A stretch of DNA of 64,000 bases from Methylocystis rosea. GTDB lineage: Bacteria > Pseudomonadota > Alphaproteobacteria > Rhizobiales > Beijerinckiaceae. The notes below the pieces were generated by a model. The model searched no databases, was not told where the DNA came from, and saw nothing but the letters and a program-made list of their open reading frames with translations. Shown here one piece after another: positions 1-64,000 of this stretch. The position numbers and the translations under genes are program-made. Location: assembly GCF_003855495.1 (NCBI RefSeq), contig NZ_CP034086.1, positions 2,393,501 to 2,457,500 on the forward strand, given 5' to 3'. How positions within the stretch are numbered: the first letter of the stretch is position 1; the number at the start of each line of letters is the position of its first letter.

Positions 1-2
1 TC

Positions 3-878
3 GACGCAACGCGCGCATTCACGCGCTTCTTCCCTGCGGCCGGACAGATGTCGCTGCCGCTCGAGGCGCAGCAGAATGACAAGCTGATCGTCAGCGGCGC
101 GCAGGCGACGGTCATCTCGAACAGCGGCCGCATCTCGCGCGGCACGAACATTGCGCTCGACGGCGCCGGCGAAGCGATTATCGAGCACGGCCCTGGCCTC
201 GTCGCTTTTTGGATCGAGCGCGCCGGCGCATCGCCCTGGCCGGCGCCGGCGGCGCGCGCGCTCAATCCGCCGCAGCGCGTGGCGCTGGAGGGCGCGGCGA
301 TGCGCTTTTCGATCAAGGGCGACAAACCTGTGCTGTTGAGAGCGACAGGCGGCGCACCGGCGATCGTCGGTTTCACGCAGAATGGCAGGCGGGAGACGCT
401 CGCCTTCGCCAATGGCGTCGATCTTCATCGCTACATGACGCCGGGCGAAGCGACGCTCGACATTTACGCGCCCTACGACGGCGCGCTGTCCGGCATGCTC
501 GATATTTCGACGCAGCCCGTTACCGAAGCGCATGAAGGCGTGAACGACGCGGTGGCGGTTTCGCCCGGCGCAAGCGCGCTCTTCAGCTTCGAGGTGAAGG
601 AAGGGCGCAATATCGGTATCGGCGTGCGCGCGGAGCCCGATCGCGTCAGCGCGCGGCTCATGGATGCGCAAGGCAAGACGCTCGGCGAAGGCGTCGCGCA
701 AACGATGACGCTCTCGCCCGGCCGCTATTTTATCGAGGCGCGCACGCCCGCCGACGCGCAGGCGACGACGATCCGTGCGGCGATCGTCGGGCTGTCGCCG
801 CCTGTGAACGCGCCGCCGGCGGAGATCGTCGCCGAGCTGCTCGACAAGGCCGGCATGAAGAAAAGCAAGGCGCAATGA
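3..878 (+). CDS. Hypothetical secreted-type protein, 5' end cut by window
   Basis: The reading frame is already open at the first base of the window, so this is the C-terminal part of a longer gene; the ATG at 48 is only an internal methionine. I do not recognise the family. The last third (from about base 560) alternates short hydrophobic strands with glycine and proline turns and reads like a bacterial pre-peptidase C-terminal (PPC) beta-sandwich, which would suit an exported protein. The stop codon overlaps the ATG of the alpha-2-macroglobulin gene (ATGA at 875-878), so the two are probably translationally coupled. By position it is a candidate partner of the macroglobulin/PbpC system. Function unknown. 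Confidence 0.7.
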   Translation, partial: DATRAFTRFFPAAGQMSLPLEAQQNDKLIVSGAQATVISNSGRISRGTNIALDGAGEAIIEHGPGLVAFWIERAGASPWPAPAARALNPPQRVALEGAAMRFSIKGDKPVLLRATGGAPAIVGFTQNGRRETLAFANGVDLHRYMTPGEATLDIYAPYDGALSGMLDISTQPVTEAHEGVNDAVAVSPGASALFSFEVKEGRNIGIGVRAEPDRVSARLMDAQGKTLGEGVAQTMTLSPGRYFIEARTPADAQATTIRAAIVGLSPPVNAPPAEIVAELLDKAGMKKSKAQ

Positions 879-3800
879 TTTCGAAAGGCGCGGCGATGAA
901 AAACATTCTGCTTCTCTCTCTCTGCGCGCTCCTTGCCGCGGCGACGCCGCTGCGCGCGGAAGCCCCGCCCGTCTTCGATCGCGCGCAACGCGCCGATGGC
1001 GCGCGCGTCGCGCCGGATCGGTTTTTGCGCGCCTATGATCCGGTGACGCTCTTCTTTCCGAGCGACACGGGGCCGAAGGCCGGCGGCGCGGAAGACACGC
1101 CGCAAAAATATGTGACGATGACCCCGCAGCCTGCCGGCGAATGGCGCTGGCTCGGTCCGCGCGCGCTGCAATTTCGCCCCGCCGACGCCTGGAAGCCGCT
1201 GTCGCGCGTCGACGTGAAGCTCGGCGCAGCGGAGACCAGACTCGTCGCGCTGCTGCCGACGCCGCGTTCCACCAATCCCGCCGAGGGCGCCGATCCGCAA
1301 CTCGAACTGACGCAGATCGCCCTCACATTCGCCGAGCCGGTCGACGTCGCCGCGCTGACGCGGCTGCTCACGATCGAAATTCGTCCCGCGCCCGGCGTTT
1401 CGCCGCAAGGCGGACAAATGCTCAGCGCTTCGGCCTATGAAATCCGCGCGCTGGAGCGGGGCGAGCGCGCCGAGGAGCAGACCTACGTCATCCGCTTCCG
1501 TGAACGGATCGCCGACGGCCGCGTTGCGATCCTGCGGCTGCGGCTTTCCGACGAAGCCGGACTCGACGACCAGACCTATGAATTGCGGCTGCGCACTGCC
1601 CCGCCCTTCGCGGCGACGGAGGCGAGCTGCGGCCACGGCTGGAGCGACGACCGCGCCGAAAACGTGCTGCGCTGCGCATCCTATCTTACGACGCCCGAGA
1701 GCGGCGAAGAGGAAGGCGACGCCGCCGCCATCCCCTATGCGCCGACGAGCAAGCGGCAGCTCACGCTCTCCTTTAATGCGACGCCCGAGACGATCGACAT
1801 TCTGCGCGCGCGCGAGGCGCTTCGGATCACGCCGCCCGTCGACGATCTTGCCGTCGAAACCGACGGCAGGCGACTGCGCATGGTCGCGAAATTCCTCTCG
1901 GACCAGGTTTACGAACTCTCCATCGCTCAAGGCGCGCTGAAAGACTCGCAAGGACGCGCGCTGGCGAGCGCCTTCTCGCAGCGCTTCGCCTTCACGCGCG
2001 ACGCGCCGGCGCTGCAATGGGACGCGGGCTATGGCGTCGCCGAGCGGTTTGGCCCGCAACTTCTGCCGTTGCGCGGGCGCGGCTATGACCGCGCCGACAT
2101 CCGCATCCACGCCATAGATCCCCTGTCGCGCGACTTCTTTCCCTTCCCGGCGCATGGCGTCGACACGAGCGATTCCGACGCGCCGCCCCTGCCCGGCAAC
2201 GAGCCGAAGTCGTGGAGCGAGACCGCAAACATCGAGGCTGAGGCGATCAAGCAGCGCATCAAATCGCTCGGATCGCCCGCGGTGTCGCGACTCGTCGATC
2301 TGCCGATCCGCCGCAACGGCCCCGATGCGAAATTCGGCGTCGATCTCAAGGAGGATTTCGCCAAAGTCAGCGGCCGCGATCAGCCGGGGACCTATCTCGT
2401 CGGCCTGCGCGCGGTCGATGACGACAAGCGCCGCTGGCTGCGCGTGCAGATCACAGATCTCTCGCTCTCGGCCATCGAAGAGCCGACGCGGGTGCGCTTC
2501 GCGGTCACGTCGCTGTCGACGACGCAGCCTGTGAGCGGCGCGCAAATCCGCGTCGAAGGGATCAAGGACGAAAAATTCGTCACGCTGGCGAGCGGAACCA
2601 CCGACGCTTCGGGCTTCTTTTCCTGGACGCCCGACAAGCGCGGCGCCGGCGAAGCGCGCCGCATCGTCGTGAACAAGGGGCTCGATACGCTCGTCATCGA
2701 CCCCAACAGCGCGCCCTCGGAATATTCGCGGGAAATCTGGTCGAAGCCGGAGTCGGAATGGCTCGCCTGGACAAGCGAGGCGGACCAGCCGCGCGCCGAA
2801 AAGCCGCGCACGCTCTGCCATCTCTTCTCGGAGCGGCCCATTTATCGGCCGGAAGAATTCGCGCACATCAAGGGTTTTGTGCGCAGCTATCGCGGCGGGG
2901 CGCTGAGCCTGACGAAGACCGGCGGAACGCTTGTCGTGACGGGACCCGCCAATCAGGAATGGCGCATTCCGGTGAAGCTCGACTCCGCCGGCGGCTTCTA
3001 TCACAAATTCGACGCGCAAACTCAGGCGACCGGCGACTATTCAGCGCGGTTTGAACCGGATGCGCCGAAAAAGTCGAAGAAGGCCGAAGCGCAGAAGAGC
3101 GAAACGGAAGAAGCGGCCGAGGGAGAGAGCGAAGCGACGGAGCCGGCTCAGGACATTTCCTGCGGCCAGTTCACCTTCAAGAAAGAAGCCTATCGGCTGC
3201 CGACGTTTGAGGTCGTGCTCAATGCGCCGCAGACCGTTGCGCTCGACGGGACCTTCGACGTCGACCTCCTTGCCCGTTATTTCGCTGGCGGGCTTGCAGC
3301 GGAGCGCCCCGTCAAATGGCGGGCCGCGCAATTTCCGCATGTCTTCACGCCGCCGGGGCGCGAAGGCTTTCTCTTTTCGACCGACGCGCGTTTCTCCGGC
3401 GACGGCAAGTTCAAGTCGACCGCGGTGCTCGAGCGAGATCAGCGCACCGACGCCGGCGGCGCCGCGCGCATGACCTTCGACACCGCGATCGAGCCGACGG
3501 CGCAGCCGCGCCGCTACTCCATCGAAGCGACGGTGACCGGCGACGACGGCATAGAAGTGCGCAACGTGCAGAACGTCATCGCGCTGCCGCCTTTCGTGCT
3601 CGGCGTGAAGACGCCGCGCTATGTGGAGCGTCCCGGCGCGGTGACGCCGGAGTTCATCGCCATTGACGGCAAGGGCGACGCGGTCGTCGGTCTGGAGATG
3701 ACGCTGCGGCTCATCAAGCGCAACTGGATTTCGACGCTGCAGGCGTCCGACTTCGCCCAGGGCGCGGCGAAATATGTCACGCAGACGCAGGACGACGTTC

Positions 3801-6724
3801 TGATCGAACGCAAGGTGACGAGCGCCAAGGAGGCGCAGAAGGTCGAATTGGCGACGCGCGACGCCGGCGTCTATGTCGTGCAGCTCGAAGCCTATGACAG
3901 GCTCAAGCGCCGGCAGCAGGTGAGCGTCGACTTCTTCGTCGGCGGCGATACGCCTGTCACTTTCGCGCGGCCGCCCGCCGAATCCGCGACGATCACGACC
4001 GACAAGGACAAATATGCGCCGGGCGAGTCCGCGACGCTCATCATCCAGTCGCCGTTCCAGAACGCGCGCGCCCTCGCCATCGTCGAACAGCCGAACGGCG
4101 TCTACGACTATGAGTTCGTCGACATCGCCAACGGTTTCGGGCGCTATACGCTGCCGGTGAAAAAGGAGCAGACGCCAAAGCTCGCTGTGCATTTTCTGAT
4201 CATGCGCGGACGGTTGAAGGACGCGCCGCCGCAACCGACGGCGAGTTTCGACCAAGGCAAGCCTGTCACCATCGCCGCGACGAAATGGATCGAGGTGACG
4301 CCGGTCAAGAACATCGTCAATGTGAAGATCGAACATCCGGCCAAGGCGCGCCCGGGCGACACGGTCGAGGTCGCGCTGCGGCTTTCCGACGACGCCGGCA
4401 AGCCGCTCGCCGGCGAAGCGACCTTCTGGATGGTCGATCAGGCGGTGCTGTCGCTCGCCAAGGAACGCCCGCTCGATCCCCTGCCCGACTTCATCGTCGA
4501 GCGCGAAACCAAAATGGCGGCGCGCGACACGCGCAACATGGCTTTCGGCGTCATTCCGCTCGAAGAGATCGCCGGCGGCGACGGCGACGAACTGCAGGAA
4601 TGGGGCGCCGAGAACAATATCTCCGTGCGCAAGAATTTCACGCCCGTGCCGATCTATCTGCCGAGCGTGAAGATCGGCCCCGACGGCGTCGTCAAAATCA
4701 AGGTGCAGCTTCCCGATACGCTGACCGTGTTCAAGCTGCGCGCCAAAGCGGTCAGCGGGCCGGATCGCTTCGGCGCGGCCGGCGGCGAAATGCTGATCCG
4801 GCAGGCGCTCGTCGCGCAGCCGGCGCTGCCGCGATTCATCAGGCCGGGCGATTCCTTCGATATCGGACTTGTCGCGCGCATCGTCGAAGGGCCCGGCGGC
4901 GCCGGCAAGGCGTCGATCACGGCGCCGGCGCTGAAGCTCTCGGGCGAGACCAGCCGCAAAATCGAATGGGCGCAGAACAGACCTGTGCGGATCGATCTGC
5001 GCGCGGCGGCTCCGGCGCAACTCGACGGCGACGCGACGCTCGGCTTTCGCATCGAGCGTGACGCCGACCGCGCGAAAGACGCGGTCGAAATCGCCCTGCC
5101 GGTGAAGCAGGATCGCGAAGCGACGCGCCGCTTCGAATTGGTCGAGATCGCGCCCGGCGAAACCAAAACGCTTGCTCCTGCTGGCGAGCAGTCGCGGCCG
5201 GGCAGCTTCTCGCGCGAGACGATCGTCGCCGCCGATCCGTCGATCGTGAAGCTCGTCGCCGGGTTGAACGCGCTCGTCGAATATCCTTATGGCTGCACCG
5301 AGCAACGGCTGTCGCTCGCGCGCGGCGGTCTGGCGCTGAAGAGCTTCGGGCCAATTCTCGCGGCGGCGGGGCTTGAGGATCGCGTCTCCGCCAATGTGAA
5401 ATCGACGGCGCAAATCATCGACCAGTCGATCGACGCCGACGGGCTCGTCGCCTTCTGGCCGCGGGCGCGCGGCAATGTCTCGCTGACCGCCTGGTCTTAT
5501 GATTTCCTTGCGCGGGCGGAACGCGCCGGCGAGCCGATCGACAAGGCGCTTCTGGGTCGCCTCGCCAATATCCTGAAATTGTCGCTGCGCTCCGATTATC
5601 CGCGACTGCTGTCGGGCGATGAATTGCGCGAGCGCGTCGAGGCGCTTTCGGCGCTTGCCGAAGGCGGCAAGCTCGACGACTCCTATGTCGCGGAATTTTC
5701 GCGCCGCGCCGACTTCCTGCCCAATATCAGCGTCGCGCAGATGGCCTCCGCCGCCGCGCTTCTCCCCAATGTCGATCAGCGCGCGCTCGCGTCGCTGATC
5801 GATACGATGTGGAGCCGCGTGAAATTCGCCAGCCGCAATGGCGTGCAGGTCTATGCGGGACAGGCGGCGGAGAGCGCTTCGCCGATCATTCTGCCGTCCG
5901 AGACTCGCAGCCTCGCTGAAATGGTGCGCGCCGCGGCGCTCGCCGCCTCGGGCGATCCGCGCGCCAATGCGCTACGCGACGCTCTGCTGCGGCTTGGCGA
6001 AAGCGACGGCTGGGGAACGACAAACGCCGACGCCGCCGCCATCGAAGCGCTGGCCGAGGGCTGGCGGCGGCCGACCGCGTCGATCGGCGTGACCTTCAAC
6101 GATGGCGGACAGGATCGCGCGCTGACGCTCGACGCCAATACGCCTGTCGTCCGCCATGTCTCCAGCAGCGACGCGCCGCTGAAGATCGCCAACGGCTCCA
6201 ACGCGCCGCTCGTCGCGATGATCGAGACAAGCTACATGCCGGCGGAGCCGGGCGCGAAGGCTCAAGCGACGAGCGACGGCTTTACGATCACGCGGCAGGG
6301 CTGGCGCATCGAAAGCGGCAAGGCGCCGGAAAAGATCGAAGTTCGCGACGGCGTTTTGCAGGTGAAGCAAGGCGACCTCATCGAAGAGACGGCGGAAGTG
6401 GTCAATCCCGAGGATCGCACGCATATCGCGATTTCGATCCCGCTCGCGGCGGGCTTCGAGCCGCTCAATCCCAATCTCGCCACGGCGCCCGCCGAAGCGC
6501 AGCCCTCAATGGCGCCGACGCTGCCGCCGACATGGGTCGCCTTTGGTGATGACCGCGTGTTCTACGCCTATGATTCGCTTCCCAAAGGAACCTATCGCTT
6601 CGCCTTTCGCCTGCGCGCACAGACGGCGGGCGCCTATACGCAGCCGCCAGCGCTTGTCGAAGCGATGTACAAGAGGGGCCTTCGCGCGACGAGCGCCGGA
6701 GCGCGACTGGAGATTGGGAAGTAA
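875..6724 (+). CDS. Bacterial alpha-2-macroglobulin family protein (thioester type)
   Basis: A 1949-residue protein, the size expected of large bacterial alpha-2-macroglobulins, thought to trap foreign proteases in the periplasm. It begins with an export signal (hydrophobic run LLLSLCALLAAATPL). Many macroglobulin-type beta domains follow. The A2M core (VQLPDTLTVFKLRAKAVSGPDRFG region) is near residue 1275. The thioester motif GCTEQ lies at residues 1473-1477 with Cys1474, so the covalent trap looks intact. An all-helical thioester domain follows to about residue 1700. A Lys/Glu-rich stretch near residues 730-755 could be a linker. The start at 875 overlaps the preceding stop; a second ATG at 896 gives a more compact signal peptide and is equally possible. 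It is followed by pbpC, the classical neighbour of this family. Confidence 0.95.
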   Translation: MISKGAAMKNILLLSLCALLAAATPLRAEAPPVFDRAQRADGARVAPDRFLRAYDPVTLFFPSDTGPKAGGAEDTPQKYVTMTPQPAGEWRWLGPRALQFRPADAWKPLSRVDVKLGAAETRLVALLPTPRSTNPAEGADPQLELTQIALTFAEPVDVAALTRLLTIEIRPAPGVSPQGGQMLSASAYEIRALERGERAEEQTYVIRFRERIADGRVAILRLRLSDEAGLDDQTYELRLRTAPPFAATEASCGHGWSDDRAENVLRCASYLTTPESGEEEGDAAAIPYAPTSKRQLTLSFNATPETIDILRAREALRITPPVDDLAVETDGRRLRMVAKFLSDQVYELSIAQGALKDSQGRALASAFSQRFAFTRDAPALQWDAGYGVAERFGPQLLPLRGRGYDRADIRIHAIDPLSRDFFPFPAHGVDTSDSDAPPLPGNEPKSWSETANIEAEAIKQRIKSLGSPAVSRLVDLPIRRNGPDAKFGVDLKEDFAKVSGRDQPGTYLVGLRAVDDDKRRWLRVQITDLSLSAIEEPTRVRFAVTSLSTTQPVSGAQIRVEGIKDEKFVTLASGTTDASGFFSWTPDKRGAGEARRIVVNKGLDTLVIDPNSAPSEYSREIWSKPESEWLAWTSEADQPRAEKPRTLCHLFSERPIYRPEEFAHIKGFVRSYRGGALSLTKTGGTLVVTGPANQEWRIPVKLDSAGGFYHKFDAQTQATGDYSARFEPDAPKKSKKAEAQKSETEEAAEGESEATEPAQDISCGQFTFKKEAYRLPTFEVVLNAPQTVALDGTFDVDLLARYFAGGLAAERPVKWRAAQFPHVFTPPGREGFLFSTDARFSGDGKFKSTAVLERDQRTDAGGAARMTFDTAIEPTAQPRRYSIEATVTGDDGIEVRNVQNVIALPPFVLGVKTPRYVERPGAVTPEFIAIDGKGDAVVGLEMTLRLIKRNWISTLQASDFAQGAAKYVTQTQDDVLIERKVTSAKEAQKVELATRDAGVYVVQLEAYDRLKRRQQVSVDFFVGGDTPVTFARPPAESATITTDKDKYAPGESATLIIQSPFQNARALAIVEQPNGVYDYEFVDIANGFGRYTLPVKKEQTPKLAVHFLIMRGRLKDAPPQPTASFDQGKPVTIAATKWIEVTPVKNIVNVKIEHPAKARPGDTVEVALRLSDDAGKPLAGEATFWMVDQAVLSLAKERPLDPLPDFIVERETKMAARDTRNMAFGVIPLEEIAGGDGDELQEWGAENNISVRKNFTPVPIYLPSVKIGPDGVVKIKVQLPDTLTVFKLRAKAVSGPDRFGAAGGEMLIRQALVAQPALPRFIRPGDSFDIGLVARIVEGPGGAGKASITAPALKLSGETSRKIEWAQNRPVRIDLRAAAPAQLDGDATLGFRIERDADRAKDAVEIALPVKQDREATRRFELVEIAPGETKTLAPAGEQSRPGSFSRETIVAADPSIVKLVAGLNALVEYPYGCTEQRLSLARGGLALKSFGPILAAAGLEDRVSANVKSTAQIIDQSIDADGLVAFWPRARGNVSLTAWSYDFLARAERAGEPIDKALLGRLANILKLSLRSDYPRLLSGDELRERVEALSALAEGGKLDDSYVAEFSRRADFLPNISVAQMASAAALLPNVDQRALASLIDTMWSRVKFASRNGVQVYAGQAAESASPIILPSETRSLAEMVRAAALAASGDPRANALRDALLRLGESDGWGTTNADAAAIEALAEGWRRPTASIGVTFNDGGQDRALTLDANTPVVRHVSSSDAPLKIANGSNAPLVAMIETSYMPAEPGAKAQATSDGFTITRQGWRIESGKAPEKIEVRDGVLQVKQGDLIEETAEVVNPEDRTHIAISIPLAAGFEPLNPNLATAPAEAQPSMAPTLPPTWVAFGDDRVFYAYDSLPKGTYRFAFRLRAQTAGAYTQPPALVEAMYKRGLRATSAGARLEIGK

Positions 6725-6754
6725 TGACTGTTGGCGATCCTGCGCCGACGCGCC

Positions 6755-6860
6755 CCTTCTCCCGCTTGCGGGAGAAGGTGTCACGCCGAAGGCGTGACGG
6801 ATGAGGGCCCTCACCCGACCCCGCTTCGCGGGGCCACCCTCTCCCGCGTGCGGGAGAGGG
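6755..6860 (+). repeat. Mosaic REP-like element of four hairpins
   Basis: Four perfect inverted repeats stand in a row: 6755-6778 (11-bp arms, TT loop), 6781-6797 (7-bp arms around GAA), 6819-6833 (CCCCGC/GCGGGG) and 6837-6860 (11-bp arms, GT loop). A GAGGGCCCTC palindrome sits between the second and third. The architecture is typical of dispersed intergenic palindromic repeats of Hyphomicrobiales. It fills the junction between the macroglobulin gene and pbpC and contains the apparent pbpC start codon at 6801. It could act as an mRNA-stabilising or attenuating structure between the two cistrons, but that is inference. Confidence 0.85.
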
Positions 6861-9188
6861 TTCGCGCGCCTTGCAATAGCTCTGCCTGTGATTTCATTAA
6901 TTTTATGCGCCGCCTGGCTCTCGCATGCGGCGCTGTCGCGCGCCGAACTCGTCGCGCCGCGCGCCAGCGCCATCGTTTATGACCGCAACGGCGCCTTTCT
7001 CTCGCAGATCGGCGAGAAGATTCGCGACCCTGCGACGAACACGACGCACGTCGACTATGGCTACTGGCCGCTCGCATCCATTCCGCAGCGCATGGCGCGC
7101 GCGACGCTCGCTCTCGAAGATCGCCGCTTCTACGATCATTCCGGCGTTGACGTCCGCGCGCTGCTGCGCGCCGCATGGCGTAACCTGACCTCGCGCGGCA
7201 GACGCGAAGGCGCCTCGACGATCGCCATGCAGGTCGCGCGCATGCAGGGCGAGCGGCCGCGCTCATTCGCCGAAAAGCTGGCGCAGGCCGCGACCGCGCT
7301 CGCCATCATCGCGCGCAATGGACATGAGGCGACGCTGGCGCATTATCTGCGGCTTGCGCCCTATGGGCTCAACGGACATGGCGTCGCCTACGCGGCGCGT
7401 TTTTATTTCGACAAGCCGGTCGAGGATCTTTCCTGGGCGCAGGCGGCGCTGCTCGCCGCCATCCCGCAATCGCCGGGACGGATGAACATCACACGCGAGA
7501 GCGGCCTCGTCCTAGCGACGGCGCGCGCGCGTCATGCGCTCGTGCGGCTCGAAGAAGAAGGCGCGCTCGACGGCGCGCAGGCGGCGCTGGCGCGCGCAGA
7601 GCTCGATCATCTGCGGCCGCTCGACGCCAAACGCCGCCCCGAAACATTGCATCTGGCGCTGCGCTACGAAGCGCTCGCGCATGAAGGCTTGGCGCGGCCG
7701 GTGGCGGAGGGCGATCGGCGCATCAATGCGACGATCGATCTGGCGGTCGAACGAGACGTGCTGCATCTCGCCCGCCGCTATCTATCGAACTTCCGCCGCC
7801 GCGGCGCCCGGCAGGTCGCGGTCATGGTCATTGAGCGCGGAACAAACGCCGTCATCGCCGATGTCGGCTCCTCCGACTATAACGACCCACAGGCCGGGGC
7901 CTTCGATTTCACCCGCGTGCGGCGTTCGCCCGGTTCGACGCTAAAACCCTTCATCTATGCGCTGGCGTTCGAGCGCGGCGCTCTCAAGACCACGGATCTC
8001 TTGAACGACATTCCCGAAGGCGCCTCGGGCGTATCGAACGCCGACGGGCTCTATCTTGGGCCGCTGACGCCGCGTCAGGCGCTCGCCAATTCCCGCAACG
8101 TGCCGGCGACCAATCTGCTGCGGCGCGTCGGCCTCGAGGCGAATTTCAGCTTCCTTCGCGACCTCGGCCTGCATGATCTCGAAACGCCGGCGGAGAGTTT
8201 CGGGATTTCCATGGCGATCGGCGCCTTGCCGACGCGGCTCGAGGATGTGATGCGCGCCTATGCGGCGCTCGCCGACGACGGGATCATGCGCGACCTTGCG
8301 TTCACGCGCGACGAATCGCGACGTCCGGCGCGGCGCGTGCTCTCGATCGACAGCGCGCGGCTGATCGCCTCGATGCTCGCCGATCCGCAGGCGCGGCTTC
8401 CGTCCTTTCCGCGCTACGGGCCGCTTGATTATCCGTTCGCCGTCGCCGTGAAGACCGGAACGTCGCAAGCCTATCGCGACGCCTGGACGATCGCCTTCTC
8501 GCACAAATTCATCGTCGGCGTGTGGCTCGGCCGCGGCGACGCCGGCGCGATGCGCGCGATGACGGGCGTGTCATCGGCGGCGCGGCTCGCCCACGCCGTG
8601 CTCGTAAAGCTCCATGGCGCGAAGCCCGGAGACATCGCGCCGGAAATTTTTGCGCCGCCGCCGGGGCGCATCGCCATCGATCTCTGTCGCGCGGGAGATG
8701 GCGCCGACTGCGCGCAAACGCTGCGCGAATGGGTGAAGCCGGAGGACGCCGATTGGAGCCAGACGCAAGATCCGCGTCCTCAACCTGAGGAGCCGCAAAG
8801 CGGCGTCTCAAAGGATCCGGAAACAGCGCTCTGCGCGCCGTCCGCCTTCGAGGCGCGCCTTTCCGGCGCTCCGCAGGGGGAGAAAGCGGATCGGGCGTGC
8901 GACTCGCCAGCAATGAGCGTCGCGCCGCTCGTCATCGCGACGCCGGAGCACAATACGCATATCTGGCGAAACCCGGAGCAGCCCGAGCGCTTCAACCGTC
9001 TCGCGTTGAAACTCGCGCCCTCAGGCGCAGATGCGCAGATCGTCTGGACGATCGACGGCGAACCTTTCGCCACGGCGCAGGCGAATGAGACCGTGTTCTG
9101 GCCGATGACGCCCGGCAGACATCGCATTCAGGCGCGGCTGGCGCTCGTCCCTGTCGCGTCGCGCGCGGTGAAGGTTGTGATCGAGTGA
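6801..9188 (+). CDS. pbpC: Penicillin-binding protein 1C (bifunctional transglycosylase/transpeptidase)
   Basis: Class A PBP that polymerises and cross-links peptidoglycan, anchored in the inner membrane by a helix at about residues 25-42. The GT51 domain shows LEDRRFYDH with catalytic Glu106 and GASTIAMQVARM at about 137-148. The transpeptidase domain has the SxxK tetrad at Ser379-Lys382 (SPGSTLKPF), an SRN motif and KTGTS near residue 560. The C-terminal 90 residues match the BiPBP_C domain that marks the 1C subclass. The first 24 residues are encoded by the hairpin repeat and do not look like native protein; a GTG at 6888 is the only later in-frame start I see. Its pairing with alpha-2-macroglobulin is a known bacterial module joining protease trapping to wall repair. 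Confidence 0.95.
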   Translation: MRALTRPRFAGPPSPACGRGFARLAIALPVISLILCAAWLSHAALSRAELVAPRASAIVYDRNGAFLSQIGEKIRDPATNTTHVDYGYWPLASIPQRMARATLALEDRRFYDHSGVDVRALLRAAWRNLTSRGRREGASTIAMQVARMQGERPRSFAEKLAQAATALAIIARNGHEATLAHYLRLAPYGLNGHGVAYAARFYFDKPVEDLSWAQAALLAAIPQSPGRMNITRESGLVLATARARHALVRLEEEGALDGAQAALARAELDHLRPLDAKRRPETLHLALRYEALAHEGLARPVAEGDRRINATIDLAVERDVLHLARRYLSNFRRRGARQVAVMVIERGTNAVIADVGSSDYNDPQAGAFDFTRVRRSPGSTLKPFIYALAFERGALKTTDLLNDIPEGASGVSNADGLYLGPLTPRQALANSRNVPATNLLRRVGLEANFSFLRDLGLHDLETPAESFGISMAIGALPTRLEDVMRAYAALADDGIMRDLAFTRDESRRPARRVLSIDSARLIASMLADPQARLPSFPRYGPLDYPFAVAVKTGTSQAYRDAWTIAFSHKFIVGVWLGRGDAGAMRAMTGVSSAARLAHAVLVKLHGAKPGDIAPEIFAPPPGRIAIDLCRAGDGADCAQTLREWVKPEDADWSQTQDPRPQPEEPQSGVSKDPETALCAPSAFEARLSGAPQGEKADRACDSPAMSVAPLVIATPEHNTHIWRNPEQPERFNRLALKLAPSGADAQIVWTIDGEPFATAQANETVFWPMTPGRHRIQARLALVPVASRAVKVVIE

Positions 9189-9209
9189 CTCCTGAGCGTC
9201 CCTCGTCTT

Positions 9210-9302
9210 CATTTCTCGATTGGCGTTGGTAGCGACGAGCTTGAACTGCGGGAATTTCTGGTCGCCTGAATCGAGCTTGCCGTTGTGGTTGGTGACGCTC
9301 AT
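9210..9302 (-). pseudogene. C-terminal scrap of a small beta-rich protein
   Basis: On the minus strand an open stretch reads VSFAMSVTNHNGKLDSGDQK, then continues to a VATNANRE sequence before running into sequence antisense to pbpC. It begins with VSF, exactly where the broken gene at 12056-12261 reads PGEQKLPVSF. It therefore looks like the missing C-terminal half of the same or a sister gene, left behind by recombination. There is no convincing start codon or ribosome-binding site. It lies downstream of the pbpC stop in the opposite direction. Confidence 0.45.
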
Positions 9303-9317
9303 CGCGAACGAAACTTC

Positions 9318-10076
9318 TTACTTCGGCCGCGGAAGTCCCGGCCCCGCCTTCATGAGAGCTTCGCGCTCATAGGCAGAATAGGTATCGCCCTCTCTAAGCT
9401 TGCTAGGCGATTCTTCTGTTATGAGAACCCCTGACTTCTCGCGCGTCATTTCGTAAAGAGAGCGAAACCGAAGGTAAGGAATGTCTGGGTTTCCATCTGG
9501 TTCGAAGCAGCGAGCCTTAGCCGCCGAATCCCTAGCCTTCCAGTCTACCGGGCGATAGGCGTGAACGTCGACGAAGTGATCCATGCGATCGAACTCATCT
9601 TGAAGACGAGGCGCGCGAAACGGCTGCACAGGCAGCTGGGTATCTATTACAATTCTTGTATTGAATTTGAAATATTTTATTTGGCACTGCTCTCGAATCC
9701 CTTCTATTTTACGGTAATCCTGAGTTAGTATGTTTTTGAAAACACAAAATTTACTGTTTTCTCCGACGACAATATACGCCAAATCCTTGGAGTTTGATAC
9801 ATCCTGGACCGAGATAACGTTGTTCTCTCGCTTGAACTTGATGTCCGAAAATTTGGTCGAGTAATTAGGAGCGCCCGGCGGCGCAGAAAATCGGTTGAGA
9901 ATCTGGTAATCCGAACTACACTCGTAGGATTCTGGATCGCGGCCTCTAAAGGTCTCCGCCGCGCTGGCCGGAGCCGCGCTCGCGACAACCATCGCGGAAA
10001 GCAAAAGCGCACCGAGGCGCTGCCAGCCCCGAGCGGCAGACAATGATTTGCGCAAATATGTGTTCAAAGGCCTCAA
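9318..10076 (-). CDS. Hypothetical exported protein
   Basis: A 252-residue product with a clear N-terminal signal peptide (hydrophobic core LGALLLSAMVVASAAPASA, cleavage expected near residue 40). The mature part is about 210 residues, polar, with five cysteines and no domain I recognise. The frame begins with a TTG at 10076 and the true start could be one of several later TTG codons. The middle of the gene (9640-9900) is AT-rich compared with the surrounding chromosome, which argues for acquisition. It is the first and only clearly exported member of the low-GC patch of orphan genes that runs to 13.2 kb. Function unknown. Confidence 0.6.
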   Translation of the reverse strand: MRPLNTYLRKSLSAARGWQRLGALLLSAMVVASAAPASAAETFRGRDPESYECSSDYQILNRFSAPPGAPNYSTKFSDIKFKRENNVISVQDVSNSKDLAYIVVGENSKFCVFKNILTQDYRKIEGIREQCQIKYFKFNTRIVIDTQLPVQPFRAPRLQDEFDRMDHFVDVHAYRPVDWKARDSAAKARCFEPDGNPDIPYLRFRSLYEMTREKSGVLITEESPSKLREGDTYSAYEREALMKAGPGLPRPK

Positions 10077-10158
10077 GCAAACCTTCCCGCGATTCCGCCG
10101 CTAAACGGGGCAGGCATGGCATATAGTCACGGAAACAGTAACGGCGGCGCTTTGGCTG

Positions 10159-10557
10159 TCAAGCGGCTTTCGAGAAAGTAAAGCGGGAACTTTTTACTTG
10201 TGACGATCTTGTCGAGATTGACCGGCCGCCGGTCTTGTCGATCAGCGTCGTGACCTTGGAGCCGTCGCCGTTGACGACAGTCGTCTCCGTCTGACAGTGG
10301 TCGATGACGGCGTAGCTGTCGACATCCCGCGAGAGCGTGCGGGACTTGCCGTCCGCCGAGGTCACGGAAATCGTCTCGCTCGCTAGCGAACCGTCCGGAT
10401 TGAGCGCCTTGTTTTTGAGGGTCACGGCGCTATTGGCGTCCGTCGCCGTCGTCGAGCGCAGGGCGGCGCCCCTAGCGTCGTAGACGAGAGTCACCGTCGC
10501 CGCCGTTCCCCTCGTCCCGTTGGTGCGGGTGAAAATCGTCTGGCCGTCGATCGATGA
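10159..10557 (-). pseudogene. Fragment of a large repeat-rich (RTX/adhesin-like) protein
   Basis: An open minus-strand frame of about 130 codons has no proper start; the only candidate is a GTG at 10494, and the frame stays open upstream to about 10557. The text repeats Asp-Gly-Ser/Lys units (NPDGSLASETISV, SADGKSRTLSRDVD, NGDGSKVTTLID) typical of large secreted calcium-binding or adhesin-like proteins of alphaproteobacteria. It is GC-rich, unlike the neighbouring orphan genes. The 5' side ends abruptly at the stop of the DUF3592-like gene at 10562. I read it as the stump of a large secreted protein whose remainder was replaced by the neighbouring cassettes. Confidence 0.55.
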
Positions 10558-10561
10558 ACAT

Positions 10562-10957
10562 TTAACGTGAGGCAGTCATTAGAATCCGAAAGATCAGTAG
10601 CAGAAGAACACTCGAGATAGCTAAAGGCGTCCAGATATTCTCATAAGCATCTACAAGCTGACAATTTAGTGCATTTCTTTTATCGCATATCAATAAAACG
10701 TTTTCGCCAACATTTATGCGAAGATAGCCAGCATTAACTTTCACAGTTAACTGCTTATCTCCAGTAGAATACCGCACTAGTAACTCATATAAGTAGTTAT
10801 TGTCGCTGTATAATTTACCTTCACACTGAAGCACAACTCCTTTACATTTTTTCCAATTTCGTGACCGGAAATAGTAAGTAACAATTCTGTGCCAAGACCA
10901 TACGAGGCCCACTGACGCAAAAATGAGGAAAGCAACTAGTTGCAGCTCATTGGACAA
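10562..10957 (-). CDS. DUF3592-like membrane protein
   Basis: 131 residues: an N-terminal membrane helix (residues 5-25), a beta-rich middle domain of about 70 residues with two cysteines, and a C-terminal helix (about 108-127). This helix-domain-helix layout is that of DUF3592 proteins, whose function is unknown. Base composition is strongly AT-rich, unlike the core genes on both sides, which suggests horizontal transfer. The start is a TTG at 10957 with no strong ribosome-binding site, so the N-terminus is uncertain. It is flanked by broken copies of other genes (10159-10557 and 10983-11063), a setting typical of orphan immunity or cassette genes, but there is no direct evidence for such a role. 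Confidence 0.55.
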   Translation of the reverse strand: MSNELQLVAFLIFASVGLVWSWHRIVTYYFRSRNWKKCKGVVLQCEGKLYSDNNYLYELLVRYSTGDKQLTVKVNAGYLRINVGENVLLICDKRNALNCQLVDAYENIWTPLAISSVLLLLIFRILMTASR

Positions 10958-10982
10958 TTTGGATACTCTCTCATTCCGCTTT

Positions 10983-11063
10983 TTATCTGGCGAAGCCAGC
11001 GGAGAATTTTGCTGTCACTGGCCAAATCGCGTCGGAACTCGCCCAATGAACGGCCACCGAATC
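10983..11063 (-). pseudogene. Second scrap of the VHWASSD gene
   Basis: A 26-codon open stretch on the minus strand reads DSVAVHWASSDAIWPV and ends in a TAA at 10983. The text matches AAVHWASSDSLW in the broken gene at 12056-12261. The two share an identical 25-bp block (11031-11055 and 12176-12200) and diverge immediately outside it. This is a direct repeat created by duplication or recombination, now between the DUF3592-like gene and the frameshifted gene at 11094-11532. Confidence 0.55.
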
Positions 11064-11093
11064 TCAAGGCAGGACTTTTCTCACTTGGATATG

Positions 11094-11532
11094 TCAGCCA
11101 TCGTCATCCTCCAAATCAGCAGGAATTCCGGCGGAGCCATACAGCGTGGCCGGATCGCCGGCTTCGTATTCTCGAATTGTCGTTTCGAAAAATTCTGCCA
11201 AACTATTGCGCAGATCGCGCGTGTCTCGCCCGCCAACGACGTTTTGGTAATTCCAGCGTCCCGAACACGTCGTGATTTCGCTTAACATATGCGCTTGCGT
11301 CCACATCATGTGCAGCGGATCGCCAGGGGTGACGCGTCAGCCGCGCATAGCCATCCGGCCAGCCAGGCTCGGCAAGCAGCGAACCGCATGCCTGCAAGCG
11401 CTCCCTATTCGCCAGCTCAAAGAAAGGCGGCCGGTCAGTGAGCGCTGCGCGGAACCTGTAATATTGAGGCGCCTTGGGTTTTCGTCCGCGCATGCGCCGA
11501 GTCTCCACTGCAATTTCAGCCGCCTGCATCAT
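11094..11532 (-). pseudogene. Frameshifted gene of unknown function
   Basis: Two minus-strand frames make sense only when joined. From 11532 one frame reads through ALTDRPPFFELANRERLQAC and GWPDGYARLTR to about 11335. The protein-like text then continues one frame over as VTPGDPLHMMWTQAHMLSEI to a stop at 11094, ending in an acidic tail (ADLEDDDG). A single-base indel near 11325-11340 explains this. The whole would encode about 145 residues. The ATG at 11532 overlaps the stop of an upstream fragment (TGA at 11529-11531), so it once followed another gene closely. Family not recognised. A sequencing error cannot be excluded. Confidence 0.5.
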
Positions 11533-11594
11533 GCGCCGCCCTTGCCGGGCAGATTGCCGTCGCCGTAATCATTGCCCAAGGAGGAGCTCCCCCA
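11529..11594 (-). pseudogene. C-terminal scrap ending ...NDYGDGNLPGKGGA
   Basis: A minus-strand open stretch reads WGSSSLGNDYGDGNLPGKGG and stops at 11529-11531, overlapping the ATG of the next gene. The Gly/Asp-rich, tail-like text and the coupled stop/start suggest the true C-terminus of a lost gene. Its upstream side merges into the stop of the 149-residue orphan gene at 11600, so the rest of the parent was replaced. Family not recognised. Confidence 0.35.
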
Positions 11595-11599
11595 AGCAC

Positions 11600-12049
11600 T
11601 TAGTTGACATTTAACCGAGGAACAAATGCGCCATCGTGTACTTCACAAATAGTCTCCTCATCGGAAGGCCTGTATAATATATATTTGTACATATCGAGAA
11701 AGATATAGTATTCCATAGAATCCGCTATGATTAGCAGCGCAGCGCTGTGATCGCCAAGATACACATCATGGAGGTTTTTGAACGCTGTTTTTAGTAGCGT
11801 ATTCCAATATTTATCGATGACGTTCGTCATAATTATTGAATTTATTAGTTTTCCAGATCCGCCTGGAATGTAGCAGACCAGGTAACGATGGCCAGCTTTG
11901 AGCTTTAGTCCGGCCACATCCTCCTTACGGCTGACGTCGACTGTGTTAGGATACGCCATTAGAAGCTTTCCAATGTCGATTTCGAGAGCGTACAGCAAAA
12001 CGCCTGCGACCAACACCATTGATCCAAGAGTAGAGATCATCATTTTCAT
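11600..12049 (-). CDS. Hypothetical membrane-anchored protein
   Basis: 149 residues starting at a good ATG (12049). Residues 4-22 form one hydrophobic helix that could be a signal anchor; the rest is a soluble domain rich in Tyr, Ile and Asp with no recognised motif. Base composition is low in GC, as in the other orphan genes of this patch. It lies 6 bp downstream (in its own direction) of the broken gene at 12056-12261 and just upstream of the scrap at 11529-11594. The context suggests a cassette gene, perhaps an immunity-type protein; this is inference from neighbourhood only. Confidence 0.55.
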   Translation of the reverse strand: MKMMISTLGSMVLVAGVLLYALEIDIGKLLMAYPNTVDVSRKEDVAGLKLKAGHRYLVCYIPGGSGKLINSIIMTNVIDKYWNTLLKTAFKNLHDVYLGDHSAALLIIADSMEYYIFLDMYKYILYRPSDEETICEVHDGAFVPRLNVN

Positions 12050-12055
12050 GTTCTA

Positions 12056-12261
12056 TCATTCCGACCCGACGCCGTCGGCGTCGCGGCTGAGTTTGATCTC
12101 CACGCAGAAAGAAACGGGCAGCTTCTGCTCGCCGGGCGCGATGGTTTGGGCGATGAGCGGCTCCGACCAGAGCGAGTCGGAACTCGCCCAATGAACGGCC
12201 GCAGTGTCCTTCGTCGCGTCAACGACCGCGGCTTCCCGGTGAAAGTGATCTGTGATGCCAT
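12056..12261 (-). pseudogene. Frameshifted small gene (ITFTG...VHWASSD...PVSF)
   Basis: The N-terminal frame starts at an ATG at 12261 and reads MASQITFTGK. After an apparent one-base loss near 12236-12242 the protein-like text continues in another frame as AAVVDATKDTAAVHWASSDS and then as APGEQKLPVSF to a stop at 12056. A C-terminal continuation beginning with VSF is found 2.8 kb away at 9210-9302, and a second copy of the VHWASSD part at 10983-11063. The intact gene probably encoded a small beta-sandwich of about 100 residues. Unlike the adjacent orphan genes it is GC-rich. Confidence 0.5.
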
Positions 12262-12301
12262 ATCTTGAACTACCATTCAGGCACGGTATCACGCTCGCCA
12301 C

Positions 12302-12706
12302 TTACATATTGAATGCATCTTGGTCAAGAATATAATCGAAAAAGATTATACATGCGACGTTAAACCAAACCACCAGCCCGAACGTTAGAGCCGGAAGTAA
12401 GCTTCCTCCGTTACGCTGAGCGAGTGCATTCTTGATAGTCACATATAATACTGCCAAATTACTAATAGGACAAAGTAAAATCACGGCGATAACATCGGTA
12501 ACTACAAACACTGGGCTTGGAGCGACTCCTTTGAATTTCTCCAACTCATCGCTAAAGCAAAATACAATTCCAAATAGGTAGCCGCATATTAGTAACCAAG
12601 TTGCAATTATCTTTAAAGCTCTTGGATCAGCCCCCAACAACTCCTGTGGCCAAACATAAAGAGCCGTCGCTACGGCAGCGATTGAGAGGTGAACAGTCAG
12701 ATACAT
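12302..12706 (-). CDS. Hypothetical four-helix membrane protein
   Basis: 134 residues from the ATG at 12706; the frame can be extended to a TTG at 12718. Four hydrophobic segments are visible (about residues 3-20, 33-52, 67-92 and 104-125), with a short charged loop DELEKFKGVAPSP between the second and third. No conserved motif is recognised. It is AT-rich relative to the chromosome. The stop abuts the first codons of the broken gene at 12056-12261, so it seems to have been dropped into the array. Function unknown. Confidence 0.5.
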   Translation of the reverse strand: MYLTVHLSIAAVATALYVWPQELLGADPRALKIIATWLLICGYLFGIVFCFSDELEKFKGVAPSPVFVVTDVIAVILLCPISNLAVLYVTIKNALAQRNGGSLLPALTFGLVVWFNVACIIFFDYILDQDAFNM

Positions 12707-12743
12707 AAAAATAAACAACTTTTAGGTCCGTCAATTAGCGCTT

Positions 12744-12863
12744 CTAGAATTCGTTTTCGAATCCACCTGTTTCGGATTCATGATCGTCGAATACTGGGAT
12801 CACCCGACCAAAAAAGCCTGTCTCCCAGTCGACGAAATCAAAGCTGGCGCCCAAAGTTTTTAA
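12744..12863 (-). pseudogene. Acidic C-terminal scrap
   Basis: An open minus-strand stretch of 39 codons without a start reads GASFDFVDWETGFFGRVIPV and continues to an acidic end (FDDHESETGGFENEF) and a TAG at 12744-12746. It begins directly after the stop of the 99-residue gene at 12864 and is in the same frame. The natural-looking acidic C-terminus suggests the end of a lost gene, or the lost tail of the upstream gene. Family unknown. Confidence 0.35.
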
Positions 12864-13163
12864 TTAGCGCGCCAAGCTAAGCATAACGGCTAGCCAGAGT
12901 AACCCGAGACAAAAAAACTCTCCAACAGATATAGCTGTAAATTTTACAAGGACACGTGCATCGTTAACAGAAATTCCGAACTGAGCGGCAATGCGCTCGG
13001 CGCTTTGAGAAAACATAGCGCGTGAATACAAAAAATACACTTGGTAGAGCTTCGCTCTGTCGCCCTGACATTCTTTTATCGCAAGCCTGCTGTTCAAAAA
13101 CCAGACGCCTATCATTATAATGCCAGCGCCAAACAGATATATTATGTTGGTCAGATCACTCAT
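12864..13163 (-). CDS. Hypothetical small membrane protein
   Basis: 99 residues from a good ATG (13163). Two hydrophobic helices (about residues 5-24 and 75-97) flank a charged middle containing a helix-rich stretch (SQSAERIAAQFGISVNDARV). No family recognised. It is AT-rich like the other orphan genes. It stands at the edge of the low-GC patch, with murA transcribed in the same direction just downstream of the chromosomal boundary at about 13.2 kb. Function unknown. Confidence 0.5.
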   Translation of the reverse strand: MSDLTNIIYLFGAGIIMIGVWFLNSRLAIKECQGDRAKLYQVYFLYSRAMFSQSAERIAAQFGISVNDARVLVKFTAISVGEFFCLGLLWLAVMLSLAR

Positions 13164-13313
13164 AACGACCTCTCACCGCTTAAAAATATGACGACACGAC
13201 GGTCGAGTCGAGTAACGTTTCTTGAAAAATTTTGTCGCTCGGCTCCTGACGACGGTAGGGGCGATGTCAATTGATCTTAGTGGAATTATTGCGTCGCTAT
13301 GGCCGCCGGCCCC

Positions 13314-14612
13314 TCACCCCGCCGCGGTGATGCGCTCGATTTCCGCGCCGCAGTCGCGCAGCTTCTTCTCCAGGCGCTCGAAACCGCGATCGAGATGATA
13401 GACTCGGTTGATCGTCGTCTCGCCGCGCGCGGCGAGCGCCGCGATGACGAGCGAGACTGAGGCGCGCAGATCCGTCGCCATCACCGGCGCGCCATCGAGG
13501 TGATCGGCCCCCGTCACGATCGCCGTATCCCCTTCAAGCTTGATTTGAGCGCCGAGCCGCGCGAGCTCCTGCACATGCATGAAGCGGTTCTCGAAAATCG
13601 TCTCGGTGATGCGCGAAACGCCCTTGGCGCGCGTCATCAGCGCCATGAACTGCGCCTGCAGATCGGTCGGGAAGGCGGGGAAGGGCGCCGTCGTGACGTC
13701 GACCGGCGAAATGCCGGCGCCGTTACGCGTCACCCGCAGTCCTTCATTCGTCTCGGTGATGCTGGCGCCTGCCTGCACGAGAGCGTCGAGCCCCGCCTGC
13801 AGAAGATCGGCGCGCGCGCCGGCGAGCAGAACGTCGCCCCCCGTCATCGCCACCGCCATGGCGTAAGTGCCCGCCTCGATGCGATCGGGCATGACCGCGT
13901 GTCTTGCCCCGAAAAGCGAACCCACGCCCTCGATCTCGATCGTCGACTGGCCGGCGCCCTTGATGCGCGCGCCCATTTTTATGAGGCAGTCGGCAAGATC
14001 GACGACTTCGGGTTCGCGCGCGGCGTTGCGCAGCACGGTGGTCCCGCGCGCGAGCGACGCCGCCATCAGCGCCGTATGCGTGCCGCCGACGGTGACTTTG
14101 GGAAAGTCGATCTCGGCGCCGATGAGACCATTCTTCGCCGAGGCGACGACGTAACCATTTTCGATGTCGAGTTTGGCGCCGAGCTTTTCCAGCGCCATGA
14201 GCAGAAGATCGACAGGGCGGGTGCCAATCGCGCAGCCGCCCGGCAGCGACACGCGCGCCTCGCCGCAACGCGCGACGAGCGGCGCGAGCACCCAGAAGCT
14301 GGCGCGCATGCGCGAGACGAGATCATAGGGCGCGGTGGTGTCGACGATTTCACGCGCGGTGAGATGAACGGTGCGGCCGGCGTCGACGGACTCGCCGGTG
14401 CGCTTGCCGGCGATGGCGTAATCCACGCCATGATTGCCGAGAATGCGCTCAAGAAGCATCACATCCGCGAGGAGCGGCATGTTGGCGAGCGTCACGGTTT
14501 CGCGCGTCAGGAGCGATGCGATCATCAACGGCAAGGCGGCGTTCTTCGCGCCGGAAATCGGGATCACGCCATTGAGCCTGGTCCCGCCGACGATCTTGAT
14601 CTTATCCATCAC
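13314..14612 (-). CDS. murA: UDP-N-acetylglucosamine 1-carboxyvinyltransferase
   Basis: First committed step of peptidoglycan synthesis in the cytoplasm: transfer of enolpyruvate from PEP to UDP-GlcNAc. 432 residues, normal length. The N-terminal signature SGAKNAALP carries the active-site Lys23-Asn24 pair, and the mobile loop shows GGCAIGTRP with Cys127, the residue attacked by fosfomycin. The Asp-containing catalytic region [16 protein letters not shown] is present near residue 305. Two ATG codons in a row (14612, 14609) start the gene; the first overlaps the stop of the small gene upstream, indicating coupled translation. Core gene with normal composition. Confidence 0.98.
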
Positions 14613-14815
14613 CCCTCGCTGTCGGTTTTCGAGTCCTCGCCGTGTTTCGCTGGCGCCTGGTCCCGCAGCGCGCGCTCGCGCGCCTTGCGCCGGGCAAGAT
14701 TGGCGCGCAAGGCGGCGGCAAGCGCCGCCTTCTTCTTCGGCTCGCCGTTAGACTTCGGGCTAAAATCCGCCCCTTTTGGGGCGCCCCTCCTGCCCTGCTC
14801 GTCGTTCTCTGTCAT
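14609..14815 (-). CDS. Small Ala/Lys/Arg-rich conserved-type protein upstream of murA
   Basis: 68 residues from the ATG at 14815 (the frame extends to a TTG at 14839). The first half is polar and charged. The second half is a helix rich in Ala, Lys and Arg ([20 protein letters not shown]), so the product is basic and probably nucleic-acid or envelope associated, but no function is known to me. The stop overlaps the murA start (ATGA), which supports it as a real gene translated together with murA. Confidence 0.6.
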
Positions 14816-14868
14816 CGCGGTCGACCGCCCCTCGTGCAAAACTTCTGCGATTCTAGGGCCCTACCCGA

Positions 14869-16089
14869 TTAAATCATCGCCCGCACGGCGAGCGTGGCGT
14901 TGATGCCGCCAAAGGCGAAAGAATTCGAGAGCGCGACGCGAATCGGCATTTGCCGCGCGACATTGGGAATGGCGTCGACCGCGCATTTGGGGTCAGGCTC
15001 AAGAAAATTGATCGTCGGCGGCGCGATTTGATCGCGCAGCGCCGAAATCGTCACGACGAGCTCCAGCCCGCCGCTCGCGCCGAGCGCATGGCCGTGCACG
15101 GGTTTCGTCGACGAAACCGGCGGCGGTGCGTCGCCAAAGACGGCGCGCATCGCCTGGGACTCGGTGATGTCGTTGGCGTAGGTCGCGGTGCCATGGGCGT
15201 TGAGATAGTCGACGTCGCGGGGCTCCAGTCCGGCGCTTTCGAGCGCAAGCCGCATGCAGCGCGACGGACCTTCGACGTCGGCGCGCAGCGGATCGAATGC
15301 GTCGCTCGTCGTGCCATAGCCGGCGAGTTCGCAGAGCGGCGTCGCGCCGCGCGCCAGCGCGCCTTCCAGCGTCTCCAGGATGAAGACAGCGGCGCCTTCG
15401 CCAAGCGTCATGCCGTTGCGCTTTGACGAAAACGGGCGGCAGAGATCGGGAGTGAGAACGCGCAGCGCCTCCCACGAACGAATCGAACCGTTGATCACGC
15501 AGGCTTCCGCGCCGCCGGCGATCGCGCGATCGGCGCGGCCGGCGCGCAGCATTTCGAAGGCTTCGCCGATGGCCTGCGCCGCCGAGGAACAGGCGGAGGC
15601 GAGCGCGAAGGTCGGTCCCTTGGCGCCGTAGCGCATGCCGAGAGTCGTCGGCGCGGCGCTCGGTATCAGGCGCGGCACAGTCAACGTATCCGGACGGCCG
15701 TCGAGCTTATATTCGAGATAGGCGTTATTATCGATGGTCGTGGCGCCGCCGATGCCGGTGCCGATGATGACCGCCGTGCGCGGCCCGCCGACTTGCTTGC
15801 GCTCGAACCCGGCTTGCGCCAGCGCTTCATCGGCGGCGACGATGGAAAATTGGGTGAAGGGATCGCAGTAGGGGAGCAGTTCGGCTTCGAGATAGGCGGC
15901 GGGATCGAAATCCGGGACCTGCGCGGCGATCTTGATTCGCCCTACATAGGGGCGCTCGGATTTCAACGGGCGCACGCAAGACACGCCGTCGCGCGCCGCG
16001 CGCCACAGCGGCGTCGCGCCAACGCCGGCGGCCGACACCGCGCCCATTCCGGTAATGACGATTCTACGCGCGGCGCCCTGTTGCGGCAT
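14869..16089 (-). CDS. Beta-ketoacyl-ACP synthase II-like (FabF/NodE family)
   Basis: Condensing enzyme of fatty-acid or polyketide-type chain elongation. The catalytic triad is present: Cys in ASACSSA (about residue 167), His in NAHGTAT (about 299) and His in HGHALGAS (about 334), with the C-terminal NSFAFGGINA signature. About 406 residues, normal for FabF. There is no acpP next to it, so it may be a second, specialised FabF rather than the housekeeping copy; NodE-like or lipid-A acyl-chain roles are possible. It starts at the ATG at 16089 (a TTG precedes it). It is probably transcribed together with the small gene and murA downstream. Confidence 0.88.
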   Translation of the reverse strand: MPQQGAARRIVITGMGAVSAAGVGATPLWRAARDGVSCVRPLKSERPYVGRIKIAAQVPDFDPAAYLEAELLPYCDPFTQFSIVAADEALAQAGFERKQVGGPRTAVIIGTGIGGATTIDNNAYLEYKLDGRPDTLTVPRLIPSAAPTTLGMRYGAKGPTFALASACSSAAQAIGEAFEMLRAGRADRAIAGGAEACVINGSIRSWEALRVLTPDLCRPFSSKRNGMTLGEGAAVFILETLEGALARGATPLCELAGYGTTSDAFDPLRADVEGPSRCMRLALESAGLEPRDVDYLNAHGTATYANDITESQAMRAVFGDAPPPVSSTKPVHGHALGASGGLELVVTISALRDQIAPPTINFLEPDPKCAVDAIPNVARQMPIRVALSNSFAFGGINATLAVRAMI

Positions 16090-16261
16090 CAATGTTCAAT
16101 CCTTTGCTTGATTTCAACCGCGCGCGGCGATGCGCCGATCTTAAGAATCGTTTGAAGGTTTAATGAGGCGCCCGCCGGCGTCAAACGGCGGACCGCGCCG
16201 CAGACAAAAGCGCCGTTCGCCCTAGACGCGCATAAACCACTGGCTTTTATAGATATACACT

Positions 16262-17146
16262 CTATTCGAGCAACTTCTTCAGCTCGGCGCGCAGGCCCTC
16301 CGCGACGTCCGGCCGCGCCAGGCCAAAAGCTACATTGGCCGCCAGAAATCCGAGCTTTGAGCCCGTGTCATAGGTGCGTCCGTCGAAGCATACGGCGTGG
16401 AAGGGCCGCGTCTTCGCGAGATGTATCATGGCGTCGGTGAGCTGAATTTCGCCGCCTGCGCCTTTTTCATGCTTTTCGAGCAACCCGAAAATTTCCGGCT
16501 CCAGAATATAGCGCCCGGAAATGATGAAATTGCTCGGCGCCGTGCCCTGCGGCGGCTTCTCGACCATGCCGGTGATCTCGAAGGTCGAACCATAATCCTT
16601 GCCGCGCGCGACGATGCCGTATTGATGCGTCTCTTCCGGCTTCACTTCCTCAACCGCGATGATATTGCCGCCGTGCTTTTCGTAGGCCGCGACCGCCTCG
16701 GCGAGACAGCGCGCGTTCTGGCCCGGCGCCGGAAGCGTGATCATGTCGGGCAGGAGCACCGCGAAGGGCTCGTCGCCGATGATGTCGCGCGCGCACCATA
16801 CGGCGTGGCCGAGGCCAAGCGGCGCCTGCTGACGGGTGAAGCTCGTCGCCCCCGCGGCCGGCAGGTCCGACATCAGGGCTTCATATTCCTTGGACTTGTT
16901 GCGGCGGCGCAGCGTGTCCTCAAGCTCATAGGCCATGTCGAAGTGATCTTCGATGGCCCCCTTGCCGCGCCCGGTGACGAAAATGAAATGCTCTATGCCG
17001 GCTTCTCGCGCTTCGTCCACGACATGCTGCACGACCGGGCGGTCGACAACGGTCAGCATCTCCTTCGGCACGGCTTTGGTGGCGGGCAGAAAGCGCGTGC
17101 CGAGGCCGGCGACGGGGAAAACAGCCTTGCGAATGCGTTTGCTCAT
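16262..17146 (-). CDS. galU: UTP-glucose-1-phosphate uridylyltransferase
   Basis: Makes UDP-glucose for exopolysaccharide, LPS and glycan synthesis. 294 residues. The nucleotidyltransferase signature [18 protein letters not shown] is at residues 14-31, with [13 protein letters not shown] directly after. The later motifs VEKPP and GGEIQLTDA are also characteristic. It is divergent from galE, so UDP-glucose formation and its epimerisation to UDP-galactose are encoded back to back around a shared 217-bp promoter region. Confidence 0.96.
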
Positions 17147-17363
17147 GGAGAAGCCCGTTGAGAGGTGAGACGGCGAAGGGGTGATAGCGGCGAATCGCTC
17201 CAGAGGCGACTCGCCGCAGGGTCGACCGAAGGCGGCTTGAAACTCGGCCGTTTAGCACGATTTGGCTGGATCGTAGAGTTCGCGACGCGAACGGCGCAAA
17301 AGACATGAGGCGTCAGGACTGCGGCGTGAACATCTGTCGAAGATACGAGAGGAAGGTTGCGGC

Positions 17364-18353
17364 ATGACGGTTCTGGTTACGGGCGGCGCCGGCTATATTG
17401 GCAGTCATACGGTTCTCGAACTGCTCGACGCCGGCGAAGGTCCGCCGGTCGTGCTCGATGATCTATCCACCGGTTTTCGCTGGTCCGTTCCGGAGGGGAC
17501 GCCGCTCGTCGTCGGCGATTTCGGCGACGCGGATCTCGTCGCCGATCTGATCGAGCGCCACGGCGTCGATGAGATCATTCACTTCGCCGCAAAGATCGTC
17601 GTTCCCGACTCCGTCGCCGATCCTCTCGGCTATTATCTCAACAATACGGCGAAAGCGCGCACCCTGCTCGCGACGGCGGTGGCGCGTCGCGTCAAACGCT
17701 TTATCTTTTCTTCGACCGCCGCCGTCTACGGCGACCCGCTGCATAATCCGGTCAGCGAGGACGAGCCGTTGAAGCCGGTTTCGCCCTATGGGCGATCGAA
17801 GCTCATGGTCGAGTGGATGCTGGAGGATACGGCGCGCGCGCACGGCCTTGCCTATGTCGCCCTGCGCTATTTCAACGTCGCCGGCGCGGATCCGAAAGGT
17901 CGTTCGGGGCAATCGACGCCCGAGGCCACGCATCTCATCAAGGTCGCCGTGCAGACGGCGCTCGGCCTGCGCCCGAAGCTGCAGGTCTTCGGCGATGATT
18001 ACCCGACGCCTGACGGCACATGCGTGCGCGACTATATACAGGTCACCGATCTCTCGCGCGCCCATCTCGACGCCTTGCGCTATCTGCGCGACGGCGGCGC
18101 CAATCTCACCGCCAATTGCGGCTATGAGCGCGGCTTTTCCGTTCTCGAGGTGATCGAATCGGTGAAGCGGGTTTCGGGCGTCGATTTCGACATCGAGATG
18201 GCGCCGCGACGGCCGGGCGATCCCGCGGCGATCGTCGCGGCAAACGAAAGAATTCGCCGGACGCTCGGTTGGACGCCGCAGCATGACAACCTCGACGAGA
18301 TCGTTCGCCAGGCGCTGGAGTGGGAAAAGCGTCTGATCGCGCGCGGCGGCTGA
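17364..18353 (+). CDS. galE: UDP-glucose 4-epimerase
   Basis: Interconverts UDP-glucose and UDP-galactose using bound NAD. 329 residues. The Rossmann signature GGAGYIGSH is at residues 7-15 and the SDR catalytic motif SPYGRSK gives Tyr142 and Lys146, with Ser117 in FSSTAAVYG. A good ribosome-binding site (GAGAGGAAGG) precedes the ATG. It is divergent from galU. Normal core composition. Confidence 0.96.
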   Translation: MTVLVTGGAGYIGSHTVLELLDAGEGPPVVLDDLSTGFRWSVPEGTPLVVGDFGDADLVADLIERHGVDEIIHFAAKIVVPDSVADPLGYYLNNTAKARTLLATAVARRVKRFIFSSTAAVYGDPLHNPVSEDEPLKPVSPYGRSKLMVEWMLEDTARAHGLAYVALRYFNVAGADPKGRSGQSTPEATHLIKVAVQTALGLRPKLQVFGDDYPTPDGTCVRDYIQVTDLSRAHLDALRYLRDGGANLTANCGYERGFSVLEVIESVKRVSGVDFDIEMAPRRPGDPAAIVAANERIRRTLGWTPQHDNLDEIVRQALEWEKRLIARGG

Positions 18354-18379
18354 TGCAGCGCCGGAATCGTCCGCCCAAC

Positions 18380-18436
18380 ACTTAAGCGGTTTGTGAAGTT
18401 TTTGTTGCCGCTGACGCCGCGCAATGATACTTAAGC
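18380..18436 (+). promoter_or_regulatory. Repeated ACTTAAGC boxes, candidate ArsR operator
   Basis: The octamer ACTTAAGC occurs at 18380-18387 and again at 18429-18436, with a variant CCTAAGCG at 18442-18449. The second copy overlaps the start of the arsR-type gene. Two copies 49 bp apart around a promoter-start region fit autorepression by the ArsR-type regulator that follows. The binding itself is inference. Confidence 0.45.
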
Positions 18437-18438
18437 AC

Positions 18439-18768
18439 ATGCCTAAGCGTTCTGAGAGCCTCGATCGCATGTTCTCGGCGCTCGCCGATCCGACGCGGCG
18501 GGCCATGGTCGAGCGCCTTGCGCGCGGGCCGGCGAATGTCAGCGACTTGGCGAAGCCGCTCAACATGTCGCTGCCTGCGGTCATGCAGCATTTGCAGACT
18601 CTGGAGCGGAGCGGGCTTGTGACGAGCCGTAAGGTCGGGCGCGTGCGCACTTGCCGCATCCAGCCAAAAAGATTCGACGCCGCGCAGGCGTGGCTCGCGC
18701 GGCAACGCGCGCATTGGGAGGCGCGCTTCGATCGCTTGGATGCGTTCCTGGAAAAAAGCGAGGATTAA
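18439..18768 (+). CDS. ArsR-family transcriptional regulator
   Basis: About 109 residues, a single winged helix-turn-helix domain. The family text FSALADPTRRAMVERLARGP opens the domain and the recognition region is MSLPAVMQHLQTLERSGLV. The metal-binding CVC-type motif of true arsenic sensors is absent, so it belongs to the non-metal group usually paired with SRPBCC proteins. The C-terminus ends in a helix (ARQRAHWEARFDRLDAFLE). Start at 18439 preferred; an in-frame ATG at 18424 is also possible. Two bases separate it from the next gene, so the pair is an operon. Confidence 0.9.
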   Translation: MPKRSESLDRMFSALADPTRRAMVERLARGPANVSDLAKPLNMSLPAVMQHLQTLERSGLVTSRKVGRVRTCRIQPKRFDAAQAWLARQRAHWEARFDRLDAFLEKSED

Positions 18769-18770
18769 GG

Positions 18771-19238
18771 ATGGGCGATCAAAAACTGGACCTTGAAATT
18801 TCCCGCTTCGTGGCCGCCCCCCGCGCGCGCGTCTGGCAGGCTTGGACCGACCCGGCGCTCTTGAAGGAATGGTGGTGCCCGCGGCCCTGGAAAACCGAGG
18901 TTCGCGCCTTCGACTTCCGTCCCGGCGGCGCCTTTCACACATACATGAGCGGGCCGGATGGCGGAGAAAGCGACAATCCAGGCTGCTTTCTCGACATCAC
19001 GCCACAGGAGCGCATCGTCTTCACCTCGATGCTCGTCGGCGACTGGCGTCCCGCCTCGCCCTGGCTCGCGTTCACCGCGATCCTGACCATCGCCGACGAG
19101 GGCTCCGGCACGCGCTACGTCGCGCGCGTCATGCACAAGGACGACGCCGAGCGCCGGCGGCACGAAAAGATGGGGTTCTATGACGGCTGGGGCGCATGCA
19201 TTGCGCAACTCGAGGAAGTGGCGGGGAATATTTCCTGA
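18771..19238 (+). CDS. SRPBCC / AHSA1-type ligand-binding protein
   Basis: 155 residues of the START-like fold: DLEISRFVAAPRARVWQAWT at the N-terminus, the Trp-rich KEWWCPRPWKTE segment and a C-terminal amphipathic helix (GWGACIAQLEEVAG). Proteins of this type bind small hydrophobic ligands and are very often encoded directly after an ArsR regulator, as here. The start is the ATG two bases after the ArsR stop, preceded by an AAGG-containing site inside the end of arsR. The ligand and cellular role are unknown. Confidence 0.88.
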   Translation: MGDQKLDLEISRFVAAPRARVWQAWTDPALLKEWWCPRPWKTEVRAFDFRPGGAFHTYMSGPDGGESDNPGCFLDITPQERIVFTSMLVGDWRPASPWLAFTAILTIADEGSGTRYVARVMHKDDAERRRHEKMGFYDGWGACIAQLEEVAGNIS

Positions 19239-19324
19239 GGAGCACGCCCGCAGGCGCCGGCGAGCCCACGACGCCCATGACGCAATTTTTCAAAAACGCG
19301 CTCTATGCTAGAGAGAGGCGACGC

Positions 19325-19401
19325 GGTCCCGTAGCTCAGCAGGATAGAGCAGCGGTTTCCTAAACCGAAGGTCAGGGGTTCGAATCCCTTCGGGACCGCC
19401 A
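19325..19401 (+). tRNA. tRNA-Arg (anticodon CCU)
   Basis: A 77-nt cloverleaf. The acceptor arms are GGTCCCG (19325-19331) and CGGGACC (19391-19397), followed by discriminator G and an encoded CCA. D arm GCTCAGCAGGATAGAGC. The anticodon loop TTCCTAA gives CCU, reading AGG codons. The T arm contains GGTTCGAATCC. The first pair of the anticodon stem (G-A) is a mismatch. An FkbM methyltransferase gene follows on the other strand. Confidence 0.97.
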
Positions 19402-19457
19402 GCACGTCGAGGCGTATGAAACTCCGGCGCATTCGGCGGAGCGTCGACGCCGCCGGA

Positions 19458-20246
19458 TCAGATCACCCGGCGCCGCGCCACGAATTGCGTGCGCCACCAG
19501 GCCGCTCTGTCCTTCTTTGCGGCCTTCTTGCGTTTGGCTTCCAGGGCCAGCCCCATCTGCATCATTCGGTCGACGTAAAAATCGTCGAACACGTTGGGCG
19601 GAACAGCAAAATGCCGTTGCAGGTCGGCGTGTTCGCGCGCGACATAAAAGCGGTTGAGTCCATCGAAATAGGCAAACACATAATCGGACCGCAAAATATG
19701 CGGTTCCCACGAACTGTGTGACTCTGTCCTGGCGACGCCCGGCGCCACGGATTCAACCAGGATGATCCACGGCCGAAACCGGCGAAGGTCAAACTCTACG
19801 ATGACGTCTCGCTCAGATCCTTCGCAGTCGATCTTGAGAAAATGCACTGTGGACGGCGCCTGCTCCTCAAAAATACTGTTGAGTGTGCGCACCTCTACTT
19901 GCATCTCCTCCTGTTCGAAGCCGAGCTGCGCATGCGATGCAGCCACATGGGCGTCGAGGCTGGACATGCCGGTATCGTGGACGAGCGTCATGGTCGCCCG
20001 ACTCGCTTGCGCGCCGACCGCGAACGATAGATTGACGTCGCGCGGACGCCGCTCCTGCAATCGCCTGAAATAATAAGGATTTGGCTCGACATTGACCCCG
20101 CGCCACCCGCCTTCGTAGAAATGCCGCGTCACGGATTCGAGGTCCGGGTCCCATGCGCCAACATCAACATAGACGCCTTCCGCGAGATCCGCGAAGGCGC
20201 GCGCGAGCATGACGTCTTCGAAATTTTGTGCGTAGGAGATCCACAT
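19458..20246 (-). CDS. FkbM-family methyltransferase
   Basis: 262 residues from the ATG at 20246 (a TTG lies 15 bases earlier). It starts with the family text ISYAQNFEDVML; the SAM-binding motif is VYVDVGAWDP and the later core motif is FLKIDCEGSERDVI. These enzymes O-methylate sugars or lipids, mostly in surface glycans and secondary products. The C-terminal 40 residues are basic and Lys/Ala-rich (EAKRKKAAKKDRAAWW), perhaps a membrane- or partner-contacting tail. It is divergent from the SGNH-like gene, which could act on the same surface polymer; that link is inference. Confidence 0.9.
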   Translation of the reverse strand: MWISYAQNFEDVMLARAFADLAEGVYVDVGAWDPDLESVTRHFYEGGWRGVNVEPNPYYFRRLQERRPRDVNLSFAVGAQASRATMTLVHDTGMSSLDAHVAASHAQLGFEQEEMQVEVRTLNSIFEEQAPSTVHFLKIDCEGSERDVIVEFDLRRFRPWIILVESVAPGVARTESHSSWEPHILRSDYVFAYFDGLNRFYVAREHADLQRHFAVPPNVFDDFYVDRMMQMGLALEAKRKKAAKKDRAAWWRTQFVARRRVI

Positions 20247-20398
20247 GTCGGCGCTCTTCAACTCTCGGTGCTATTCGCTTTATGCGCGAGCGTGAACGGC
20301 GCCAGGTGAATTGTTAATTGGCGAAACCACGTTTAGTCTCTTGGCTGATGTGGTTGGAGTCTTTTGCACGAGCCAGGGACAATTGGAAAGGGCTTTTG

Positions 20399-21703
20399 AT
20401 GAACGGAACAGGCGAAACAACAAACAGTCCGGCCAAAACGCCCCGCCGCAGCGTTCGCATCGCCGCTAACTTCATTGTGATCGTGCTGTGTTTGCTCGCT
20501 GTAGAAGCCGGCTTCACTCTTTACTATTTCCTGAGCGAAGGAAAACTCGTCAGCCCGCAAACGCGCGAAGAGAGCCGTTCGAATACGTTCGTGGTGCACA
20601 TGACGTCGAAGAGAAACGTCAAGTGCCGCTACATGGACACTGTTTACCCTCACCCTTATTTGACGAACGTTCATGCGGATAATCCGCCCTGCGAGAATTC
20701 AGAGTTCGAGATAAATAATATCGGTCTGTTCGGACGCGACTTTCCCTACAAGAAGGAGACCGACGCGTTTCGCATCATGGTGAGCGGCGGATCGGTGGCC
20801 GCCATGTTTGGCCAAACGGAAAAAGGTAAACCCAAATACCTCGAAGAACAGTTGAATAGATGCTATGCTCCTCCGGAGGGACGGAAGTCATTCGAAGTTT
20901 ATAACGGCGCCGATGGCGGTTGGAAGCAGCCGCAACAGGCCATCATGACCCTGCTCTTTGGCGAGGTTTTCGATGGCATCGTTACCTTGGAAGGCTTCAA
21001 TGAGAAGGATATGCTTCTCGAGAAATGGACGTCTTGGTCAAAACGTTTCGAATGGCCTTCGAACAACTTTATCTTAGTGAATCCATCTTCATCGGGCAGC
21101 TATTTGCCCATACTGGGCGGCGCGGCGCTGAACTCATTTTATTCGTTTTACTTTAATATGCCGCTTTTGAGGTCATCAAACACGATATTCTTTTTGGTCG
21201 ACGCGGCTCGCACCAAGCTCAACGATTCAATTATGAAAAACATGGCGTCGCTTCATAAGTCGCATTTGACGAATTTTTCTGTCCCCAAGGAGTGGAGCCG
21301 CGAGGAAGTCTACGAGTACAACCTTGATCAGTATAAGAAATATTTTAAAACGACCGCCGCGCTCGCCCAAGCGCAGGGCGCAAAAGTGGTGTTCTTCATT
21401 CAGCCCTCGCCGGTTTACGGCAAGGCCCTAACTGAAGAGGAAAAAGGCGTGGTTGGCGATTTGAGCTACAAGGATCTGTATCTCAAGATGACCGATACGC
21501 TGCTCAAGCTGAAGCAGGATGGAATCGCCGTCCATAGCCTGCTGGACGTGTTCTCCGCGACTCCAGACACGGTTTACGCAGATCATATTCACTTTTCCGC
21601 CGACCCGGCGACCGGCGAAAGCGTCGGCAACCGGGTTGTCGCCAAGGCGATCGCCGCTCGACTGGCTGACGAATGGCGGTTCGAAAAAAAGTGCAGCGAC
21701 TGA
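20399..21703 (+). CDS. Membrane-anchored SGNH-like hydrolase/acyltransferase-type protein
   Basis: 434 residues from the ATG at 20399, which has a good GGAAAGGG site six bases upstream; the frame can be extended to 20318 (TTG). One membrane helix lies near residues 19-39 (IAANFIVIVLCLLAVEAGF). The periplasmic part has SGGSVA, a likely nucleophile-Ser block, and near the C-terminus YADHIHFSA, resembling the Asp-x-x-His block of SGNH enzymes. The family often adds or removes acyl groups on surface polysaccharides, but the substrate cannot be told. GC is lower than in the core genes around it, suggesting transfer together with the divergent FkbM gene. Confidence 0.65.
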   Translation: MNGTGETTNSPAKTPRRSVRIAANFIVIVLCLLAVEAGFTLYYFLSEGKLVSPQTREESRSNTFVVHMTSKRNVKCRYMDTVYPHPYLTNVHADNPPCENSEFEINNIGLFGRDFPYKKETDAFRIMVSGGSVAAMFGQTEKGKPKYLEEQLNRCYAPPEGRKSFEVYNGADGGWKQPQQAIMTLLFGEVFDGIVTLEGFNEKDMLLEKWTSWSKRFEWPSNNFILVNPSSSGSYLPILGGAALNSFYSFYFNMPLLRSSNTIFFLVDAARTKLNDSIMKNMASLHKSHLTNFSVPKEWSREEVYEYNLDQYKKYFKTTAALAQAQGAKVVFFIQPSPVYGKALTEEEKGVVGDLSYKDLYLKMTDTLLKLKQDGIAVHSLLDVFSATPDTVYADHIHFSADPATGESVGNRVVAKAIAARLADEWRFEKKCSD

Positions 21704-21712
21704 TGAGCGGTC

Positions 21713-22525
21713 TCAGCGCGGAGCCTCGAAAGTCTGCAGCACGGATTCGATCGGCCCTGAGTCGACCGTCATCCCGCCGTTGAACGGATTGTCCATCGCG
21801 GCAATCAAAAACACGACCGATCCCATAAAGAGCGCAATAGCGCCGCTGAGGATCAGATGGACATGAAGTTCCATGTCGAAAATGATCACAAGGCCAAGCA
21901 ACAGGAATCCGCCGAGACACATAACCCACCAGAGCTCCTTCGGAATGCCGCTGTCGCCGGCGGCGATGAGATAGCGGCGATGCTCGACAAGCGAATTCAG
22001 ACGCGTGAACGTCTCGGCTTGAACCATCTCCTCGCTTTTGAGCTTGGGCTGAAAGTTCATGACCTGGGCGAATAGCGCGGTCAGTCCCGGCGAACGTGAA
22101 TGGGCTTCGCGAGGGACATCAGGCGGCGGATGTACGGCCTCGACCGCCTCGCGTGCGTAGCTGTGAAGTTTTTCCTGAAGCTCGCTGCTGGTCGGCTGCG
22201 GAAAGCCGTCGAAGTCGCGGTGAAGCGCGGCGATCGTGAGCGCCTCCTTTGAGACGACGTCGGCGACCGCGGAGAAATCTTGATAGGCCTCGACCGCCAG
22301 CAGTCCCAGTAGAATTCCGTAAAGCGTCGAAAAGGACGCCAATGTCAGGCCAATCATCTCGTTGGCGTTGCGACGGCCGTGTATCCGCTCGTGGGCGAGG
22401 CGGCGACAAAGAAATACGCCGAGCCATGTCCCGGCCAGCGAGCCCAGGCAGAACAGCAGGGCCATTTGCGTGACGGAGAGATGCTTAAAGATTTGCGGCA
22501 CCGGCGCCTCCTTGTTGGGCGGCAT
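21713..22525 (-). CDS. DUF4239-type membrane protein
   Basis: About 270 residues from the ATG at 22525. Two helices near the N-terminus (about residues 20-40 and 55-80) and two near the C-terminus (about 190-240) surround a cytoplasmic or periplasmic helical domain. The FSTLYGILLGLLAVEAYQDF segment and the overall layout match DUF4239, a bestrophin-like family of unknown function. It is convergent with the SGNH-like gene (10 bp apart). It is downstream of a DUF2905 gene in the same direction and probably cotranscribed. Confidence 0.75.
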   Translation of the reverse strand: MPPNKEAPVPQIFKHLSVTQMALLFCLGSLAGTWLGVFLCRRLAHERIHGRRNANEMIGLTLASFSTLYGILLGLLAVEAYQDFSAVADVVSKEALTIAALHRDFDGFPQPTSSELQEKLHSYAREAVEAVHPPPDVPREAHSRSPGLTALFAQVMNFQPKLKSEEMVQAETFTRLNSLVEHRRYLIAAGDSGIPKELWWVMCLGGFLLLGLVIIFDMELHVHLILSGAIALFMGSVVFLIAAMDNPFNGGMTVDSGPIESVLQTFEAPR

Positions 22526-22557
22526 TAGCGAATGCCTGCGGCAAATTGTCAAAGGCC

Positions 22558-22758
22558 TTATCGATTGAAGAACCACAAGAGCAGACTGATGACGACGCTC
22601 AAAATGAGCGACGTGGCGAGCGGAAAATAGAATTTAAAATTGCCGCGCTCGATGACGATGTCGCCCGGCAAACGCCCGAGGCCAAACCGCTCGCCGACCA
22701 CCCAGAGAAGGCCGAGGCCGACCATGACGAGCCCCGCGATGATGAGAAACTTGGCCAC
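22558..22758 (-). CDS. DUF2905 small membrane protein
   Basis: 66 residues with two membrane helices (2-22 and 45-63) joined by the family signature GRLPGDIVIERGNFKFYFPL. DUF2905 proteins are widespread in bacteria, of unknown function. Good ATG at 22758. It precedes the DUF4239 gene on the same strand. Confidence 0.9.
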   Translation of the reverse strand: MAKFLIIAGLVMVGLGLLWVVGERFGLGRLPGDIVIERGNFKFYFPLATSLILSVVISLLLWFFNR

Positions 22759-23330
22759 AGGTTAAGCCTTTCGTCGTTCGATGACTTTCACGAATGCTAT
22801 TTCGCGCATTTCAGCGAAATCGCCAGCAGCGACGGCGCGTCGTTCGCGATCGCCGCTCCAGGTGACACATTGTCGCAAAGCTAGGAATCTCAGCGCCCTT
22901 CGCTTGACCAGGCGCTTTGTCAAAGTTTAGGTGCCGCGACGGGTTCGACGCATGACATTCGGTTTTCGCCTGCGGCGAACCGACGCAATCGAACCGATGG
23001 CGGATGGCGCGCCTCTTGCGGGAGCCTGTTGGAGACGCAGGCCGCGCGACGCTTCGCAAAGCAACCGTCTCGTTGAATGGGTCGCTCCTGATGCGATCGC
23101 CGGCGCGCAGCGGTTGCGTGCGACTATGAGGGTTTTTATGAGGCCTGATCACATTTTTCTCGCCATGACCATGGTCAAGCACAGCACGCTGGCCGCCGCT
23201 TGCATCTATGCGTTCAAGATCGTCTCGTTTTTCGTGAAGACACTATAGTTTCGCGCGCCGTTGCGCCGGCGCCGCCCTTCGCGCATAAACCTTCCAGCGC
23301 ATAGGCGAGGCGACGGAAGGGCGCAGGTTC
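22759..23330. other. Intergenic stretch, no gene recognised
   Basis: About 570 bases between the DUF2905 gene and the esterase gene. Open frames on both strands (for example 22811-23182 minus and 22931-23248 plus) have biased, Arg-rich text without recognisable protein character. The short stretch 23129-23248 could encode a peptide of about 40 residues with one hydrophobic run, but it has no good ribosome-binding site. I see no tRNA, terminator or clear repeat. Confidence 0.4.
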
Positions 23331-24014
23331 ATGGCGGCGATTGATGGTCCCAAGGTGCAGGCGCGCTCCGGCAAGCCTAAGCAGCTCGTCGTTTTCCTTC
23401 ATGGCTACGGCGCCGACGGCGCCGATCTCATCGACATCGGCCGCCAATGGAGCGCCTTCCTACCCGACGCCGATTTCGTCGCGCCGCATGCGCCTGATCG
23501 ATGCGCCGCATCGCCGACCGGACGACAATGGTTTCCGCTGACCATGCGCGATCCTGAAGAGCGCTGGCGCGGCTGCGTCGCTGCGCGTCCGACGCTCGAC
23601 GCCTTTCTCGACGCCGAACTCGACCGACGCGGCCTCGACGACAGAGCGCTGGCGCTCATCGGATTCAGCCAGGGCACGATGATGGCGCTGCATACGGGAC
23701 TGCGCCGCAAGCGCGCGCCGCGCGCGATTCTCGGCTATTCGGGCGTCTATGTGCTCGGGCCGGCGCAGGCGGACGAAGCGCCGACGGCCTATGAGAAACC
23801 GCCGGCCGTCCTTTTGGCTCACGGTGAAGAAGACGAAATGATCCCCGTCGAGGCGCTGCTCATGTCCGCCAATGCGCTCGCCGACTCCGGCGTGCCGACC
23901 CAATGGCACCTCTCGGCGCGGCTTGGCCATGGAATCGACGAAACAGGGCTGATCCACGGCGCCCTGTTCCTGGCGCAGTCCTTTGGCGTCGCCGTCGAGC
24001 TTCGCCGCCGCTGA
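23331..24014 (+). CDS. Phospholipase/carboxylesterase family alpha/beta hydrolase
   Basis: 227 residues. The oxyanion-hole region is VVFLHGYGADGADL (residues 20-33), the nucleophile elbow GFSQG is at about 115, the acid is in GEEDEMIP (about 171) and the histidine in LGHGID (about 203). This is the YpfH/carboxylesterase type that hydrolyses short acyl esters in the cytoplasm. No signal peptide. It is a single gene; the hairpin at 24030-24053 lies 15 bp after its stop. Confidence 0.9.
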   Translation: MAAIDGPKVQARSGKPKQLVVFLHGYGADGADLIDIGRQWSAFLPDADFVAPHAPDRCAASPTGRQWFPLTMRDPEERWRGCVAARPTLDAFLDAELDRRGLDDRALALIGFSQGTMMALHTGLRRKRAPRAILGYSGVYVLGPAQADEAPTAYEKPPAVLLAHGEEDEMIPVEALLMSANALADSGVPTQWHLSARLGHGIDETGLIHGALFLAQSFGVAVELRRR

Positions 24015-24029
24015 CGTTAGGTCCGGTTC

Positions 24030-24053
24030 CGAAAAAGTTGGCGGACTTTTTCG
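24030..24053 (+). repeat. Inverted repeat CGAAAAAGT/ACTTTTTCG
   Basis: Perfect 9-bp arms (24030-24038 and 24045-24053) with a 6-base loop. The downstream arm contains TTTTT, so it may terminate the esterase transcript. The sequence around it also resembles a dispersed intergenic element of this bacterial group, but only one copy is present here. Confidence 0.5.
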
Positions 24054-24166
24054 ATGAGAACCTGCTCCAACATTGTGATGTCGAGCGATTCCTCTTCAAT
24101 CACATGAGTCTATGCAATCTTGAAGCGCTCTCGCCCAGCCGTCGAATCGACAGCTCATCCGAAACC

Positions 24167-24922
24167 TCAAACTCCCTCAAGCCCGGCCTCGGCGCCGGCA
24201 GGCTCCATCGCCGCTTCGGCTTCGATCGGGACGCGGCGGACGGCGCGACGCATCACCGGGCGATAGAGCTGCTTCGTCGCCTCGACGATATGCACGCCGC
24301 CGCCGGGCAGCGAGAAGCGGCCGGCGATGCGTTCAAAGGCCGGCGCCGAGCGCAGCAGCGACGCGCGCTGGAACGGCGGCACGTAAAGCGCCTCGTCCCA
24401 ATAAAGCGGCAGGAACTGCGCTTCCTGCAGCAATTGCTGCAACTGGCCGCGCGAATAGGGGTGACCCTGTCCGAAGGGAGTCGTGTCCACGCGCGCCCAA
24501 AGGCCGGTGCGACTCGGGGCGACGATCAGCACCCGGCCGCCGGGCGCGAGAATGCGCCAGACTTCTTCGAGCAGATCATGCGGGTGTTCGTCCGTCTCCA
24601 GCGCATGCACGATCAGGATGCGATCCATGCTGGCGTCAGGCAGCGGCGTCATCGACGGCTCGACCAAGGCCGAGGCGGAGCGCCCGTCGAGCGGCCAATG
24701 GACGACGCCCTGCGTGGCGGGCATGAAGGCGAGAACCCGCTGCGCCTTCTCCCGAAAACTGTCGAGATAAGGCGTCGCATAGCCAAGGCCGAGCACGCGC
24801 AGCCCCGCATGGTCCTGCCAGCGGGTGCGCACCAGCCGCGACACCAGGCGGCGCGCGACCTCTCCCAGCGCCGTGTCGTAAAAGGCCCGCAAATCGACGA
24901 CGTCGAGCATGGCCCCGATCAT
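24167..24922 (-). CDS. SAM-dependent methyltransferase (class I)
   Basis: 251 residues. A degenerate motif I (RVLGLGYATPYL) is at about 41-52, the acidic motif is in MTPLPDASMDRILIVHALE (about 90-110), and LLEEVWRILAPGGRVLIVAP is the typical strand-4/5 region (about 117-136). The C-terminus is a variable Ala/Glu-rich tail. It is divergent from gloB, an arrangement common in Hyphomicrobiales; the substrate is unknown. Start at 24922, or 24910 (second Met). Confidence 0.85.
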   Translation of the reverse strand: MIGAMLDVVDLRAFYDTALGEVARRLVSRLVRTRWQDHAGLRVLGLGYATPYLDSFREKAQRVLAFMPATQGVVHWPLDGRSASALVEPSMTPLPDASMDRILIVHALETDEHPHDLLEEVWRILAPGGRVLIVAPSRTGLWARVDTTPFGQGHPYSRGQLQQLLQEAQFLPLYWDEALYVPPFQRASLLRSAPAFERIAGRFSLPGGGVHIVEATKQLYRPVMRRAVRRVPIEAEAAMEPAGAEAGLEGV

Positions 24923-25027
24923 CGACTCAATCGATCAGTGGCGCAAGGCGCGCCGGTCGCGCGCGTTCGGCTGTCGCGTTTTTTTGCGAAGCGGTATGAT
25001 AGACAGCCGCCCAAGGAGACGACGCCC

Positions 25028-25804
25028 ATGGCATTGGAAGTCGCGCAGTTTATCTGCCTGAATGACAATTTCGGCCTGCTCGTTCATGAGCCGGAACTCG
25101 GGGCGACCGCGAGCGTCGACGCGCCGGACGGCGAAGCGATCGCCAAAGAGGCGGAGCGGCGCGGCTGGCCGCTGACGCATCTGCTGCTGACCCATCATCA
25201 CGCCGATCACGTGCAGGGAACGCAGACGCTCAAGATGCGCTTTCCGCACATGAAGGTGATCGGGGCCGCCAAGGACGCGCATCGACTGCCGCCGCTCGAT
25301 CGCGCGGTTTCGGAAGGCGATAGCGTGGAAGTCGGCGAGGCATGCGCGCGCGTCATTGAAACGCCCGGCCATACGCTTGGACACATCGCCTATTATTTCG
25401 GCGACGATGAAATTTTGTTTGTTGGCGACACGCTGTTCTCGCTCGGCTGCGGCCGCGTTTTCGAGGGCACCATGGACATGATGCGCCTCACGCTCGAAGC
25501 GCTCGCGACTCTGCCCGGCGAAACGCGCGTCTATTGCGGCCATGAATATACGCAGGCCAACGCCAAATTCGCGCTCGCTGTCGATCCCGACAATCCGGTG
25601 CTGCGCGAACGGGCGCAAACGGTCGCCGAGCTGCGCAAGAACGGAAAATTCACGCTGCCGACGACGATCGCGCTCGAGAACGCCACCAACCCGTTTCTGC
25701 GCGTCGAGGACCCCAGCGTGAAGGCCGCGATGGGCATGCAGGGCGCCGATCCTTTCGCCGTCTTCGCGGCGATGCGCGAGCGCAAGAATAGTTTCGCCGC
25801 ATGA
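25028..25804 (+). CDS. gloB: Hydroxyacylglutathione hydrolase (glyoxalase II)
   Basis: Second enzyme of methylglyoxal detoxification: hydrolyses S-lactoylglutathione to lactate and glutathione. 258 residues. The binuclear metal site is seen as LTHHHADHVQG (about 53-63), ETPGHTLGH (about 114-122), the FVGDTLFSLGCGR segment with its Asp (about 135) and YCGHEYT with its His (about 173). The start is the ATG at 25028 with AAGGAG nine bases upstream, although the frame stays open far upstream. Its stop overlaps the start of the cupin gene. Confidence 0.97.
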   Translation: MALEVAQFICLNDNFGLLVHEPELGATASVDAPDGEAIAKEAERRGWPLTHLLLTHHHADHVQGTQTLKMRFPHMKVIGAAKDAHRLPPLDRAVSEGDSVEVGEACARVIETPGHTLGHIAYYFGDDEILFVGDTLFSLGCGRVFEGTMDMMRLTLEALATLPGETRVYCGHEYTQANAKFALAVDPDNPVLRERAQTVAELRKNGKFTLPTTIALENATNPFLRVEDPSVKAAMGMQGADPFAVFAAMRERKNSFAA

Positions 25805-26256
25805 CAAGCGCGCTGTCGACGCAGGAACTCGTGCGGCTTCTCGAACTCGCGCCGCATCCCGAGGGCGGCTTTTATCGGCAGACCTTTCGCGATCCCATGC
25901 CGGTCGGCGGCTCCCGCGCCGCCTCGACGGCGATCTATTATCTGCTCCCTGGCGGCGAAATCTCCCACTGGCATCGGGTCGACGCCGCCGAAGTCTGGCA
26001 CTTCTACGCCGGCGCGGCGCTCGAGCTTAAGATCGCGGCGCAGGGCGCCCCGACCGAAGTCTTGCGCCTGGGCGCCGAACTCGCGGCGGGCGAGCACCCG
26101 CAAGCCGTCGTCCCCGCAGGCGTGTGGCAATCGGCGAAAAGCCTCGGCGGGGGGCCGCAGCAGTGGACCCTCGTCGGCTGCACGGTCGCGCCCGGCTTTG
26201 AATTCGCCGGCTTCGAGCTGGCGCCGGCGGACTTCTCACCCGACGTTCCAGCCTGA
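25801..26256 (+). CDS. DUF985 cupin-domain protein
   Basis: 151 residues forming a single cupin barrel. The family opening LLELAPHPEGGFYRQTF is at residues 14-30, then STAIYYLLPGGEISHWHRVDAAEVWHFY with metal-type histidines, and VVPAGVWQSAKS near residue 104. DUF985 proteins (YML079-like) bind small molecules; no reaction is established. It overlaps gloB by four bases (ATGA), so it is translated together with the glyoxalase II. Confidence 0.9.
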   Translation: MTSALSTQELVRLLELAPHPEGGFYRQTFRDPMPVGGSRAASTAIYYLLPGGEISHWHRVDAAEVWHFYAGAALELKIAAQGAPTEVLRLGAELAAGEHPQAVVPAGVWQSAKSLGGGPQQWTLVGCTVAPGFEFAGFELAPADFSPDVPA

Positions 26257-26344
26257 ACGCAAGGGCTTTTCAGCCGATCGGGGGCTTTGATCGACCCAAC
26301 GGATAGTGTATCGGGTCGCAGACAATAAAAGAGGAAATGCCCGA

Positions 26345-27184
26345 ATGTGTTGGAGTGGAGAGGCGTCAACGGTGTTGGCGGCGACGGGGATCGCCGGCGC
26401 GGCCTATTCGGCGCTCAAGAAAGACCCCGAACCGGTCGCCCTCTGGGTCTGCCTTCTCTACTTCGCCAGCATGGAGTCGCTTCAGGCGGTCGCCTATTCG
26501 GTTCTCAACCAATGCGACTCGCCGCTCAATCAATTGATGACCATGTTTGGTTATCTCCACATAACATTCCAGCCCTTCTTCATTAACGCCGTCGCGCTCT
26601 ATTTCATGCCCAAGGACAGCGCCCGCATCATCGCGCCCTGGGCCTATTTCGGCTGCTTCGTCGCGGCCATCGCCATGCTGCTCCAGCTCTATCCCTTCGC
26701 CTGGGCCGGCCATTGCGCCCTCGGACGCCCGCTGTGCGGCGACGTGCTCTGCACGGTGCGCGGCGAATGGCACATCGCCTGGCTGCTGCCGACGAATGGC
26801 CTTGGCAATTCGATGGTCGGCAATCCCTATCTCGGACGCGGCTACATCGAATATCCGCTGATGGCCTTCTACATCCCATCGCTTTACGGCAGCTGGCGCT
26901 TCATCCTGTTCTCTTGGCTTGCGGGGCCGTTTCTCGCCGGCCTGACGACCAGCAACATCAATGAATGGCCGGCGGTCTGGTGCCTGTTCTCGATCGGACT
27001 CGTGCTCGCCATCATCAAGACGCCGCTGCGCTATCACCTGCATGTCGGCGACCCCTGGTGGATGATGCTGATCAAATGGTGGAAGCGGCGCAAAGCGGCG
27101 GCGAAGGCGGCCCTCGCCGCGACGGCGCCGCAGCCGGCCGAGTCCGTCGCTCTCCTCACCGAGGTCAAGGAGCCGGCGGAATAA
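26345..27184 (+). CDS. DUF5765-type polytopic membrane protein
   Basis: About 279 residues from ATG 26345; a GAGGAA site lies just upstream, and an earlier in-frame codon at 26306 is less likely. It starts with MCWSGEAS, a conserved opening of this uncharacterised family. There are seven or eight hydrophobic segments, a Cys-rich periplasmic or lumenal loop (GHCALGRPLCGDVLCTVRGE), a HLHVGDPWWMM motif, and a basic Ala/Lys-rich cytoplasmic tail. Function unknown. Confidence 0.75.
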   Translation: MCWSGEASTVLAATGIAGAAYSALKKDPEPVALWVCLLYFASMESLQAVAYSVLNQCDSPLNQLMTMFGYLHITFQPFFINAVALYFMPKDSARIIAPWAYFGCFVAAIAMLLQLYPFAWAGHCALGRPLCGDVLCTVRGEWHIAWLLPTNGLGNSMVGNPYLGRGYIEYPLMAFYIPSLYGSWRFILFSWLAGPFLAGLTTSNINEWPAVWCLFSIGLVLAIIKTPLRYHLHVGDPWWMMLIKWWKRRKAAAKAALAATAPQPAESVALLTEVKEPAE

Positions 27185-28183
27185 TCAGTCTCGCGCGTTG
27201 ACGACGCCGCCGACGAGATTTTCCGCCAGCAGCGACTCGGCGCTCATCGCGGCGCCGAGAGGCGCGCGCGTCGCACCGGCCTCGACGGCCGCAAAATAGG
27301 CCCGGCGGGCGGCGACCGCCTGGTCCCAGTCCACGGCGCGGAAGGACAGGTCTTCGCCAGGACGCAATTGCGCCAGCCGGCCGAGGTCGGCGCCGATCAC
27401 CGTCGCGATTTTCGGATAGCCGCCGGTCGGCTGTCGGTCCGCCATGAGCGCCAGCGGCGCGCCGTCGCCGGGAATCTGAATGGCGCCCATGGCGACCCCG
27501 TCGGAGACGATGTCATGTCCGCGCCGATGGCGGATCGCCGGACCCTCGAGCCGATAGGCCATGCGATCGCTGCGGGCGCCGATACGCCAACGTGCCATCA
27601 GAAAAGCCTCGATCTCCTCCGGCGTGAAATAATCCGCCTGAGGCCCGAGAAGAATGCGGATCGGCGCGTCGCTTGACGCGAGCCAAGGCGCCGCCAGGGC
27701 CAGCGGCTCGAGCGGCGGCGGCGCCGCCTCGGCGAGCATCAAGACGTCCCCGGCGGCGAGCGGCTTTGGCCCGAGGCCGGACCGGGCGTGCGTCGCGCGC
27801 GAACCGAGCGTGGGCGCGAGATCGAGCGTTCCGCCAACGGCGACATAGCACCAGGCCCCTGATCCCCCCGCGCGCAGCGCGAGCCGTGCGCCCTCGGCAA
27901 GCGGCAGCAGGCACGCCGGCGGCATTGGCCGCCCTTCGAGCCGGATGTCGAAATCGCCTCCCGCCACAGCGACGCAAAGCGTCGCGCCTTCCGCCCGAAG
28001 CGTCATGCCTCCAAGCGAAACTTCGATCGCGCAGTCGGCGCCGGCGGCGCGCGTCGCGGCAAGATAAGCGCCAAGATCCATCGGCCCCGCCGGCGTGACG
28101 CCGTAGCGCGAATGCCCGAAGCGGCCCTCGTCCTGGATCGTGACGCCGGGCCCGGCGGCCTCGATAAGCAGCCGCGCGCTCAA
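27185..28183 (-). CDS. pxpC: 5-oxoprolinase subunit C (biotin-dependent carboxylase-like domain)
   Basis: 332 residues, carboxyltransferase-like subunit of the prokaryotic ATP-dependent 5-oxoprolinase, which opens pyroglutamate to glutamate. Recognised by GPGVTIQDEGRFGHSRYGVT at the N-terminus and SDGVAMGAIQIPGDGAP / LMADRQPTGGYPKIATVI in the middle, both family signatures. It starts with a TTG overlapping the pxpB stop by four bases, so the two are translationally coupled. Confidence 0.95.
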   Translation of the reverse strand: MSARLLIEAAGPGVTIQDEGRFGHSRYGVTPAGPMDLGAYLAATRAAGADCAIEVSLGGMTLRAEGATLCVAVAGGDFDIRLEGRPMPPACLLPLAEGARLALRAGGSGAWCYVAVGGTLDLAPTLGSRATHARSGLGPKPLAAGDVLMLAEAAPPPLEPLALAAPWLASSDAPIRILLGPQADYFTPEEIEAFLMARWRIGARSDRMAYRLEGPAIRHRRGHDIVSDGVAMGAIQIPGDGAPLALMADRQPTGGYPKIATVIGADLGRLAQLRPGEDLSFRAVDWDQAVAARRAYFAAVEAGATRAPLGAAMSAESLLAENLVGGVVNARD

Positions 28184-28911
28184 AGCAGCGTCTCCCGGCG
28201 CGCCACCGTCTCGCCGGCCAAGGCGCGCGCTTCGAGCGATAGAAATGTCTTGGCGTCAATCGGCTCAAAGCGCACGGCGTCGCCCGGCGCGATAAGAAAA
28301 GGCGGGTTGCGGTTCAGCGCGAACATGCGCTCGGGCGTGCGTCCGACGACATACCAGCCGGTCGGCATGGGACTAGCGGCGATCAGAGAGAGCGCGCCGC
28401 CGATCAACGCCGCGCCCCGCGGCGTCGGACCGCGGGGGGCGGCGCGCCGCGGGATCGCGAGCGCCTGCGGCAGTCCGCCGAGATAGCACCACCCCGGCGC
28501 GAAACCATACATGTAGGCGCGATAGTCGGCGCCGGCGTGCAGCTGCGCCAGCGATTGCGCCGTCTGCCCGAGCAGCGCGGCGGCTTCGCCAATATCTTCA
28601 GCAAACTCGGGATCATAGCAGCAGGGAAAGGTCCAGCGCGCAGCTGGCTGCGACGCCTCGACGCCCGCAGTGCCGATCAGACCTTCGATCGCTGCAACAA
28701 GCGCGGCGCGCGAAATTTCGAGCGGCTCGTAGCGCAGGAACAGCGCGCGATAGGTGGGCGTCGTTTCGCGCAGGCCGGCCGGCGGCGCGGCGCGAAGACG
28801 CTCGTCGAGCGCCAGCACGCGGGCATTGACGGCGGGATCGACGCTGTCGCCGAATTCCACTGACAGCGCCGACTCGCCGCAGTCGAGGAAGCGCGGCGTC
28901 TCATAATCCAT
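28180..28911 (-). CDS. pxpB: 5-oxoprolinase subunit B (KipI-like)
   Basis: 243 residues. It has the DCGESALSVEFGDSVDP opening, and later YRAYMYGFAPGWCYLGGLP and RRAAPRGPTPRGAALIGG, characteristic of the PxpB/KipI cyclophilin-like domain. It forms the enzyme core with PxpC. It lies between pxpA (6 bp upstream) and pxpC (4-bp overlap). Confidence 0.95.
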   Translation of the reverse strand: MDYETPRFLDCGESALSVEFGDSVDPAVNARVLALDERLRAAPPAGLRETTPTYRALFLRYEPLEISRAALVAAIEGLIGTAGVEASQPAARWTFPCCYDPEFAEDIGEAAALLGQTAQSLAQLHAGADYRAYMYGFAPGWCYLGGLPQALAIPRRAAPRGPTPRGAALIGGALSLIAASPMPTGWYVVGRTPERMFALNRNPPFLIAPGDAVRFEPIDAKTFLSLEARALAGETVARRETLL

Positions 28912-28916
28912 TGCGG

Positions 28917-29693
28917 TCAGACTCCTGCGAAGGCGCGCAGCTTGCAGCCGTCGCCTTCGAGCGCGGCGCGCAGCCTCCGGGCCATTTCAACCGCAAGCGG
29001 CGAATCGCCGTGAACGCAGACCGAGTCGATTTGCGTCGGCAGGAGTTTGCCGCTGATGGTCCTGAGACCGCCGCTCGCAAGCATGTCGCGCACGCGGGCG
29101 CAGGCTCTATCGATATCCTCGATCACCGCGCCTTCTTCCGATCGCGGCTGCAGGCGTCCGTCGTCCGTATAGGCGCGGTCGGCGAAAATTTCATTCACGA
29201 CGGGCAGCCCCGCGCGCGCGCCGGCGTGCGTTTGCTCGGACAGCGCGATCGCGAGCAGCGCGAGCGACGGATCGACGCCGCGGACCGCGCGGGCGATGGC
29301 GTTCGCGACGTCGGCGTCGCGCTCGGCGATATTTGCGAGCGCGCCATGCGCCTTCACATGCGTGATTCGATGTCCGCTCAAAACCGCCAGCGCTTGCGCC
29401 GCGCCGAGCTGATAGGCGACGGCGCGCTCGATCTCCCGCGCGCTCATCGGCAAACTGCGCCGACCGAAACCTGCGAGGTCCGGAAAGGCGACGTGGGCGC
29501 CGACGGCGACTCCCTTTTCTTTGGCGCGCGCAAATGTCGTCGCCATGATGTCGGGGTCGCCGGCGTGGAAGCCGCAAGCGACATTGGCGCTCGTCACGAT
29601 GTCGAGCATGGCGTCGTCGTCGCCCATGCGCCAATGGCCGAAACCTTCCCCGAGGTCGGCGTTAAGATCGATGACGCGAGAAGCGGAAGTCAT
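28917..29693 (-). CDS. pxpA: 5-oxoprolinase subunit A (LamB/YcsF family)
   Basis: 258 residues from the ATG at 29693; the frame is open further upstream but the family N-terminus (VIDLNADLGEGFGHWRMGDD) starts here. Other signatures: NVACGFHAGDPDIM, VGAHVAFPDLAGFGRR and ITHVKAHGALAN. It is first gene of the complete pxpABC operon. A methanotroph-like or oligotrophic cell would use the enzyme to salvage pyroglutamate from damaged glutamine or glutathione. Confidence 0.95.
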   Translation of the reverse strand: MTSASRVIDLNADLGEGFGHWRMGDDDAMLDIVTSANVACGFHAGDPDIMATTFARAKEKGVAVGAHVAFPDLAGFGRRSLPMSAREIERAVAYQLGAAQALAVLSGHRITHVKAHGALANIAERDADVANAIARAVRGVDPSLALLAIALSEQTHAGARAGLPVVNEIFADRAYTDDGRLQPRSEEGAVIEDIDRACARVRDMLASGGLRTISGKLLPTQIDSVCVHGDSPLAVEMARRLRAALEGDGCKLRAFAGV

Positions 29694-29983
29694 GAGAAGT
29701 GCGAGTCGCCTTTGAAGTGGGGCCGCGAGATTGGCGCAACCGCGCCACGGCGGCAATGCGCGACGCTCGGTCAGTCTGCCCCCTGCAACTTCTTATCGGC
29801 CGATGGCTTCAGCGTCGCGATTGTCGGCCTGTGACATAGCGATCCGATGCAGCGAAGATCGGCACAAACCCGCACAAATAGGGCAAGGTGGCGCTTGACA
29901 AAGACAGTGCCCTTTGGTGAAGCTATATCGCGGCGAAGCCGGAAAAAAGAGCCACTGGCTGGCTCAACGTGGGAGGAAAAAAT

Positions 29984-30061
29984 ATGCAGTATCTTATCCC
30001 GGGACTCATGCTCGCTATCGTCATCGGCGGCGCTCTCGTCGCGATGAAGATTGGCCGCTAA
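29984..30061 (+). CDS. 25-residue single-helix membrane microprotein
   Basis: An ATG at 29984 follows a strong ribosome-binding site (GGGAGG, seven bases upstream) and opens 25 codons ending in TAA. The product is one hydrophobic helix (MQYLIPGLMLAIVIGG continuing to ALVAM) with a basic KIGR end, so it should insert in the membrane with the C-terminus inside. Size and shape resemble accessory subunits such as CydX, KdpF or CcoQ-like peptides, but the sequence matches none that I know. A TTGACA box at 29895-29900 may belong to its promoter. It stands alone between pxpA and the histidine kinase gene. Confidence 0.6.
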   Translation: MQYLIPGLMLAIVIGGALVAMKIGR

Positions 30062-30069
30062 GGTCAAGA

Positions 30070-30149
30070 AAACTAAGGCCTTTAGTTCCATACGGTCCGT
30101 TGGCAAGCACCAGCTTGGCCTAAGAGTCGGCGTTGTTGCGCCAACGGAC
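30070..30149 (+). other. Structured 3' region after the microprotein gene
   Basis: A near-perfect hairpin AACTAAGG.CCTTTAGTT (30070-30087) is followed by 10-bp inverted arms GTCCGTTGGC (30095-30104) and GCCAACGGAC (30140-30149), 35 bases apart. Neither has a T-tract, so a simple terminator is unlikely. It may be a structured untranslated region or a small RNA. Confidence 0.4.
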
Positions 30150-30208
30150 TGAGCTGCTCCGGTTCAGCTCTCGTTTCCCACCGGCCCCCTCTTCCATCGT
30201 CGTTCGGA

Positions 30209-32458
30209 CTACTCCGCCGCGAGAGCTTGCGGCGGCGGAAACGCGATTTCAATCAGCGTGCCCTCGTTGTGACGGCTCTTGATGCTGAATGAGGCGTGAT
30301 TCGCCTCGATCAATGCCTTTGTCAGCGGCAGTCCAAGCCCCGTTCCGCTCGCCCTGCGCGAAGCGCCAACCTGCCGGAACGGCTCCAAGGCGGTTGCGAC
30401 ATCCGCCTCCGACATGCCGATCCCCGTGTCCTTGACCCGGATGACGACAGAGCCGGCGTCGTTCAGCGCGGTCGACACGATGACCTGACCGCCCGGCTCG
30501 TTGAACTTCACCGCATTCGACAGCAGATTGAGAAGAATCTGCTTGAGCGAGCGCGCATCAGCCCGCAGCGGCGGCAGGCCCGCCGCAAGCGCGAGACGCA
30601 TGACGACGCGCCCCTGATTGGCCTGGGCCTGCATGATCGACGCGCATTCGGCGATGGTTGCATTGGCGTCGACGCGCGAGAAGGAAAGCTCCATCTTGCC
30701 AGCTTCGATCTTGGAGAGATCCAATAGATCGTTGACGAGGGATAGGACATGCGCGCCGGAAGCGCGGATATCTTTCAAATATTCCTTGTAGCGGGGAGAG
30801 CCGATCGGCCCGAGACGCTCCTCCATCATCACTTCCGCAAAACCCATGATGGCGTTCAGCGGCGTGCGAATCTCATGCGATACGCGGGTCAGAAAATCGG
30901 ACTTCGCCGCATTGGCGCTTTCGGCGGCAAGACGCGCCGCTTCCAACGCGCGGTCATCCGCAGAGGCGGCCTCCCAAGGCTCGGCGGAAACCAACATTAT
31001 TGGCCTTCCGTCGACGAAGACCCGGCGCAGGATGAGATCGACGGGGACGTTCCCGCGCAGCGGCGCTGTGGCCAGCGATACGCGCGCGTGGGCGTGCGGC
31101 TGGACGTCGGAAAAACGCTGGCTGAGGATTTGCGCGTCGGTTGGGGCGAAAAAAGACGTCAGGTTGCGGCTCTCAAGCGCAGTCGCCTCCGTCGCCAAGC
31201 AAGCAGCGAAGGGCGCGTTGGCTCTCACGATCATCCCGTCCGCCGCCACGATCGCAAGCGGCGCGCGAGAGAGGTCGAAAGCCGCGCCAAGAAGCGCGCT
31301 CTCGGACTTCGCCCGCGCAAGCTTTTCTTCGAGCGCGCGCGCGAGCGCCAGGGCGCTTTGCTCCGGGCCCGGCGCGATGAGCTCCAGATTGCGACGCGTC
31401 GGCGCCGCTTGCTCGTCAGGATCGGGCTCCGACGGCGCCGCGGCCTCCGCTGCGGGGATGACGAGATCGCCTTCCGTGAGCGCCCGCGCGATTTCCTCAA
31501 ACGCCAGGCGTTCGCTCGAACTGAGCGCCTCTCCCACATCGACGCGCGCCGAAGCCGGCGCGCGCAGCATCACGACATTGTCGAGCAACGGCTCGAAGGC
31601 GTTCTCTTCAGAACGCGAACCGACGCCCGTCGCCGCAGTGGGTTCGGCGGCTCGCGCGCGATTGATGTGCAACACGCCATAGCCCTGATAGCCGAGAAAC
31701 CGCCCTGCGGAATCCGTCATCTGCTGGGCGCCGAGCGTCGTCGGCACACATCCGGCATCCCCTTCGAAGGGCCATTCAATCTCGACGCCGCTCCACGCGC
31801 GGCGCGAGGCGACGGCGCGGACAAATGCAGCGTCGAGCGCAAGGGCTTGCGTCGCATCCTGCACTGAGCGGCCGAGGATGTCGGCGGTTTTTTCGCCCAC
31901 CACGTCGGCGAGCGTATGGGTCACGGCGGTGAATCGTCCCGCGGCGTCGGTCTTCCACAAGAAGCGCGGCGAACGCGCGCCGTGTCGCGCCGCCAGGCTG
32001 CGGCGGAGGGCCGCCGTCTCATCGCTGACCCGCGCTTCAGCCGCGCGCGGTTCCTGAGCTGGCGAGTCCGCGCGAACGCCAAGCGCCGCGATAACGAAAC
32101 AGTCGCCGCTTTCCGCGGCGAGGCTGCGGCAGAGAAAAGTGACCGTCTGCGGCTGCCCCGAAACACGAAAGCGCAGCCGCTCAAGACGAAGACCCGGGCG
32201 GCAGCGCAGTTCGCCGACAAGCTCGGTCAGACGTCGCGGCCCCGGATCGTCGCCGCGAAACAGCCGTTCGGCGAGCGCGCCGGCGTCTTCGCCAAAGACC
32301 GCGCGGGCGGACTCGTTCAGAAAAGCAATGCGCAGGGGATCGCCGCTCGCCGCGACAATCGGCGCGCCGGAGGCGTCGAGCGCGGAAAAAACAGGATCGG
32401 CCGCCACGCAAGCGGCTGCTCGCGCGTCTTCCTCGAGGTCCTGCTGCGAACCGCCCAT
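30209..32458 (-). CDS. PAS-domain sensor histidine kinase (PdhS/PleC/DivJ type)
   Basis: 749 residues without membrane helices. Three PAS-like regions are visible: about 20-130, about 160-280 (FLWKTDAAGRFTAVTHTLAD) and about 390-500 (APLAIVAADGMIVRANAPFA). The HisKA domain has RVSHEIRTPLNAI with the phospho-acceptor His near 526 and LVNDLLDLSKIEAGK. The ATPase domain has LLNLLSNAVKFNEPGG (N box), VKDTGIGM (G1) and GTGLGLPLTKALIEAN (G2). The kinase core is like that of the cell-cycle kinases of Hyphomicrobiales that act on DivK/PleD-type regulators, but no response regulator is adjacent. Partner and signal are unknown. Confidence 0.92.
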   Translation of the reverse strand: MGGSQQDLEEDARAAACVAADPVFSALDASGAPIVAASGDPLRIAFLNESARAVFGEDAGALAERLFRGDDPGPRRLTELVGELRCRPGLRLERLRFRVSGQPQTVTFLCRSLAAESGDCFVIAALGVRADSPAQEPRAAEARVSDETAALRRSLAARHGARSPRFLWKTDAAGRFTAVTHTLADVVGEKTADILGRSVQDATQALALDAAFVRAVASRRAWSGVEIEWPFEGDAGCVPTTLGAQQMTDSAGRFLGYQGYGVLHINRARAAEPTAATGVGSRSEENAFEPLLDNVVMLRAPASARVDVGEALSSSERLAFEEIARALTEGDLVIPAAEAAAPSEPDPDEQAAPTRRNLELIAPGPEQSALALARALEEKLARAKSESALLGAAFDLSRAPLAIVAADGMIVRANAPFAACLATEATALESRNLTSFFAPTDAQILSQRFSDVQPHAHARVSLATAPLRGNVPVDLILRRVFVDGRPIMLVSAEPWEAASADDRALEAARLAAESANAAKSDFLTRVSHEIRTPLNAIMGFAEVMMEERLGPIGSPRYKEYLKDIRASGAHVLSLVNDLLDLSKIEAGKMELSFSRVDANATIAECASIMQAQANQGRVVMRLALAAGLPPLRADARSLKQILLNLLSNAVKFNEPGGQVIVSTALNDAGSVVIRVKDTGIGMSEADVATALEPFRQVGASRRASGTGLGLPLTKALIEANHASFSIKSRHNEGTLIEIAFPPPQALAAE

Positions 32459-32773
32459 TGCCTACCGCCTCAACCGACGGTCTCGCCCGCCGCGCGCTTC
32501 TCAGGCGTCTCGTCGGCTCGACGCTAACGGATGCAAGCAAATTAGCCGCCGCCGCGCGCAAGGTCTATGATTGTCGCGCGCCTTTCATAGTATTTCTACA
32601 CTCGAGAACTACCGTCCCCGAGATCTGCTGCGGCGCACAAAATTGTTGCATCGCAACATAAAATCGGGCAGTATGACTGGACTCGCCGGATCGCCGTCGG
32701 GGCCGGGCGCGAGGCGGGTTAAATATGGTTTAGCGCGGCGCTTGTTTAATTTTTCACCGCACGGAGGTGCGCC
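32459..32773. other. Promoter region of the phasin genes
   Basis: Non-coding 315 bases between the divergent kinase and phasin genes. It holds the TGTTGC-N3-GCAACA palindrome and an AT-rich stretch (32720-32755) close to the phasin ribosome-binding site ACGGAGG. I see no gene in it. Confidence 0.5.
32644..32658 (+). promoter_or_regulatory. Candidate PhaR operator
   Basis: Perfect inverted repeat TGTTGC-ATC-GCAACA 116 bp upstream of the first phasin ATG. PhaR repressors of polyhydroxyalkanoate-forming alphaproteobacteria bind TGC/GCA-type palindromes in phasin promoters. A related half-site series (TGCTGCGGCGCACAA) lies about 20 bp upstream. Assignment is inference. Confidence 0.45.
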
Positions 32774-33130
32774 ATGGTCGAAGCTGTCTACCAAATTCCC
32801 ACTGAAGTCCGCGATTTTGCGGAGAAGAGCGTCGAACAGGCGCGCAAGGCCTTTGAAGGTTTCGCCGGCGCCGCGCAGAAGGCGCTCGACACTTCGGCGG
32901 AGATCCCGTTCGGGTTGCCAAGCGCCAAGGACGTCAGCGTCAAGGCCCTGTCGTTTGCCGAGGCCAATGTGAACGCGGCCTTCGATCTGGCCCAGAAGCT
33001 CGTCCACGCCAAGGACCCGCAGGAAGTCTTCAAGCTTCAGTCGGAGTTCGTTCAGGCGCAACTGCGGGCGATCCAGGAGCAGACCACGGAGCTTGGCGCG
33101 AGCCTCCAGCGCTCGACGACGAAGTCCTAA
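32774..33130 (+). CDS. Phasin family protein
   Basis: 118 residues, almost wholly amphipathic helix. It shows the Phasin_2 pattern: VRDFAEKSVEQARKAFEGF, then ALSFAEANVNAAFDLAQKLV and FVQAQLRAIQEQTTELG. Phasins coat polyhydroxyalkanoate granules and control their number and size. Strong ribosome-binding site (ACGGAGG). It is in an operon with a second phasin 15 bp downstream; no PHA synthase is in the window. Confidence 0.92.
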   Translation: MVEAVYQIPTEVRDFAEKSVEQARKAFEGFAGAAQKALDTSAEIPFGLPSAKDVSVKALSFAEANVNAAFDLAQKLVHAKDPQEVFKLQSEFVQAQLRAIQEQTTELGASLQRSTTKS

Positions 33131-33144
33131 CCGGGAGAAGCTTA

Positions 33145-33612
33145 ATGGCCAATCCGCAGAACGGTTCCCAAAAGCCAAAGGCCCCGGAAACGAAACGCTT
33201 CGCCCCCAGCGTTCCGGAGGCCGAGACGGCTCCGACGACGAACGAAGCTGTCAGCGCAGAGCCGGCCCCCGCCCCTGTTGAAACGCAGACGCCGGTGGTC
33301 GTCGCGGCTCCCTCTACAGCCCTCGCGATCTCCGAACCTCCAAAGCCCGCCGAAAGCGAGGCCGAAGGATTCGACCCTGCCCTCTGGCAGCAGAAGTCCA
33401 TCGATCTCTGGGCGGAAAACGCCACTGCGTTGCTCGACTTCGCCGAGCGGCTCGCCAGCGCCAAGACGATCGACGAGGTGACGACCCTTCAGTCGCGCTT
33501 CGTGAGCGACCGGCTCGACACGCTGATGCGGCAGTCGACCGAGTTGATGACGCTCGCGCAACGTCTGCTGAGCTTCTCAATCACGCCGATCTACGGCGCG
33601 CGCGCGGCGTAA
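33145..33612 (+). CDS. Phasin family protein with Pro/Ala-rich N-terminal extension
   Basis: 155 residues. The first about 75 residues are a disordered Pro/Ala/Glu/Thr-rich leader; the C-terminal 80 residues are a helical Phasin_2 domain (QKSIDLWAENATALLDFAER and VTTLQSRFVSDRLDTLMRQS) parallel to the preceding phasin. Probably a duplicated granule protein with an added acidic tail domain. It is cotranscribed with the first phasin and followed by a rho-independent terminator. Confidence 0.9.
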   Translation: MANPQNGSQKPKAPETKRFAPSVPEAETAPTTNEAVSAEPAPAPVETQTPVVVAAPSTALAISEPPKPAESEAEGFDPALWQQKSIDLWAENATALLDFAERLASAKTIDEVTTLQSRFVSDRLDTLMRQSTELMTLAQRLLSFSITPIYGARAA

Positions 33613-33637
33613 CGCGAAAAGTGAGTTAATGTAAGGA

Positions 33638-33672
33638 GAGCGCCGCGGCGATGTCGCGGCGCTCTTTCTTTA
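33638..33672 (+). terminator. Rho-independent terminator of the phasin operon
   Basis: Perfect 10-bp stem GAGCGCCGCG (33638-33647) / CGCGGCGCTC (33655-33664) with a 7-base loop, followed by TTTCTTTAT. It lies 25 bp after the second phasin stop and separates it from the convergent aroE. Confidence 0.9.
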
Positions 33673-33690
33673 TAGCGTTGCGACGATCTT

Positions 33691-34533
33691 TTACAGCGTT
33701 GCGACGATCATGGCGCGCAGCGCCGGCGTCACGTCGGGCATCACGCCGGTCCAGTCGCGAAACGCCGGGCGCGCCTGATGCAGCAGCATGCCGAGCCCGT
33801 CGACGGGAGTCGCGCCATGTTTGCGGGCGGCCGCTAATAAGGGCGTCTCCAGCGGCGCATAAACGATGTCGGCGACCAGCGCCGATGTCGGCAGCGCCGC
33901 GAGCGACAGATCCAGCGGCGACTGGCCGACCATGCCCTGGCTCGTCGCATTGACGAGAAGTCCCGCTCCGGCGAGCCCGGCATGGCGTTCTTCCCAGCGG
34001 AGCGCCGACACGCGCGGCCCAAAGTCGGCGGCGAGAATGTCCGCCCGCGCCAGGGTGCGGTTGAAAAGCCGAATCTCGCGCGCGCCCGCCTCAAGCAAGC
34101 CGTGGATGATCGCGCGCGCCCCGCCGCCGGCGCCGATGATAACGCAGGGCGCGCGCTCGGCGCGCCAAAGGGGCGCCGCCTCATAAAGCGACGCGATGAA
34201 ACCATAGCCGTCGTAATTGCGGCCGATCAGAGCGCCGTTTCTTTCGACGACCACACAATTGACCGCCCCGATCCGCGCCGCCGAGTCATCGACATGATCG
34301 AGAAACTGCAGCGCCGTCTCCTTATGCGGAATCGTGAGGTTGCAGCCGGCGAAGCCGAGCGCCGGCATGGCGCGCAACGCCGCCTCCAGCCGGCCGGGCT
34401 CGACCGGCAGCGGCGCGTAGCAGCCCTCGATCCCATATTGCGCGAACCAGTGATTATGGATTTTCGGCGAGCGGGAATGCGCGATCGGCCAGCCTATGAC
34501 GCCGGCGAGAACAAAGCGATGGCCGTTTGTCAC
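33691..34533 (-). CDS. aroE: Shikimate dehydrogenase
   Basis: NADPH-dependent reduction of dehydroshikimate in the aromatic amino-acid pathway. 280 residues from a GTG at 34533. Substrate site: GWPIAHSRSPKIHNHWF with the SxS motif, and NLTIPHKE with catalytic Lys. The NADP site is IIGAGGGARAI. NATSQGM and the C-terminal DGLGMLLHQA follow. The frame stays open upstream through a 13-bp tandem repeat, giving nonsense WRRDVETRRGDE text, so I reject the longer form. It is last gene of the GGCT-panC-acyP-aroE operon. Confidence 0.95.
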   Translation of the reverse strand: MTNGHRFVLAGVIGWPIAHSRSPKIHNHWFAQYGIEGCYAPLPVEPGRLEAALRAMPALGFAGCNLTIPHKETALQFLDHVDDSAARIGAVNCVVVERNGALIGRNYDGYGFIASLYEAAPLWRAERAPCVIIGAGGGARAIIHGLLEAGAREIRLFNRTLARADILAADFGPRVSALRWEERHAGLAGAGLLVNATSQGMVGQSPLDLSLAALPTSALVADIVYAPLETPLLAAARKHGATPVDGLGMLLHQARPAFRDWTGVMPDVTPALRAMIVATL

Positions 34534-34540
34534 GTTCTCG

Positions 34541-34611
34541 TCTCCACGTCTCGTCTCCACGTCTCGTCTCCACGTCTCGTCTCCACGTCTCGTCTCCACG
34601 TCTCGTCTCCA
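34541..34611 (+). repeat. 13-bp tandem repeat in the aroE leader
   Basis: Five exact copies of TCTCCACGTCTCG (34541-34605), plus six bases of a sixth and a degenerate copy just before. The array fills the gap between the acyP stop and the aroE start codon, only 7 bp from the GTG. On the aroE mRNA it reads as repeated GGAGA motifs, which resemble ribosome-binding sites. Confidence 0.95.
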
Positions 34612-34613
34612 GC

Positions 34614-34913
34614 TCACGCGTCGGGCGCGACGGAAAAGCCGGCGCCGCAAAACGCGACGAGCGCGGCTTCATCGGCGGGCTCCTCGCGCAGCGCGTCGAC
34701 TCGCGCGAGCCTTGGACCCCGCCGCGCCGCAGCGATCAGCGCGTCGAGCGCCTGGCGCGGCCCCGAGACGACCGACTCGACCGCGCCGTCACGCCTGTTG
34801 CGCGCCCAGCCGGTGAGATCGAGCGCGAGCGCCTCGCGGACGAGAAAGGCGCGATAGCCGACGCCCTGCACCCGCCCTTCGATAAAAAGGCGTATGATCT
34901 CCCGATCGCTCAT
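34614..34913 (-). CDS. acyP: Acylphosphatase
   Basis: 99 residues. The active site is seen in IEGRVQGVGYRAFLVREA (catalytic Arg at about 21) and GWARNRRDGAVESVVSG (catalytic Asn at about 39). It hydrolyses acyl phosphates in the cytoplasm. It overlaps the panC stop by four bases, so it is translated as part of the operon. The start is a good ATG. Confidence 0.95.
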   Translation of the reverse strand: MSDREIIRLFIEGRVQGVGYRAFLVREALALDLTGWARNRRDGAVESVVSGPRQALDALIAAARRGPRLARVDALREEPADEAALVAFCGAGFSVAPDA

Positions 34914-35767
34914 GATTGGACCGCGATATTGTCGATGAGCCGCGTCGCGCCAAGCTTCGCCGCGGCCAGCAGACGAATGGGACCATCCGCGAGAGAGGCG
35001 ACCGGGGCGAGCGTCTGCGCATGCCGCGCTTCGAGATAGTCGACCTCGAATCCGGCGGCAGTCAGCGCGTCCCGCGCCGCGCCCGTCGCAGCGCCGATGT
35101 TCTCGCCCTTCAGGATTTGCCGGGCCGCTTCGCTCATTGCGCCGTGCAATTGCTTTGCGCGCTCACGGTCCTCGCGTGAAAGATAGACGTTGCGCGAAGA
35201 CATGGCGAGGCCGTCGTCCTCGCGTAGAGTCGGCGCGCCGACGATTTCGGTGGCGATGTCGAGATCGCGCGCGAGACGCTTGATCACCAAAAGCTGCTGG
35301 TAATCCTTCTCGCCAAAGACCGCGACGTCGGCCTGCGCCTGATTGAGAAGCTTCGTCACCACCGTCGCCACGCCGGAAAAATGCGTCGGCCGAAATCGGT
35401 CTTCGAGGTCGGCGGTCGCCGGCCCCTCGATCACGACTTTCGTCGAAAAGCCCGGCGGATAGATCTCATCGACGGACGGCGCGAAGACAAGATCCACGGC
35501 GACGCTGCAAAGCTTCTCCACATCCGCCGCGAGCGTGCGGGGATAGCGGGCGAAATCTTCATTCGGGCCGAACTGCGCCGGATTGACGAAAATCGTGACG
35601 ATGACGCGGTCCGCCGCCTGACGCGCCGCGTCGACGAGCGACAGATGGCCGGCGTGAAGCGCGCCCATGGTCGGCACAAGGCCGATGCGCTCGCCGGCGG
35701 CGCGGCGCGCGCGCACATAGCGGCGCAGCTCGTCGACGGCGCCGACGATCGGCGTTTTTGCATTCAT
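34910..35767 (-). CDS. panC: Pantothenate synthetase (pantoate-beta-alanine ligase)
   Basis: Last step of pantothenate (vitamin B5) synthesis, ATP-dependent. 285 residues from the ATG at 35767. Motifs: LVPTMGALHAGHLSLVD with the HxGH nucleotide site, IFVNPAQFGPNEDFARYPR, VFGEKDYQQL and the KMSKS-like MSSRNVYLS. The frame runs far upstream inside the preceding gene, but this ATG matches the family start and overlaps the GGCT stop by four bases. No panB is nearby. Confidence 0.97.
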   Translation of the reverse strand: MNAKTPIVGAVDELRRYVRARRAAGERIGLVPTMGALHAGHLSLVDAARQAADRVIVTIFVNPAQFGPNEDFARYPRTLAADVEKLCSVAVDLVFAPSVDEIYPPGFSTKVVIEGPATADLEDRFRPTHFSGVATVVTKLLNQAQADVAVFGEKDYQQLLVIKRLARDLDIATEIVGAPTLREDDGLAMSSRNVYLSREDRERAKQLHGAMSEAARQILKGENIGAATGAARDALTAAGFEVDYLEARHAQTLAPVASLADGPIRLLAAAKLGATRLIDNIAVQS

Positions 35768-36216
35768 GAACGTCGCCCTGATTGCGGAGCGGAAAGCAGG
35801 CTCGATAGATAGTCGACATACGGGCCCGGCAGCGCCTGCGCGCGCGCCGCGGCGATGACCGCCTCGAAATAGCCGCGGGGCGCCGCGCCGAGATCTGGCC
35901 GCGCGCCGACATAGGTCAGCGCCAGGACGGAGCCGACGGGTTCGCGCAGAATGGGCAAATTTTTCTTGGCGTAAAGACCATGGGCGACGTCTTCGTAGCG
36001 ATCGAGCGCGGCGACGTCTCCGACCGCGACGTCCCACAGCACGCCATGAACGCTCATGCGGCGGTCTGTCGCGACGCTGACAAAGCCTGAAGGCATCAAA
36101 ATTGTCCTGAAGCCGGCAAGCCGCCCTCGCCCGAGCAGCCGGGACCGGGGGCAGCGACCCGCCATGGCGGCGGCGTCCATGTTGGAGCCATAGGCGAAGT
36201 AGAGCGGCACGCGCAA
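35764..36216 (-). CDS. Gamma-glutamylcyclotransferase-like protein (AIG2/GGCT fold)
   Basis: About 150 residues. The substrate loop YFAYGSNMD is at the N-terminus; GVLWDVAVGDVAALDRYEDV gives the typical middle, and the acidic catalytic residue is expected in that helix. Members cleave gamma-glutamyl amides to 5-oxoproline, a substrate for the PxpABC enzyme encoded 8 kb away. The start is TTG 36216 or GTG 36210. It heads the panC operon. Activity on a specific peptide is not established. Confidence 0.85.
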   Translation of the reverse strand: MRVPLYFAYGSNMDAAAMAGRCPRSRLLGRGRLAGFRTILMPSGFVSVATDRRMSVHGVLWDVAVGDVAALDRYEDVAHGLYAKKNLPILREPVGSVLALTYVGARPDLGAAPRGYFEAVIAAARAQALPGPYVDYLSSLLSAPQSGRRS

Positions 36217-36265
36217 ATCCGGGTCGCGAAAAAAAAGAAGACGCGTGCTATATCACGACCGACGC

Positions 36266-36355
36266 GGAAGGGTGGCCGAGTGGTTTAAGGCACCGGTCTT
36301 GAAAACCGGCGTGGGGGCAACTCCACCGTGGGTTCGAATCCCACCCCTTCCGCCA
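36266..36355 (+). tRNA. tRNA-Ser (anticodon UGA)
   Basis: A 90-nt class II tRNA with a long variable arm. Acceptor GGAAGGG (36266-36272) / CCCTTCC (36345-36351), discriminator G and encoded CCA. The anticodon stem ACCGGTC...GAAAACCGG has a loop reading CTTGAAA, anticodon UGA. T arm GGGTTCGAATCCC. An AT-rich non-coding stretch and a transposase scrap follow directly, so its 3' end could be an integration site. Confidence 0.97.
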
Positions 36356-36579
36356 CTTTTATTGCTTAAGTAGTTATATTTAGTGATATTTCTAAGTCAA
36401 AGCCTTCATACGGACGCCAATTCAGCCCAGAATATATACTAATTGGCGTTGTGCTTAAATGTACGAACCTGGCCTACCAGTTTTGGGTTTTTCAATCCCA
36501 ACATGTCGACGCGATTGTCTCAATCGTCGCGTCAACGAATGTCTTTCTTACGCCGTAACTCAGCTGCTGCTTTCATCCT
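36356..36579. other. AT-rich non-coding stretch after tRNA-Ser
   Basis: Clearly lower GC than the flanks, with no open frame of protein character on either strand. It contains ATTTAGTGATATTT-like runs and imperfect hairpins such as CGCGATTGTCTCAATCGTCGCG (36510-36533). It probably belongs to the acquired DNA inserted next to the tRNA. I found no second copy of the tRNA 3' end further on. Confidence 0.4.
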
Positions 36580-36657
36580 GTGATGCGTCTTTCAGTCGTC
36601 GCCCGTATCTTCGCGATTGGCCGCGGCTATGAGGATGCCGACGATCTCGACTTCGAG
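36580..36657 (+). mobile_element. Remnant of an IS1380-type transposase
   Basis: The frame from 36580 reads MMRLSVVARIFAIGRGYEDA and then DDLDF. This matches the conserved start of IS1380-family transposases, where a GYEDADDLDxLR motif lies early in the protein. The similarity ends at about 36657 and the rest of the element is missing. Base substitutions (GRGYED for the usual CGYED) and the abrupt end show it is dead. Confidence 0.6.
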
Positions 36658-36787
36658 GGGCGAACTCGGCGCCGTGTTGTCGAGCGAGGTTCGCGGGGCC
36701 CAGGCGCGGTTTCCGAAGCGGAAACGAGGGCCTGCCGCAGGGGAAGCGGCCGGCCCGCGCATCTCACAGCGGCTCGGAGCCGGTCAT

Positions 36788-37270
36788 TCAGGAGCCGGCG
36801 ACGCCGGCGTTCCAAATCTTCCCGCTGGCCGGAATCGTCTCGTGACAGGAGTATGGGCTGACCTTATTTTCCGCGATCCAGCGCTTCTCCGCAACGGACT
36901 CGAAGGGGGGCGGAATCTGGCCCTGAATCGACCAGAGGTCGGCGGGAAGCTCATCCACAGTGACCTCCCAGTCGAATCCGCGGTCCTTGACCCAAGGGGC
37001 GATAAAACTATCGATGGTCTGAACCCACCAGCTTCTCACCACAGCGCCATTCGCCGTTCGGGCCATCTGGTCGATTTTGAACCGCACAAACTTCGGGTGT
37101 GGCTTACCGCCGACGAAAATGTTGTTCGCCGCCACCTCTTCGAAGATAACCACGACGTAAAACGCTGGAATGGGAACCGTGCCGTACGCTTCGGTGATCT
37201 TCGCCACGAACTCCGCCTTGTCGGCATCCGAATAGGCCCCGACCGGAGTGTAAACCTTCCATAGCGGCAT
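36788..37270 (-). CDS. Tautomerase-family protein (Tautomerase_3-like, cis-CaaD type)
   Basis: 160 residues starting MPLWKVYTPVGAYSDADKAE. The Pro directly after Met would become the catalytic N-terminal proline of the tautomerase superfamily. The VPIPAFYVVVIFEEVAANNIF segment is the second family mark. The length is nearer the fused cis-CaaD-like forms than the 60-residue 4-oxalocrotonate tautomerases. It is next to an aldehyde dehydrogenase in the same direction (50 bp apart), suggesting a shared catabolic operon. The substrate is not predictable. Confidence 0.8.
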   Translation of the reverse strand: MPLWKVYTPVGAYSDADKAEFVAKITEAYGTVPIPAFYVVVIFEEVAANNIFVGGKPHPKFVRFKIDQMARTANGAVVRSWWVQTIDSFIAPWVKDRGFDWEVTVDELPADLWSIQGQIPPPFESVAEKRWIAENKVSPYSCHETIPASGKIWNAGVAGS

Positions 37271-37320
37271 AGTGCTCCTCCCTCGATGTTATGGCTGCCC
37301 CTGCGCCTTCCGGGCAGGCG

Positions 37321-38727
37321 TCAACCAGATTGGACCGGTCCCCAGGGCGGGGAGCCAGACTGAACGACGGTGACCAGCTTGCGATTGACGAACTCACCGA
37401 AGCCCAATTCCGACAGCTCGCGGCCATAGCCCGAGCGCTTGACGCCGCCGAACGGCAGCTCGGGGGTCGTCCAGGCCGGCTGGTTTACGAAGACCATTCC
37501 GCTCTCGATCCGATCGGCGACCGCGCGGCCGCGCGCTGTATCGCCAGCGAAGACCGAGCCGCCGAGACCGAATGGGCTGGCATTGGCGAGGGCGATCGCC
37601 TCCTCCTCGGTGTCGACGACGAAAAGGGATGCGACGGGACCGAACAGCTCCTGCGCATAAATCGGATTTTCGGAGGTTATGTCCGTCAGGACCGTCGCTT
37701 GCAGATAGAAGCCCGGCCTGTCGATGCGTTCGCCGCCGACCAGGACTTTGGCGCCACCCTTCTTGGCCGCGCTGATCTGGTCGAGCAGAAGGTTCAATGC
37801 GCGTTCCGAGGACATCGGCCCGAGCCCTGTGTCTTCCGCGGTCGGCTCGCCGACTTTCAGTCCCGCCATGCCGCTGACAAAGGCGTCCTGGAACGCCTGT
37901 CCGCGCGCCTGGCCGACCACGATGATGCGCTTGGACGACACGCAGCTCTGGCCCGTGTTGAACATCCGGCCGAAGATGGCGCTCTCGACCGTGGACTCGA
38001 GCGGCGCATCATCGAGGACAATGAATGGGTCGCTGCCGCCCAGCTCGGCGACAACCTTTTTCAGATTGCGTCCAGCCCGCTCGGCCACGGCGGCGCCGGC
38101 GCGCTCGCTGCCGGTGATGGTCACCCCGACGATGCGGGGGTCGTCGATCAGGCGCCCGATCTGCTCGATGCTGGCAAAGAGGTTGGTGAAAACGCCCGCA
38201 GGCGCTCCGGCGTCGCGCATCAGCCGCTCGAACGCCAGCGCGCATTGCGGCACGCTTTCGGCGTGCTTAAGCAGCACGACATTGCCCACGGCCAGTTGCG
38301 GGCCGATCACGCGAGCCACCTGATAGTAGGGGAAATTCCACGGCTCGATTGCCAGGATCACGCCGATCGGGCGGGTCTCGAGCACGCTGTCGGGGAAGCC
38401 GGGGAAGGTCTTCGGCCTCGAGAATTCCTCGGCGTGGCTGGCGTAGTAGTCGAGGATCGCCGCGGAGAGCTGGACCTCCGCCTGGGCCGCTCCCGAGAGC
38501 TTGCCCATCTCGAGAGTGACGTAGCCGGCGTACTCATCCGCTCGCTCCCGCAGCAGCGCCGCCGCTTTAGAAAGGATCCGAGCGCGCTCCGCGACCGGGC
38601 GATCGCGCCAGTCCGTCAGGTAGGCCCATTGAGCGGTGGCGACGGCCGATTCGAGCCCCGCCTCGGAGATGTCGTCGAAGGACTTCAAATGCGCTCCCGA
38701 CGCTGGGTTCACAGTTTCGTAGGCCAT
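37321..38727 (-). CDS. NAD(P)-dependent succinate-semialdehyde-type aldehyde dehydrogenase
   Basis: 468 residues. PWNFPYYQVARVIGPQLAVGN forms the cofactor-site start, TGSERAGAAVAERAG the Rossmann region, VAELGGSDPF holds Glu228 and FNTGQSCVSSKRI holds nucleophile Cys262. The C-terminus has the PFGGVKRSGYGRELSELG signature of the GabD/SSADH branch. It oxidises a short semialdehyde to the acid. It is transcribed with the tautomerase gene and divergent from the AraC regulator, which probably controls both directions of the cluster. Confidence 0.93.
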   Translation of the reverse strand: MAYETVNPASGAHLKSFDDISEAGLESAVATAQWAYLTDWRDRPVAERARILSKAAALLRERADEYAGYVTLEMGKLSGAAQAEVQLSAAILDYYASHAEEFSRPKTFPGFPDSVLETRPIGVILAIEPWNFPYYQVARVIGPQLAVGNVVLLKHAESVPQCALAFERLMRDAGAPAGVFTNLFASIEQIGRLIDDPRIVGVTITGSERAGAAVAERAGRNLKKVVAELGGSDPFIVLDDAPLESTVESAIFGRMFNTGQSCVSSKRIIVVGQARGQAFQDAFVSGMAGLKVGEPTAEDTGLGPMSSERALNLLLDQISAAKKGGAKVLVGGERIDRPGFYLQATVLTDITSENPIYAQELFGPVASLFVVDTEEEAIALANASPFGLGGSVFAGDTARGRAVADRIESGMVFVNQPAWTTPELPFGGVKRSGYGRELSELGFGEFVNRKLVTVVQSGSPPWGPVQSG

Positions 38728-39007
38728 GCGTTTCTCCGCCGTAGTGATCGAGCCACGAAGTCTTGCTGTGCTTGCTCGTCCGTCTCATCGCGGAGCTTAG
38801 GCGTTCGCGTCGTCGTCAATAACGTCGAACTCTGCCAATCTAGGCGTTCGAACGTGCCAGGGGGCAATGCCCGGGGACTCGAGCGCCTGTTGATTTGTCG
38901 CGTCCTGTCGAGCCTCTGATCGGCCTGGCGCCGGCCGGATCATCCGTTGCGCGGCCGCAAAAGAGGTGGTCAAGTCGTGCCAGTGTCCCGACGGGGAGGA
39001 GGGATCG

Positions 39008-40087
39008 TTGAAAGCGATCAAGATCGTGTATCCGCTGCCAGACGACCACGACGCTCCAACGCAAAGCCTGCTCGGGTTGAGCGCGCTCGCCGCGGAATTG
39101 GGCGCGCAGGGCGTCTCCGTTGAAGACCTTTTCGCGCAGACAGGTATCCAGCCTTGCCAGTTGGAGGATCCCAGGGCGCGCATGTCGCACCGCCAGCGGC
39201 TGGCCGTTTACGCCAATGCCCGCCGACTGGCGACGCGACCGGAGATCGGCCTGCTCGCCGGCGCGCGGCAGCGGCTGAGCGACTATGGCATCTACGGTTA
39301 CGCCATGGTCAGCAGCGCGACCTTCGGCCGAGCGCTGCTGCTCTCCGTCGAACATGTGACCATGGCGGGGCCGGCGGTGAGGCGGATCAGCTTCAGCATC
39401 GAAAACAACACCGCCGTTCTGCGGAGCCACGGCGTGGAGGCGCTCGGCGACTTGCTGCCCTTCGCCGCCGAGTTCTGGCGCAGCTCGATGACGTCGCTGT
39501 TCAGCCACGTCCTGGGAGGGCCATTTCCGACCAAGCGCATGATTTTCACCTTCCCGCGCCCGCAGTATTGGCGGCTCTACGAGCGGATGTTCAATTGCCC
39601 GATCGAGTTTGGCGGCGAGACCATGGAGTGGCATTTCGACCCCGCCGTCCTCGATCGATCCTGCCCGAACGCCAATCCGATCACCGCCCAGGTGTGCCAG
39701 CAATTCTGCGATCGGGTGTTGACCGAGACGACCGGCGGCGCCGACTTGGCGCGACAGATTCGCGTCGTCTGCCTCAACAGCTCGCAGCAATTTCCGCCCG
39801 CTCGGGAGATCGCGGACAAGTTGGGCCTTTCTTTGCGCACCCTGCATCGGCGGCTCTCGGAGAGCGGCGTGTCGTATCAGGGAATCATCGACGACCTGCG
39901 CCGATCGATCGCCATCGAGTATTTGGAAAACACCCGGCTGCAGATCGAAGAAGTCGCCGAACGCGTGGGCTTCGCGGATGCGACCAGTTTCCGCAAGGCC
40001 TTCAAGAAGTGGACGGGACATGCGCCGAGCGTCTATCGCGGCGGCCTGCAGGAGGGCCCCGATGGGATCCTCTCCAAGGTCGAATAG
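39008..40087 (+). CDS. AraC-family transcriptional regulator (OruR/Arabinose_bd type)
   Basis: 359 residues from a TTG at 39008, which has an ideal GGGGAGGAGGG site six bases upstream; an ATG at 38966 is the alternative. The N-terminal ligand domain (about 15-210) reads as the Arabinose_bd fold of OruR/ArgR-like regulators. The C-terminal AraC DNA-binding domain (about 255-345) has LGLSLRTLHRRLSESGVSYQ and VAERVGFADATSFRKAFKKW. It lies between the divergent SSADH/tautomerase genes and the CoA cluster, so it is the probable local activator. Confidence 0.93.
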   Translation: MKAIKIVYPLPDDHDAPTQSLLGLSALAAELGAQGVSVEDLFAQTGIQPCQLEDPRARMSHRQRLAVYANARRLATRPEIGLLAGARQRLSDYGIYGYAMVSSATFGRALLLSVEHVTMAGPAVRRISFSIENNTAVLRSHGVEALGDLLPFAAEFWRSSMTSLFSHVLGGPFPTKRMIFTFPRPQYWRLYERMFNCPIEFGGETMEWHFDPAVLDRSCPNANPITAQVCQQFCDRVLTETTGGADLARQIRVVCLNSSQQFPPAREIADKLGLSLRTLHRRLSESGVSYQGIIDDLRRSIAIEYLENTRLQIEEVAERVGFADATSFRKAFKKWTGHAPSVYRGGLQEGPDGILSKVE

Positions 40088-40345
40088 AGGCCACAAAGCA
40101 CTTCTCGCTTGGCGTGATTTGACCCGTTACGATCACCTTGCGTGCGATGGTCTCGAGGGCTGGACGACCGACGAATAAAAAAGAGATGTGCGGTCCGACT
40201 GGCAGTTTCGAATACGAAAATTGGCAGAGTCGGACGTGGCTGGTTCGCCGGTTCGCCGGCACACTCCCGCCCAGCGACGCCGCGAGGCGAAACGCCAGCG
40301 TTCCAGTCAGCAGCGACGCGACTGTGGAGCGAAGAGAGATAGGGA

Positions 40346-41155
40346 ATGACGCCCCCAGCCGTCCAGGACTCCCGAACGCCGGCGGCCGAGGCGCCCGTCC
40401 AATGGACGCTCGACGGCGCAGTCGCCGTCGTGACGATGACCAAACCGCCGCACAACCTTCTCGACGACGCCATGCTCGAGGCCCTCGTCGCCGCCTATCG
40501 GGCGGCGGTCGAGGCCGGCGCGCGCGCCATCCTGCTGCGCAGCGCCCTGCGCCATTTCTGCGCGGGCGCGGAGGTCAAGTCCTTCGGCGTCACGACGGTC
40601 ATACACACCGACCCCGTCAAGTTCGCCGCCCTCTTGGAGGGCCTGGAGAGCATCCCGGTCCCGACCGTCGCCGCTCTGAACGGCGGCGTGCTGGGCGGCG
40701 GCCTGGAGATCGCGCTGACCTGCGACATGATCCTGGCCGCGGACTCCGCCTTCGTGGGCCAAGTCGAGGTCGCGGTCGGTCTTCACCCGATGCTCGGCGG
40801 AACCCAACGCCTGGTGCAGCGCGCCGGCGTCGCGCGCGCCAAGGAGATCGCGATGCTCGGCCGCCGCCACTCGCCGCAGGCCTTCGAGCGGTGGGGCGTC
40901 ATCAATCTGGTCGTTCCCGAAGAGGAGCTCGGCGCCGTCTCCCTGACCTGGGCCCGACAGCTCGCCGCGGGCCCGACGCGGATTCTTGGCGGCATCAAGA
41001 TGCTGGCCAATGAATCGGCGCGCGCGGGCATCGCCGCGGCCGACCGGCGCCAAGTCGAGATCAACGCGATGATCTGGGCGACCGAGGACCGGAAGCGCGG
41101 GATCGAGGCGTTCCTGAAGACTGGGCCGGGCACGGCCGTCTACGAGGGAAACTGA
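40346..41155 (+). CDS. Enoyl-CoA hydratase/isomerase family protein (crotonase)
   Basis: 269 residues. The oxyanion-hole strands HFCAGAEVKSFG and GGVLGGGLEIALTCDM are present. In the usual second catalytic position (GTQRLVQRAG region) the text is GLHPMLGGTQRL rather than the common G(L/I)xPGxGG; Glu positions of true hydratases are not obvious. It could be a hydratase, isomerase or C-C hydrolase. Its stop is one base before the start of the CoA-transferase gene. Confidence 0.9.
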   Translation: MTPPAVQDSRTPAAEAPVQWTLDGAVAVVTMTKPPHNLLDDAMLEALVAAYRAAVEAGARAILLRSALRHFCAGAEVKSFGVTTVIHTDPVKFAALLEGLESIPVPTVAALNGGVLGGGLEIALTCDMILAADSAFVGQVEVAVGLHPMLGGTQRLVQRAGVARAKEIAMLGRRHSPQAFERWGVINLVVPEEELGAVSLTWARQLAAGPTRILGGIKMLANESARAGIAAADRRQVEINAMIWATEDRKRGIEAFLKTGPGTAVYEGN

Positions 41156-41156
41156 G

Positions 41157-42386
41157 ATGTCCGCGCCCCTCCAAGGCCTGCGCGTCGTCGACTTCACCCG
41201 CGTTCTCGCCGGCCCCCATTGCACCAAGGCGCTACGCGACCTCGGCGCGGACGTTATCAAGATCGAGCCCCCGTCGGGCGATATCGGTCGCAAGGGCCTG
41301 CCGCACATCGGCGACATGGGCCTCTATTTCGTCCAGCAGAACGCCGGCAAACGCAACCTCAGCCTCGACCTCAACTGGAAAGAAGCGCGGGAGATCGTCA
41401 TGGAGCTCTGCCGCCACGCCGACATCATCGTGGAGAATTTCCGCCCAGGCACGCTTGCGCGCTTCGACCTCTCTTACCAGGACGTGAGCGCCTACAATCC
41501 CAATATCGTCTATGTGTCGATCACTGGTTACGGCCAGTCCACATCCTGGCGCGGCCGACCCGCCTTCGCGCCCACGGTGCAATGCGAGACGGGCCATACC
41601 TCGATTGTCCACACTCACTACGGCGCCGCCCTGACCGCGCCGATGAACGACGCCGCAAGCCACGCCGACGTCTATACCGGGCTTCAGGGCGTAATTGCGG
41701 TGCTGGCCGCCCTTGAGCACCGGCACAAGACTGGGAGAGGCCAGCACGTCGACGTCTCCATGGCCGCCACCATGCTCTCGGTCAATGAGCGCGCCGGCGC
41801 TCTGCTGTCGGAGATCGACACCGAGGGGGAGCCGATCGCGCTCTCGGCCAATGAATCCCACATCTACGAGTTGCCCGGGGGCAAACGGCTGACGATCGCC
41901 GCGAGCCCGATCTACACGCCGATGTTCATGAGCTACTGCGGAATGATGCGGCGGACGGATTTGCTGGTCGATCCGCGGTTCGCCACGGCGCGGCTCCGTC
42001 GGACTAACCTCAATGCCCTCCTCGCCGAGGTGCGGGCCTGGATCCTGACCTTCGAGGACCTGGCGCAGCTGCAGACGCATGTCAGCGAAGCCGGCCTCGC
42101 AGTGGGCGAAGTCCGTTCGATCACCGAGTTCGCGAAGATGGAATGGGTCAAGGAATGGAACGCCATCGTCGAGATCGACGATCGCACCGGCGGCACGACG
42201 CCGATGCCCGGCGCTCCGTGGATCTTCAGCGGCGCCGAGCTTCCCGCGCCGGGCGCGCCGGCCTTTCAGGGCGAGCACAACGCCGAGATCTGCGCGGAAG
42301 CCAAGGTGGCGCCCGAGGCCATCCAAAGCTTGAAGGACCGACGCATCCTTCTGAGCCGCCGCAGCATCATGGGCGATTTCGATTGA
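41157..42386 (+). CDS. CoA-transferase family III (CaiB/BaiF/Frc type)
   Basis: 409 residues. Opening LQGLRVVDFTRVLAGPHCTKALRDLGADVIKIEPP, with the catalytic Asp expected in the ITGYGQSTSWRGRPAF / MNDAASHADVYTGLQG region (about 160-185). It moves CoA from a donor thioester to a carboxylic acid, activating a substrate for the crotonase next door. It is part of a tight three-gene operon: one base after the crotonase gene and eight before the FAH gene. Confidence 0.93.
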   Translation: MSAPLQGLRVVDFTRVLAGPHCTKALRDLGADVIKIEPPSGDIGRKGLPHIGDMGLYFVQQNAGKRNLSLDLNWKEAREIVMELCRHADIIVENFRPGTLARFDLSYQDVSAYNPNIVYVSITGYGQSTSWRGRPAFAPTVQCETGHTSIVHTHYGAALTAPMNDAASHADVYTGLQGVIAVLAALEHRHKTGRGQHVDVSMAATMLSVNERAGALLSEIDTEGEPIALSANESHIYELPGGKRLTIAASPIYTPMFMSYCGMMRRTDLLVDPRFATARLRRTNLNALLAEVRAWILTFEDLAQLQTHVSEAGLAVGEVRSITEFAKMEWVKEWNAIVEIDDRTGGTTPMPGAPWIFSGAELPAPGAPAFQGEHNAEICAEAKVAPEAIQSLKDRRILLSRRSIMGDFD

Positions 42387-42393
42387 GGTCATC

Positions 42394-43716
42394 ATGGTCG
42401 CGCTCAACCACACGCACGACCCGGCCGCCCGCAGCTGGGTGGCCGGCGCCAACCGGCCCGACGGCGACTTCCCGATCCAGAATCTCCCTTTCGCGGTGTT
42501 TCAACGCCCCGACGAGCAGCATCATTGGCGGGGCGGCGTCGCAATCGGCGATCAAATCGTCGACATGCATGCGCTCGGCGACGCCGCGTTGCTCGAGGGC
42601 TCCGCCGCCGCGGCCGCGCGCGCCTGCGTCTCACCGTCCCTGAACGCCCTCTTCCGGCTCGGGCCCACCGCCTGGCGAGCTCTGCGCCACGGCCTGTTCG
42701 ATCTCCTGAAGGAAGGCGCTCCGCCGGCTGGGCGCGACGCCGTGGCTGCGTGTCTGTTTCCGCGGGAGGACGCGATCTTTAAGGTCGCGGCCGACATCGG
42801 CGACTATACCGATTTCTATACCTCGCTGTTTCACGCGGACAACATCGGCCGGGCGATGGGCCTCGAGCTGGTCACGCCGAATTTTCGCTGGATGCCGCTC
42901 GCCTACCACGGCCGGGCGTCGAGCATCGGCGTCAGCGGGCGTCCGGTCCGCCGGCCCCTGGGGCAGGCCAAGCCTCCCGGCGCGGTCATCCCGCTGCTCC
43001 AGGCATGCCAGAGGCTGGACTACGAGGCCGAGCTGGCGATCTACATCGGCCAGGCCAACGCGGCCGGCGAGCGGGTCCCGATCGACGAGGCCGAGGACAA
43101 AGTGTTCGGCATCGGCCTGCTCAATGATTGGTCGGCCCGGGACGTCCAGGTCTGGGAGCAGGCGCCGCTCGGACCGTTCCTGGCGAAGAACTTCGCGACA
43201 AGCGTGTCTCCGTGGATTGTCACCCTGGAGGCGCTGGCGCCGTTTCGCGCGGCGGCGTCGCGCCCGGACGGCGATTCTCCGCCGCTACCCTATCTCGATA
43301 GCGATCGGAACCGAACGTCCGGCGGCTTCGACATCGTCCTGGAAGTCCGCTTGGCCACGGCGCGTCAGCGAGAGGCCGGCCGGTTGCCTCGGCGCGTGTC
43401 GGTCACCAGCTTTCGTCACCAATATTGGACGGTGGCGCAGATGATCGCCCACCATACGGTGAACGGCTGCAATTTGCAGATCGGCGATGTGATCGGCAGC
43501 GGCACGGTTTCCGGCCCCTGCGAAGGGGAGGCAGGGGCGCTGAGCGAGCTGAGCAAGGCCGGAAGCGCTCCCGTGCCACTGGGCGCCGGCGAGGAGCGCG
43601 CCTTCCTCGAAGACGGCGACACCGTCACCTTGTCCGGCTATTGCGCGAAGGACGGTTTCGCTCGGATCGGCTTTGGTGACTGCGCCGGCGAGGTGCAGCC
43701 GGCGCCCACATTGTAG
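42394..43716 (+). CDS. fahA: Fumarylacetoacetase
   Basis: Hydrolyses fumarylacetoacetate to fumarate and acetoacetate. 440 residues, close to eukaryotic and bacterial FAH (about 420-435). Metal and catalytic motifs: DYTDFYTS, the following His in SLFHADN, YHGRASS, YEAELAIYIGQ with two metal Glu, and NDWSARDVQVWEQAPLGPFLAKNF with metal Asp and catalytic Lys. No homogentisate dioxygenase or maleylacetoacetate isomerase is in the window, so the native substrate here may be another beta-diketone acid. Confidence 0.93.
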   Translation: MVALNHTHDPAARSWVAGANRPDGDFPIQNLPFAVFQRPDEQHHWRGGVAIGDQIVDMHALGDAALLEGSAAAAARACVSPSLNALFRLGPTAWRALRHGLFDLLKEGAPPAGRDAVAACLFPREDAIFKVAADIGDYTDFYTSLFHADNIGRAMGLELVTPNFRWMPLAYHGRASSIGVSGRPVRRPLGQAKPPGAVIPLLQACQRLDYEAELAIYIGQANAAGERVPIDEAEDKVFGIGLLNDWSARDVQVWEQAPLGPFLAKNFATSVSPWIVTLEALAPFRAAASRPDGDSPPLPYLDSDRNRTSGGFDIVLEVRLATARQREAGRLPRRVSVTSFRHQYWTVAQMIAHHTVNGCNLQIGDVIGSGTVSGPCEGEAGALSELSKAGSAPVPLGAGEERAFLEDGDTVTLSGYCAKDGFARIGFGDCAGEVQPAPTL

Positions 43717-43849
43717 GCCGCCGGCGACGGCGGCACCGCGCGGTCGCGTGGGCATTGCGATGATTGCGGGGCAAGGGCGCATCACGCTCGTAGGGCAGCG
43801 TCGGCAAGGGAGATGCGCGAATGTTCTCGATAACCACCATGAGGCGGCC

Positions 43850-44242
43850 ATGATCGATAGCTTCACCGTCGAGCATTATGAGCATGTCAGCCATCGCTCC
43901 TTCGAGGATGTCGTCGCTGCCTTCGAAGCCGAGCTCGGCGTGTCGAAGACGGCGCGATTCCAAGGGAGGTGGCCGCGGCGCTGGACCGACTCGGCCGCGA
44001 CACTCGCGACGTCCTCAACATCGTTCACGAGCGGTGCGGGCGATGGCTTCTCCAATGCTGATGCCTTCATCGCAAGGGTGGCGAATGATCCCGCTGTGGG
44101 GCCGGGCAACTCGACGACATGGCGACAGCTCAACACCACGCATCATATCACTCAATTGGTGAGCGATATTGCCAAGGTGCGCGGCATTTCGATCAAAAAA
44201 GCCCCGGCGTCGGAAGAGGTGCGGTTCAGCCTGATTGATTGA
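43850..44242 (+). pseudogene. Broken gene, DUF302-like start joined to an unrelated tail
   Basis: From ATG 43850 the text MIDSFTVEHYEHVSHRSFED and FEAELGVSKTARF has the look of a DUF302-type protein. Near 43960 the plausible continuation jumps one frame (EVAAALDRLGRDTRDVLNIV, to a stop near 44062). The original frame continues with poor text and then a new good-looking tail (NTTHHITQLVSDIAKVRGIS ... EEVRFSLID). This is best read as a frameshifted and fused remnant of two genes at the end of the acquired catabolic block. Confidence 0.45.
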
Positions 44243-44345
44243 GTGCGAGCCCGACATCTAAGCCCCACTTTCTTATAGTGGTTTATAGCGTAGACATAGT
44301 TCTCATCTTCACCGCTCTTAGCCCGCCACACGCGCGGCGCCCACG

Positions 44346-44861
44346 CTATTTCAGCACGGCGCAGGCGACGCGTGCGCCGGCGCCGCCAATCGGCTGCGAC
44401 ATGTGATCGTCAGGGCTCGCATGCACCACGATCGCCGATCCGTCCGCGTCCAGGAGATTGGTTTTACCGCCGCTCAAGGACACGCCGTCGACGAACATTT
44501 CCGCCTGCGCGGAGCCATCTGAATATGCATAGACATTCGGCAGATCCGCCGGGTGCGGCCCCTTGGGATTAAGGAACCCGTGTTCGGCGTTTGACGGATT
44601 GATATGGCCCTTCGAGTGCATGAATTTTTCGATGTCGGAGCAGTCGCCAACTTCGTGCACATGAACGCCATGCCAGCCCGGCGCGAGCGCGCCCGGCCGC
44701 AGCATGACGCGAAGAACGACCCCATGCGGCCCCTGTTTGACCTCAATGGAGCCGATCCCCTTGCCTTTGTTGTCGACGACGTCGGCGGTTCGCTCCTCCG
44801 CGCATGCAAAGCCGGTCATGAGCGCGATTGAAACTAAGGCGAGGACAAGTTTGTCGAACAT
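44346..44861 (-). CDS. sodC: Periplasmic Cu/Zn superoxide dismutase
   Basis: 171 residues with an N-terminal signal peptide (VLALVSIALMTGFACA). Copper ligands are in WHGVHVHEVGDC; the bridging and zinc histidines follow in SKGHINPSNAEHGFLNPKGPHPADLPN. The C-terminal IVVHASPDDHMSQPIGGAGARVACAVL has the last His and the active-site Arg. The two conserved cysteines of the disulfide are present. It removes superoxide in the periplasm. Single gene, good ribosome-binding site. Confidence 0.97.
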   Translation of the reverse strand: MFDKLVLALVSIALMTGFACAEERTADVVDNKGKGIGSIEVKQGPHGVVLRVMLRPGALAPGWHGVHVHEVGDCSDIEKFMHSKGHINPSNAEHGFLNPKGPHPADLPNVYAYSDGSAQAEMFVDGVSLSGGKTNLLDADGSAIVVHASPDDHMSQPIGGAGARVACAVLK

Positions 44862-44968
44862 CTTTCCCTCTCACGTCTTTGCGAACCGGCGGTCGTCGCG
44901 GCGTCGCAGGATATTACGCGCGCCGACCACTGTTGTGTAAAGTGCGACTGGATAAAGAGTGAATGCGG

Positions 44969-45910
44969 TCAAAGCGAATATAGATCCAGCGCCCCCGACA
45001 GGCGCGTGCGATATTGTTCAAGCCGGGCTTTGTCCCTTTCCGCGGCGGCTCGCTCCACATAGGGCGCGTAATTGATGAGATTGATCGCCTTTATAATCGG
45101 CGCCATTTCGCGGATCTTCTCCTCCTTCAAGCCATAGCCGATGAGAAATTCCTGCTTGGCGTCGACCGAGAGATCATGAAGCGCCATCGAAAGATCCCAG
45201 TAGGGCGCAACGTTGGAGGCGCAGCACTCCCAATCGATCACGGCGGTGATCGCCCCAGAGGCGTCGGCGACCACGTTCTTTAGCCGCATGTCGCCGTGGT
45301 TGAGAACGGGCGACGGGTCCCAGCGCTCCATGTCGCGAACGACCGATCTCAGCCGTTTAAGCTGGCCGGCGTCCAGCATATCCTGCTCATCCAGCAGGTC
45401 GACGCGCGCTTCAATTTTCAATTCCCCGCGCAGATACTCCTTCCAAGTCTCTTTGCGCGAGAGCTGATTGCCCGACCAATCAAACGTTTGGCCAAAGCCC
45501 GATGTCTTGACGGAGTGGATCAGAGCGGTCAGTCGCCCCATTTCACGCAAAATTGTGAAGCGTTCGGGATGATGCGTCGCCTCCTGTCCCTCGACTTTCG
45601 GAAGCACCATGTAGGGCATGCCGATAATGTCGGCGCCGACCTCCAGAATTTTCGCGGTCGGCACGCCAGCCTCGCTGGCTTTGGTGATCGCCCATTGCTC
45701 TTTGAGATAATCCTTTAGTTTGTCCGGCGTTGTGTTCATGCGGACGATGAAATCACCTTCGGCGTGGCGGACCTCGAACACGAAATTGGTGATGCCGCCG
45801 CCGCGCGCCACGATGCTCTTGGGCTTTGACCCGAGGTGATGCTCGATAATTTTGCCCGCATTGGATCGCGCCTTGCGCGGATCGATTGGCGCTTCTTGCG
45901 CAGCGGTCAT
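44969..45910 (-). CDS. Choline/aminoglycoside phosphotransferase-type kinase
   Basis: 313 residues of the APH/choline kinase fold. GGGITNFVFEV forms the nucleotide loop, VLNHGDMRLKNVV the Brenner motif with catalytic Asp (about 210), and ITAVIDWECC the metal-binding Asp. The substrate could be choline, a sugar or another small alcohol. It is encoded with a HAD phosphatase (four-base ATGA overlap), so the pair may run a phosphorylation/dephosphorylation cycle on a related substrate; that is inference. Confidence 0.85.
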   Translation of the reverse strand: MTAAQEAPIDPRKARSNAGKIIEHHLGSKPKSIVARGGGITNFVFEVRHAEGDFIVRMNTTPDKLKDYLKEQWAITKASEAGVPTAKILEVGADIIGMPYMVLPKVEGQEATHHPERFTILREMGRLTALIHSVKTSGFGQTFDWSGNQLSRKETWKEYLRGELKIEARVDLLDEQDMLDAGQLKRLRSVVRDMERWDPSPVLNHGDMRLKNVVADASGAITAVIDWECCASNVAPYWDLSMALHDLSVDAKQEFLIGYGLKEEKIREMAPIIKAINLINYAPYVERAAAERDKARLEQYRTRLSGALDLYSL

Positions 45911-46830
45911 TGTTGCAGCGCCTCGCTCTCCAGGCCGCCAAGGCGAAACAGCAGTTCGCCAAGCTCCTGGGAGCTTTCAATCTTCACCGTCCGCAGCAGG
46001 CCCTTATATTCCAGATCGCGCGATCCGACATGGACGGCAAGGCCGACGCCGGAAAGAAATGAATCCATCGGCGTGTCGCCGCAGCCGACAGAGTCCTGCA
46101 GCTCGACGCCGAGCCGGTCCGCGATGGCGCGCACGCCGAACAATTTGTCGACGCCCTTGCGCGTCGCGAAATTCGAGCGCTTGACGTGCTGATAGGCCAT
46201 CCGCCGATCCTGCGGGGCTTCGACGAGCAGAAACATCATGCAGATGTCCTGGGCCATCAAGGTATCGCGAAGATCGTCCAGCGAGAGGCAGACGATAGAC
46301 GACGCGCTCGTGTATTTTGCGCGAAGATGGGGGATTTTCTCCCTGACAGGCGTCCAGATCGTCTCACCGAGAGTCCAGTCGCGCGCGTAATAGAAGACAA
46401 GAAGGTCGTCGACGTCATTCTCAAGCAGCCCGCGCACGCCCGTCAGCACCTCGTCAATTTCCAGCGGCTCAAGCGGAAAAGCGTCGAGCTCCTCGAAGAC
46501 GATGTCTCCAGCCGCATCTTCTCTAAGATAGCCGACGACGCCGCCGTTGAGCGAGACAAGCGGCAAAGGCGCATTGGTGATCGAATACCACTCGCGCCCG
46601 AAGGTGCGGATGACGTTCAGCGGAAACCGCAGCGTGTTCAGCACAATGGGCCGGCCAAGATCATTGAGGCGCTTCAATCCGCAAGCGACCGGATCTGGAA
46701 TGACGATCCGCCCTTCAAATTCATGCACCGCAGTTCCGTCAAGGTCGGTTATGAGCGCGCCCGCTCCGGTGAAATTGGTCTCCGCCAGAAACGCCCTGAG
46801 CTCTTCGTCGATCTGTTCTCCAAGCGCCAT
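45907..46830 (-). CDS. HAD-superfamily hydrolase (Cof-like phosphatase)
   Basis: 307 residues. Motif I is ITDLDGTAV (nucleophile Asp at about 29), motif II is in IVLNTLRFP, motif III Lys in ATRKGVDKLFGVRAIADRLG and motif IV GCGDTPMDSFL. A C2-type cap lies between motifs II and III, as in sugar-phosphate phosphatases of the Cof/SPP group. It is the first gene of a two-gene operon with the kinase. The substrate is unknown. Confidence 0.88.
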   Translation of the reverse strand: MALGEQIDEELRAFLAETNFTGAGALITDLDGTAVHEFEGRIVIPDPVACGLKRLNDLGRPIVLNTLRFPLNVIRTFGREWYSITNAPLPLVSLNGGVVGYLREDAAGDIVFEELDAFPLEPLEIDEVLTGVRGLLENDVDDLLVFYYARDWTLGETIWTPVREKIPHLRAKYTSASSIVCLSLDDLRDTLMAQDICMMFLLVEAPQDRRMAYQHVKRSNFATRKGVDKLFGVRAIADRLGVELQDSVGCGDTPMDSFLSGVGLAVHVGSRDLEYKGLLRTVKIESSQELGELLFRLGGLESEALQQ

Positions 46831-47284
46831 TCCGGGTCCTCATCCTCTGTCGCCGCGTTTCGTGCTTACACAAGCCGCGCGCTTTCGCATCGAGACCGGA
46901 GACATGGTGATCGCGCCTGCCTTAACCAGACGCAAGCCCACAGGTCGGCGTGCGCTTGACGGCGGACACTCCGTCCTATGTGGCGCCGACGCGCTTAAGC
47001 GACAGCCCTCAATCTCTAAAATCCTCGCGCCCGATCGCGCGCGAAGATTACGCTTGGCGGGCAGTCAAGCGGCCTGGCCGGCGCTTGTTACGCAAACCTT
47101 CTCAACGGCGGTCATCTCGCCAACATTTCCTTTAAGCAGCGCCCGTTCCCCGCTCGCGCCGCAATGAGACGGCCGATGTGACCCGCCGCGCTTGGGCGCT
47201 AGGCGCGCTGGCAAAAGCGGGCTGCATCTCGCAAGTTCAGGTCCGAAGATTGAAATTAAACACATCGATACGCCCGTCTATTTA
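46831..47284. other. Intergenic stretch, no gene recognised
   Basis: GC-rich non-coding sequence between the HAD gene and the accessory glycan block. The open frames have no protein character. The GC content falls near 47250, which marks the border to the accessory block starting with the direct repeat at 47285. Confidence 0.4.
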
Positions 47285-47299
47285 GAAACAAAACGAAAC
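47285..47299 (+). promoter_or_regulatory. Direct repeat GAAAC-N5-GAAAC, site A
   Basis: GAAAC at 47285-47289 and again at 47295-47299, ten bases apart (one helical turn), about 105 bp upstream of the sulfotransferase start. The same repeat occurs at sites B and C. Tandem half-sites with 10-11 bp spacing are the usual target of OmpR-family regulators, and one is encoded in this block. Confidence 0.55.
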
Positions 47300-47386
47300 T
47301 AACCAGCCGGAATCTCGACACTCCCGCGCGGAACATTGGCGCCAACTTGCTCCGCCAAGACGCGAGCAATAAGACCGATCTTCTTA

Positions 47387-47400
47387 TGTATAAGAGACAG
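47387..47400 (+). other. 14-base match to the synthetic Tn5 mosaic end
   Basis: TGTATAAGAGACAG is identical to the last 14 bases of the hyperactive Tn5 mosaic end used in tagmentation libraries. Natural Tn5 outer and inner ends differ within this stretch. The five bases before it do not match the full 19-mer. The sulfotransferase frame starts three bases later. Either a chance match (unlikely in 64 kb) or leftover adaptor sequence at an assembly joint. Confidence 0.5.
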
Positions 47401-47402
47401 CA

Positions 47403-48263
47403 GTGAGAGATGCTTCTTACATTGCCAGCCGCATTCAGTCAGTGCTATCAAAACGCCGAAAACTTGCACTATTTACGCACCATAAGTGCGCGTCGACCTG
47501 GCTAACATCGATAGTCGCGAATATTTGCCGAAAGAATAATTTAAAATACATCGCGATCCCCTGGGGGCGTCAATGCCCAGAGTCAGGATACACTATAGAG
47601 ACGGCGCTTAAGTCCGACAATGATGTCGTTGTCGCGCTGAACGCTGACTATTTCAGCATCAAGAATCATCTATCTGCGGACATGCAATGCATGCACGTTA
47701 TAAGGAATCCTTTGAGTGTCGTCGTCTCCGCATACTACTCCCACCTCCGAACCCATCCGACTGATGGATGGGACCTCCTGATTGGTCAGAGGAGTGTTTT
47801 GAGGGAAGTAGACCAAGACGTCGGCATGGCCTTGACCTTGGCGTTTCTGGAATCGCGTCACTTTCAGCCGGAGACGAACGGTCCTTTGTGCGATATGATC
47901 TCGTGGAATTATGACGACTTACGGATCGTCCCGTTGCGCATGGAGGACATAACGTCAAACACAGCTAATTTCTTCCGCGTGCTGTCTCGAATGGAGGTCT
48001 TGAGAAACGCGACGATGCCTGATCCTGATAGGTTTTCGTTTGCCGCAATGACCGGCCGGCAACAGGGGGTGATAGATCTCTCGTCGCATTATCGCTGTGG
48101 AAGCAGCACTGAATGGCGCGATGCTTTGCCGAGAGGAGTTATCTTATATGTCCTTCATCATTATCGAGATTTTCTGCTACGGTTCTATCCAGAAGTTATT
48201 TTCGAAGCTGACTCCTTGAGCGCCGCCAAAGTTCGTTCGAAATCAGACTGCCTACCGGCGTGA
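47403..48263 (+). CDS. Sulfotransferase family protein
   Basis: 286 residues. The PAPS 5'-phosphosulfate loop is THHKCASTWLTSIV (about 26-39), the 3'-phosphate site MHVIRNPLSVVVSAYYSHLR (about 98-117) with conserved Arg and Ser, and the C-terminal YRCGSSTEWRDALP resembles the usual GxxGxW block. It transfers sulfate to a hydroxyl of a glycan or lipid. GC is low relative to the core. It starts with a GTG three bases after the mosaic-end match; if that is an assembly joint, the true N-terminus may be missing. Neighbours (glycosyltransferases) suggest a surface glycan as acceptor. Confidence 0.82.
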   Translation: MRDASYIASRIQSVLSKRRKLALFTHHKCASTWLTSIVANICRKNNLKYIAIPWGRQCPESGYTIETALKSDNDVVVALNADYFSIKNHLSADMQCMHVIRNPLSVVVSAYYSHLRTHPTDGWDLLIGQRSVLREVDQDVGMALTLAFLESRHFQPETNGPLCDMISWNYDDLRIVPLRMEDITSNTANFFRVLSRMEVLRNATMPDPDRFSFAAMTGRQQGVIDLSSHYRCGSSTEWRDALPRGVILYVLHHYRDFLLRFYPEVIFEADSLSAAKVRSKSDCLPA

Positions 48264-48311
48264 GGAGGCGAGAGCGCCAGCGATTGGAGGCTGTCATGCG
48301 CTGCGTTGCGC

Positions 48312-48326
48312 GAAACAAATTGAAAC
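48312..48326 (+). promoter_or_regulatory. Direct repeat GAAAC-N5-GAAAC, site B
   Basis: GAAAC at 48312-48316 and 48322-48326, 77 bp before the response-regulator start. Downstream of both site A and site B is a second shared block (AATCTCGACAC then GCGCGGAAC), so the two promoters are related by descent or bind a second factor. Confidence 0.55.
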
Positions 48327-48402
48327 AACCGCGCCAGAATCTCGACACAGCTGCGCGGAACTCTCGGTTTGGAACTCGCCGCTGCCTCGAAGCCGCGAGT
48401 AG

Positions 48403-49134
48403 GTGAACTCTCCGACCTTGAACAAACCCGCATCAAGCGCGGCCGATAGGCGATGGATCCTCGTCGTCGAGGACGACGAGGATATTCGATCGCTTTTATC
48501 GAAATATCTCAGCGACAACGGGTTCGAGGTGATGCTTGCCCGCGACGGCAAACAGATGGACGCGGTTCTCGCGAGCGAGCAGGTCGACCTTATCGTGCTC
48601 GACATCAACCTTCCCGGTGAGGATGGATTCTCCATCTGCATGCGCTTGCGAGACACGGGAAGTCCCCCATTGATCATGCTGACCGCGCGCGGCGAAGACA
48701 CGGACCGTATACTTGGCATCGAACTTGGGGCGGACGATTATCTGGTCAAACCCTTCGTTCCGCGTGAATTGCTCGCGCGCATCGGGGCCGTCCTCCGGCG
48801 GACTGCACCGGATATTGAGTCGTCCCAGAAAATCAGCGCCTATAGCTTTTCTGGATTCTTCCTGGACTCTTCCACACGGCGCCTGTTGGGCCCGACCGGC
48901 GTACGGGTGATCCTCACGAGCACGGAATTCGACCTGTTGCTGACGCTCTGCCGCAATCCCGGAAAAATATTCTCGCGCGACGAGTTGAAGGCGTCGTCCA
49001 CGACCGAGCGGAGCGTGGACATCCTGATAAGCCGGCTTCGTCAAAAGATCGAGAATGACCCGCGAGACCCGACGCTCATTCAGACGGTCCGCTCGATGGG
49101 CTATACGTTCACCGCGAAAGTCACCGTCCAGTGA
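48403..49134 (+). CDS. OmpR/PhoB-family response regulator
   Basis: 243 residues from a GTG at 48403. The receiver domain (17-130) has the acidic pair EDDED, phospho-acceptor Asp67 in VLDINLPGEDG, Thr94 and Lys116 in LVKPF. The winged-helix effector domain (about 150-240) shows FLDSSTRRLLGP, LTSTEFDLLLTLCRNPGKIF and VDILISRLRQKIENDP, near the OmpR/RstA branch. The stop overlaps the kinase start (GTGA). It is preceded by site B, so autoregulation is likely. Confidence 0.96.
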   Translation: MNSPTLNKPASSAADRRWILVVEDDEDIRSLLSKYLSDNGFEVMLARDGKQMDAVLASEQVDLIVLDINLPGEDGFSICMRLRDTGSPPLIMLTARGEDTDRILGIELGADDYLVKPFVPRELLARIGAVLRRTAPDIESSQKISAYSFSGFFLDSSTRRLLGPTGVRVILTSTEFDLLLTLCRNPGKIFSRDELKASSTTERSVDILISRLRQKIENDPRDPTLIQTVRSMGYTFTAKVTVQ

Positions 49135-50429
49135 GAACATCTGCGCTCCGAAACATCAATGTGCAGCTGGGACTTCTCCTCCTCCTATGCGTCGGCCTGT
49201 TCCACGCGGCGGTGACGACGATCCTTTTCCTGTCCGAACCTGCTCCCGGCCACCCTCGCGACCTGAGCGCCTCCATCGTCGTGGCGGCTTTAACCGCGTT
49301 GGACGCCGCCTCCGCAGCGGAGAGGCCAGCCATCGCAACAGGTTTTAACGAGAACTTTCCGGGGTTTCACGTCGCGCTCTCAGAGCCGGGAGTCGCCCCG
49401 CGCAACGGGGCGCAGCCCGTTTATTTTCGGTTTCGCCTCCCCGTCGGAGTCGAGATCGCAGCGCATGATGACAACAAGCGATTTAGCGGGTCGTTGCACG
49501 ATGGGCAGCAATTCCTGCTCGACGCCCCGATCCGGCCTTCCGGATTTCCCCGGTTCGCGATCGTCACCCTGGGCTTCGTCGCGGTGAGTTTGTTCATCTT
49601 TTCCCTATGGGCCGCGCTGTCGCTTACGCGGCCCCTGACGAATTTCGCGGACGCCGCCGAATCCTTCGGACTCGACAGTGTTCCGGCGCAGCTCGCCGAG
49701 ACAGGACCCGAAGAGGTCCGCAAGGCGACGCGGGCCTTCAACCGCATGCAGCGTCGTATCGCCGAGATGGCCTCTCAGCGAACGCGGATGTTGACGTCGG
49801 TCAGCCACGATCTTCGGACCCCGATCACGCGGATGCGTCTTCGCGCCGAATACATTGAGAGCAGCGAAACGAAAGCAAAACTGCTGCGGGACCTCGACCA
49901 AATGGAGGCGATGGTCGGCGGCTGCCTCGACTATCTGCGCGGTGGTTTCCAGCAGGAGATCGTCGCGCTGGATCTGGCGAGCCTGTTGCAGACGATTGTC
50001 GATCAGTACGTCGATGTTGGCGCCAATGCGCGCTACGACGGAATCGATCACGTCAACGTTCTAGGCAGTCCGGACAATCTTGAACGCGCATTCTCCAACC
50101 TAATCGACAATGCGGTGAAACACGGGGAAAACCCTGAAATCCGAGTGCTCGAAAGCGATGACGCAGCGGTTGTCGAGATCGCTGACAGGGGTCCAGGCAT
50201 CCCCCAAGAAAGAAGGGATTTGATGCTGGAACCCTTCGAGCGAGGAGACGTAGGCGCGTCCTCGAACACAAAAGAGGGCTTCGGGCTCGGCCTGGCGATC
50301 GCGCGCGCGATCGTGGAAGCCCACCGCGGACGCCTCACGCTGGATGAGCGGACCGGCGGCGGCCTGATCGCGAGGGTATCGCTGCCCAAAACCGACCTCG
50401 AAACAAATCGAAACGAATCGAGCAAATAA
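49131..50429 (+). CDS. Membrane sensor histidine kinase (EnvZ-like)
   Basis: 432 residues. Two membrane helices (about 13-34 and 142-165) enclose a periplasmic sensor of about 105 residues. A HAMP segment follows (LTRPLTNFADAAESFGLDSV), then HisKA with SVSHDLRTPITRMRLRAEYI and phospho-acceptor His226. The ATPase core has FSNLIDNAVKHGENPE, EIADRGPGIPQERRDLMLEPF and GFGLGLAIARAIVEAH. It is translationally coupled to the OmpR-type regulator. The 3' end of the gene carries site C, which serves the next gene. Confidence 0.95.
   Translation: MRTSALRNINVQLGLLLLLCVGLFHAAVTTILFLSEPAPGHPRDLSASIVVAALTALDAASAAERPAIATGFNENFPGFHVALSEPGVAPRNGAQPVYFRFRLPVGVEIAAHDDNKRFSGSLHDGQQFLLDAPIRPSGFPRFAIVTLGFVAVSLFIFSLWAALSLTRPLTNFADAAESFGLDSVPAQLAETGPEEVRKATRAFNRMQRRIAEMASQRTRMLTSVSHDLRTPITRMRLRAEYIESSETKAKLLRDLDQMEAMVGGCLDYLRGGFQQEIVALDLASLLQTIVDQYVDVGANARYDGIDHVNVLGSPDNLERAFSNLIDNAVKHGENPEIRVLESDDAAVVEIADRGPGIPQERRDLMLEPFERGDVGASSNTKEGFGLGLAIARAIVEAHRGRLTLDERTGGGLIARVSLPKTDLETNRNESSK
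50400..50414 (+). promoter_or_regulatory. Direct repeat GAAAC-N5-GAAAC, site C
   Basis: GAAAC at 50400-50404 and 50410-50414, inside the last codons of the histidine kinase gene and 62 bp before the first glycosyltransferase start. A third weaker GAATC half-site follows at the same phase. It shares GAAACAAATCGAAAC with sites A and B except for two bases. Confidence 0.5.
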
Positions 50430-50475
50430 ATGTCCCCTGAGAGTTCGACCTTGACGCCCAAAGGGGGTCGTCGGG

Positions 50476-51732
50476 ATGTCGATACATCAATCAATTCCAG
50501 GCCGCGCCGCGCTATCGGGTAAAACAGTCGCCGTCGTGCATCCTGCGTGGCATTCCTGCGGGACGCATCAGGTTATCGCTAGTCAGATAGAAGCCTACAA
50601 AAAGCTCGGCGCGCGTGTGCTTTCCATTGCGCTGATGGACGATGTCACGCCCTCGGTCGGCCGCGGCGCACGCTGGAAGGATTACAGGGCGCATAGTCAG
50701 GATCTCGCCGCCGACGAGAGATATGAATCGTCCGCCACGATCCCCGACCTCTTCAAGACAACGCTCCTGAAGGACGGCTGGTGGCCCCTAACGCATGGCG
50801 ATCAGGCAACCTGGCTGGTGGAGCTGGTGAAGCGCGCGCCTCTTCCCGAAGCGCTCGATACGAACGCTATTGACCTGATTCACGCCAACCACTTTTTCGT
50901 CTTGCCTTTCGCCGAGAAAATGCGCGAGAGGCGCAGTATTCCCGTCGTCCTCGACACTCACGACATCCAGGCTCGGCAATACGAGCTGCGCAATCGTGCA
51001 GGCTTTAGCATTCCGCCTTACGTTGGCTATAGGAGCATGCTTGCCGTCGAACTCGATTGGATCAAGCGCGCCGACGTTTGCATTCACTTGAATTCGGAAG
51101 AGTATGCGGCGTTTCAGCAGCTTCTGCCTCTCGCGCAACACGAGCTGATCTATCCCTCGATCGCCCCTGCGCTACCTCACGACAATGGCGATCACGCTAT
51201 TTTCGTCGCTGGCAACAACGCAGCCAACTACATCAGCGTTCGATGGTTCTTGAAATATATTGTGCCGCGCGTGCCTGAAATATCGATTTCAATTTTTGGC
51301 GATATCGCCGATGGCGTGAAAAGCCGTGACAGACTTCTGTACAAGGAGCATCGCAATCTGTTCCGTGGCAGAGTAGCTGAAATACAGTCTGCCTACGCCG
51401 ATGCAGCTTTAGTTCTCCTCCCCACCAGAGAAGGGCACGGCCTTTCGATCAAAACCGTGGAAGCTCTCTCCAGCGGACTGCCGGTCGTCGCGACGTCGAA
51501 GGCTTTCAGAGGAATGGGGATCGATCCATCACAGCTTCGCAACGTGTTCATCGCGGACGACGCCGCCGAATTCGCCGCCGCCATGATGAAGCGTCGTGGG
51601 ATGAGCGAACGAAGCGATCCGATGACGAGCGATACGCGCGCATTATACGAAGAGAGATACTCATCTGAGCGTTATGCGAGTCGGCTCGGCGACATCGCAA
51701 GCAAGTTGATGGCCCGTATGCGAGCGACGTGA
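50476..51732 (+). CDS. Glycosyltransferase (GT4-type, GT-B fold)
   Basis: 418 residues. The N-terminal half has VAVVHPAWHSCGTHQVIASQ (acceptor-side loop) and VLDTHDIQARQYEL. The C-terminal nucleotide-sugar domain has IFVAGNNAANYISVRWFLKYI, the FGDIADG block and TREGHGLSIKTVEALSSGLPVVAT, where the conserved acidic motif of GT4 (E-x7-E) appears as E in EGHGLSIKTVE. It builds a surface glycan from an unknown sugar nucleotide. It is close behind site C and probably starts its own transcript. Confidence 0.88.
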   Translation: MSIHQSIPGRAALSGKTVAVVHPAWHSCGTHQVIASQIEAYKKLGARVLSIALMDDVTPSVGRGARWKDYRAHSQDLAADERYESSATIPDLFKTTLLKDGWWPLTHGDQATWLVELVKRAPLPEALDTNAIDLIHANHFFVLPFAEKMRERRSIPVVLDTHDIQARQYELRNRAGFSIPPYVGYRSMLAVELDWIKRADVCIHLNSEEYAAFQQLLPLAQHELIYPSIAPALPHDNGDHAIFVAGNNAANYISVRWFLKYIVPRVPEISISIFGDIADGVKSRDRLLYKEHRNLFRGRVAEIQSAYADAALVLLPTREGHGLSIKTVEALSSGLPVVATSKAFRGMGIDPSQLRNVFIADDAAEFAAAMMKRRGMSERSDPMTSDTRALYEERYSSERYASRLGDIASKLMARMRAT

Positions 51733-51860
51733 GCCGATGCAATCGGCGCTGTTCTCTCGCCGCGAAGAGCAGCGGCAAAGACCAACCAATATGAAAGCAC
51801 CCCGATCTTCGGAGGCGGCGCGCGTCCGCGCTTTCGGCGTACACTCTGGAGAGGAGCAAG

Positions 51861-53252
51861 ATGGCGCAGGAAATTGAACACGAAAGCGAGGTCGCCCTTT
51901 TTCTCGCGTCGCAGATTCAGCTAGAGAACCTCGAAATGAAGCGCAGACGCATGGCGGATGCGCTCGATCCAGTGACAGCTTTCGTCTACTTCAAATTGAG
52001 AGAATTTTACTGGACTGTGACCAAGCAGCTAGGACTTGGTCATCTGCACAATGGATCGAGGACTCGCGACCGCTCGAGACTCAGGCGCCGACCTCTGTTG
52101 CCAAGAGAACTCGCCGCGGACGACACGCTCTCCTCCATCTCCTCTTGCCGTATTTTCATCGATGTAACGCCAACGCTACGTGTTGGAGGGAAAACCGGCG
52201 TGCAGCGCGTCGTTCGCGAAATAGCCAAGAGATCAATCCAGGATCGATTTGCGCTTCCCGTCGTTGTCGAAAATGGCGAACTTCTTTCGTACTACGATCA
52301 TCCGTTGCTCCCGGCCTCGATCACGTTCAGGGAAGGCGACAAATTCATGCTCCTCGACGCAAGCTGGGGCATACTTTCGGAGCATCTGCCTCTTATTCAG
52401 CGTCTCGCCGATGTCGGCGGACAGCTCATAACGGTCGTACATGACCTGATCCCCTTGATCCATCCGCTCAGCGTCACGCCGCGAATGACTGAGGAATTCA
52501 ACGAGTGGTTCGAAAAACTCGTGCTGAAAAGCGATCGCATCATATGCGTCTCAAAGAGCACTGCGATGGATTTCATCGCCTATGTCGCGCGCAAAGACCT
52601 CGCGACCAAGCCGCATCTTCGCATCGGCTGGTGGCGACTGGGCGCGGATTTCAACGACGAAGAGAATTCATCGATTTCTTCTGAGGCCAAAACCGTGACC
52701 GCAAGCGAAACGCCTTACTTTTTAAGCGTGGGCACTCTTGAACCGCGAAAATGCTACCCGATCGCGCTCGACGCTTTCGAACGCCTTTGGTCGCGCGGGA
52801 TCGACGCGCGTTACGTCATCATTGGCCAAGCAGGTTGGCAAAGCGAATCTCTCGAACATCGCATCAAACAACACAACGAATTTGGGCGACGCCTTCTATG
52901 GCTCGATAAGGCGAGCGACGCCGATCTTCATCACTGCTATACCCATGCGCGCGCATTGGTTTATCCATCGATGATCGAAGGATTTGGCCTCCCGCTCGTT
53001 GAAGCTGGTCGTTACGGGCTTCCAGTCATCGCGTCGGATTTGCCGGTGTTCCACGAAATCGGCGGAGATCACGTCCGCTATTTCAATTTACTGGACTCGA
53101 TCGACTTGGCCGACAAAATCGAGAAGCTCTATCGAGAACCGATCGAAAAAGAAAAGATGCCTGTTTATTCCTGGGACGATTCTGCGCGCAGTCTCGCCAG
53201 TCTAATCTTGAATGATGCCTATCAGACCCGCGCTGAGGTGGTCCCCGCCTGA
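51861..53252 (+). CDS. Glycosyltransferase (GT4-type) with N-terminal extension
   Basis: 463 residues from an ATG with AGGAG site. The first about 85 residues are a polar extension with helical character. The GT-B core follows: FIDVTPTLRVGGKTGVQRVV as acceptor-domain start, VVHDLIPLIHPLSVTPRMTEEF, then the donor domain FLSVGTLEPRKCYPIALDAF, ALVYPSMIEGFGLPLVEAGRYGLPVIASD with the E-x7-E motif. This resembles mannosyl/rhamnosyl transferases of O-antigen loci. It is 128 bp after the previous gene and likely in the same operon. Confidence 0.9.
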   Translation: MAQEIEHESEVALFLASQIQLENLEMKRRRMADALDPVTAFVYFKLREFYWTVTKQLGLGHLHNGSRTRDRSRLRRRPLLPRELAADDTLSSISSCRIFIDVTPTLRVGGKTGVQRVVREIAKRSIQDRFALPVVVENGELLSYYDHPLLPASITFREGDKFMLLDASWGILSEHLPLIQRLADVGGQLITVVHDLIPLIHPLSVTPRMTEEFNEWFEKLVLKSDRIICVSKSTAMDFIAYVARKDLATKPHLRIGWWRLGADFNDEENSSISSEAKTVTASETPYFLSVGTLEPRKCYPIALDAFERLWSRGIDARYVIIGQAGWQSESLEHRIKQHNEFGRRLLWLDKASDADLHHCYTHARALVYPSMIEGFGLPLVEAGRYGLPVIASDLPVFHEIGGDHVRYFNLLDSIDLADKIEKLYREPIEKEKMPVYSWDDSARSLASLILNDAYQTRAEVVPA

Positions 53253-53258
53253 TTTGCA

Positions 53259-53285
53259 GTCTTGCGCTTTTCCTAGCGGCAAGAC
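53259..53285 (+). terminator. Hairpin after the glycosyltransferase gene
   Basis: GTCTTGCGC (53259-53267) pairs with GCG-GCAAGAC (53276-53285, one bulge). It lies right after the stop. There is no T-tract, so it is at best a weak or rho-assisted terminator. Confidence 0.3.
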
Positions 53286-53422
53286 GGCGCGCTTCAATAT
53301 CACTTTGCGATCACCGCGCTTGGTTCTGCGAAGCCGGATCTTGCGCAAGGCCGTCGATAAGTTCAAACATTCACATTTGGGAACTAAACTGCAGCAGCAT
53401 GTGCATGAGAGATTGATTGGAA

Positions 53423-53866
53423 ATGGCTAGGCGGCAGATTGAAACGGAGATTGAGATTGAAGCGCCCGCCAGCCGCATTTGGGCGCATTTGACGGATTTC
53501 TCCCGAATGCCGCAGTGGAATCCGTTCATTACATCGATTTCCGGGACGCTCAGTCCGGGCGCGCGGCTCTCAATTGAGCTGTCGCCGCCAGGCAAGCGCC
53601 CGATGCATTTCACGCCCGACATCCTCGCGGTTCGACGGAACAGAGAACTCCGCTGGCAGGGCCATCTCTTCATCGGCGGCATTTTCGATGGCGAGCACTA
53701 TTTCTTGCTTGAGTCGCTTAGCGAAAGCCGCACGCGTTTTGTGCAGGGCGAGACCTTTTCCGGGCTTCTCGTTGGACCTCTGAGCGGCATGCTCCACGCG
53801 ACACAGACGGGATTCGAGGCAATGAATCTCGCTCTCAAGCAGGTCGCCGAGCGTCGGATTCCTTAA
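53423..53866 (+). CDS. SRPBCC-domain protein (polyketide cyclase-like)
   Basis: 147 residues from the ATG at 53423 (a TTG lies six bases before). It opens QIETEIEIEAPASRIWAHLT, followed by DFSRMPQWNPFITSISGTL and a C-terminal long helix (GMLHATQTGFEAMNLALKQV), the standard SRPBCC order. It likely binds a hydrophobic small molecule. It has no regulator next to it and converges with the RND operon. Confidence 0.88.
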   Translation: MARRQIETEIEIEAPASRIWAHLTDFSRMPQWNPFITSISGTLSPGARLSIELSPPGKRPMHFTPDILAVRRNRELRWQGHLFIGGIFDGEHYFLLESLSESRTRFVQGETFSGLLVGPLSGMLHATQTGFEAMNLALKQVAERRIP

Positions 53867-53915
53867 AATCTCAATCCATCTCCGAACATGCCTTTAACAA
53901 CGATCTCCGACGCAC

Positions 53916-56900
53916 TTACGGATGCGCGGGCGACACAAGATCGAGCGCGGCCCTCTTGCGCGACCCCGAATGGTCCGCTGCGAGCACGAGATAGACCGCG
54001 GGCAGAACAAACAGCGTGAACAAGGTGCCGATGGAAAGGCCCGAGGCGATCACCAGACCCATGTTGAAGCGCGACGCCGCGCCCGCGCCCGCCGCCATGA
54101 TGAGCGGGAAGACGCCGAGCACCATCGCCGCGGTGGTCATAAGGATCGGACGCAGGCGAATGGACGTGGCCTCCAGGATCGCTTCCCGTTTCGACATCCC
54201 GCTGTGTTGCAATTCATTGGCGAACTCGACGATCAGAATGCCGTGTTTACTGATCAGGCCCATCAACGTCACCAGGCCAACCTGGGTGTAAATATTGATG
54301 CTCGCGCCGCCAAAGCCGAGCATGATGAAAACCAGCGCGCCGGCGATCGACATTGGGACGGATACGAGAATGATCAGCGGATCGCGGAAGCTCTCGAATT
54401 GCGCGGCGAGCGCCAGAAAGATGATGATGAGGGCGAAGCCAAAGGTCACCGCGAAGCCGCTCGACTCCTGAATGAACTGACGCGAGGGTCCGGCATAGTC
54501 GATCGTATAAGTCGCGGGCAACGCTTGGCGCGCGATCTCTTTGAGCGTGTCGAGCGCCTCGCCGGCGATGACGCCAGGCGCGGCCACGCCAGAAATCGTC
54601 ACCGAATTAATCTGCTGGAAATGATTGAGCGACTCGGGAACGATGGCGGTTTCGAGCTTGGCGACGGTCGAGAGCGGCGCCAAGGAGCCGTCCGCCGTCT
54701 TGATGTAATAATTCAAGATCTGATCCGGATTCAGTCGAAACCGTTGGGCGACCTGCGGAATGACTTTGTACGAACGGCCGGCCAGCCCGAAATATTGCGT
54801 ATAGCCACCGCTCAGCGCGGTGGTGAGCGCGCCGCCGACGTCGATCATTCTCAGGCCGAGCTGCGCGGTCTTTTCGCGGTCGATGACAAGCGACAACTGC
54901 GGCTGATCAATCTTGAGATCGGTGTCGAGGAACATGAACTTTCCCGTCGCCAGAGCTTTCGACAGGAATTCGCGGGAGATGCCGTCCATCTTCTCGAAAG
55001 GGTCGGTGCTCTGGAAGACGAATTGAATCGGCAAGCCCATCGAGCCCGGAAGCGGCGGCGGCTGAAAGGCGACGAAGCGCACGCCGGGTACAGCGCTTAG
55101 CTCCTGCTGGAGCATATGCTGTAAGTCCTCCGCCCCGACCTTGCGCTCGTCCGCAGGCTTGAGCACGACGCCGGACAGATTCGCCGCCGGCGAATTGATC
55201 TGGAACACGCTGTCAGTCTCTGGATGCTTGGCGATGATCTTATATGCCTGATCGGCGTAGTACAGCTTTTGTTGGAGAGTGGCGTTGGGCGCCGGAGTCG
55301 CCTGCGCCAGAATGATGCCCTGATCCTCGTTTGGCGCGAGTTCGCTCTTGGCGCTGGCGTAGAGCCAATAGATGCTCGAAAGCACCAGCCCGCCGAAGAC
55401 GAGCGTCACCGGGACGTAATTGAGGGAGGAGTCCAGTAGACGGTGATAGCGATCCCGGACGGCGTCCATCCGCGCGTCGATGTAGCCGACGATGCGGGAC
55501 TCAAGCGTCTCCTCGCCCCGGTTCGGGGGCTTGAGCGCGAGAGCGCAACTCACCGGCGACAAAGTGAGCGCGACGATGCCCGACACGGTGACCGCCGCCG
55601 CCAGAGTGAAAGCGAATTCGACGAAGAGCGCGCCGGTGAGGCCGCCCTGAAAGCCGATCGGCACATAGACGGCGATCAGCACGATCGTCATGGCGATGAT
55701 CGGTCCGGCGAGTTCGCGCGCCGCCAGCAGCGCGGCGTCGACAGGCGTCAGGCCTTCGCCGAGATGCCGGTTGACGTTTTCGACGACAATGATGGCGTCG
55801 TCGACCACGAGGCCGATCGCGAGCACCAGCGCCAGAAGCGTCAGCAGATTGATCGAGAAGCCGAGAGCAAGGAGAAACGTCAGCGCGCCGATGAGCGAAA
55901 GCGGGATCGCCATGATCGGGATCAGCACCGAGCGCCACGATCCCAAAAACACGAAGACGACGGCGGTGACGATGAGGACCGCTTCGATCAGCGTGTGAAT
56001 CACCTCGTCGATGGAGCTGTTCACGAAATTCGTCGTGTCGTAGACGATCTCGCTATTCAAGCCTTGGGGAAGCGCTTTGACAATGTCGGGATAGGCGTCC
56101 TTGACGCCTTTGACGACATCGAGCAAATTCGCGTTCGGTGCCACCAGAATGCCGATATAGACCGCCTGCTTGCCGTCGAACGACACCGAGGATTCATAAT
56201 CGTCCGCGCCGAGCGTGACATTGGCGACGTCGCGCAGCTTCACATTGGCGCCGTTCACCTGCTTGACGACGAGGTTGCGAAACTCCTCGAGTGAATGGAG
56301 CGACGTCGCCGCCGAGAGATTGACCTGAACCCATTGGCCCTTGGTCGAGCCGAGGCCGGCGATATAGTCATTGCTCTGGAGGGACGCCGCCACTTCGCTG
56401 GCGGTGAGCCCATAGGCGGCGAGCTTCACCGGATCGAGCCAGGCTCTGAGCGCAAAGGTCTTGCCGCCGATAAGCTCCGCCGTCTGCACGCCCGGCACCG
56501 ATTGCAGACGCGGCTGCACGACGCGGATGAGATAGTCCGTCACCTGGCTCGGCGTGAGGATGTCGCTGTTGAAGCCAATGTACATGGCGTCGGTGGTTTG
56601 GCCGATCTTGACGGTGATGACGGGACGCTGCACGGCCTGCGGCAATTGGTTGAGCACCGAATCGATCTTGGTGCTGATCTCGGTGAGCGCCTTGCCGGAA
56701 TCATAGTTCAACCGCAGATTGGCGGTGATCGTGCTCACCCCGATCTGACTCGTCGAGGTGAGATAGTCGATGCCGTTCGCCTGCGCGATGGCGTTTTCGA
56801 GCGGCGTCGTGACGAAACCGGCGACGGTCGCCGGATCGGCGCCAAAATAGTACGTCATCACCGTGACGACGGCGTTTTGCGTGCGCGGATATTGCAGCAC

Positions 56901-56999
56901 GGGCAAAGTCGCCAGCGATCTCAGGCCAAGCACCAGGATCAGCAGGCTCACCACGGTGGCGAGCACCGGGCGACGCACGAAAATGTCGGTGAAACGCAT
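53916..56999 (-). CDS. RND multidrug efflux pump (HAE1/AcrB-MexF type)
   Basis: 1027 residues from the ATG at 56999; the frame is open further upstream through the adaptor gene, which I reject because MRFTDIFVRRPVLATVVSLL is the family start. Twelve membrane helices in two groups of six; the proton-relay Asp pair is in LVLAIGLVVDDAIIVVENVNRH and the partner Lys is expected in helix 10. FFGG-like QFESFRDPLIILVSVPMSI marks the second half. It exports hydrophobic compounds through the adaptor and NodT factor encoded upstream in the same operon. Confidence 0.96.
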   Translation of the reverse strand: MRFTDIFVRRPVLATVVSLLILVLGLRSLATLPVLQYPRTQNAVVTVMTYYFGADPATVAGFVTTPLENAIAQANGIDYLTSTSQIGVSTITANLRLNYDSGKALTEISTKIDSVLNQLPQAVQRPVITVKIGQTTDAMYIGFNSDILTPSQVTDYLIRVVQPRLQSVPGVQTAELIGGKTFALRAWLDPVKLAAYGLTASEVAASLQSNDYIAGLGSTKGQWVQVNLSAATSLHSLEEFRNLVVKQVNGANVKLRDVANVTLGADDYESSVSFDGKQAVYIGILVAPNANLLDVVKGVKDAYPDIVKALPQGLNSEIVYDTTNFVNSSIDEVIHTLIEAVLIVTAVVFVFLGSWRSVLIPIMAIPLSLIGALTFLLALGFSINLLTLLALVLAIGLVVDDAIIVVENVNRHLGEGLTPVDAALLAARELAGPIIAMTIVLIAVYVPIGFQGGLTGALFVEFAFTLAAAVTVSGIVALTLSPVSCALALKPPNRGEETLESRIVGYIDARMDAVRDRYHRLLDSSLNYVPVTLVFGGLVLSSIYWLYASAKSELAPNEDQGIILAQATPAPNATLQQKLYYADQAYKIIAKHPETDSVFQINSPAANLSGVVLKPADERKVGAEDLQHMLQQELSAVPGVRFVAFQPPPLPGSMGLPIQFVFQSTDPFEKMDGISREFLSKALATGKFMFLDTDLKIDQPQLSLVIDREKTAQLGLRMIDVGGALTTALSGGYTQYFGLAGRSYKVIPQVAQRFRLNPDQILNYYIKTADGSLAPLSTVAKLETAIVPESLNHFQQINSVTISGVAAPGVIAGEALDTLKEIARQALPATYTIDYAGPSRQFIQESSGFAVTFGFALIIIFLALAAQFESFRDPLIILVSVPMSIAGALVFIMLGFGGASINIYTQVGLVTLMGLISKHGILIVEFANELQHSGMSKREAILEATSIRLRPILMTTAAMVLGVFPLIMAAGAGAASRFNMGLVIASGLSIGTLFTLFVLPAVYLVLAADHSGSRKRAALDLVSPAHP

Positions 57000-57015
57000 C
57001 TTGCGGAATCTCCGT

Positions 57016-58197
57016 TCACTGATCCACGGGCTTGGGAGAGTCGTCGACAGGCGGCGACGGCTCTTTCGAAATGGCGAGCGGCGCGCCGTTGCGCAGCTTG
57101 ACCTGACCGGCCGTGACGACCGTTGCGCCTTCGGGCACCCCTTCGAGCACCGAGACTTCGTCGCCGCGCGTCTCGCCGAGCCGAACGAACGCTTGATGCG
57201 CGACGAGCCCGGAGCCTTGCGGCGCCTTCTTATCGGCGCTCTCCTCGCTTTTTTGTGCAAGGAACACCGAATTGCCGAAAGGCGCATAAACGATCGCCGT
57301 TTGCGGCAGCGTGATGAGGCGCTGGGGCTTGCCGGTCGCGATTTCCACTGAAGCGAACATGCCGGGCCGCAGCTTGCGTTCAGCATTGGCGAGGCTCGCG
57401 CGTATCTGCACGTTGCGACTCGCGAGATCCACCTTGGAGCTGATGGCGTCGATCTTGCCCGTAAAGCTCTGGCCGGGAAAGGCGTCGACGGTCGCCGCGA
57501 TGGTTTGTCCGACCGAGACGCCGTTCAAGTCCTGCTGCGGCAGGACAAAGTCGAGAAAGATCGGATCGAGCGCCTGCAAAGTCACGATCACCGTTCCGGC
57601 GCCGATATATTGGCCAAGATCGATCTGGCGGATGCCGAGCCTTCCGGCGAAGGGCGCGAGCAGGGTCTTTTGCGCGATCACCGCCTCCTGCTGCACGACC
57701 TGGGCGTTGGCGCTTCGCAGATTGGCGATATCCGTATCCACAGTCGCCTGACTCGCGGCGCGGATTTTGAGCTGCGACTGGTCGCGGCGCAGATTGATGG
57801 CGTTGAGCTCCGCGGTGGCTTTCAAGGCTTCGAGTTGGGCGTTGTCCGTATCCTTGCGCAGCTCGATGAGAATTTGTCCCGCCTTGATGTCCTCGCCCGA
57901 CTGGAAGTGGATCTTCTCGACGATGCCCGAAGTTTCGAGCGCGAGGTCCGCGCCATTGACGGCGCGGAACGTGCCGATCGCTGAAAACTTCGGGCGCCAT
58001 TCCTGATAGGCGGCCGTCGTCACCGACACGGTCTGCGGCGGATTGGCCATGGAGGCGAGGAACCGCCCGATCATCATCGAGCGGAAACTGACGAAGCCGT
58101 AAAGGCCTGCGAACACGAGGGCGACGATCGCCAGCATGATCATCATGGGCTTGAACATCGATCCGAGACGGTCTTGCAAAAGCGTGTTAACGGGCAC
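57016..58197 (-). CDS. RND efflux periplasmic adaptor (membrane fusion protein)
   Basis: 393 residues. One N-terminal membrane helix (about 17-40), a lipoyl/barrel-sandwich half (VEKIHFQSGEDIKAGQILIE), a helical hairpin (about 115-175), the second half (LLAPFAGRLGIRQIDLGQYI), then beta-barrel and membrane-proximal domains. It links the inner-membrane pump to the outer-membrane channel. The start is GTG at 58197, overlapping the NodT gene by 11 bases; 16 bases separate its stop from the pump start. Confidence 0.95.
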   Translation of the reverse strand: MPVNTLLQDRLGSMFKPMMIMLAIVALVFAGLYGFVSFRSMMIGRFLASMANPPQTVSVTTAAYQEWRPKFSAIGTFRAVNGADLALETSGIVEKIHFQSGEDIKAGQILIELRKDTDNAQLEALKATAELNAINLRRDQSQLKIRAASQATVDTDIANLRSANAQVVQQEAVIAQKTLLAPFAGRLGIRQIDLGQYIGAGTVIVTLQALDPIFLDFVLPQQDLNGVSVGQTIAATVDAFPGQSFTGKIDAISSKVDLASRNVQIRASLANAERKLRPGMFASVEIATGKPQRLITLPQTAIVYAPFGNSVFLAQKSEESADKKAPQGSGLVAHQAFVRLGETRGDEVSVLEGVPEGATVVTAGQVKLRNGAPLAISKEPSPPVDDSPKPVDQ

Positions 58198-59920
58198 GGG
58201 AGCGTTCCTCAGCCTCGGCGCGTATCGCCGCGGCGATCGGCAGGGTTGAAATGAGATCGGTGGGTTTGGGAAGCGACGCCGGCGTCTCGTCGAGGCGATT
58301 CCACCACCCGCCGCCGAGCGCCTGCATCAGCGCCGCGGTATCCGAGAAGCGCGCCGCCTGCGCCTGGACGCGATTGAGACGAGCGTTGAGCAGGGTCTGC
58401 GCGGCGTTGAGCACCGTCGGATAGGTCGTCGAGCCAGCCAAATATTGGGCTTGCGAAATATCCAGGCTTTCGGCGGCGGCCTTTTCGGCCGCAACCTGCG
58501 CACGCAGCGTCGCCGCGTCATGCTTGATCGCCTGCAAGGCGTCGGCGACGTTCTGGAAGGCGCTGATCACGGTGGCGCGATATTGCGCTTCCGCCTGTTC
58601 CAGCGCGGCCAGCTTCGCCTCGCGCTGATGGAATAGTTTGCCGGCGTCGAACGCCTGGCCGGAGAGCTGCGTCGCAAGATTGTAGACCGAGGTCTGCGGC
58701 AAGAATAATTGCGAGAAATTCGAAGCCTGACTGCCGCCATTGCCCGTCAGCGTCAGCTGCGGCAGCATATTTGCCGTGGCGACGCCCACATTGGCGCTCG
58801 CCTGATGCAACTGAGCCTCCGCCGAAAGAACGTCCGGGCGCTGGCGCACCAGATTTGACGGCAGGCTGAGCGGCAGATCCCGTGGTAGATGCAGATGCTC
58901 AATGTCGATCGCTTCGCCCTTATCGTCATTGGGAAAACGGCCGAGATAGGCCATGAGCTGATTGCGCGTCTGCGCGCGCGCTTTTTCGAGCGGCGGCAGC
59001 GTCGCTTGCGCCTGCGCGACGAGCGCCTTTTCCGACACCACGTCGGCCGCGCTCACGGCGCCGAGCTCGAAGCGCTTCTGCAAGATGTCGAGTTGCTTCT
59101 GATAGGCGGCGATGAGATCGCGCGTGACCTTGATCTGCGAGGCGTAGTTGGAATCGGCGATCGCAGCGGTCACCACATTGGCGGCCAGCGCCAGATAGGT
59201 CGCCTCAAGCTGGAATCGCTGATACTCGGCCGCGGCGAAATCGCTCTCAACCGTGCGCATCGTCTTGCCGAAGACGTCGGGCGTGAACGACACGGCGACA
59301 TTCGAATTATGGAGCGTGTAGAGCAGCGCCGTCGCCCCGCTCGACGACGAGCCTTGCGATCCGCTCGACGAGGAGCTTTGCGAGAAGCCGCCGAATTGCG
59401 CCGTCGTCATTTGCGTGCGCGCGACGCTCTGGCTCAGAGTGGCCGACGGAAAGAAGGACGCCGCATCGGCTTCCGTGGTCTCGCGCGCCTGGCGCAGCGC
59501 CGCTTCGGCGGCGGCGATGTTGGGATGATTGGTCACCGCCTCGGCCACCAGCGCCGCAATCTGCTTGGAGCGGAACAGTCGCCACCATTCGCCCGGAATA
59601 TCGCGGCCAGGAACGAGCTTTTGCGCGCCGCCGCCCGCGATGGGCGCCGATTGGGTGATGTTCGCTGGCTTGCCCGCTGCATAGCCCGCGCCCAGGGGCG
59701 CCTCCGGCGCGACAAAGTCGGGGCCGACAGCGCAGCCGGAAAGCAACGCGGCAAGCAGAAGCCCCAGCGCTGCCGCCCTGCCCTTTGATTTCAATGTCCC
59801 TTGGCGTCGATCGCTCTGGGCGATGTTTCGCGCCTTCGGGCTTTCGAGCGGAAGAGCAAGGCGATCCCCCACATGAGGGTTGAGCAACGGCCGGGATATT
59901 TGAGGCGCCCTCCAGCTCAT
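58187..59920 (-). CDS. Outer-membrane efflux lipoprotein, NodT family
   Basis: 577 residues if started at the ATG 59920. A lipobox (LLLAALLSGC) follows a basic KSKGR segment near residue 46-62, so a TTG at 59794 would give a more normal signal peptide. The first 42 residues may be non-coding. Two OEP repeats follow: about 130-330 and 360-560, each mostly helical, with RQRPDVLSAEAQLHQASANVG characteristic of NodT. It forms the trimeric exit duct. First gene of the efflux operon, next to the TetR operator. Confidence 0.92.
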   Translation of the reverse strand: MSWRAPQISRPLLNPHVGDRLALPLESPKARNIAQSDRRQGTLKSKGRAAALGLLLAALLSGCAVGPDFVAPEAPLGAGYAAGKPANITQSAPIAGGGAQKLVPGRDIPGEWWRLFRSKQIAALVAEAVTNHPNIAAAEAALRQARETTEADAASFFPSATLSQSVARTQMTTAQFGGFSQSSSSSGSQGSSSSGATALLYTLHNSNVAVSFTPDVFGKTMRTVESDFAAAEYQRFQLEATYLALAANVVTAAIADSNYASQIKVTRDLIAAYQKQLDILQKRFELGAVSAADVVSEKALVAQAQATLPPLEKARAQTRNQLMAYLGRFPNDDKGEAIDIEHLHLPRDLPLSLPSNLVRQRPDVLSAEAQLHQASANVGVATANMLPQLTLTGNGGSQASNFSQLFLPQTSVYNLATQLSGQAFDAGKLFHQREAKLAALEQAEAQYRATVISAFQNVADALQAIKHDAATLRAQVAAEKAAAESLDISQAQYLAGSTTYPTVLNAAQTLLNARLNRVQAQAARFSDTAALMQALGGGWWNRLDETPASLPKPTDLISTLPIAAAIRAEAEERSRAR

Positions 59921-59934
59921 ATCGGACCCAGGTT

Positions 59935-59953
59935 AAACTGAACGGTTCAGTTT
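59935..59953 (+). promoter_or_regulatory. TetR operator palindrome
   Basis: Perfect inverted repeat AAACTGAAC-G-GTTCAGTTT, between the divergent NodT and TetR genes and 15 bp upstream of the NodT start. This is a good candidate site for the divergently encoded TetR repressor, covering the efflux promoter. Confidence 0.75.
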
Positions 59954-59983
59954 TATGCTTGCCCTTTGGCGCGTGTCAACGTT

Positions 59984-60009
59984 AAATTGAACTGGATCGT
60001 TTAGTTTGA
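59984..60009 (+). promoter_or_regulatory. Second, degenerate TetR site
   Basis: AAATTGAAC (59984-59992) and GTTTAGTTT (59999-60007) resemble the arms of the palindrome at 59935 but with wider spacing and mismatches. A weaker site in front of the tetR gene would fit autoregulation. Confidence 0.4.
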
Positions 60010-60167
60010 AACTTTTCGAAAGTGGGCCGATAGATAAGTCACACCACCGGCGTTTGCCGGTTCAGGCTCGGCGGAGGCGTGGGGAAGAGCGGATGGCGCG
60101 GGGGCAGAGCCTTGAAGAAAAAGTCGGCGGCGTCGCCGCGATGAAGACGGAAATCGAGGAACCCGCC

Positions 60168-60860
60168 ATGAAGAGCCCGTCGACGGATCTTGCGACGGCG
60201 GCAGGATCGACAGAGGCGCATGTTGCGGGACGGAAGGAATGTTCCGTGATCGAGGCCGCGCGAAAATTATTCCTCGAACAGGGCTTCGCCGAGACGAGCA
60301 TGGACGCGATCGCGCGGTCCGCTTGCGTGTCGAAGGCGACGCTTTACGCTTACTTTCCGAGCAAGGAAGCTTTGTTCGCCCATTTGATCGAAGCGGAATG
60401 CCGCCTGAAAGCGAGCAGGCTGAAGATGCCCGATCTCGACATCGGCCTTGTCGAGGCGCTTCGAAGCTTCGCGCGTCAATTTGTCGAAGTGTATTTGACC
60501 CCGGAGTCGATGGCGTTCTTTCAGGCGATTTCCAGTGAGCGCATGCGCTTTCCGCAACTCTGCAGGCTCTTCTTTGAAAGCGGGCCGAAAAACGAGCTCA
60601 TGCGCGTCGCGGCGTTGCTCGAAGAGGCCAAAGACCGCGGCCTGCTGACGTTCTCAGACGCGACAGAAGCCGCTAGCCATTTTTTGAGTCTTGTCCGCGG
60701 AGACCTGCCACTTCACACGGCGCTTGGTCTCGAACCGAGAGCCGAAGCCTCCGCTAACGCGATGGTCGATGCGGGAATTGATGCTTTTCTGAGAGCATAT
60801 AGGCGAGAGGGAACTTCGCGCATTACAGCGAGATGTCGCAACAAGACCGCTTCAAACTGA
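60168..60860 (+). CDS. TetR/AcrR-family repressor of the efflux operon
   Basis: 230 residues from ATG 60168, which has a GAGGA site seven bases upstream; longer forms from 60093 or 60141 are possible, and the frame reaches a TTG at 60006 that lies inside the operator. The helix-turn-helix is VIEAARKLFLEQGFAETSMDAIARSACVSKATLYAYFPSKEALF (about 25-68). The rest is the ligand-binding domain with an AcrR-like C-terminus. It is divergent from nodT-adaptor-pump and likely represses it until a toxic ligand binds. Confidence 0.93.
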   Translation: MKSPSTDLATAAGSTEAHVAGRKECSVIEAARKLFLEQGFAETSMDAIARSACVSKATLYAYFPSKEALFAHLIEAECRLKASRLKMPDLDIGLVEALRSFARQFVEVYLTPESMAFFQAISSERMRFPQLCRLFFESGPKNELMRVAALLEEAKDRGLLTFSDATEAASHFLSLVRGDLPLHTALGLEPRAEASANAMVDAGIDAFLRAYRREGTSRITARCRNKTASN

Positions 60861-60889
60861 TTGTACGACGCGATTGCGATGGGCGAAGC

Positions 60890-62395
60890 ATGACGAGTAA
60901 ACCGCCAATTCGATGGATACTCTTGCTTGCCGCCATCGTCGCGGGCGGCTGCTTCCCATGCCGGGCGGACGATGCGACAGCGGGAAAGAAAAGTGTAAAC
61001 GAACAATCCGTTCCGTCACGCGGTCTGCCCGCGGAAGTCGTCACCAATCATACGATCACGCTCAACGGCGAGAAGGTGGCGTTCACGGCGCGAGCAGGCG
61101 CCGTGCATCTGCGGGACGCTCAAAGTGATGCGCCGCAGGCGGATGTGGCCTACGTTTCTTATGAACGCGCGGGCGCGGAATCGCTCAGCCGGCCGATTGC
61201 TTTCGTCTTCAATGGCGGACCCGGCGCGGGCTCCGCCTGGCTCGGTCTAGGCGCGCTGTCGCCATGGCGGCTTCACATGGCCAACGCGCTCTCGCCATCG
61301 GCGCCGCCCACGATCGTCGAGAACGCCGAGAGCTGGCTGACGTTCGCCGATCTGGTGTTCGTTGATCCGCCGGGCACAGGCTACAGCAAAATCCTTGGCG
61401 ACGGCGAGGATCTCAGGAAGCGATTCTTCTCGGTCCAAGGCGATGCCGACGCGCTTGCAGTCGTCCTTCGCAAATGGCTGACGACACACCGGCGCCTGGC
61501 CTCCCCCAAATATCTTGTCGGCGAGAGCTATGGGAGTTTTCGCGCCGTCAAACTGGTGCATGCGCTGCGAGAGCGCGAAAGCGTGGGGGTGACAGGTCTC
61601 ATTCTCATCTCCCCAGTCCTCGACTTCACCTGGTTGGACGCGCGCAATCTTCTGTCCTTCGCGGCTTACTTACCTTCGTTTGCAGCAGTCACGCGCGGCG
61701 CAAAGGATCGAGCCGCCCTTGCCGACGTCGAGGAATATGCCGGAGGCGCCTATCTGACCGATCTGCTCAAGGGGGTGCGGGACGCCGACGCTCTGTCGCG
61801 GCTGAGCGCCAGGGTAGCGCAATTCACTGGTCTCAACAGCAAGATTGTGTCGCAGCTCGGCGGCCGTGTGCACGTCAAGACGTTCAGTCGCGAGCGGGCC
61901 CGTGACGACCAGCGGATTCTGAGCGCTTATGATGGGGAAGTGGCCGGCTTCGACCCCGCGCCCTTTTCCCAGGAGAGCGACTGGGAGGACCCAGTGCTTG
62001 ACACGCTGCGCACGCCCCTGGGCGCCGCCATGAGCCGGATCGTGACCGAAAAGCTAGAGTGGCCAATAAACGACGCGCGATATGAAATCCTCAATGCGCA
62101 AGTTGCGCACCAATGGGATTACGGGCGCGGTGGGCGCGTCAGCGCGGAAGCGGTCTCAGACCTGCGCGAGGCGTTGGCGCTCGATCCGCGGCTCAAGGTT
62201 CTCATCGTGCACGGAATTACCGATCTCGTTACCCCCTATTTTGCGACGAAACTCTTGCTGGACCAGCTTCCCGCCTTTGGCGACGGTTCGCGCGTGCAGT
62301 TCGTTGTTCTGCCCGGTGGGCACATGCCTTATGTGCGGGATGAATCCCGTCGGGCTTTACGCGACACGGCGCGAACGTCCATTGAACGGAATTGA
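60890..62395 (+). CDS. Serine carboxypeptidase-like lipoprotein (peptidase S10)
   Basis: 501 residues from ATG 60890. A signal peptide with a possible lipobox (AAIVAGGC) suggests export to the periplasm. The oxyanion region is PIAFVFNGGPGAGSAWLGLG, the nucleophile is in VGESYGSFR (about Ser214), the acid in VHGITDLVTP and the histidine in LPGGHMPY near the C-terminus. This is the S10 fold common in alphaproteobacteria; it could trim C-terminal residues from peptides. The frame can be extended to 60833, overlapping the end of tetR. Confidence 0.9.
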   Translation: MTSKPPIRWILLLAAIVAGGCFPCRADDATAGKKSVNEQSVPSRGLPAEVVTNHTITLNGEKVAFTARAGAVHLRDAQSDAPQADVAYVSYERAGAESLSRPIAFVFNGGPGAGSAWLGLGALSPWRLHMANALSPSAPPTIVENAESWLTFADLVFVDPPGTGYSKILGDGEDLRKRFFSVQGDADALAVVLRKWLTTHRRLASPKYLVGESYGSFRAVKLVHALRERESVGVTGLILISPVLDFTWLDARNLLSFAAYLPSFAAVTRGAKDRAALADVEEYAGGAYLTDLLKGVRDADALSRLSARVAQFTGLNSKIVSQLGGRVHVKTFSRERARDDQRILSAYDGEVAGFDPAPFSQESDWEDPVLDTLRTPLGAAMSRIVTEKLEWPINDARYEILNAQVAHQWDYGRGGRVSAEAVSDLREALALDPRLKVLIVHGITDLVTPYFATKLLLDQLPAFGDGSRVQFVVLPGGHMPYVRDESRRALRDTARTSIERN

Positions 62396-62480
62396 CAAAC
62401 AACGCCGACGCCGACACTTCGAGGCGCGTTCGAACAGCCTCTGTTCAAACATCCAGTCATGCAATGCGACGATCGAGTAA

Positions 62481-63803
62481 ATGACGTCCAGTTTCGATCT
62501 TCGCAAACTCGGAAGCAGGATACGGCCAATGGCCCTCGACACTCGCAGCGCGTGGAAAGGCTTTATCGCGGTCGCTCTCGCCGCCGCGATGGTAGTCGCC
62601 GCGACGATGTTCCTTTTCAGGGCGGAAAGCGCGCCGATCAAGGTCGGCATCCTGCACTCGCGCTCGGGGCCGATGGCGATCAGCGAAAATTCAATGGTCG
62701 ACGCGGAGCTTCTCGCGATTGAGGAGATCAATGCGAAGGGCGGCTTACTGGGACGCAAGATTCAGCCGATCATCGCCGACGGCAAATCCGATTGGCCGAC
62801 CTTCGCGAAAGAGGCCGAGCGCCTGATCACCGAGGAACACGTATCCGTGATTTTCGGATGCTGGACCTCCGCAAGCCGTAAGACGGTTGCGCCCATTATC
62901 GAAAAATATGGTCAGCTCCTGGTCTATCCCATGGCCTATGAGGGACTCGAACAGTCGCCCAACATTATCTACACGGGCGCGGCGCCTAATCAGCAGGTCA
63001 TTCCGGCGATCAAATGGAGCCTCGATCACATTGGCAAAAAATTCTTTTTGATCGGCTCGGATTATGTTTGGCCGCACAGCATCAACGAAATTATGAAGGA
63101 CACGATCCGCGCGCTTGGCGCGGAGCTTGTGGGCGAAGACTATATTTTCTTCGGAAGCTCCAACGTCTCTCGGGCGGTCCAAAAAATCAAGCTGGCGCAG
63201 CCGGACGTTATTATCAGTTCGGTCGTGGGCGATTCCAACAAGGCGTTCTATCAGGCGCTGACCGACGCTGGGTTTTCCGCTGATAAGGCGCCGGTTGTCT
63301 CCGTCAGCATCGGCGAGGAAGAGCTTCGCAGCCTACCGATTGCCAACCTCCAAGGCCATTACAGCGCCTGGAGCTATTTCGAGGCGATCAAGAAGCCGGC
63401 GAACGAGCGGTTTGTTCGCGCCTTTCGTGAAAGATATGGCGCCAACCGTGTGACGGGCGACGTTATTGCGACCTCATACTTCAGCGTCATCTTATGGGCG
63501 AAGGCGGTCGAGGAGGCGCAGTCCTTCGACGTGCAGAGGGTCAAACGCACCATGCTGACCGAGACCCTTGATGCGCCGGAAGGTCTGGTGTCGGTCGATC
63601 CTTACACGCAGCATACGTGGCGGTCTTTCTCTGTTGGTAAAATTCAAACTGATGGCCGGATCGAGCTTGTCTGGACGATCGATCGTCCGATCCGTCCCGT
63701 GCCCTATCCGCCGACTCGCACGAAAGCCGAGTGGGAGGAATTTCTAACCGCCTTGTACAACAGATGGGGCGGCAGATGGGCGAATCCGACAGAGGCGGAC
63801 TGA
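62481..63803 (+). CDS. Periplasmic substrate-binding protein, urea/amide type (UrtA/AmiC-like)
   Basis: 440 residues with an N-terminal membrane or signal segment (FIAVALAAAMVVAATMFLF). The binding-protein text IKVGILHSRSGPMAISENSM and INAKGGLLGRKIQPIIADGK matches the UrtA/AmiC branch; FGCWTSASRKTVAPIIEKY and SDYVWPHSINEIMKDTIRAL follow. No permease or ATPase gene is next to it; instead a membrane sensor starts three bases after its stop. It may thus serve as a ligand-sensing partner of that kinase rather than for transport. Confidence 0.88.
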   Translation: MTSSFDLRKLGSRIRPMALDTRSAWKGFIAVALAAAMVVAATMFLFRAESAPIKVGILHSRSGPMAISENSMVDAELLAIEEINAKGGLLGRKIQPIIADGKSDWPTFAKEAERLITEEHVSVIFGCWTSASRKTVAPIIEKYGQLLVYPMAYEGLEQSPNIIYTGAAPNQQVIPAIKWSLDHIGKKFFLIGSDYVWPHSINEIMKDTIRALGAELVGEDYIFFGSSNVSRAVQKIKLAQPDVIISSVVGDSNKAFYQALTDAGFSADKAPVVSVSIGEEELRSLPIANLQGHYSAWSYFEAIKKPANERFVRAFRERYGANRVTGDVIATSYFSVILWAKAVEEAQSFDVQRVKRTMLTETLDAPEGLVSVDPYTQHTWRSFSVGKIQTDGRIELVWTIDRPIRPVPYPPTRTKAEWEEFLTALYNRWGGRWANPTEAD

Positions 63804-63806
63804 TCC

Positions 63807-64000
63807 ATGAAGCTTCCCAGGCTCGATTTCCTTCGGCGCTCCATCGGCGCCAAGATCATCTTCTGGTTCCTTGCGATCAACATCGTCTCCTGCGGCCTCC
63901 TCGCCTGGCGAACCTATGACATTTCACGAGAGTCTCTCGAGCAGGCGATTCAAACGTCGTTGCAGGTTGTCGCCAAGAAGAAAGTGGAGCAGCTGGAGAC
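63807..64000 (+). CDS. Membrane-anchored sensor protein, probably a histidine kinase (3' end cut)
   Basis: The first 64 codons are in the window. It starts with a basic segment (MKLPRLDFLRRSIGAKIIFW) and a membrane helix (FLAINIVSCGLLAWRTYDIS), then a helical extracytoplasmic beginning (SLEQAIQTSLQVVAKKKVEQ). This is the usual start of sensor kinases or chemoreceptors with a periplasmic Cache-like domain. It is in an operon with the binding-protein gene. The kinase part is outside the window, so the type is inferred. Confidence 0.6.
   Translation, partial: MKLPRLDFLRRSIGAKIIFWFLAINIVSCGLLAWRTYDISRESLEQAIQTSLQVVAKKKVEQLE

Follow-up and report, generated by a model that had tools for sequence, protein, structure and literature searches.

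A tandem GAAAC repeat as the probable operator of an OmpR-family two-component system at cell-surface genes of Methylocystis rosea

Results

A putative operator for a small cell-surface regulon

Within a 64-kb stretch of the Methylocystis rosea genome (hereafter the window), a short tandem direct repeat precedes the genes for a sulfotransferase-fold protein, an OmpR-family response regulator and a glycosyltransferase. We propose, with a probability of roughly 85%, that this repeat is the operator of the response regulator (48403-49134), phosphorylated by its kinase, and that it controls four promoters in this genome: those of the operon that encodes the regulator, of the sulfotransferase gene, of the two glycosyltransferase genes and of an unlinked beta-barrel gene (G000:C1:596074). 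In the proposed sequence of events, the adjoining kinase would phosphorylate the regulator, which we infer to occupy the paired GAAAC half-sites in head-to-tail arrangement, and the output would be a remodelling of surface glycans and of the outer membrane. The regulator is probably autoregulated, with a small regulon, and probably acts as an activator. As the repeat tends to remain with the same genes across species despite gene moves, it is most likely the sensor's binding site, through which a small set of cell-surface genes is controlled.

The block comprises the following features:

47285-47299, + strand: putative operator S1, GAAACAAAACGAAAC, 5' of the sulfotransferase gene
47300-47329, + strand: conserved stretch 3' of S1, containing GCCGGAATCTCGACAC (identity profile, 8 loci; common to S2)
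47403-48263, + strand: sulfotransferase-fold protein, 286 aa (PF00685 below cut-off, relatives, structure model)
48312-48326, + strand: putative operator S2, GAAACAAATTGAAAC, 5' of the response regulator gene
48327-48356, + strand: conserved stretch 3' of S2, containing GCCAGAATCTCGACAC (identity profile, 16 loci)
48403-49134, + strand: OmpR-family response regulator, 243 aa (PF00072 and PF00486)
49131-50429, + strand: sensor histidine kinase, 432 aa (HAMP, HisKA, HATPase_c)
50400-50414, + strand: putative operator S3, GAAACAAATCGAAAC, within the 3' end of the kinase gene, 5' of the glycosyltransferase
50476-51732, + strand: glycosyltransferase (PF13692), core target (domain match and conserved locus)
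51861-53252, + strand: second glycosyltransferase (PF00534, domain match), without a site of its own and possibly co-transcribed

The response regulator joins a receiver to a winged-helix DNA-binding domain (PF00072, 101 bits; PF00486, 69 bits; both above cut-off), and the kinase carries HAMP (25.2 bits, cut-off 25), HisKA (32.9, cut-off 26.9) and HATPase_c (85, cut-off 26.4). The protein encoded at 47403-48263 scores only 14.5 bits for PF00685, under the cut-off of 22; its relatives at 42-43% identity carry that domain, and R101 and S109 are invariant across 46 aligned sequences. Its structure model (pLDDT 89.5) matches PAPS sulfotransferases, with a best Foldseek E of 4.6e-6 (prob 1.00) against SULT structures and TM values of about 0.42-0.57 among the matches listed. 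An earlier note on this DNA had spoken of sulfation of a surface polymer: the sulfotransferase fold is borne out by these structural matches, and a polymer acceptor is presumed.

Exact copies of the full repeat are confined to the block

In every copy the half-sites lie on the + strand, 10 bp apart from start to start, and GAAAC-N5-GAAAC has exactly three exact matches in the window, all at S1, S2 and S3, with four others at one mismatch; the earlier note had given the 10-bp spacing and had seen no further copy in the window. It had placed them 104, 77 and 62 bp before their genes, an arrangement that stands, whereas the figures shift with the counting convention to 103 bases for S1 (gene start 47403), 76 for S2 (48403) and 61 for S3 (50476), the last copy overlapping the final codons of the kinase gene. 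Genome-wide (4.21 Mb), the fuller pattern GAAACAAANNGAAAC likewise has three exact matches, at the same three copies; the many scattered copies that, according to the earlier note, would have counted against the idea are not seen. By chance, Markov models (orders 1-4) trained on the window would give 0.0011-0.0017 exact matches in its 64 kb and 0.08-0.11 across the whole genome. Allowing one mismatch adds three matches in the genome, and the pattern read backwards as a control gives one at up to one mismatch. The looser GAAAC-N5-GAAAC was rejected as a genome-wide marker, being at chance there (9 seen vs 7.7-9.3 predicted), and at up to one mismatch its enrichment in the window is only weak (7 seen vs 3.63 expected), so that the signal is carried by the AAA 3' of the first half-site together with the clustering. 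Across 39 genomes, exact GMAACAAMNNGAAAC tallies 47 matches, 36 at module loci, one of these adjoining the regulator in G034, and 11 elsewhere.

The sites mark the upstream edge of conserved, probable promoter blocks

Mean pairwise identity at positions 20-36 from the site start reaches 0.97 at the S1 loci (n = 8) and 0.93 at the S2 loci (n = 16), vs 0.35-0.48 and 0.34-0.37, respectively, upstream. The conserved stretches 3' of S1 and S2 are thus probably core promoters, and the whole conserved block of about 37-45 bases, of which the site forms the upstream edge, looks like an operator joined to a core promoter. It is because of this edge position that we read the regulator as an activator. 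A variant in which it binds the same site yet represses, or acts in mixed mode, is unlikely, though its odds overlap with those of the main reading: of the 59 candidate units of Rhodobacter CenR, 42 are predicted to be activated and 17 repressed (PMC9275681), but here the site sits at the edge of the predicted promoter block, neither over it nor downstream. The downstream box GCCRGAATCTCGACAC was considered as a separate element and rejected, since its only two exact matches in the genome are those at S1 and S2, with no second exact family; one further match occurs at one mismatch (C2:301104) and 14 at two, in excess of its backwards control, which gives two at up to two mismatches.

Site and two-component pair occur together across Methylocystis

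The two-component pair is present in 18 of 39 genomes of the genus, and a site model searched over the best 150 candidates per genome finds matches at E <=0.01 in all 18 of these and in none of the 21 others. The model was built from 16 of the 18 pair-bearing genomes, G034 and G062 having supplied no sites; 46 sites in 16 genomes agree with an operator of direct half-sites in tandem, spaced by some 10 bp, a spacing fixed in the pattern with which they were gathered.

S2 is retained in 16/16 aligned loci, its first half-site reading GAAAC in 3, GCAAC in 10 and GCGAC in 3, and S3 is likewise retained in 16/16, with a single mismatch in one. S1 is present in 8 of the 16, namely those that keep a near-complete sulfotransferase gene. 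Where the glycosyltransferase has moved, in G007, it keeps a site identical at 15/15 positions; the 40 bases preceding that site differ at 11. In L080 and L081 the kinase stops 4 bases ahead of S3, which is intact, and a third GAA-type half-site follows the 10-bp phase. A codon test on S3 gave only moderate support: third positions are invariant in 3/5 site codons, vs 9/40 preceding and 3/4 following, over 13 rows that leave out L078 (out of frame) and the two loci whose kinase ends before the site (L080 and L081).

The pair-bearing genomes outside the model are less regular. The site found in G034 faces away from the regulator, and roughly 500 bases scanned before the regulator on its strand hold no site with up to four mismatches; G062 has a degenerate site (two mismatches) before the regulator and another 277 bases 5' of its gene. 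Two further candidates were not accepted as members, G034:C3:20009 (E 0.016, 5' of a kinase gene) and G036:C21:95057 (E 0.022, within an ORF).

Site/regulator co-occurrence, conservation of the target promoters and survival of the site after relocation are observed directly, and they support the OmpR-type operator that had been suggested for the regulator's own, sulfotransferase and glycosyltransferase genes. A different transcription factor, encoded elsewhere, could instead bind the site and control the two-component genes and their neighbours. The identity of the binder is itself deduced, a factor travelling with the pair would also fit the co-occurrence, and 15 further matches to the regulator occur in the genome, 13 spanning >190 residues and hence including the DNA-binding part. 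Against such a factor, which we regard as distinctly improbable, stand the 18/18 vs 0/21 distribution and the occurrence of a kinase paralogue (about 39-45% identity) in many genomes that lack the site. Finally, that S1 and S2 are one duplicated promoter, alike by common descent rather than by selection on a binding site, is hardly credible: they agree in 41/53 bases from the site start and 7/40 upstream in the window, but the 15-base core is also found at S3 and at the barrel genes, where little else is shared, and the sites are kept across loci despite upstream flanks at 0.34-0.48 identity, so that duplication, which may be the origin of S1 or S2, leaves their maintenance unexplained.

A probable distant target and possibly exchangeable effectors

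The outer-membrane beta-barrel gene that carries the site lies 1.85 Mb away and appears to belong to the regulon; the module, described earlier as compact, is therefore not wholly so. Of 29 distinct barrel genes examined, five have the site, every one in a pair-bearing genome (four 94-100% identical to the M. rosea protein, one in G007), and the other 24 show none at up to two mismatches in the upstream sequence examined. Queried with nine proteins of the window, the 3 kb around two sites with one mismatch, G000:C1:462006 and C2:219503, gave no match. In one species a protein with a sulfotransferase fold, unrelated in sequence, is encoded downstream of such a site. It is tempting, if still doubtful, to see here a dedicated methanotroph surface-modification switch, in which operator and regulator are conserved and effectors (unrelated sulfotransferases, glycosyltransferases, possibly heptose-type genes, the barrel protein) would be captured or lost between species, one signal thereby producing differing surface chemistries. 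If one sulfotransferase has indeed given way to an unrelated one beside an operator of this type, regulation would clearly have been conserved while the effector changed.

Beyond the genus, G253, which was outside the model, has three matches, before the regulator, the glycosyltransferase and the barrel gene, at modest E-values (0.0092, 0.04 and 0.205) among which the single matches in G243 (0.028), G059 (0.058) and G068 (0.094) also fall. More distant pairs (kinase identity 41-46% in G085, G294 and G243) have degenerate sites only (G294, G243, G055, G048), and none was found in G085. A GAAACATTCG site at the kinase 3' end of G294 and G243, placed like S3, is suggestive.

Discussion

The system is ordinary in kind and new in detail. 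EnvZ and OmpR are the top NCBIfam matches of kinase and regulator, and an outer-membrane barrel gene is a target, here a putative one, in both systems; the curated cut-offs are missed (197.2 vs 415 bits and 232.2 vs 331 bits), so that neither protein was assigned to these equivalogs, and the targets here, unlike those of EnvZ/OmpR, include a sulfotransferase and a glycosyltransferase.

At E 0.001 the kinase has no match to the PF13756 sensing domain, which we take to mark the ChvG kinase, and assignment to ExoS/ChvI was rejected. The genome's single PF13756 match is another kinase, at 2623810, whose adjoining regulator is only 35% identical; among 14 control genomes the domain occurs in Caulobacter vibrioides only, and a regular-expression search next to the paralogues detected neither HprK nor PckA motifs. 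ExoS/ChvI (BvrS/BvrR) of rhizobia and Brucella is similar in that it regulates polysaccharide genes as well as Omp25-type outer-membrane proteins and affects the LPS sulfotransferase gene lpsS via ExoR or SyrA (PMC2858072, PMC12445080).

Direct repeats whose half-sites are spaced by about 10 bp have been described for OmpR-family regulators (PMC9275681). Like the present system, CenK-CenR of Rhodobacter sphaeroides is alphaproteobacterial and has an OmpR-family regulator with a tandem direct repeat of 10-bp spacing and with sites ahead of its own gene and of envelope genes, those of activated genes lying upstream of -35 (PMC9275681). The operators differ, TGA-N8-TGA vs GAAACAAANYGAAAC, and the CenR motif was not found on reading S1, S2 and S3 against it; the CenR regulon counts 59 candidate units, 31 with the motif, vs four candidate promoters here, and CenR is essential and predicted to be conserved in Alphaproteobacteria, whereas the present pair is in 18/39 genomes of one genus (PMC9275681 for CenR).

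Together, a regulator, a putative operator and four target promoters define a candidate small regulon for envelope remodelling in a methanotroph. It would connect a sulfotransferase gene with a two-component system in such an organism, a link for which indirect reports exist for Sinorhizobium lpsS. Our search of the open-access literature found nothing joining Methylocystis with a two-component system and a sulfotransferase, or with OmpR and EnvZ. A search for a GAAAC direct repeat with OmpR and response regulator led to a paper on Streptomyces GlnR.

Predicted operator copies and their conservation

The tandem repeat of the window, with two GAAAC half-sites 10 bp apart, is real and well conserved and is the predicted operator of a small regulon; its kind is ordinary, its targets are new. 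Autoregulation together with control of a small envelope regulon is the most parsimonious interpretation: through the predicted operator the OmpR-family regulator would control its own genes and, in addition, a few envelope functions. The three positions reported in the earlier note are borne out, each copy lying on the forward strand and oriented toward its downstream gene:

47285-47299 (+), S1, before the sulfotransferase gene (47403-48263)
48312-48326 (+), S2, before the response regulator gene (48403-49134), which is followed by the sensor histidine kinase gene (49131-50429)
50400-50414 (+), S3, before the first glycosyltransferase gene (50476-51732)

The genome-wide search proposed there returned exactly three matches to GAAACAAANNGAAAC in the 4.21 Mb (3 contigs) of the Methylocystis rosea genome (G000), in which the window spans C1:2393501-2457500; Markov models predict 0.08-0.11 matches genome-wide and 0.0011-0.0017 in the window.

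A kinase of 63-100% identity is encoded by 17 of a first set of 37 genus genomes and by one of two further ones (G062, 73%), and thus by 18 of 39; in the remaining 21 the best kinase matches reach at most 45% and cover part of the protein. Wide loci were taken for the 17 genomes of the first set, and one of these (L083, from G034), at the end of a contig, has only a piece of the kinase, which leaves 16 loci with both regulator and kinase. S2 is present in all 16, its first half-site reading GAAAC in three, GCAAC in ten and GCGAC in three, as is S3, exact in 15 and with one mismatch in G007. S1 occurs in eight, the same eight that retain a near-complete sulfotransferase gene; at L069, where S1 was not found, that gene is a 42-residue remnant.

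S3 falls in the final codons of the kinase gene. Of the five codons in the site, three (GAA, ACA, CGA) have an invariant third position across 13 in-frame rows, as do 9 of the preceding 40 and 3 of the following 4, a moderate sign of conservation at the DNA level. A stronger indication than the codon test alone comes from loci L080 and L081, where the kinase stop lies 4 bases ahead of S3 and S3 is intact. In G007 a glycosyltransferase of 69% identity sits on the opposite strand, some 3 kb off, and carries a separate copy of the site, identical at 15 of 15 bases while 11 of the 40 preceding bases differ. In that locus (L082) a less complete glycosyltransferase match, partial and at 42%, lies after S3, beside the kinase (oriented 10699-11127).

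Mean pairwise identity rises from 0.35-0.48 upstream of S1 to 0.92 in the site and 0.97 at positions 20-36, and from 0.34-0.37 upstream of S2 to 0.88 and 0.93, respectively. The same box, GCCRGAATCTCGACAC, follows S1 and S2 at equal distance, and we read this conserved stretch with its box as a putative core promoter. At the box position G253, a genome outside the genus, has GCGCCCTGATCTCAAC in its regulator promoter and TCGGCCCTGATCTTGCC in its barrel promoter. A one-mismatch copy of the box, GCCAGAATCTCAACAC, lies on a different contig (G000:C2:301104-301119, G000 being the M. rosea genome). In L080 and L081, S3 (oriented 10544-10568 and 11268-11292) has a third half-site of GAA type in the 10-bp phase, GAAACAAAACGAAACAAATCGAACA, which suggests room for a third regulator monomer. 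A possible hairpin was spotted by eye in the leader that separates the regulator start from S2 (window 48375-48399; CTCGCCGCTGGCTCGAAGCCGCGAG in relatives).

Extent of the predicted regulon

A sequence-only model built from 34 distinct 37-base sites was run on the 39 genus genomes, the best 150 candidates per genome being scored. All 45 matches at E ≤2.5e-4 are known sites of the 16 genomes, and the 46th known site, S2 of G007, scores 0.011. Beyond these, only two matches fall below 0.01, both beside the regulator: one in G034 (0.0044), one in G062 (0.0069); these remaining two genomes with the pair supplied no sites to the model. Where the pair is absent (21 genomes), the best match has E 0.0585, and among the candidates scored no further regulon member emerged in the 39 genomes. 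Of 23 genomes outside the genus, G253 has the best match; its three matches (0.0092, 0.04 and 0.205) precede its regulator, glycosyltransferase and barrel gene by 111, 61 and 116 bases; single matches in G243 (0.028), G059 (0.058) and G068 (0.094) interleave with these values. Two genomes from another genus, whose kinases are 41-42% identical, have at the 3' end of the kinase gene, where S3 would lie, a degenerate site of the GAAACATTCG type, followed by ATTGGCGCCGGCATT (L223:8179-8193, minus strand; L224:9207-9221, plus strand).

A probable fourth target is found 1.85 Mb from the module and has a site: a one-mismatch copy at G000:C1:595942 lies 132 bases upstream of the gene at 596074, whose product is a beta-barrel protein of the outer membrane (PF13505, 38 bits, cut-off 28.7). 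Of 32 matches at E 1e-25 in the 39 genomes, 30 were taken, two being pieces of one gene, which gives 29 barrel genes. Five, each from a genome with the pair, carry the site (at most two mismatches) 128-140 bases ahead of the start: the genes of G000, G014, G023 and G004, whose products are 94-100% identical to that of G000, and the G007 gene, with matches of 62-68% in two pieces. The other 24 genes show no site at that threshold in the upstream sequence examined. The barrel gene adjoins the glycosyltransferase gene in G007 and G253.

The mode of action is likened to that of CenR, whose operator is described in PMC9275681 as a tandem direct repeat with half-sites 10 bp apart, and to that of ExoS/ChvI, which with its relatives controls Omp25-type proteins and, indirectly, lpsS, as reported in PMC2858072 and PMC12445080. 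The pair is not itself ChvG/ChvI, because the PF13756 domain belongs to a different kinase, at 2623810, adjoining a regulator of 35% identity; EnvZ/OmpR equivalog status is ruled out by NCBIfam cut-offs.

Effector genes and their possible turnover

The first glycosyltransferase is a PF13692 protein, and most of its 120 relatives listed are 49-58% identical, several being named Methylocystis or Methylosinus. The second (window 51861-53252) has no site of its own and is not found, or is found only as fragments, in several loci retaining the first. The window sulfotransferase scores weakly against PF00685 (14.5 bits, cut-off 22), relatives at 42-43% identity have the domain, and its confident structural model (pLDDT 89.5) best matches SULT structures with PAP (TM about 0.42-0.57).

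The target in G034 is uncertain: the site is oriented away from the regulator, toward GHMP-kinase and nucleotidyltransferase genes, the first of which is 1.1 kb away, and 0.4 kb away from a weaker site, GAAACGATTTGAAAC. A possible exchange of sulfotransferases is the aspect that merits following. In G062, whose pair is 73% and 78% identical, the site before the regulator is degenerate (2 mismatches), and a second site runs in the opposite direction, 277 bases ahead of a gene for a 250-aa protein. This protein has no match to the window sulfotransferase (BLASTP E 0.32); its predicted structure (pLDDT 92.0), on the other hand, finds PAPS sulfotransferases as matches (best E 2.0e-5, TM about 0.5), and PF13469 or PF00685 is present in 2 of its 52 listed relatives. 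By eye, the bases following this second site look like those following S3.
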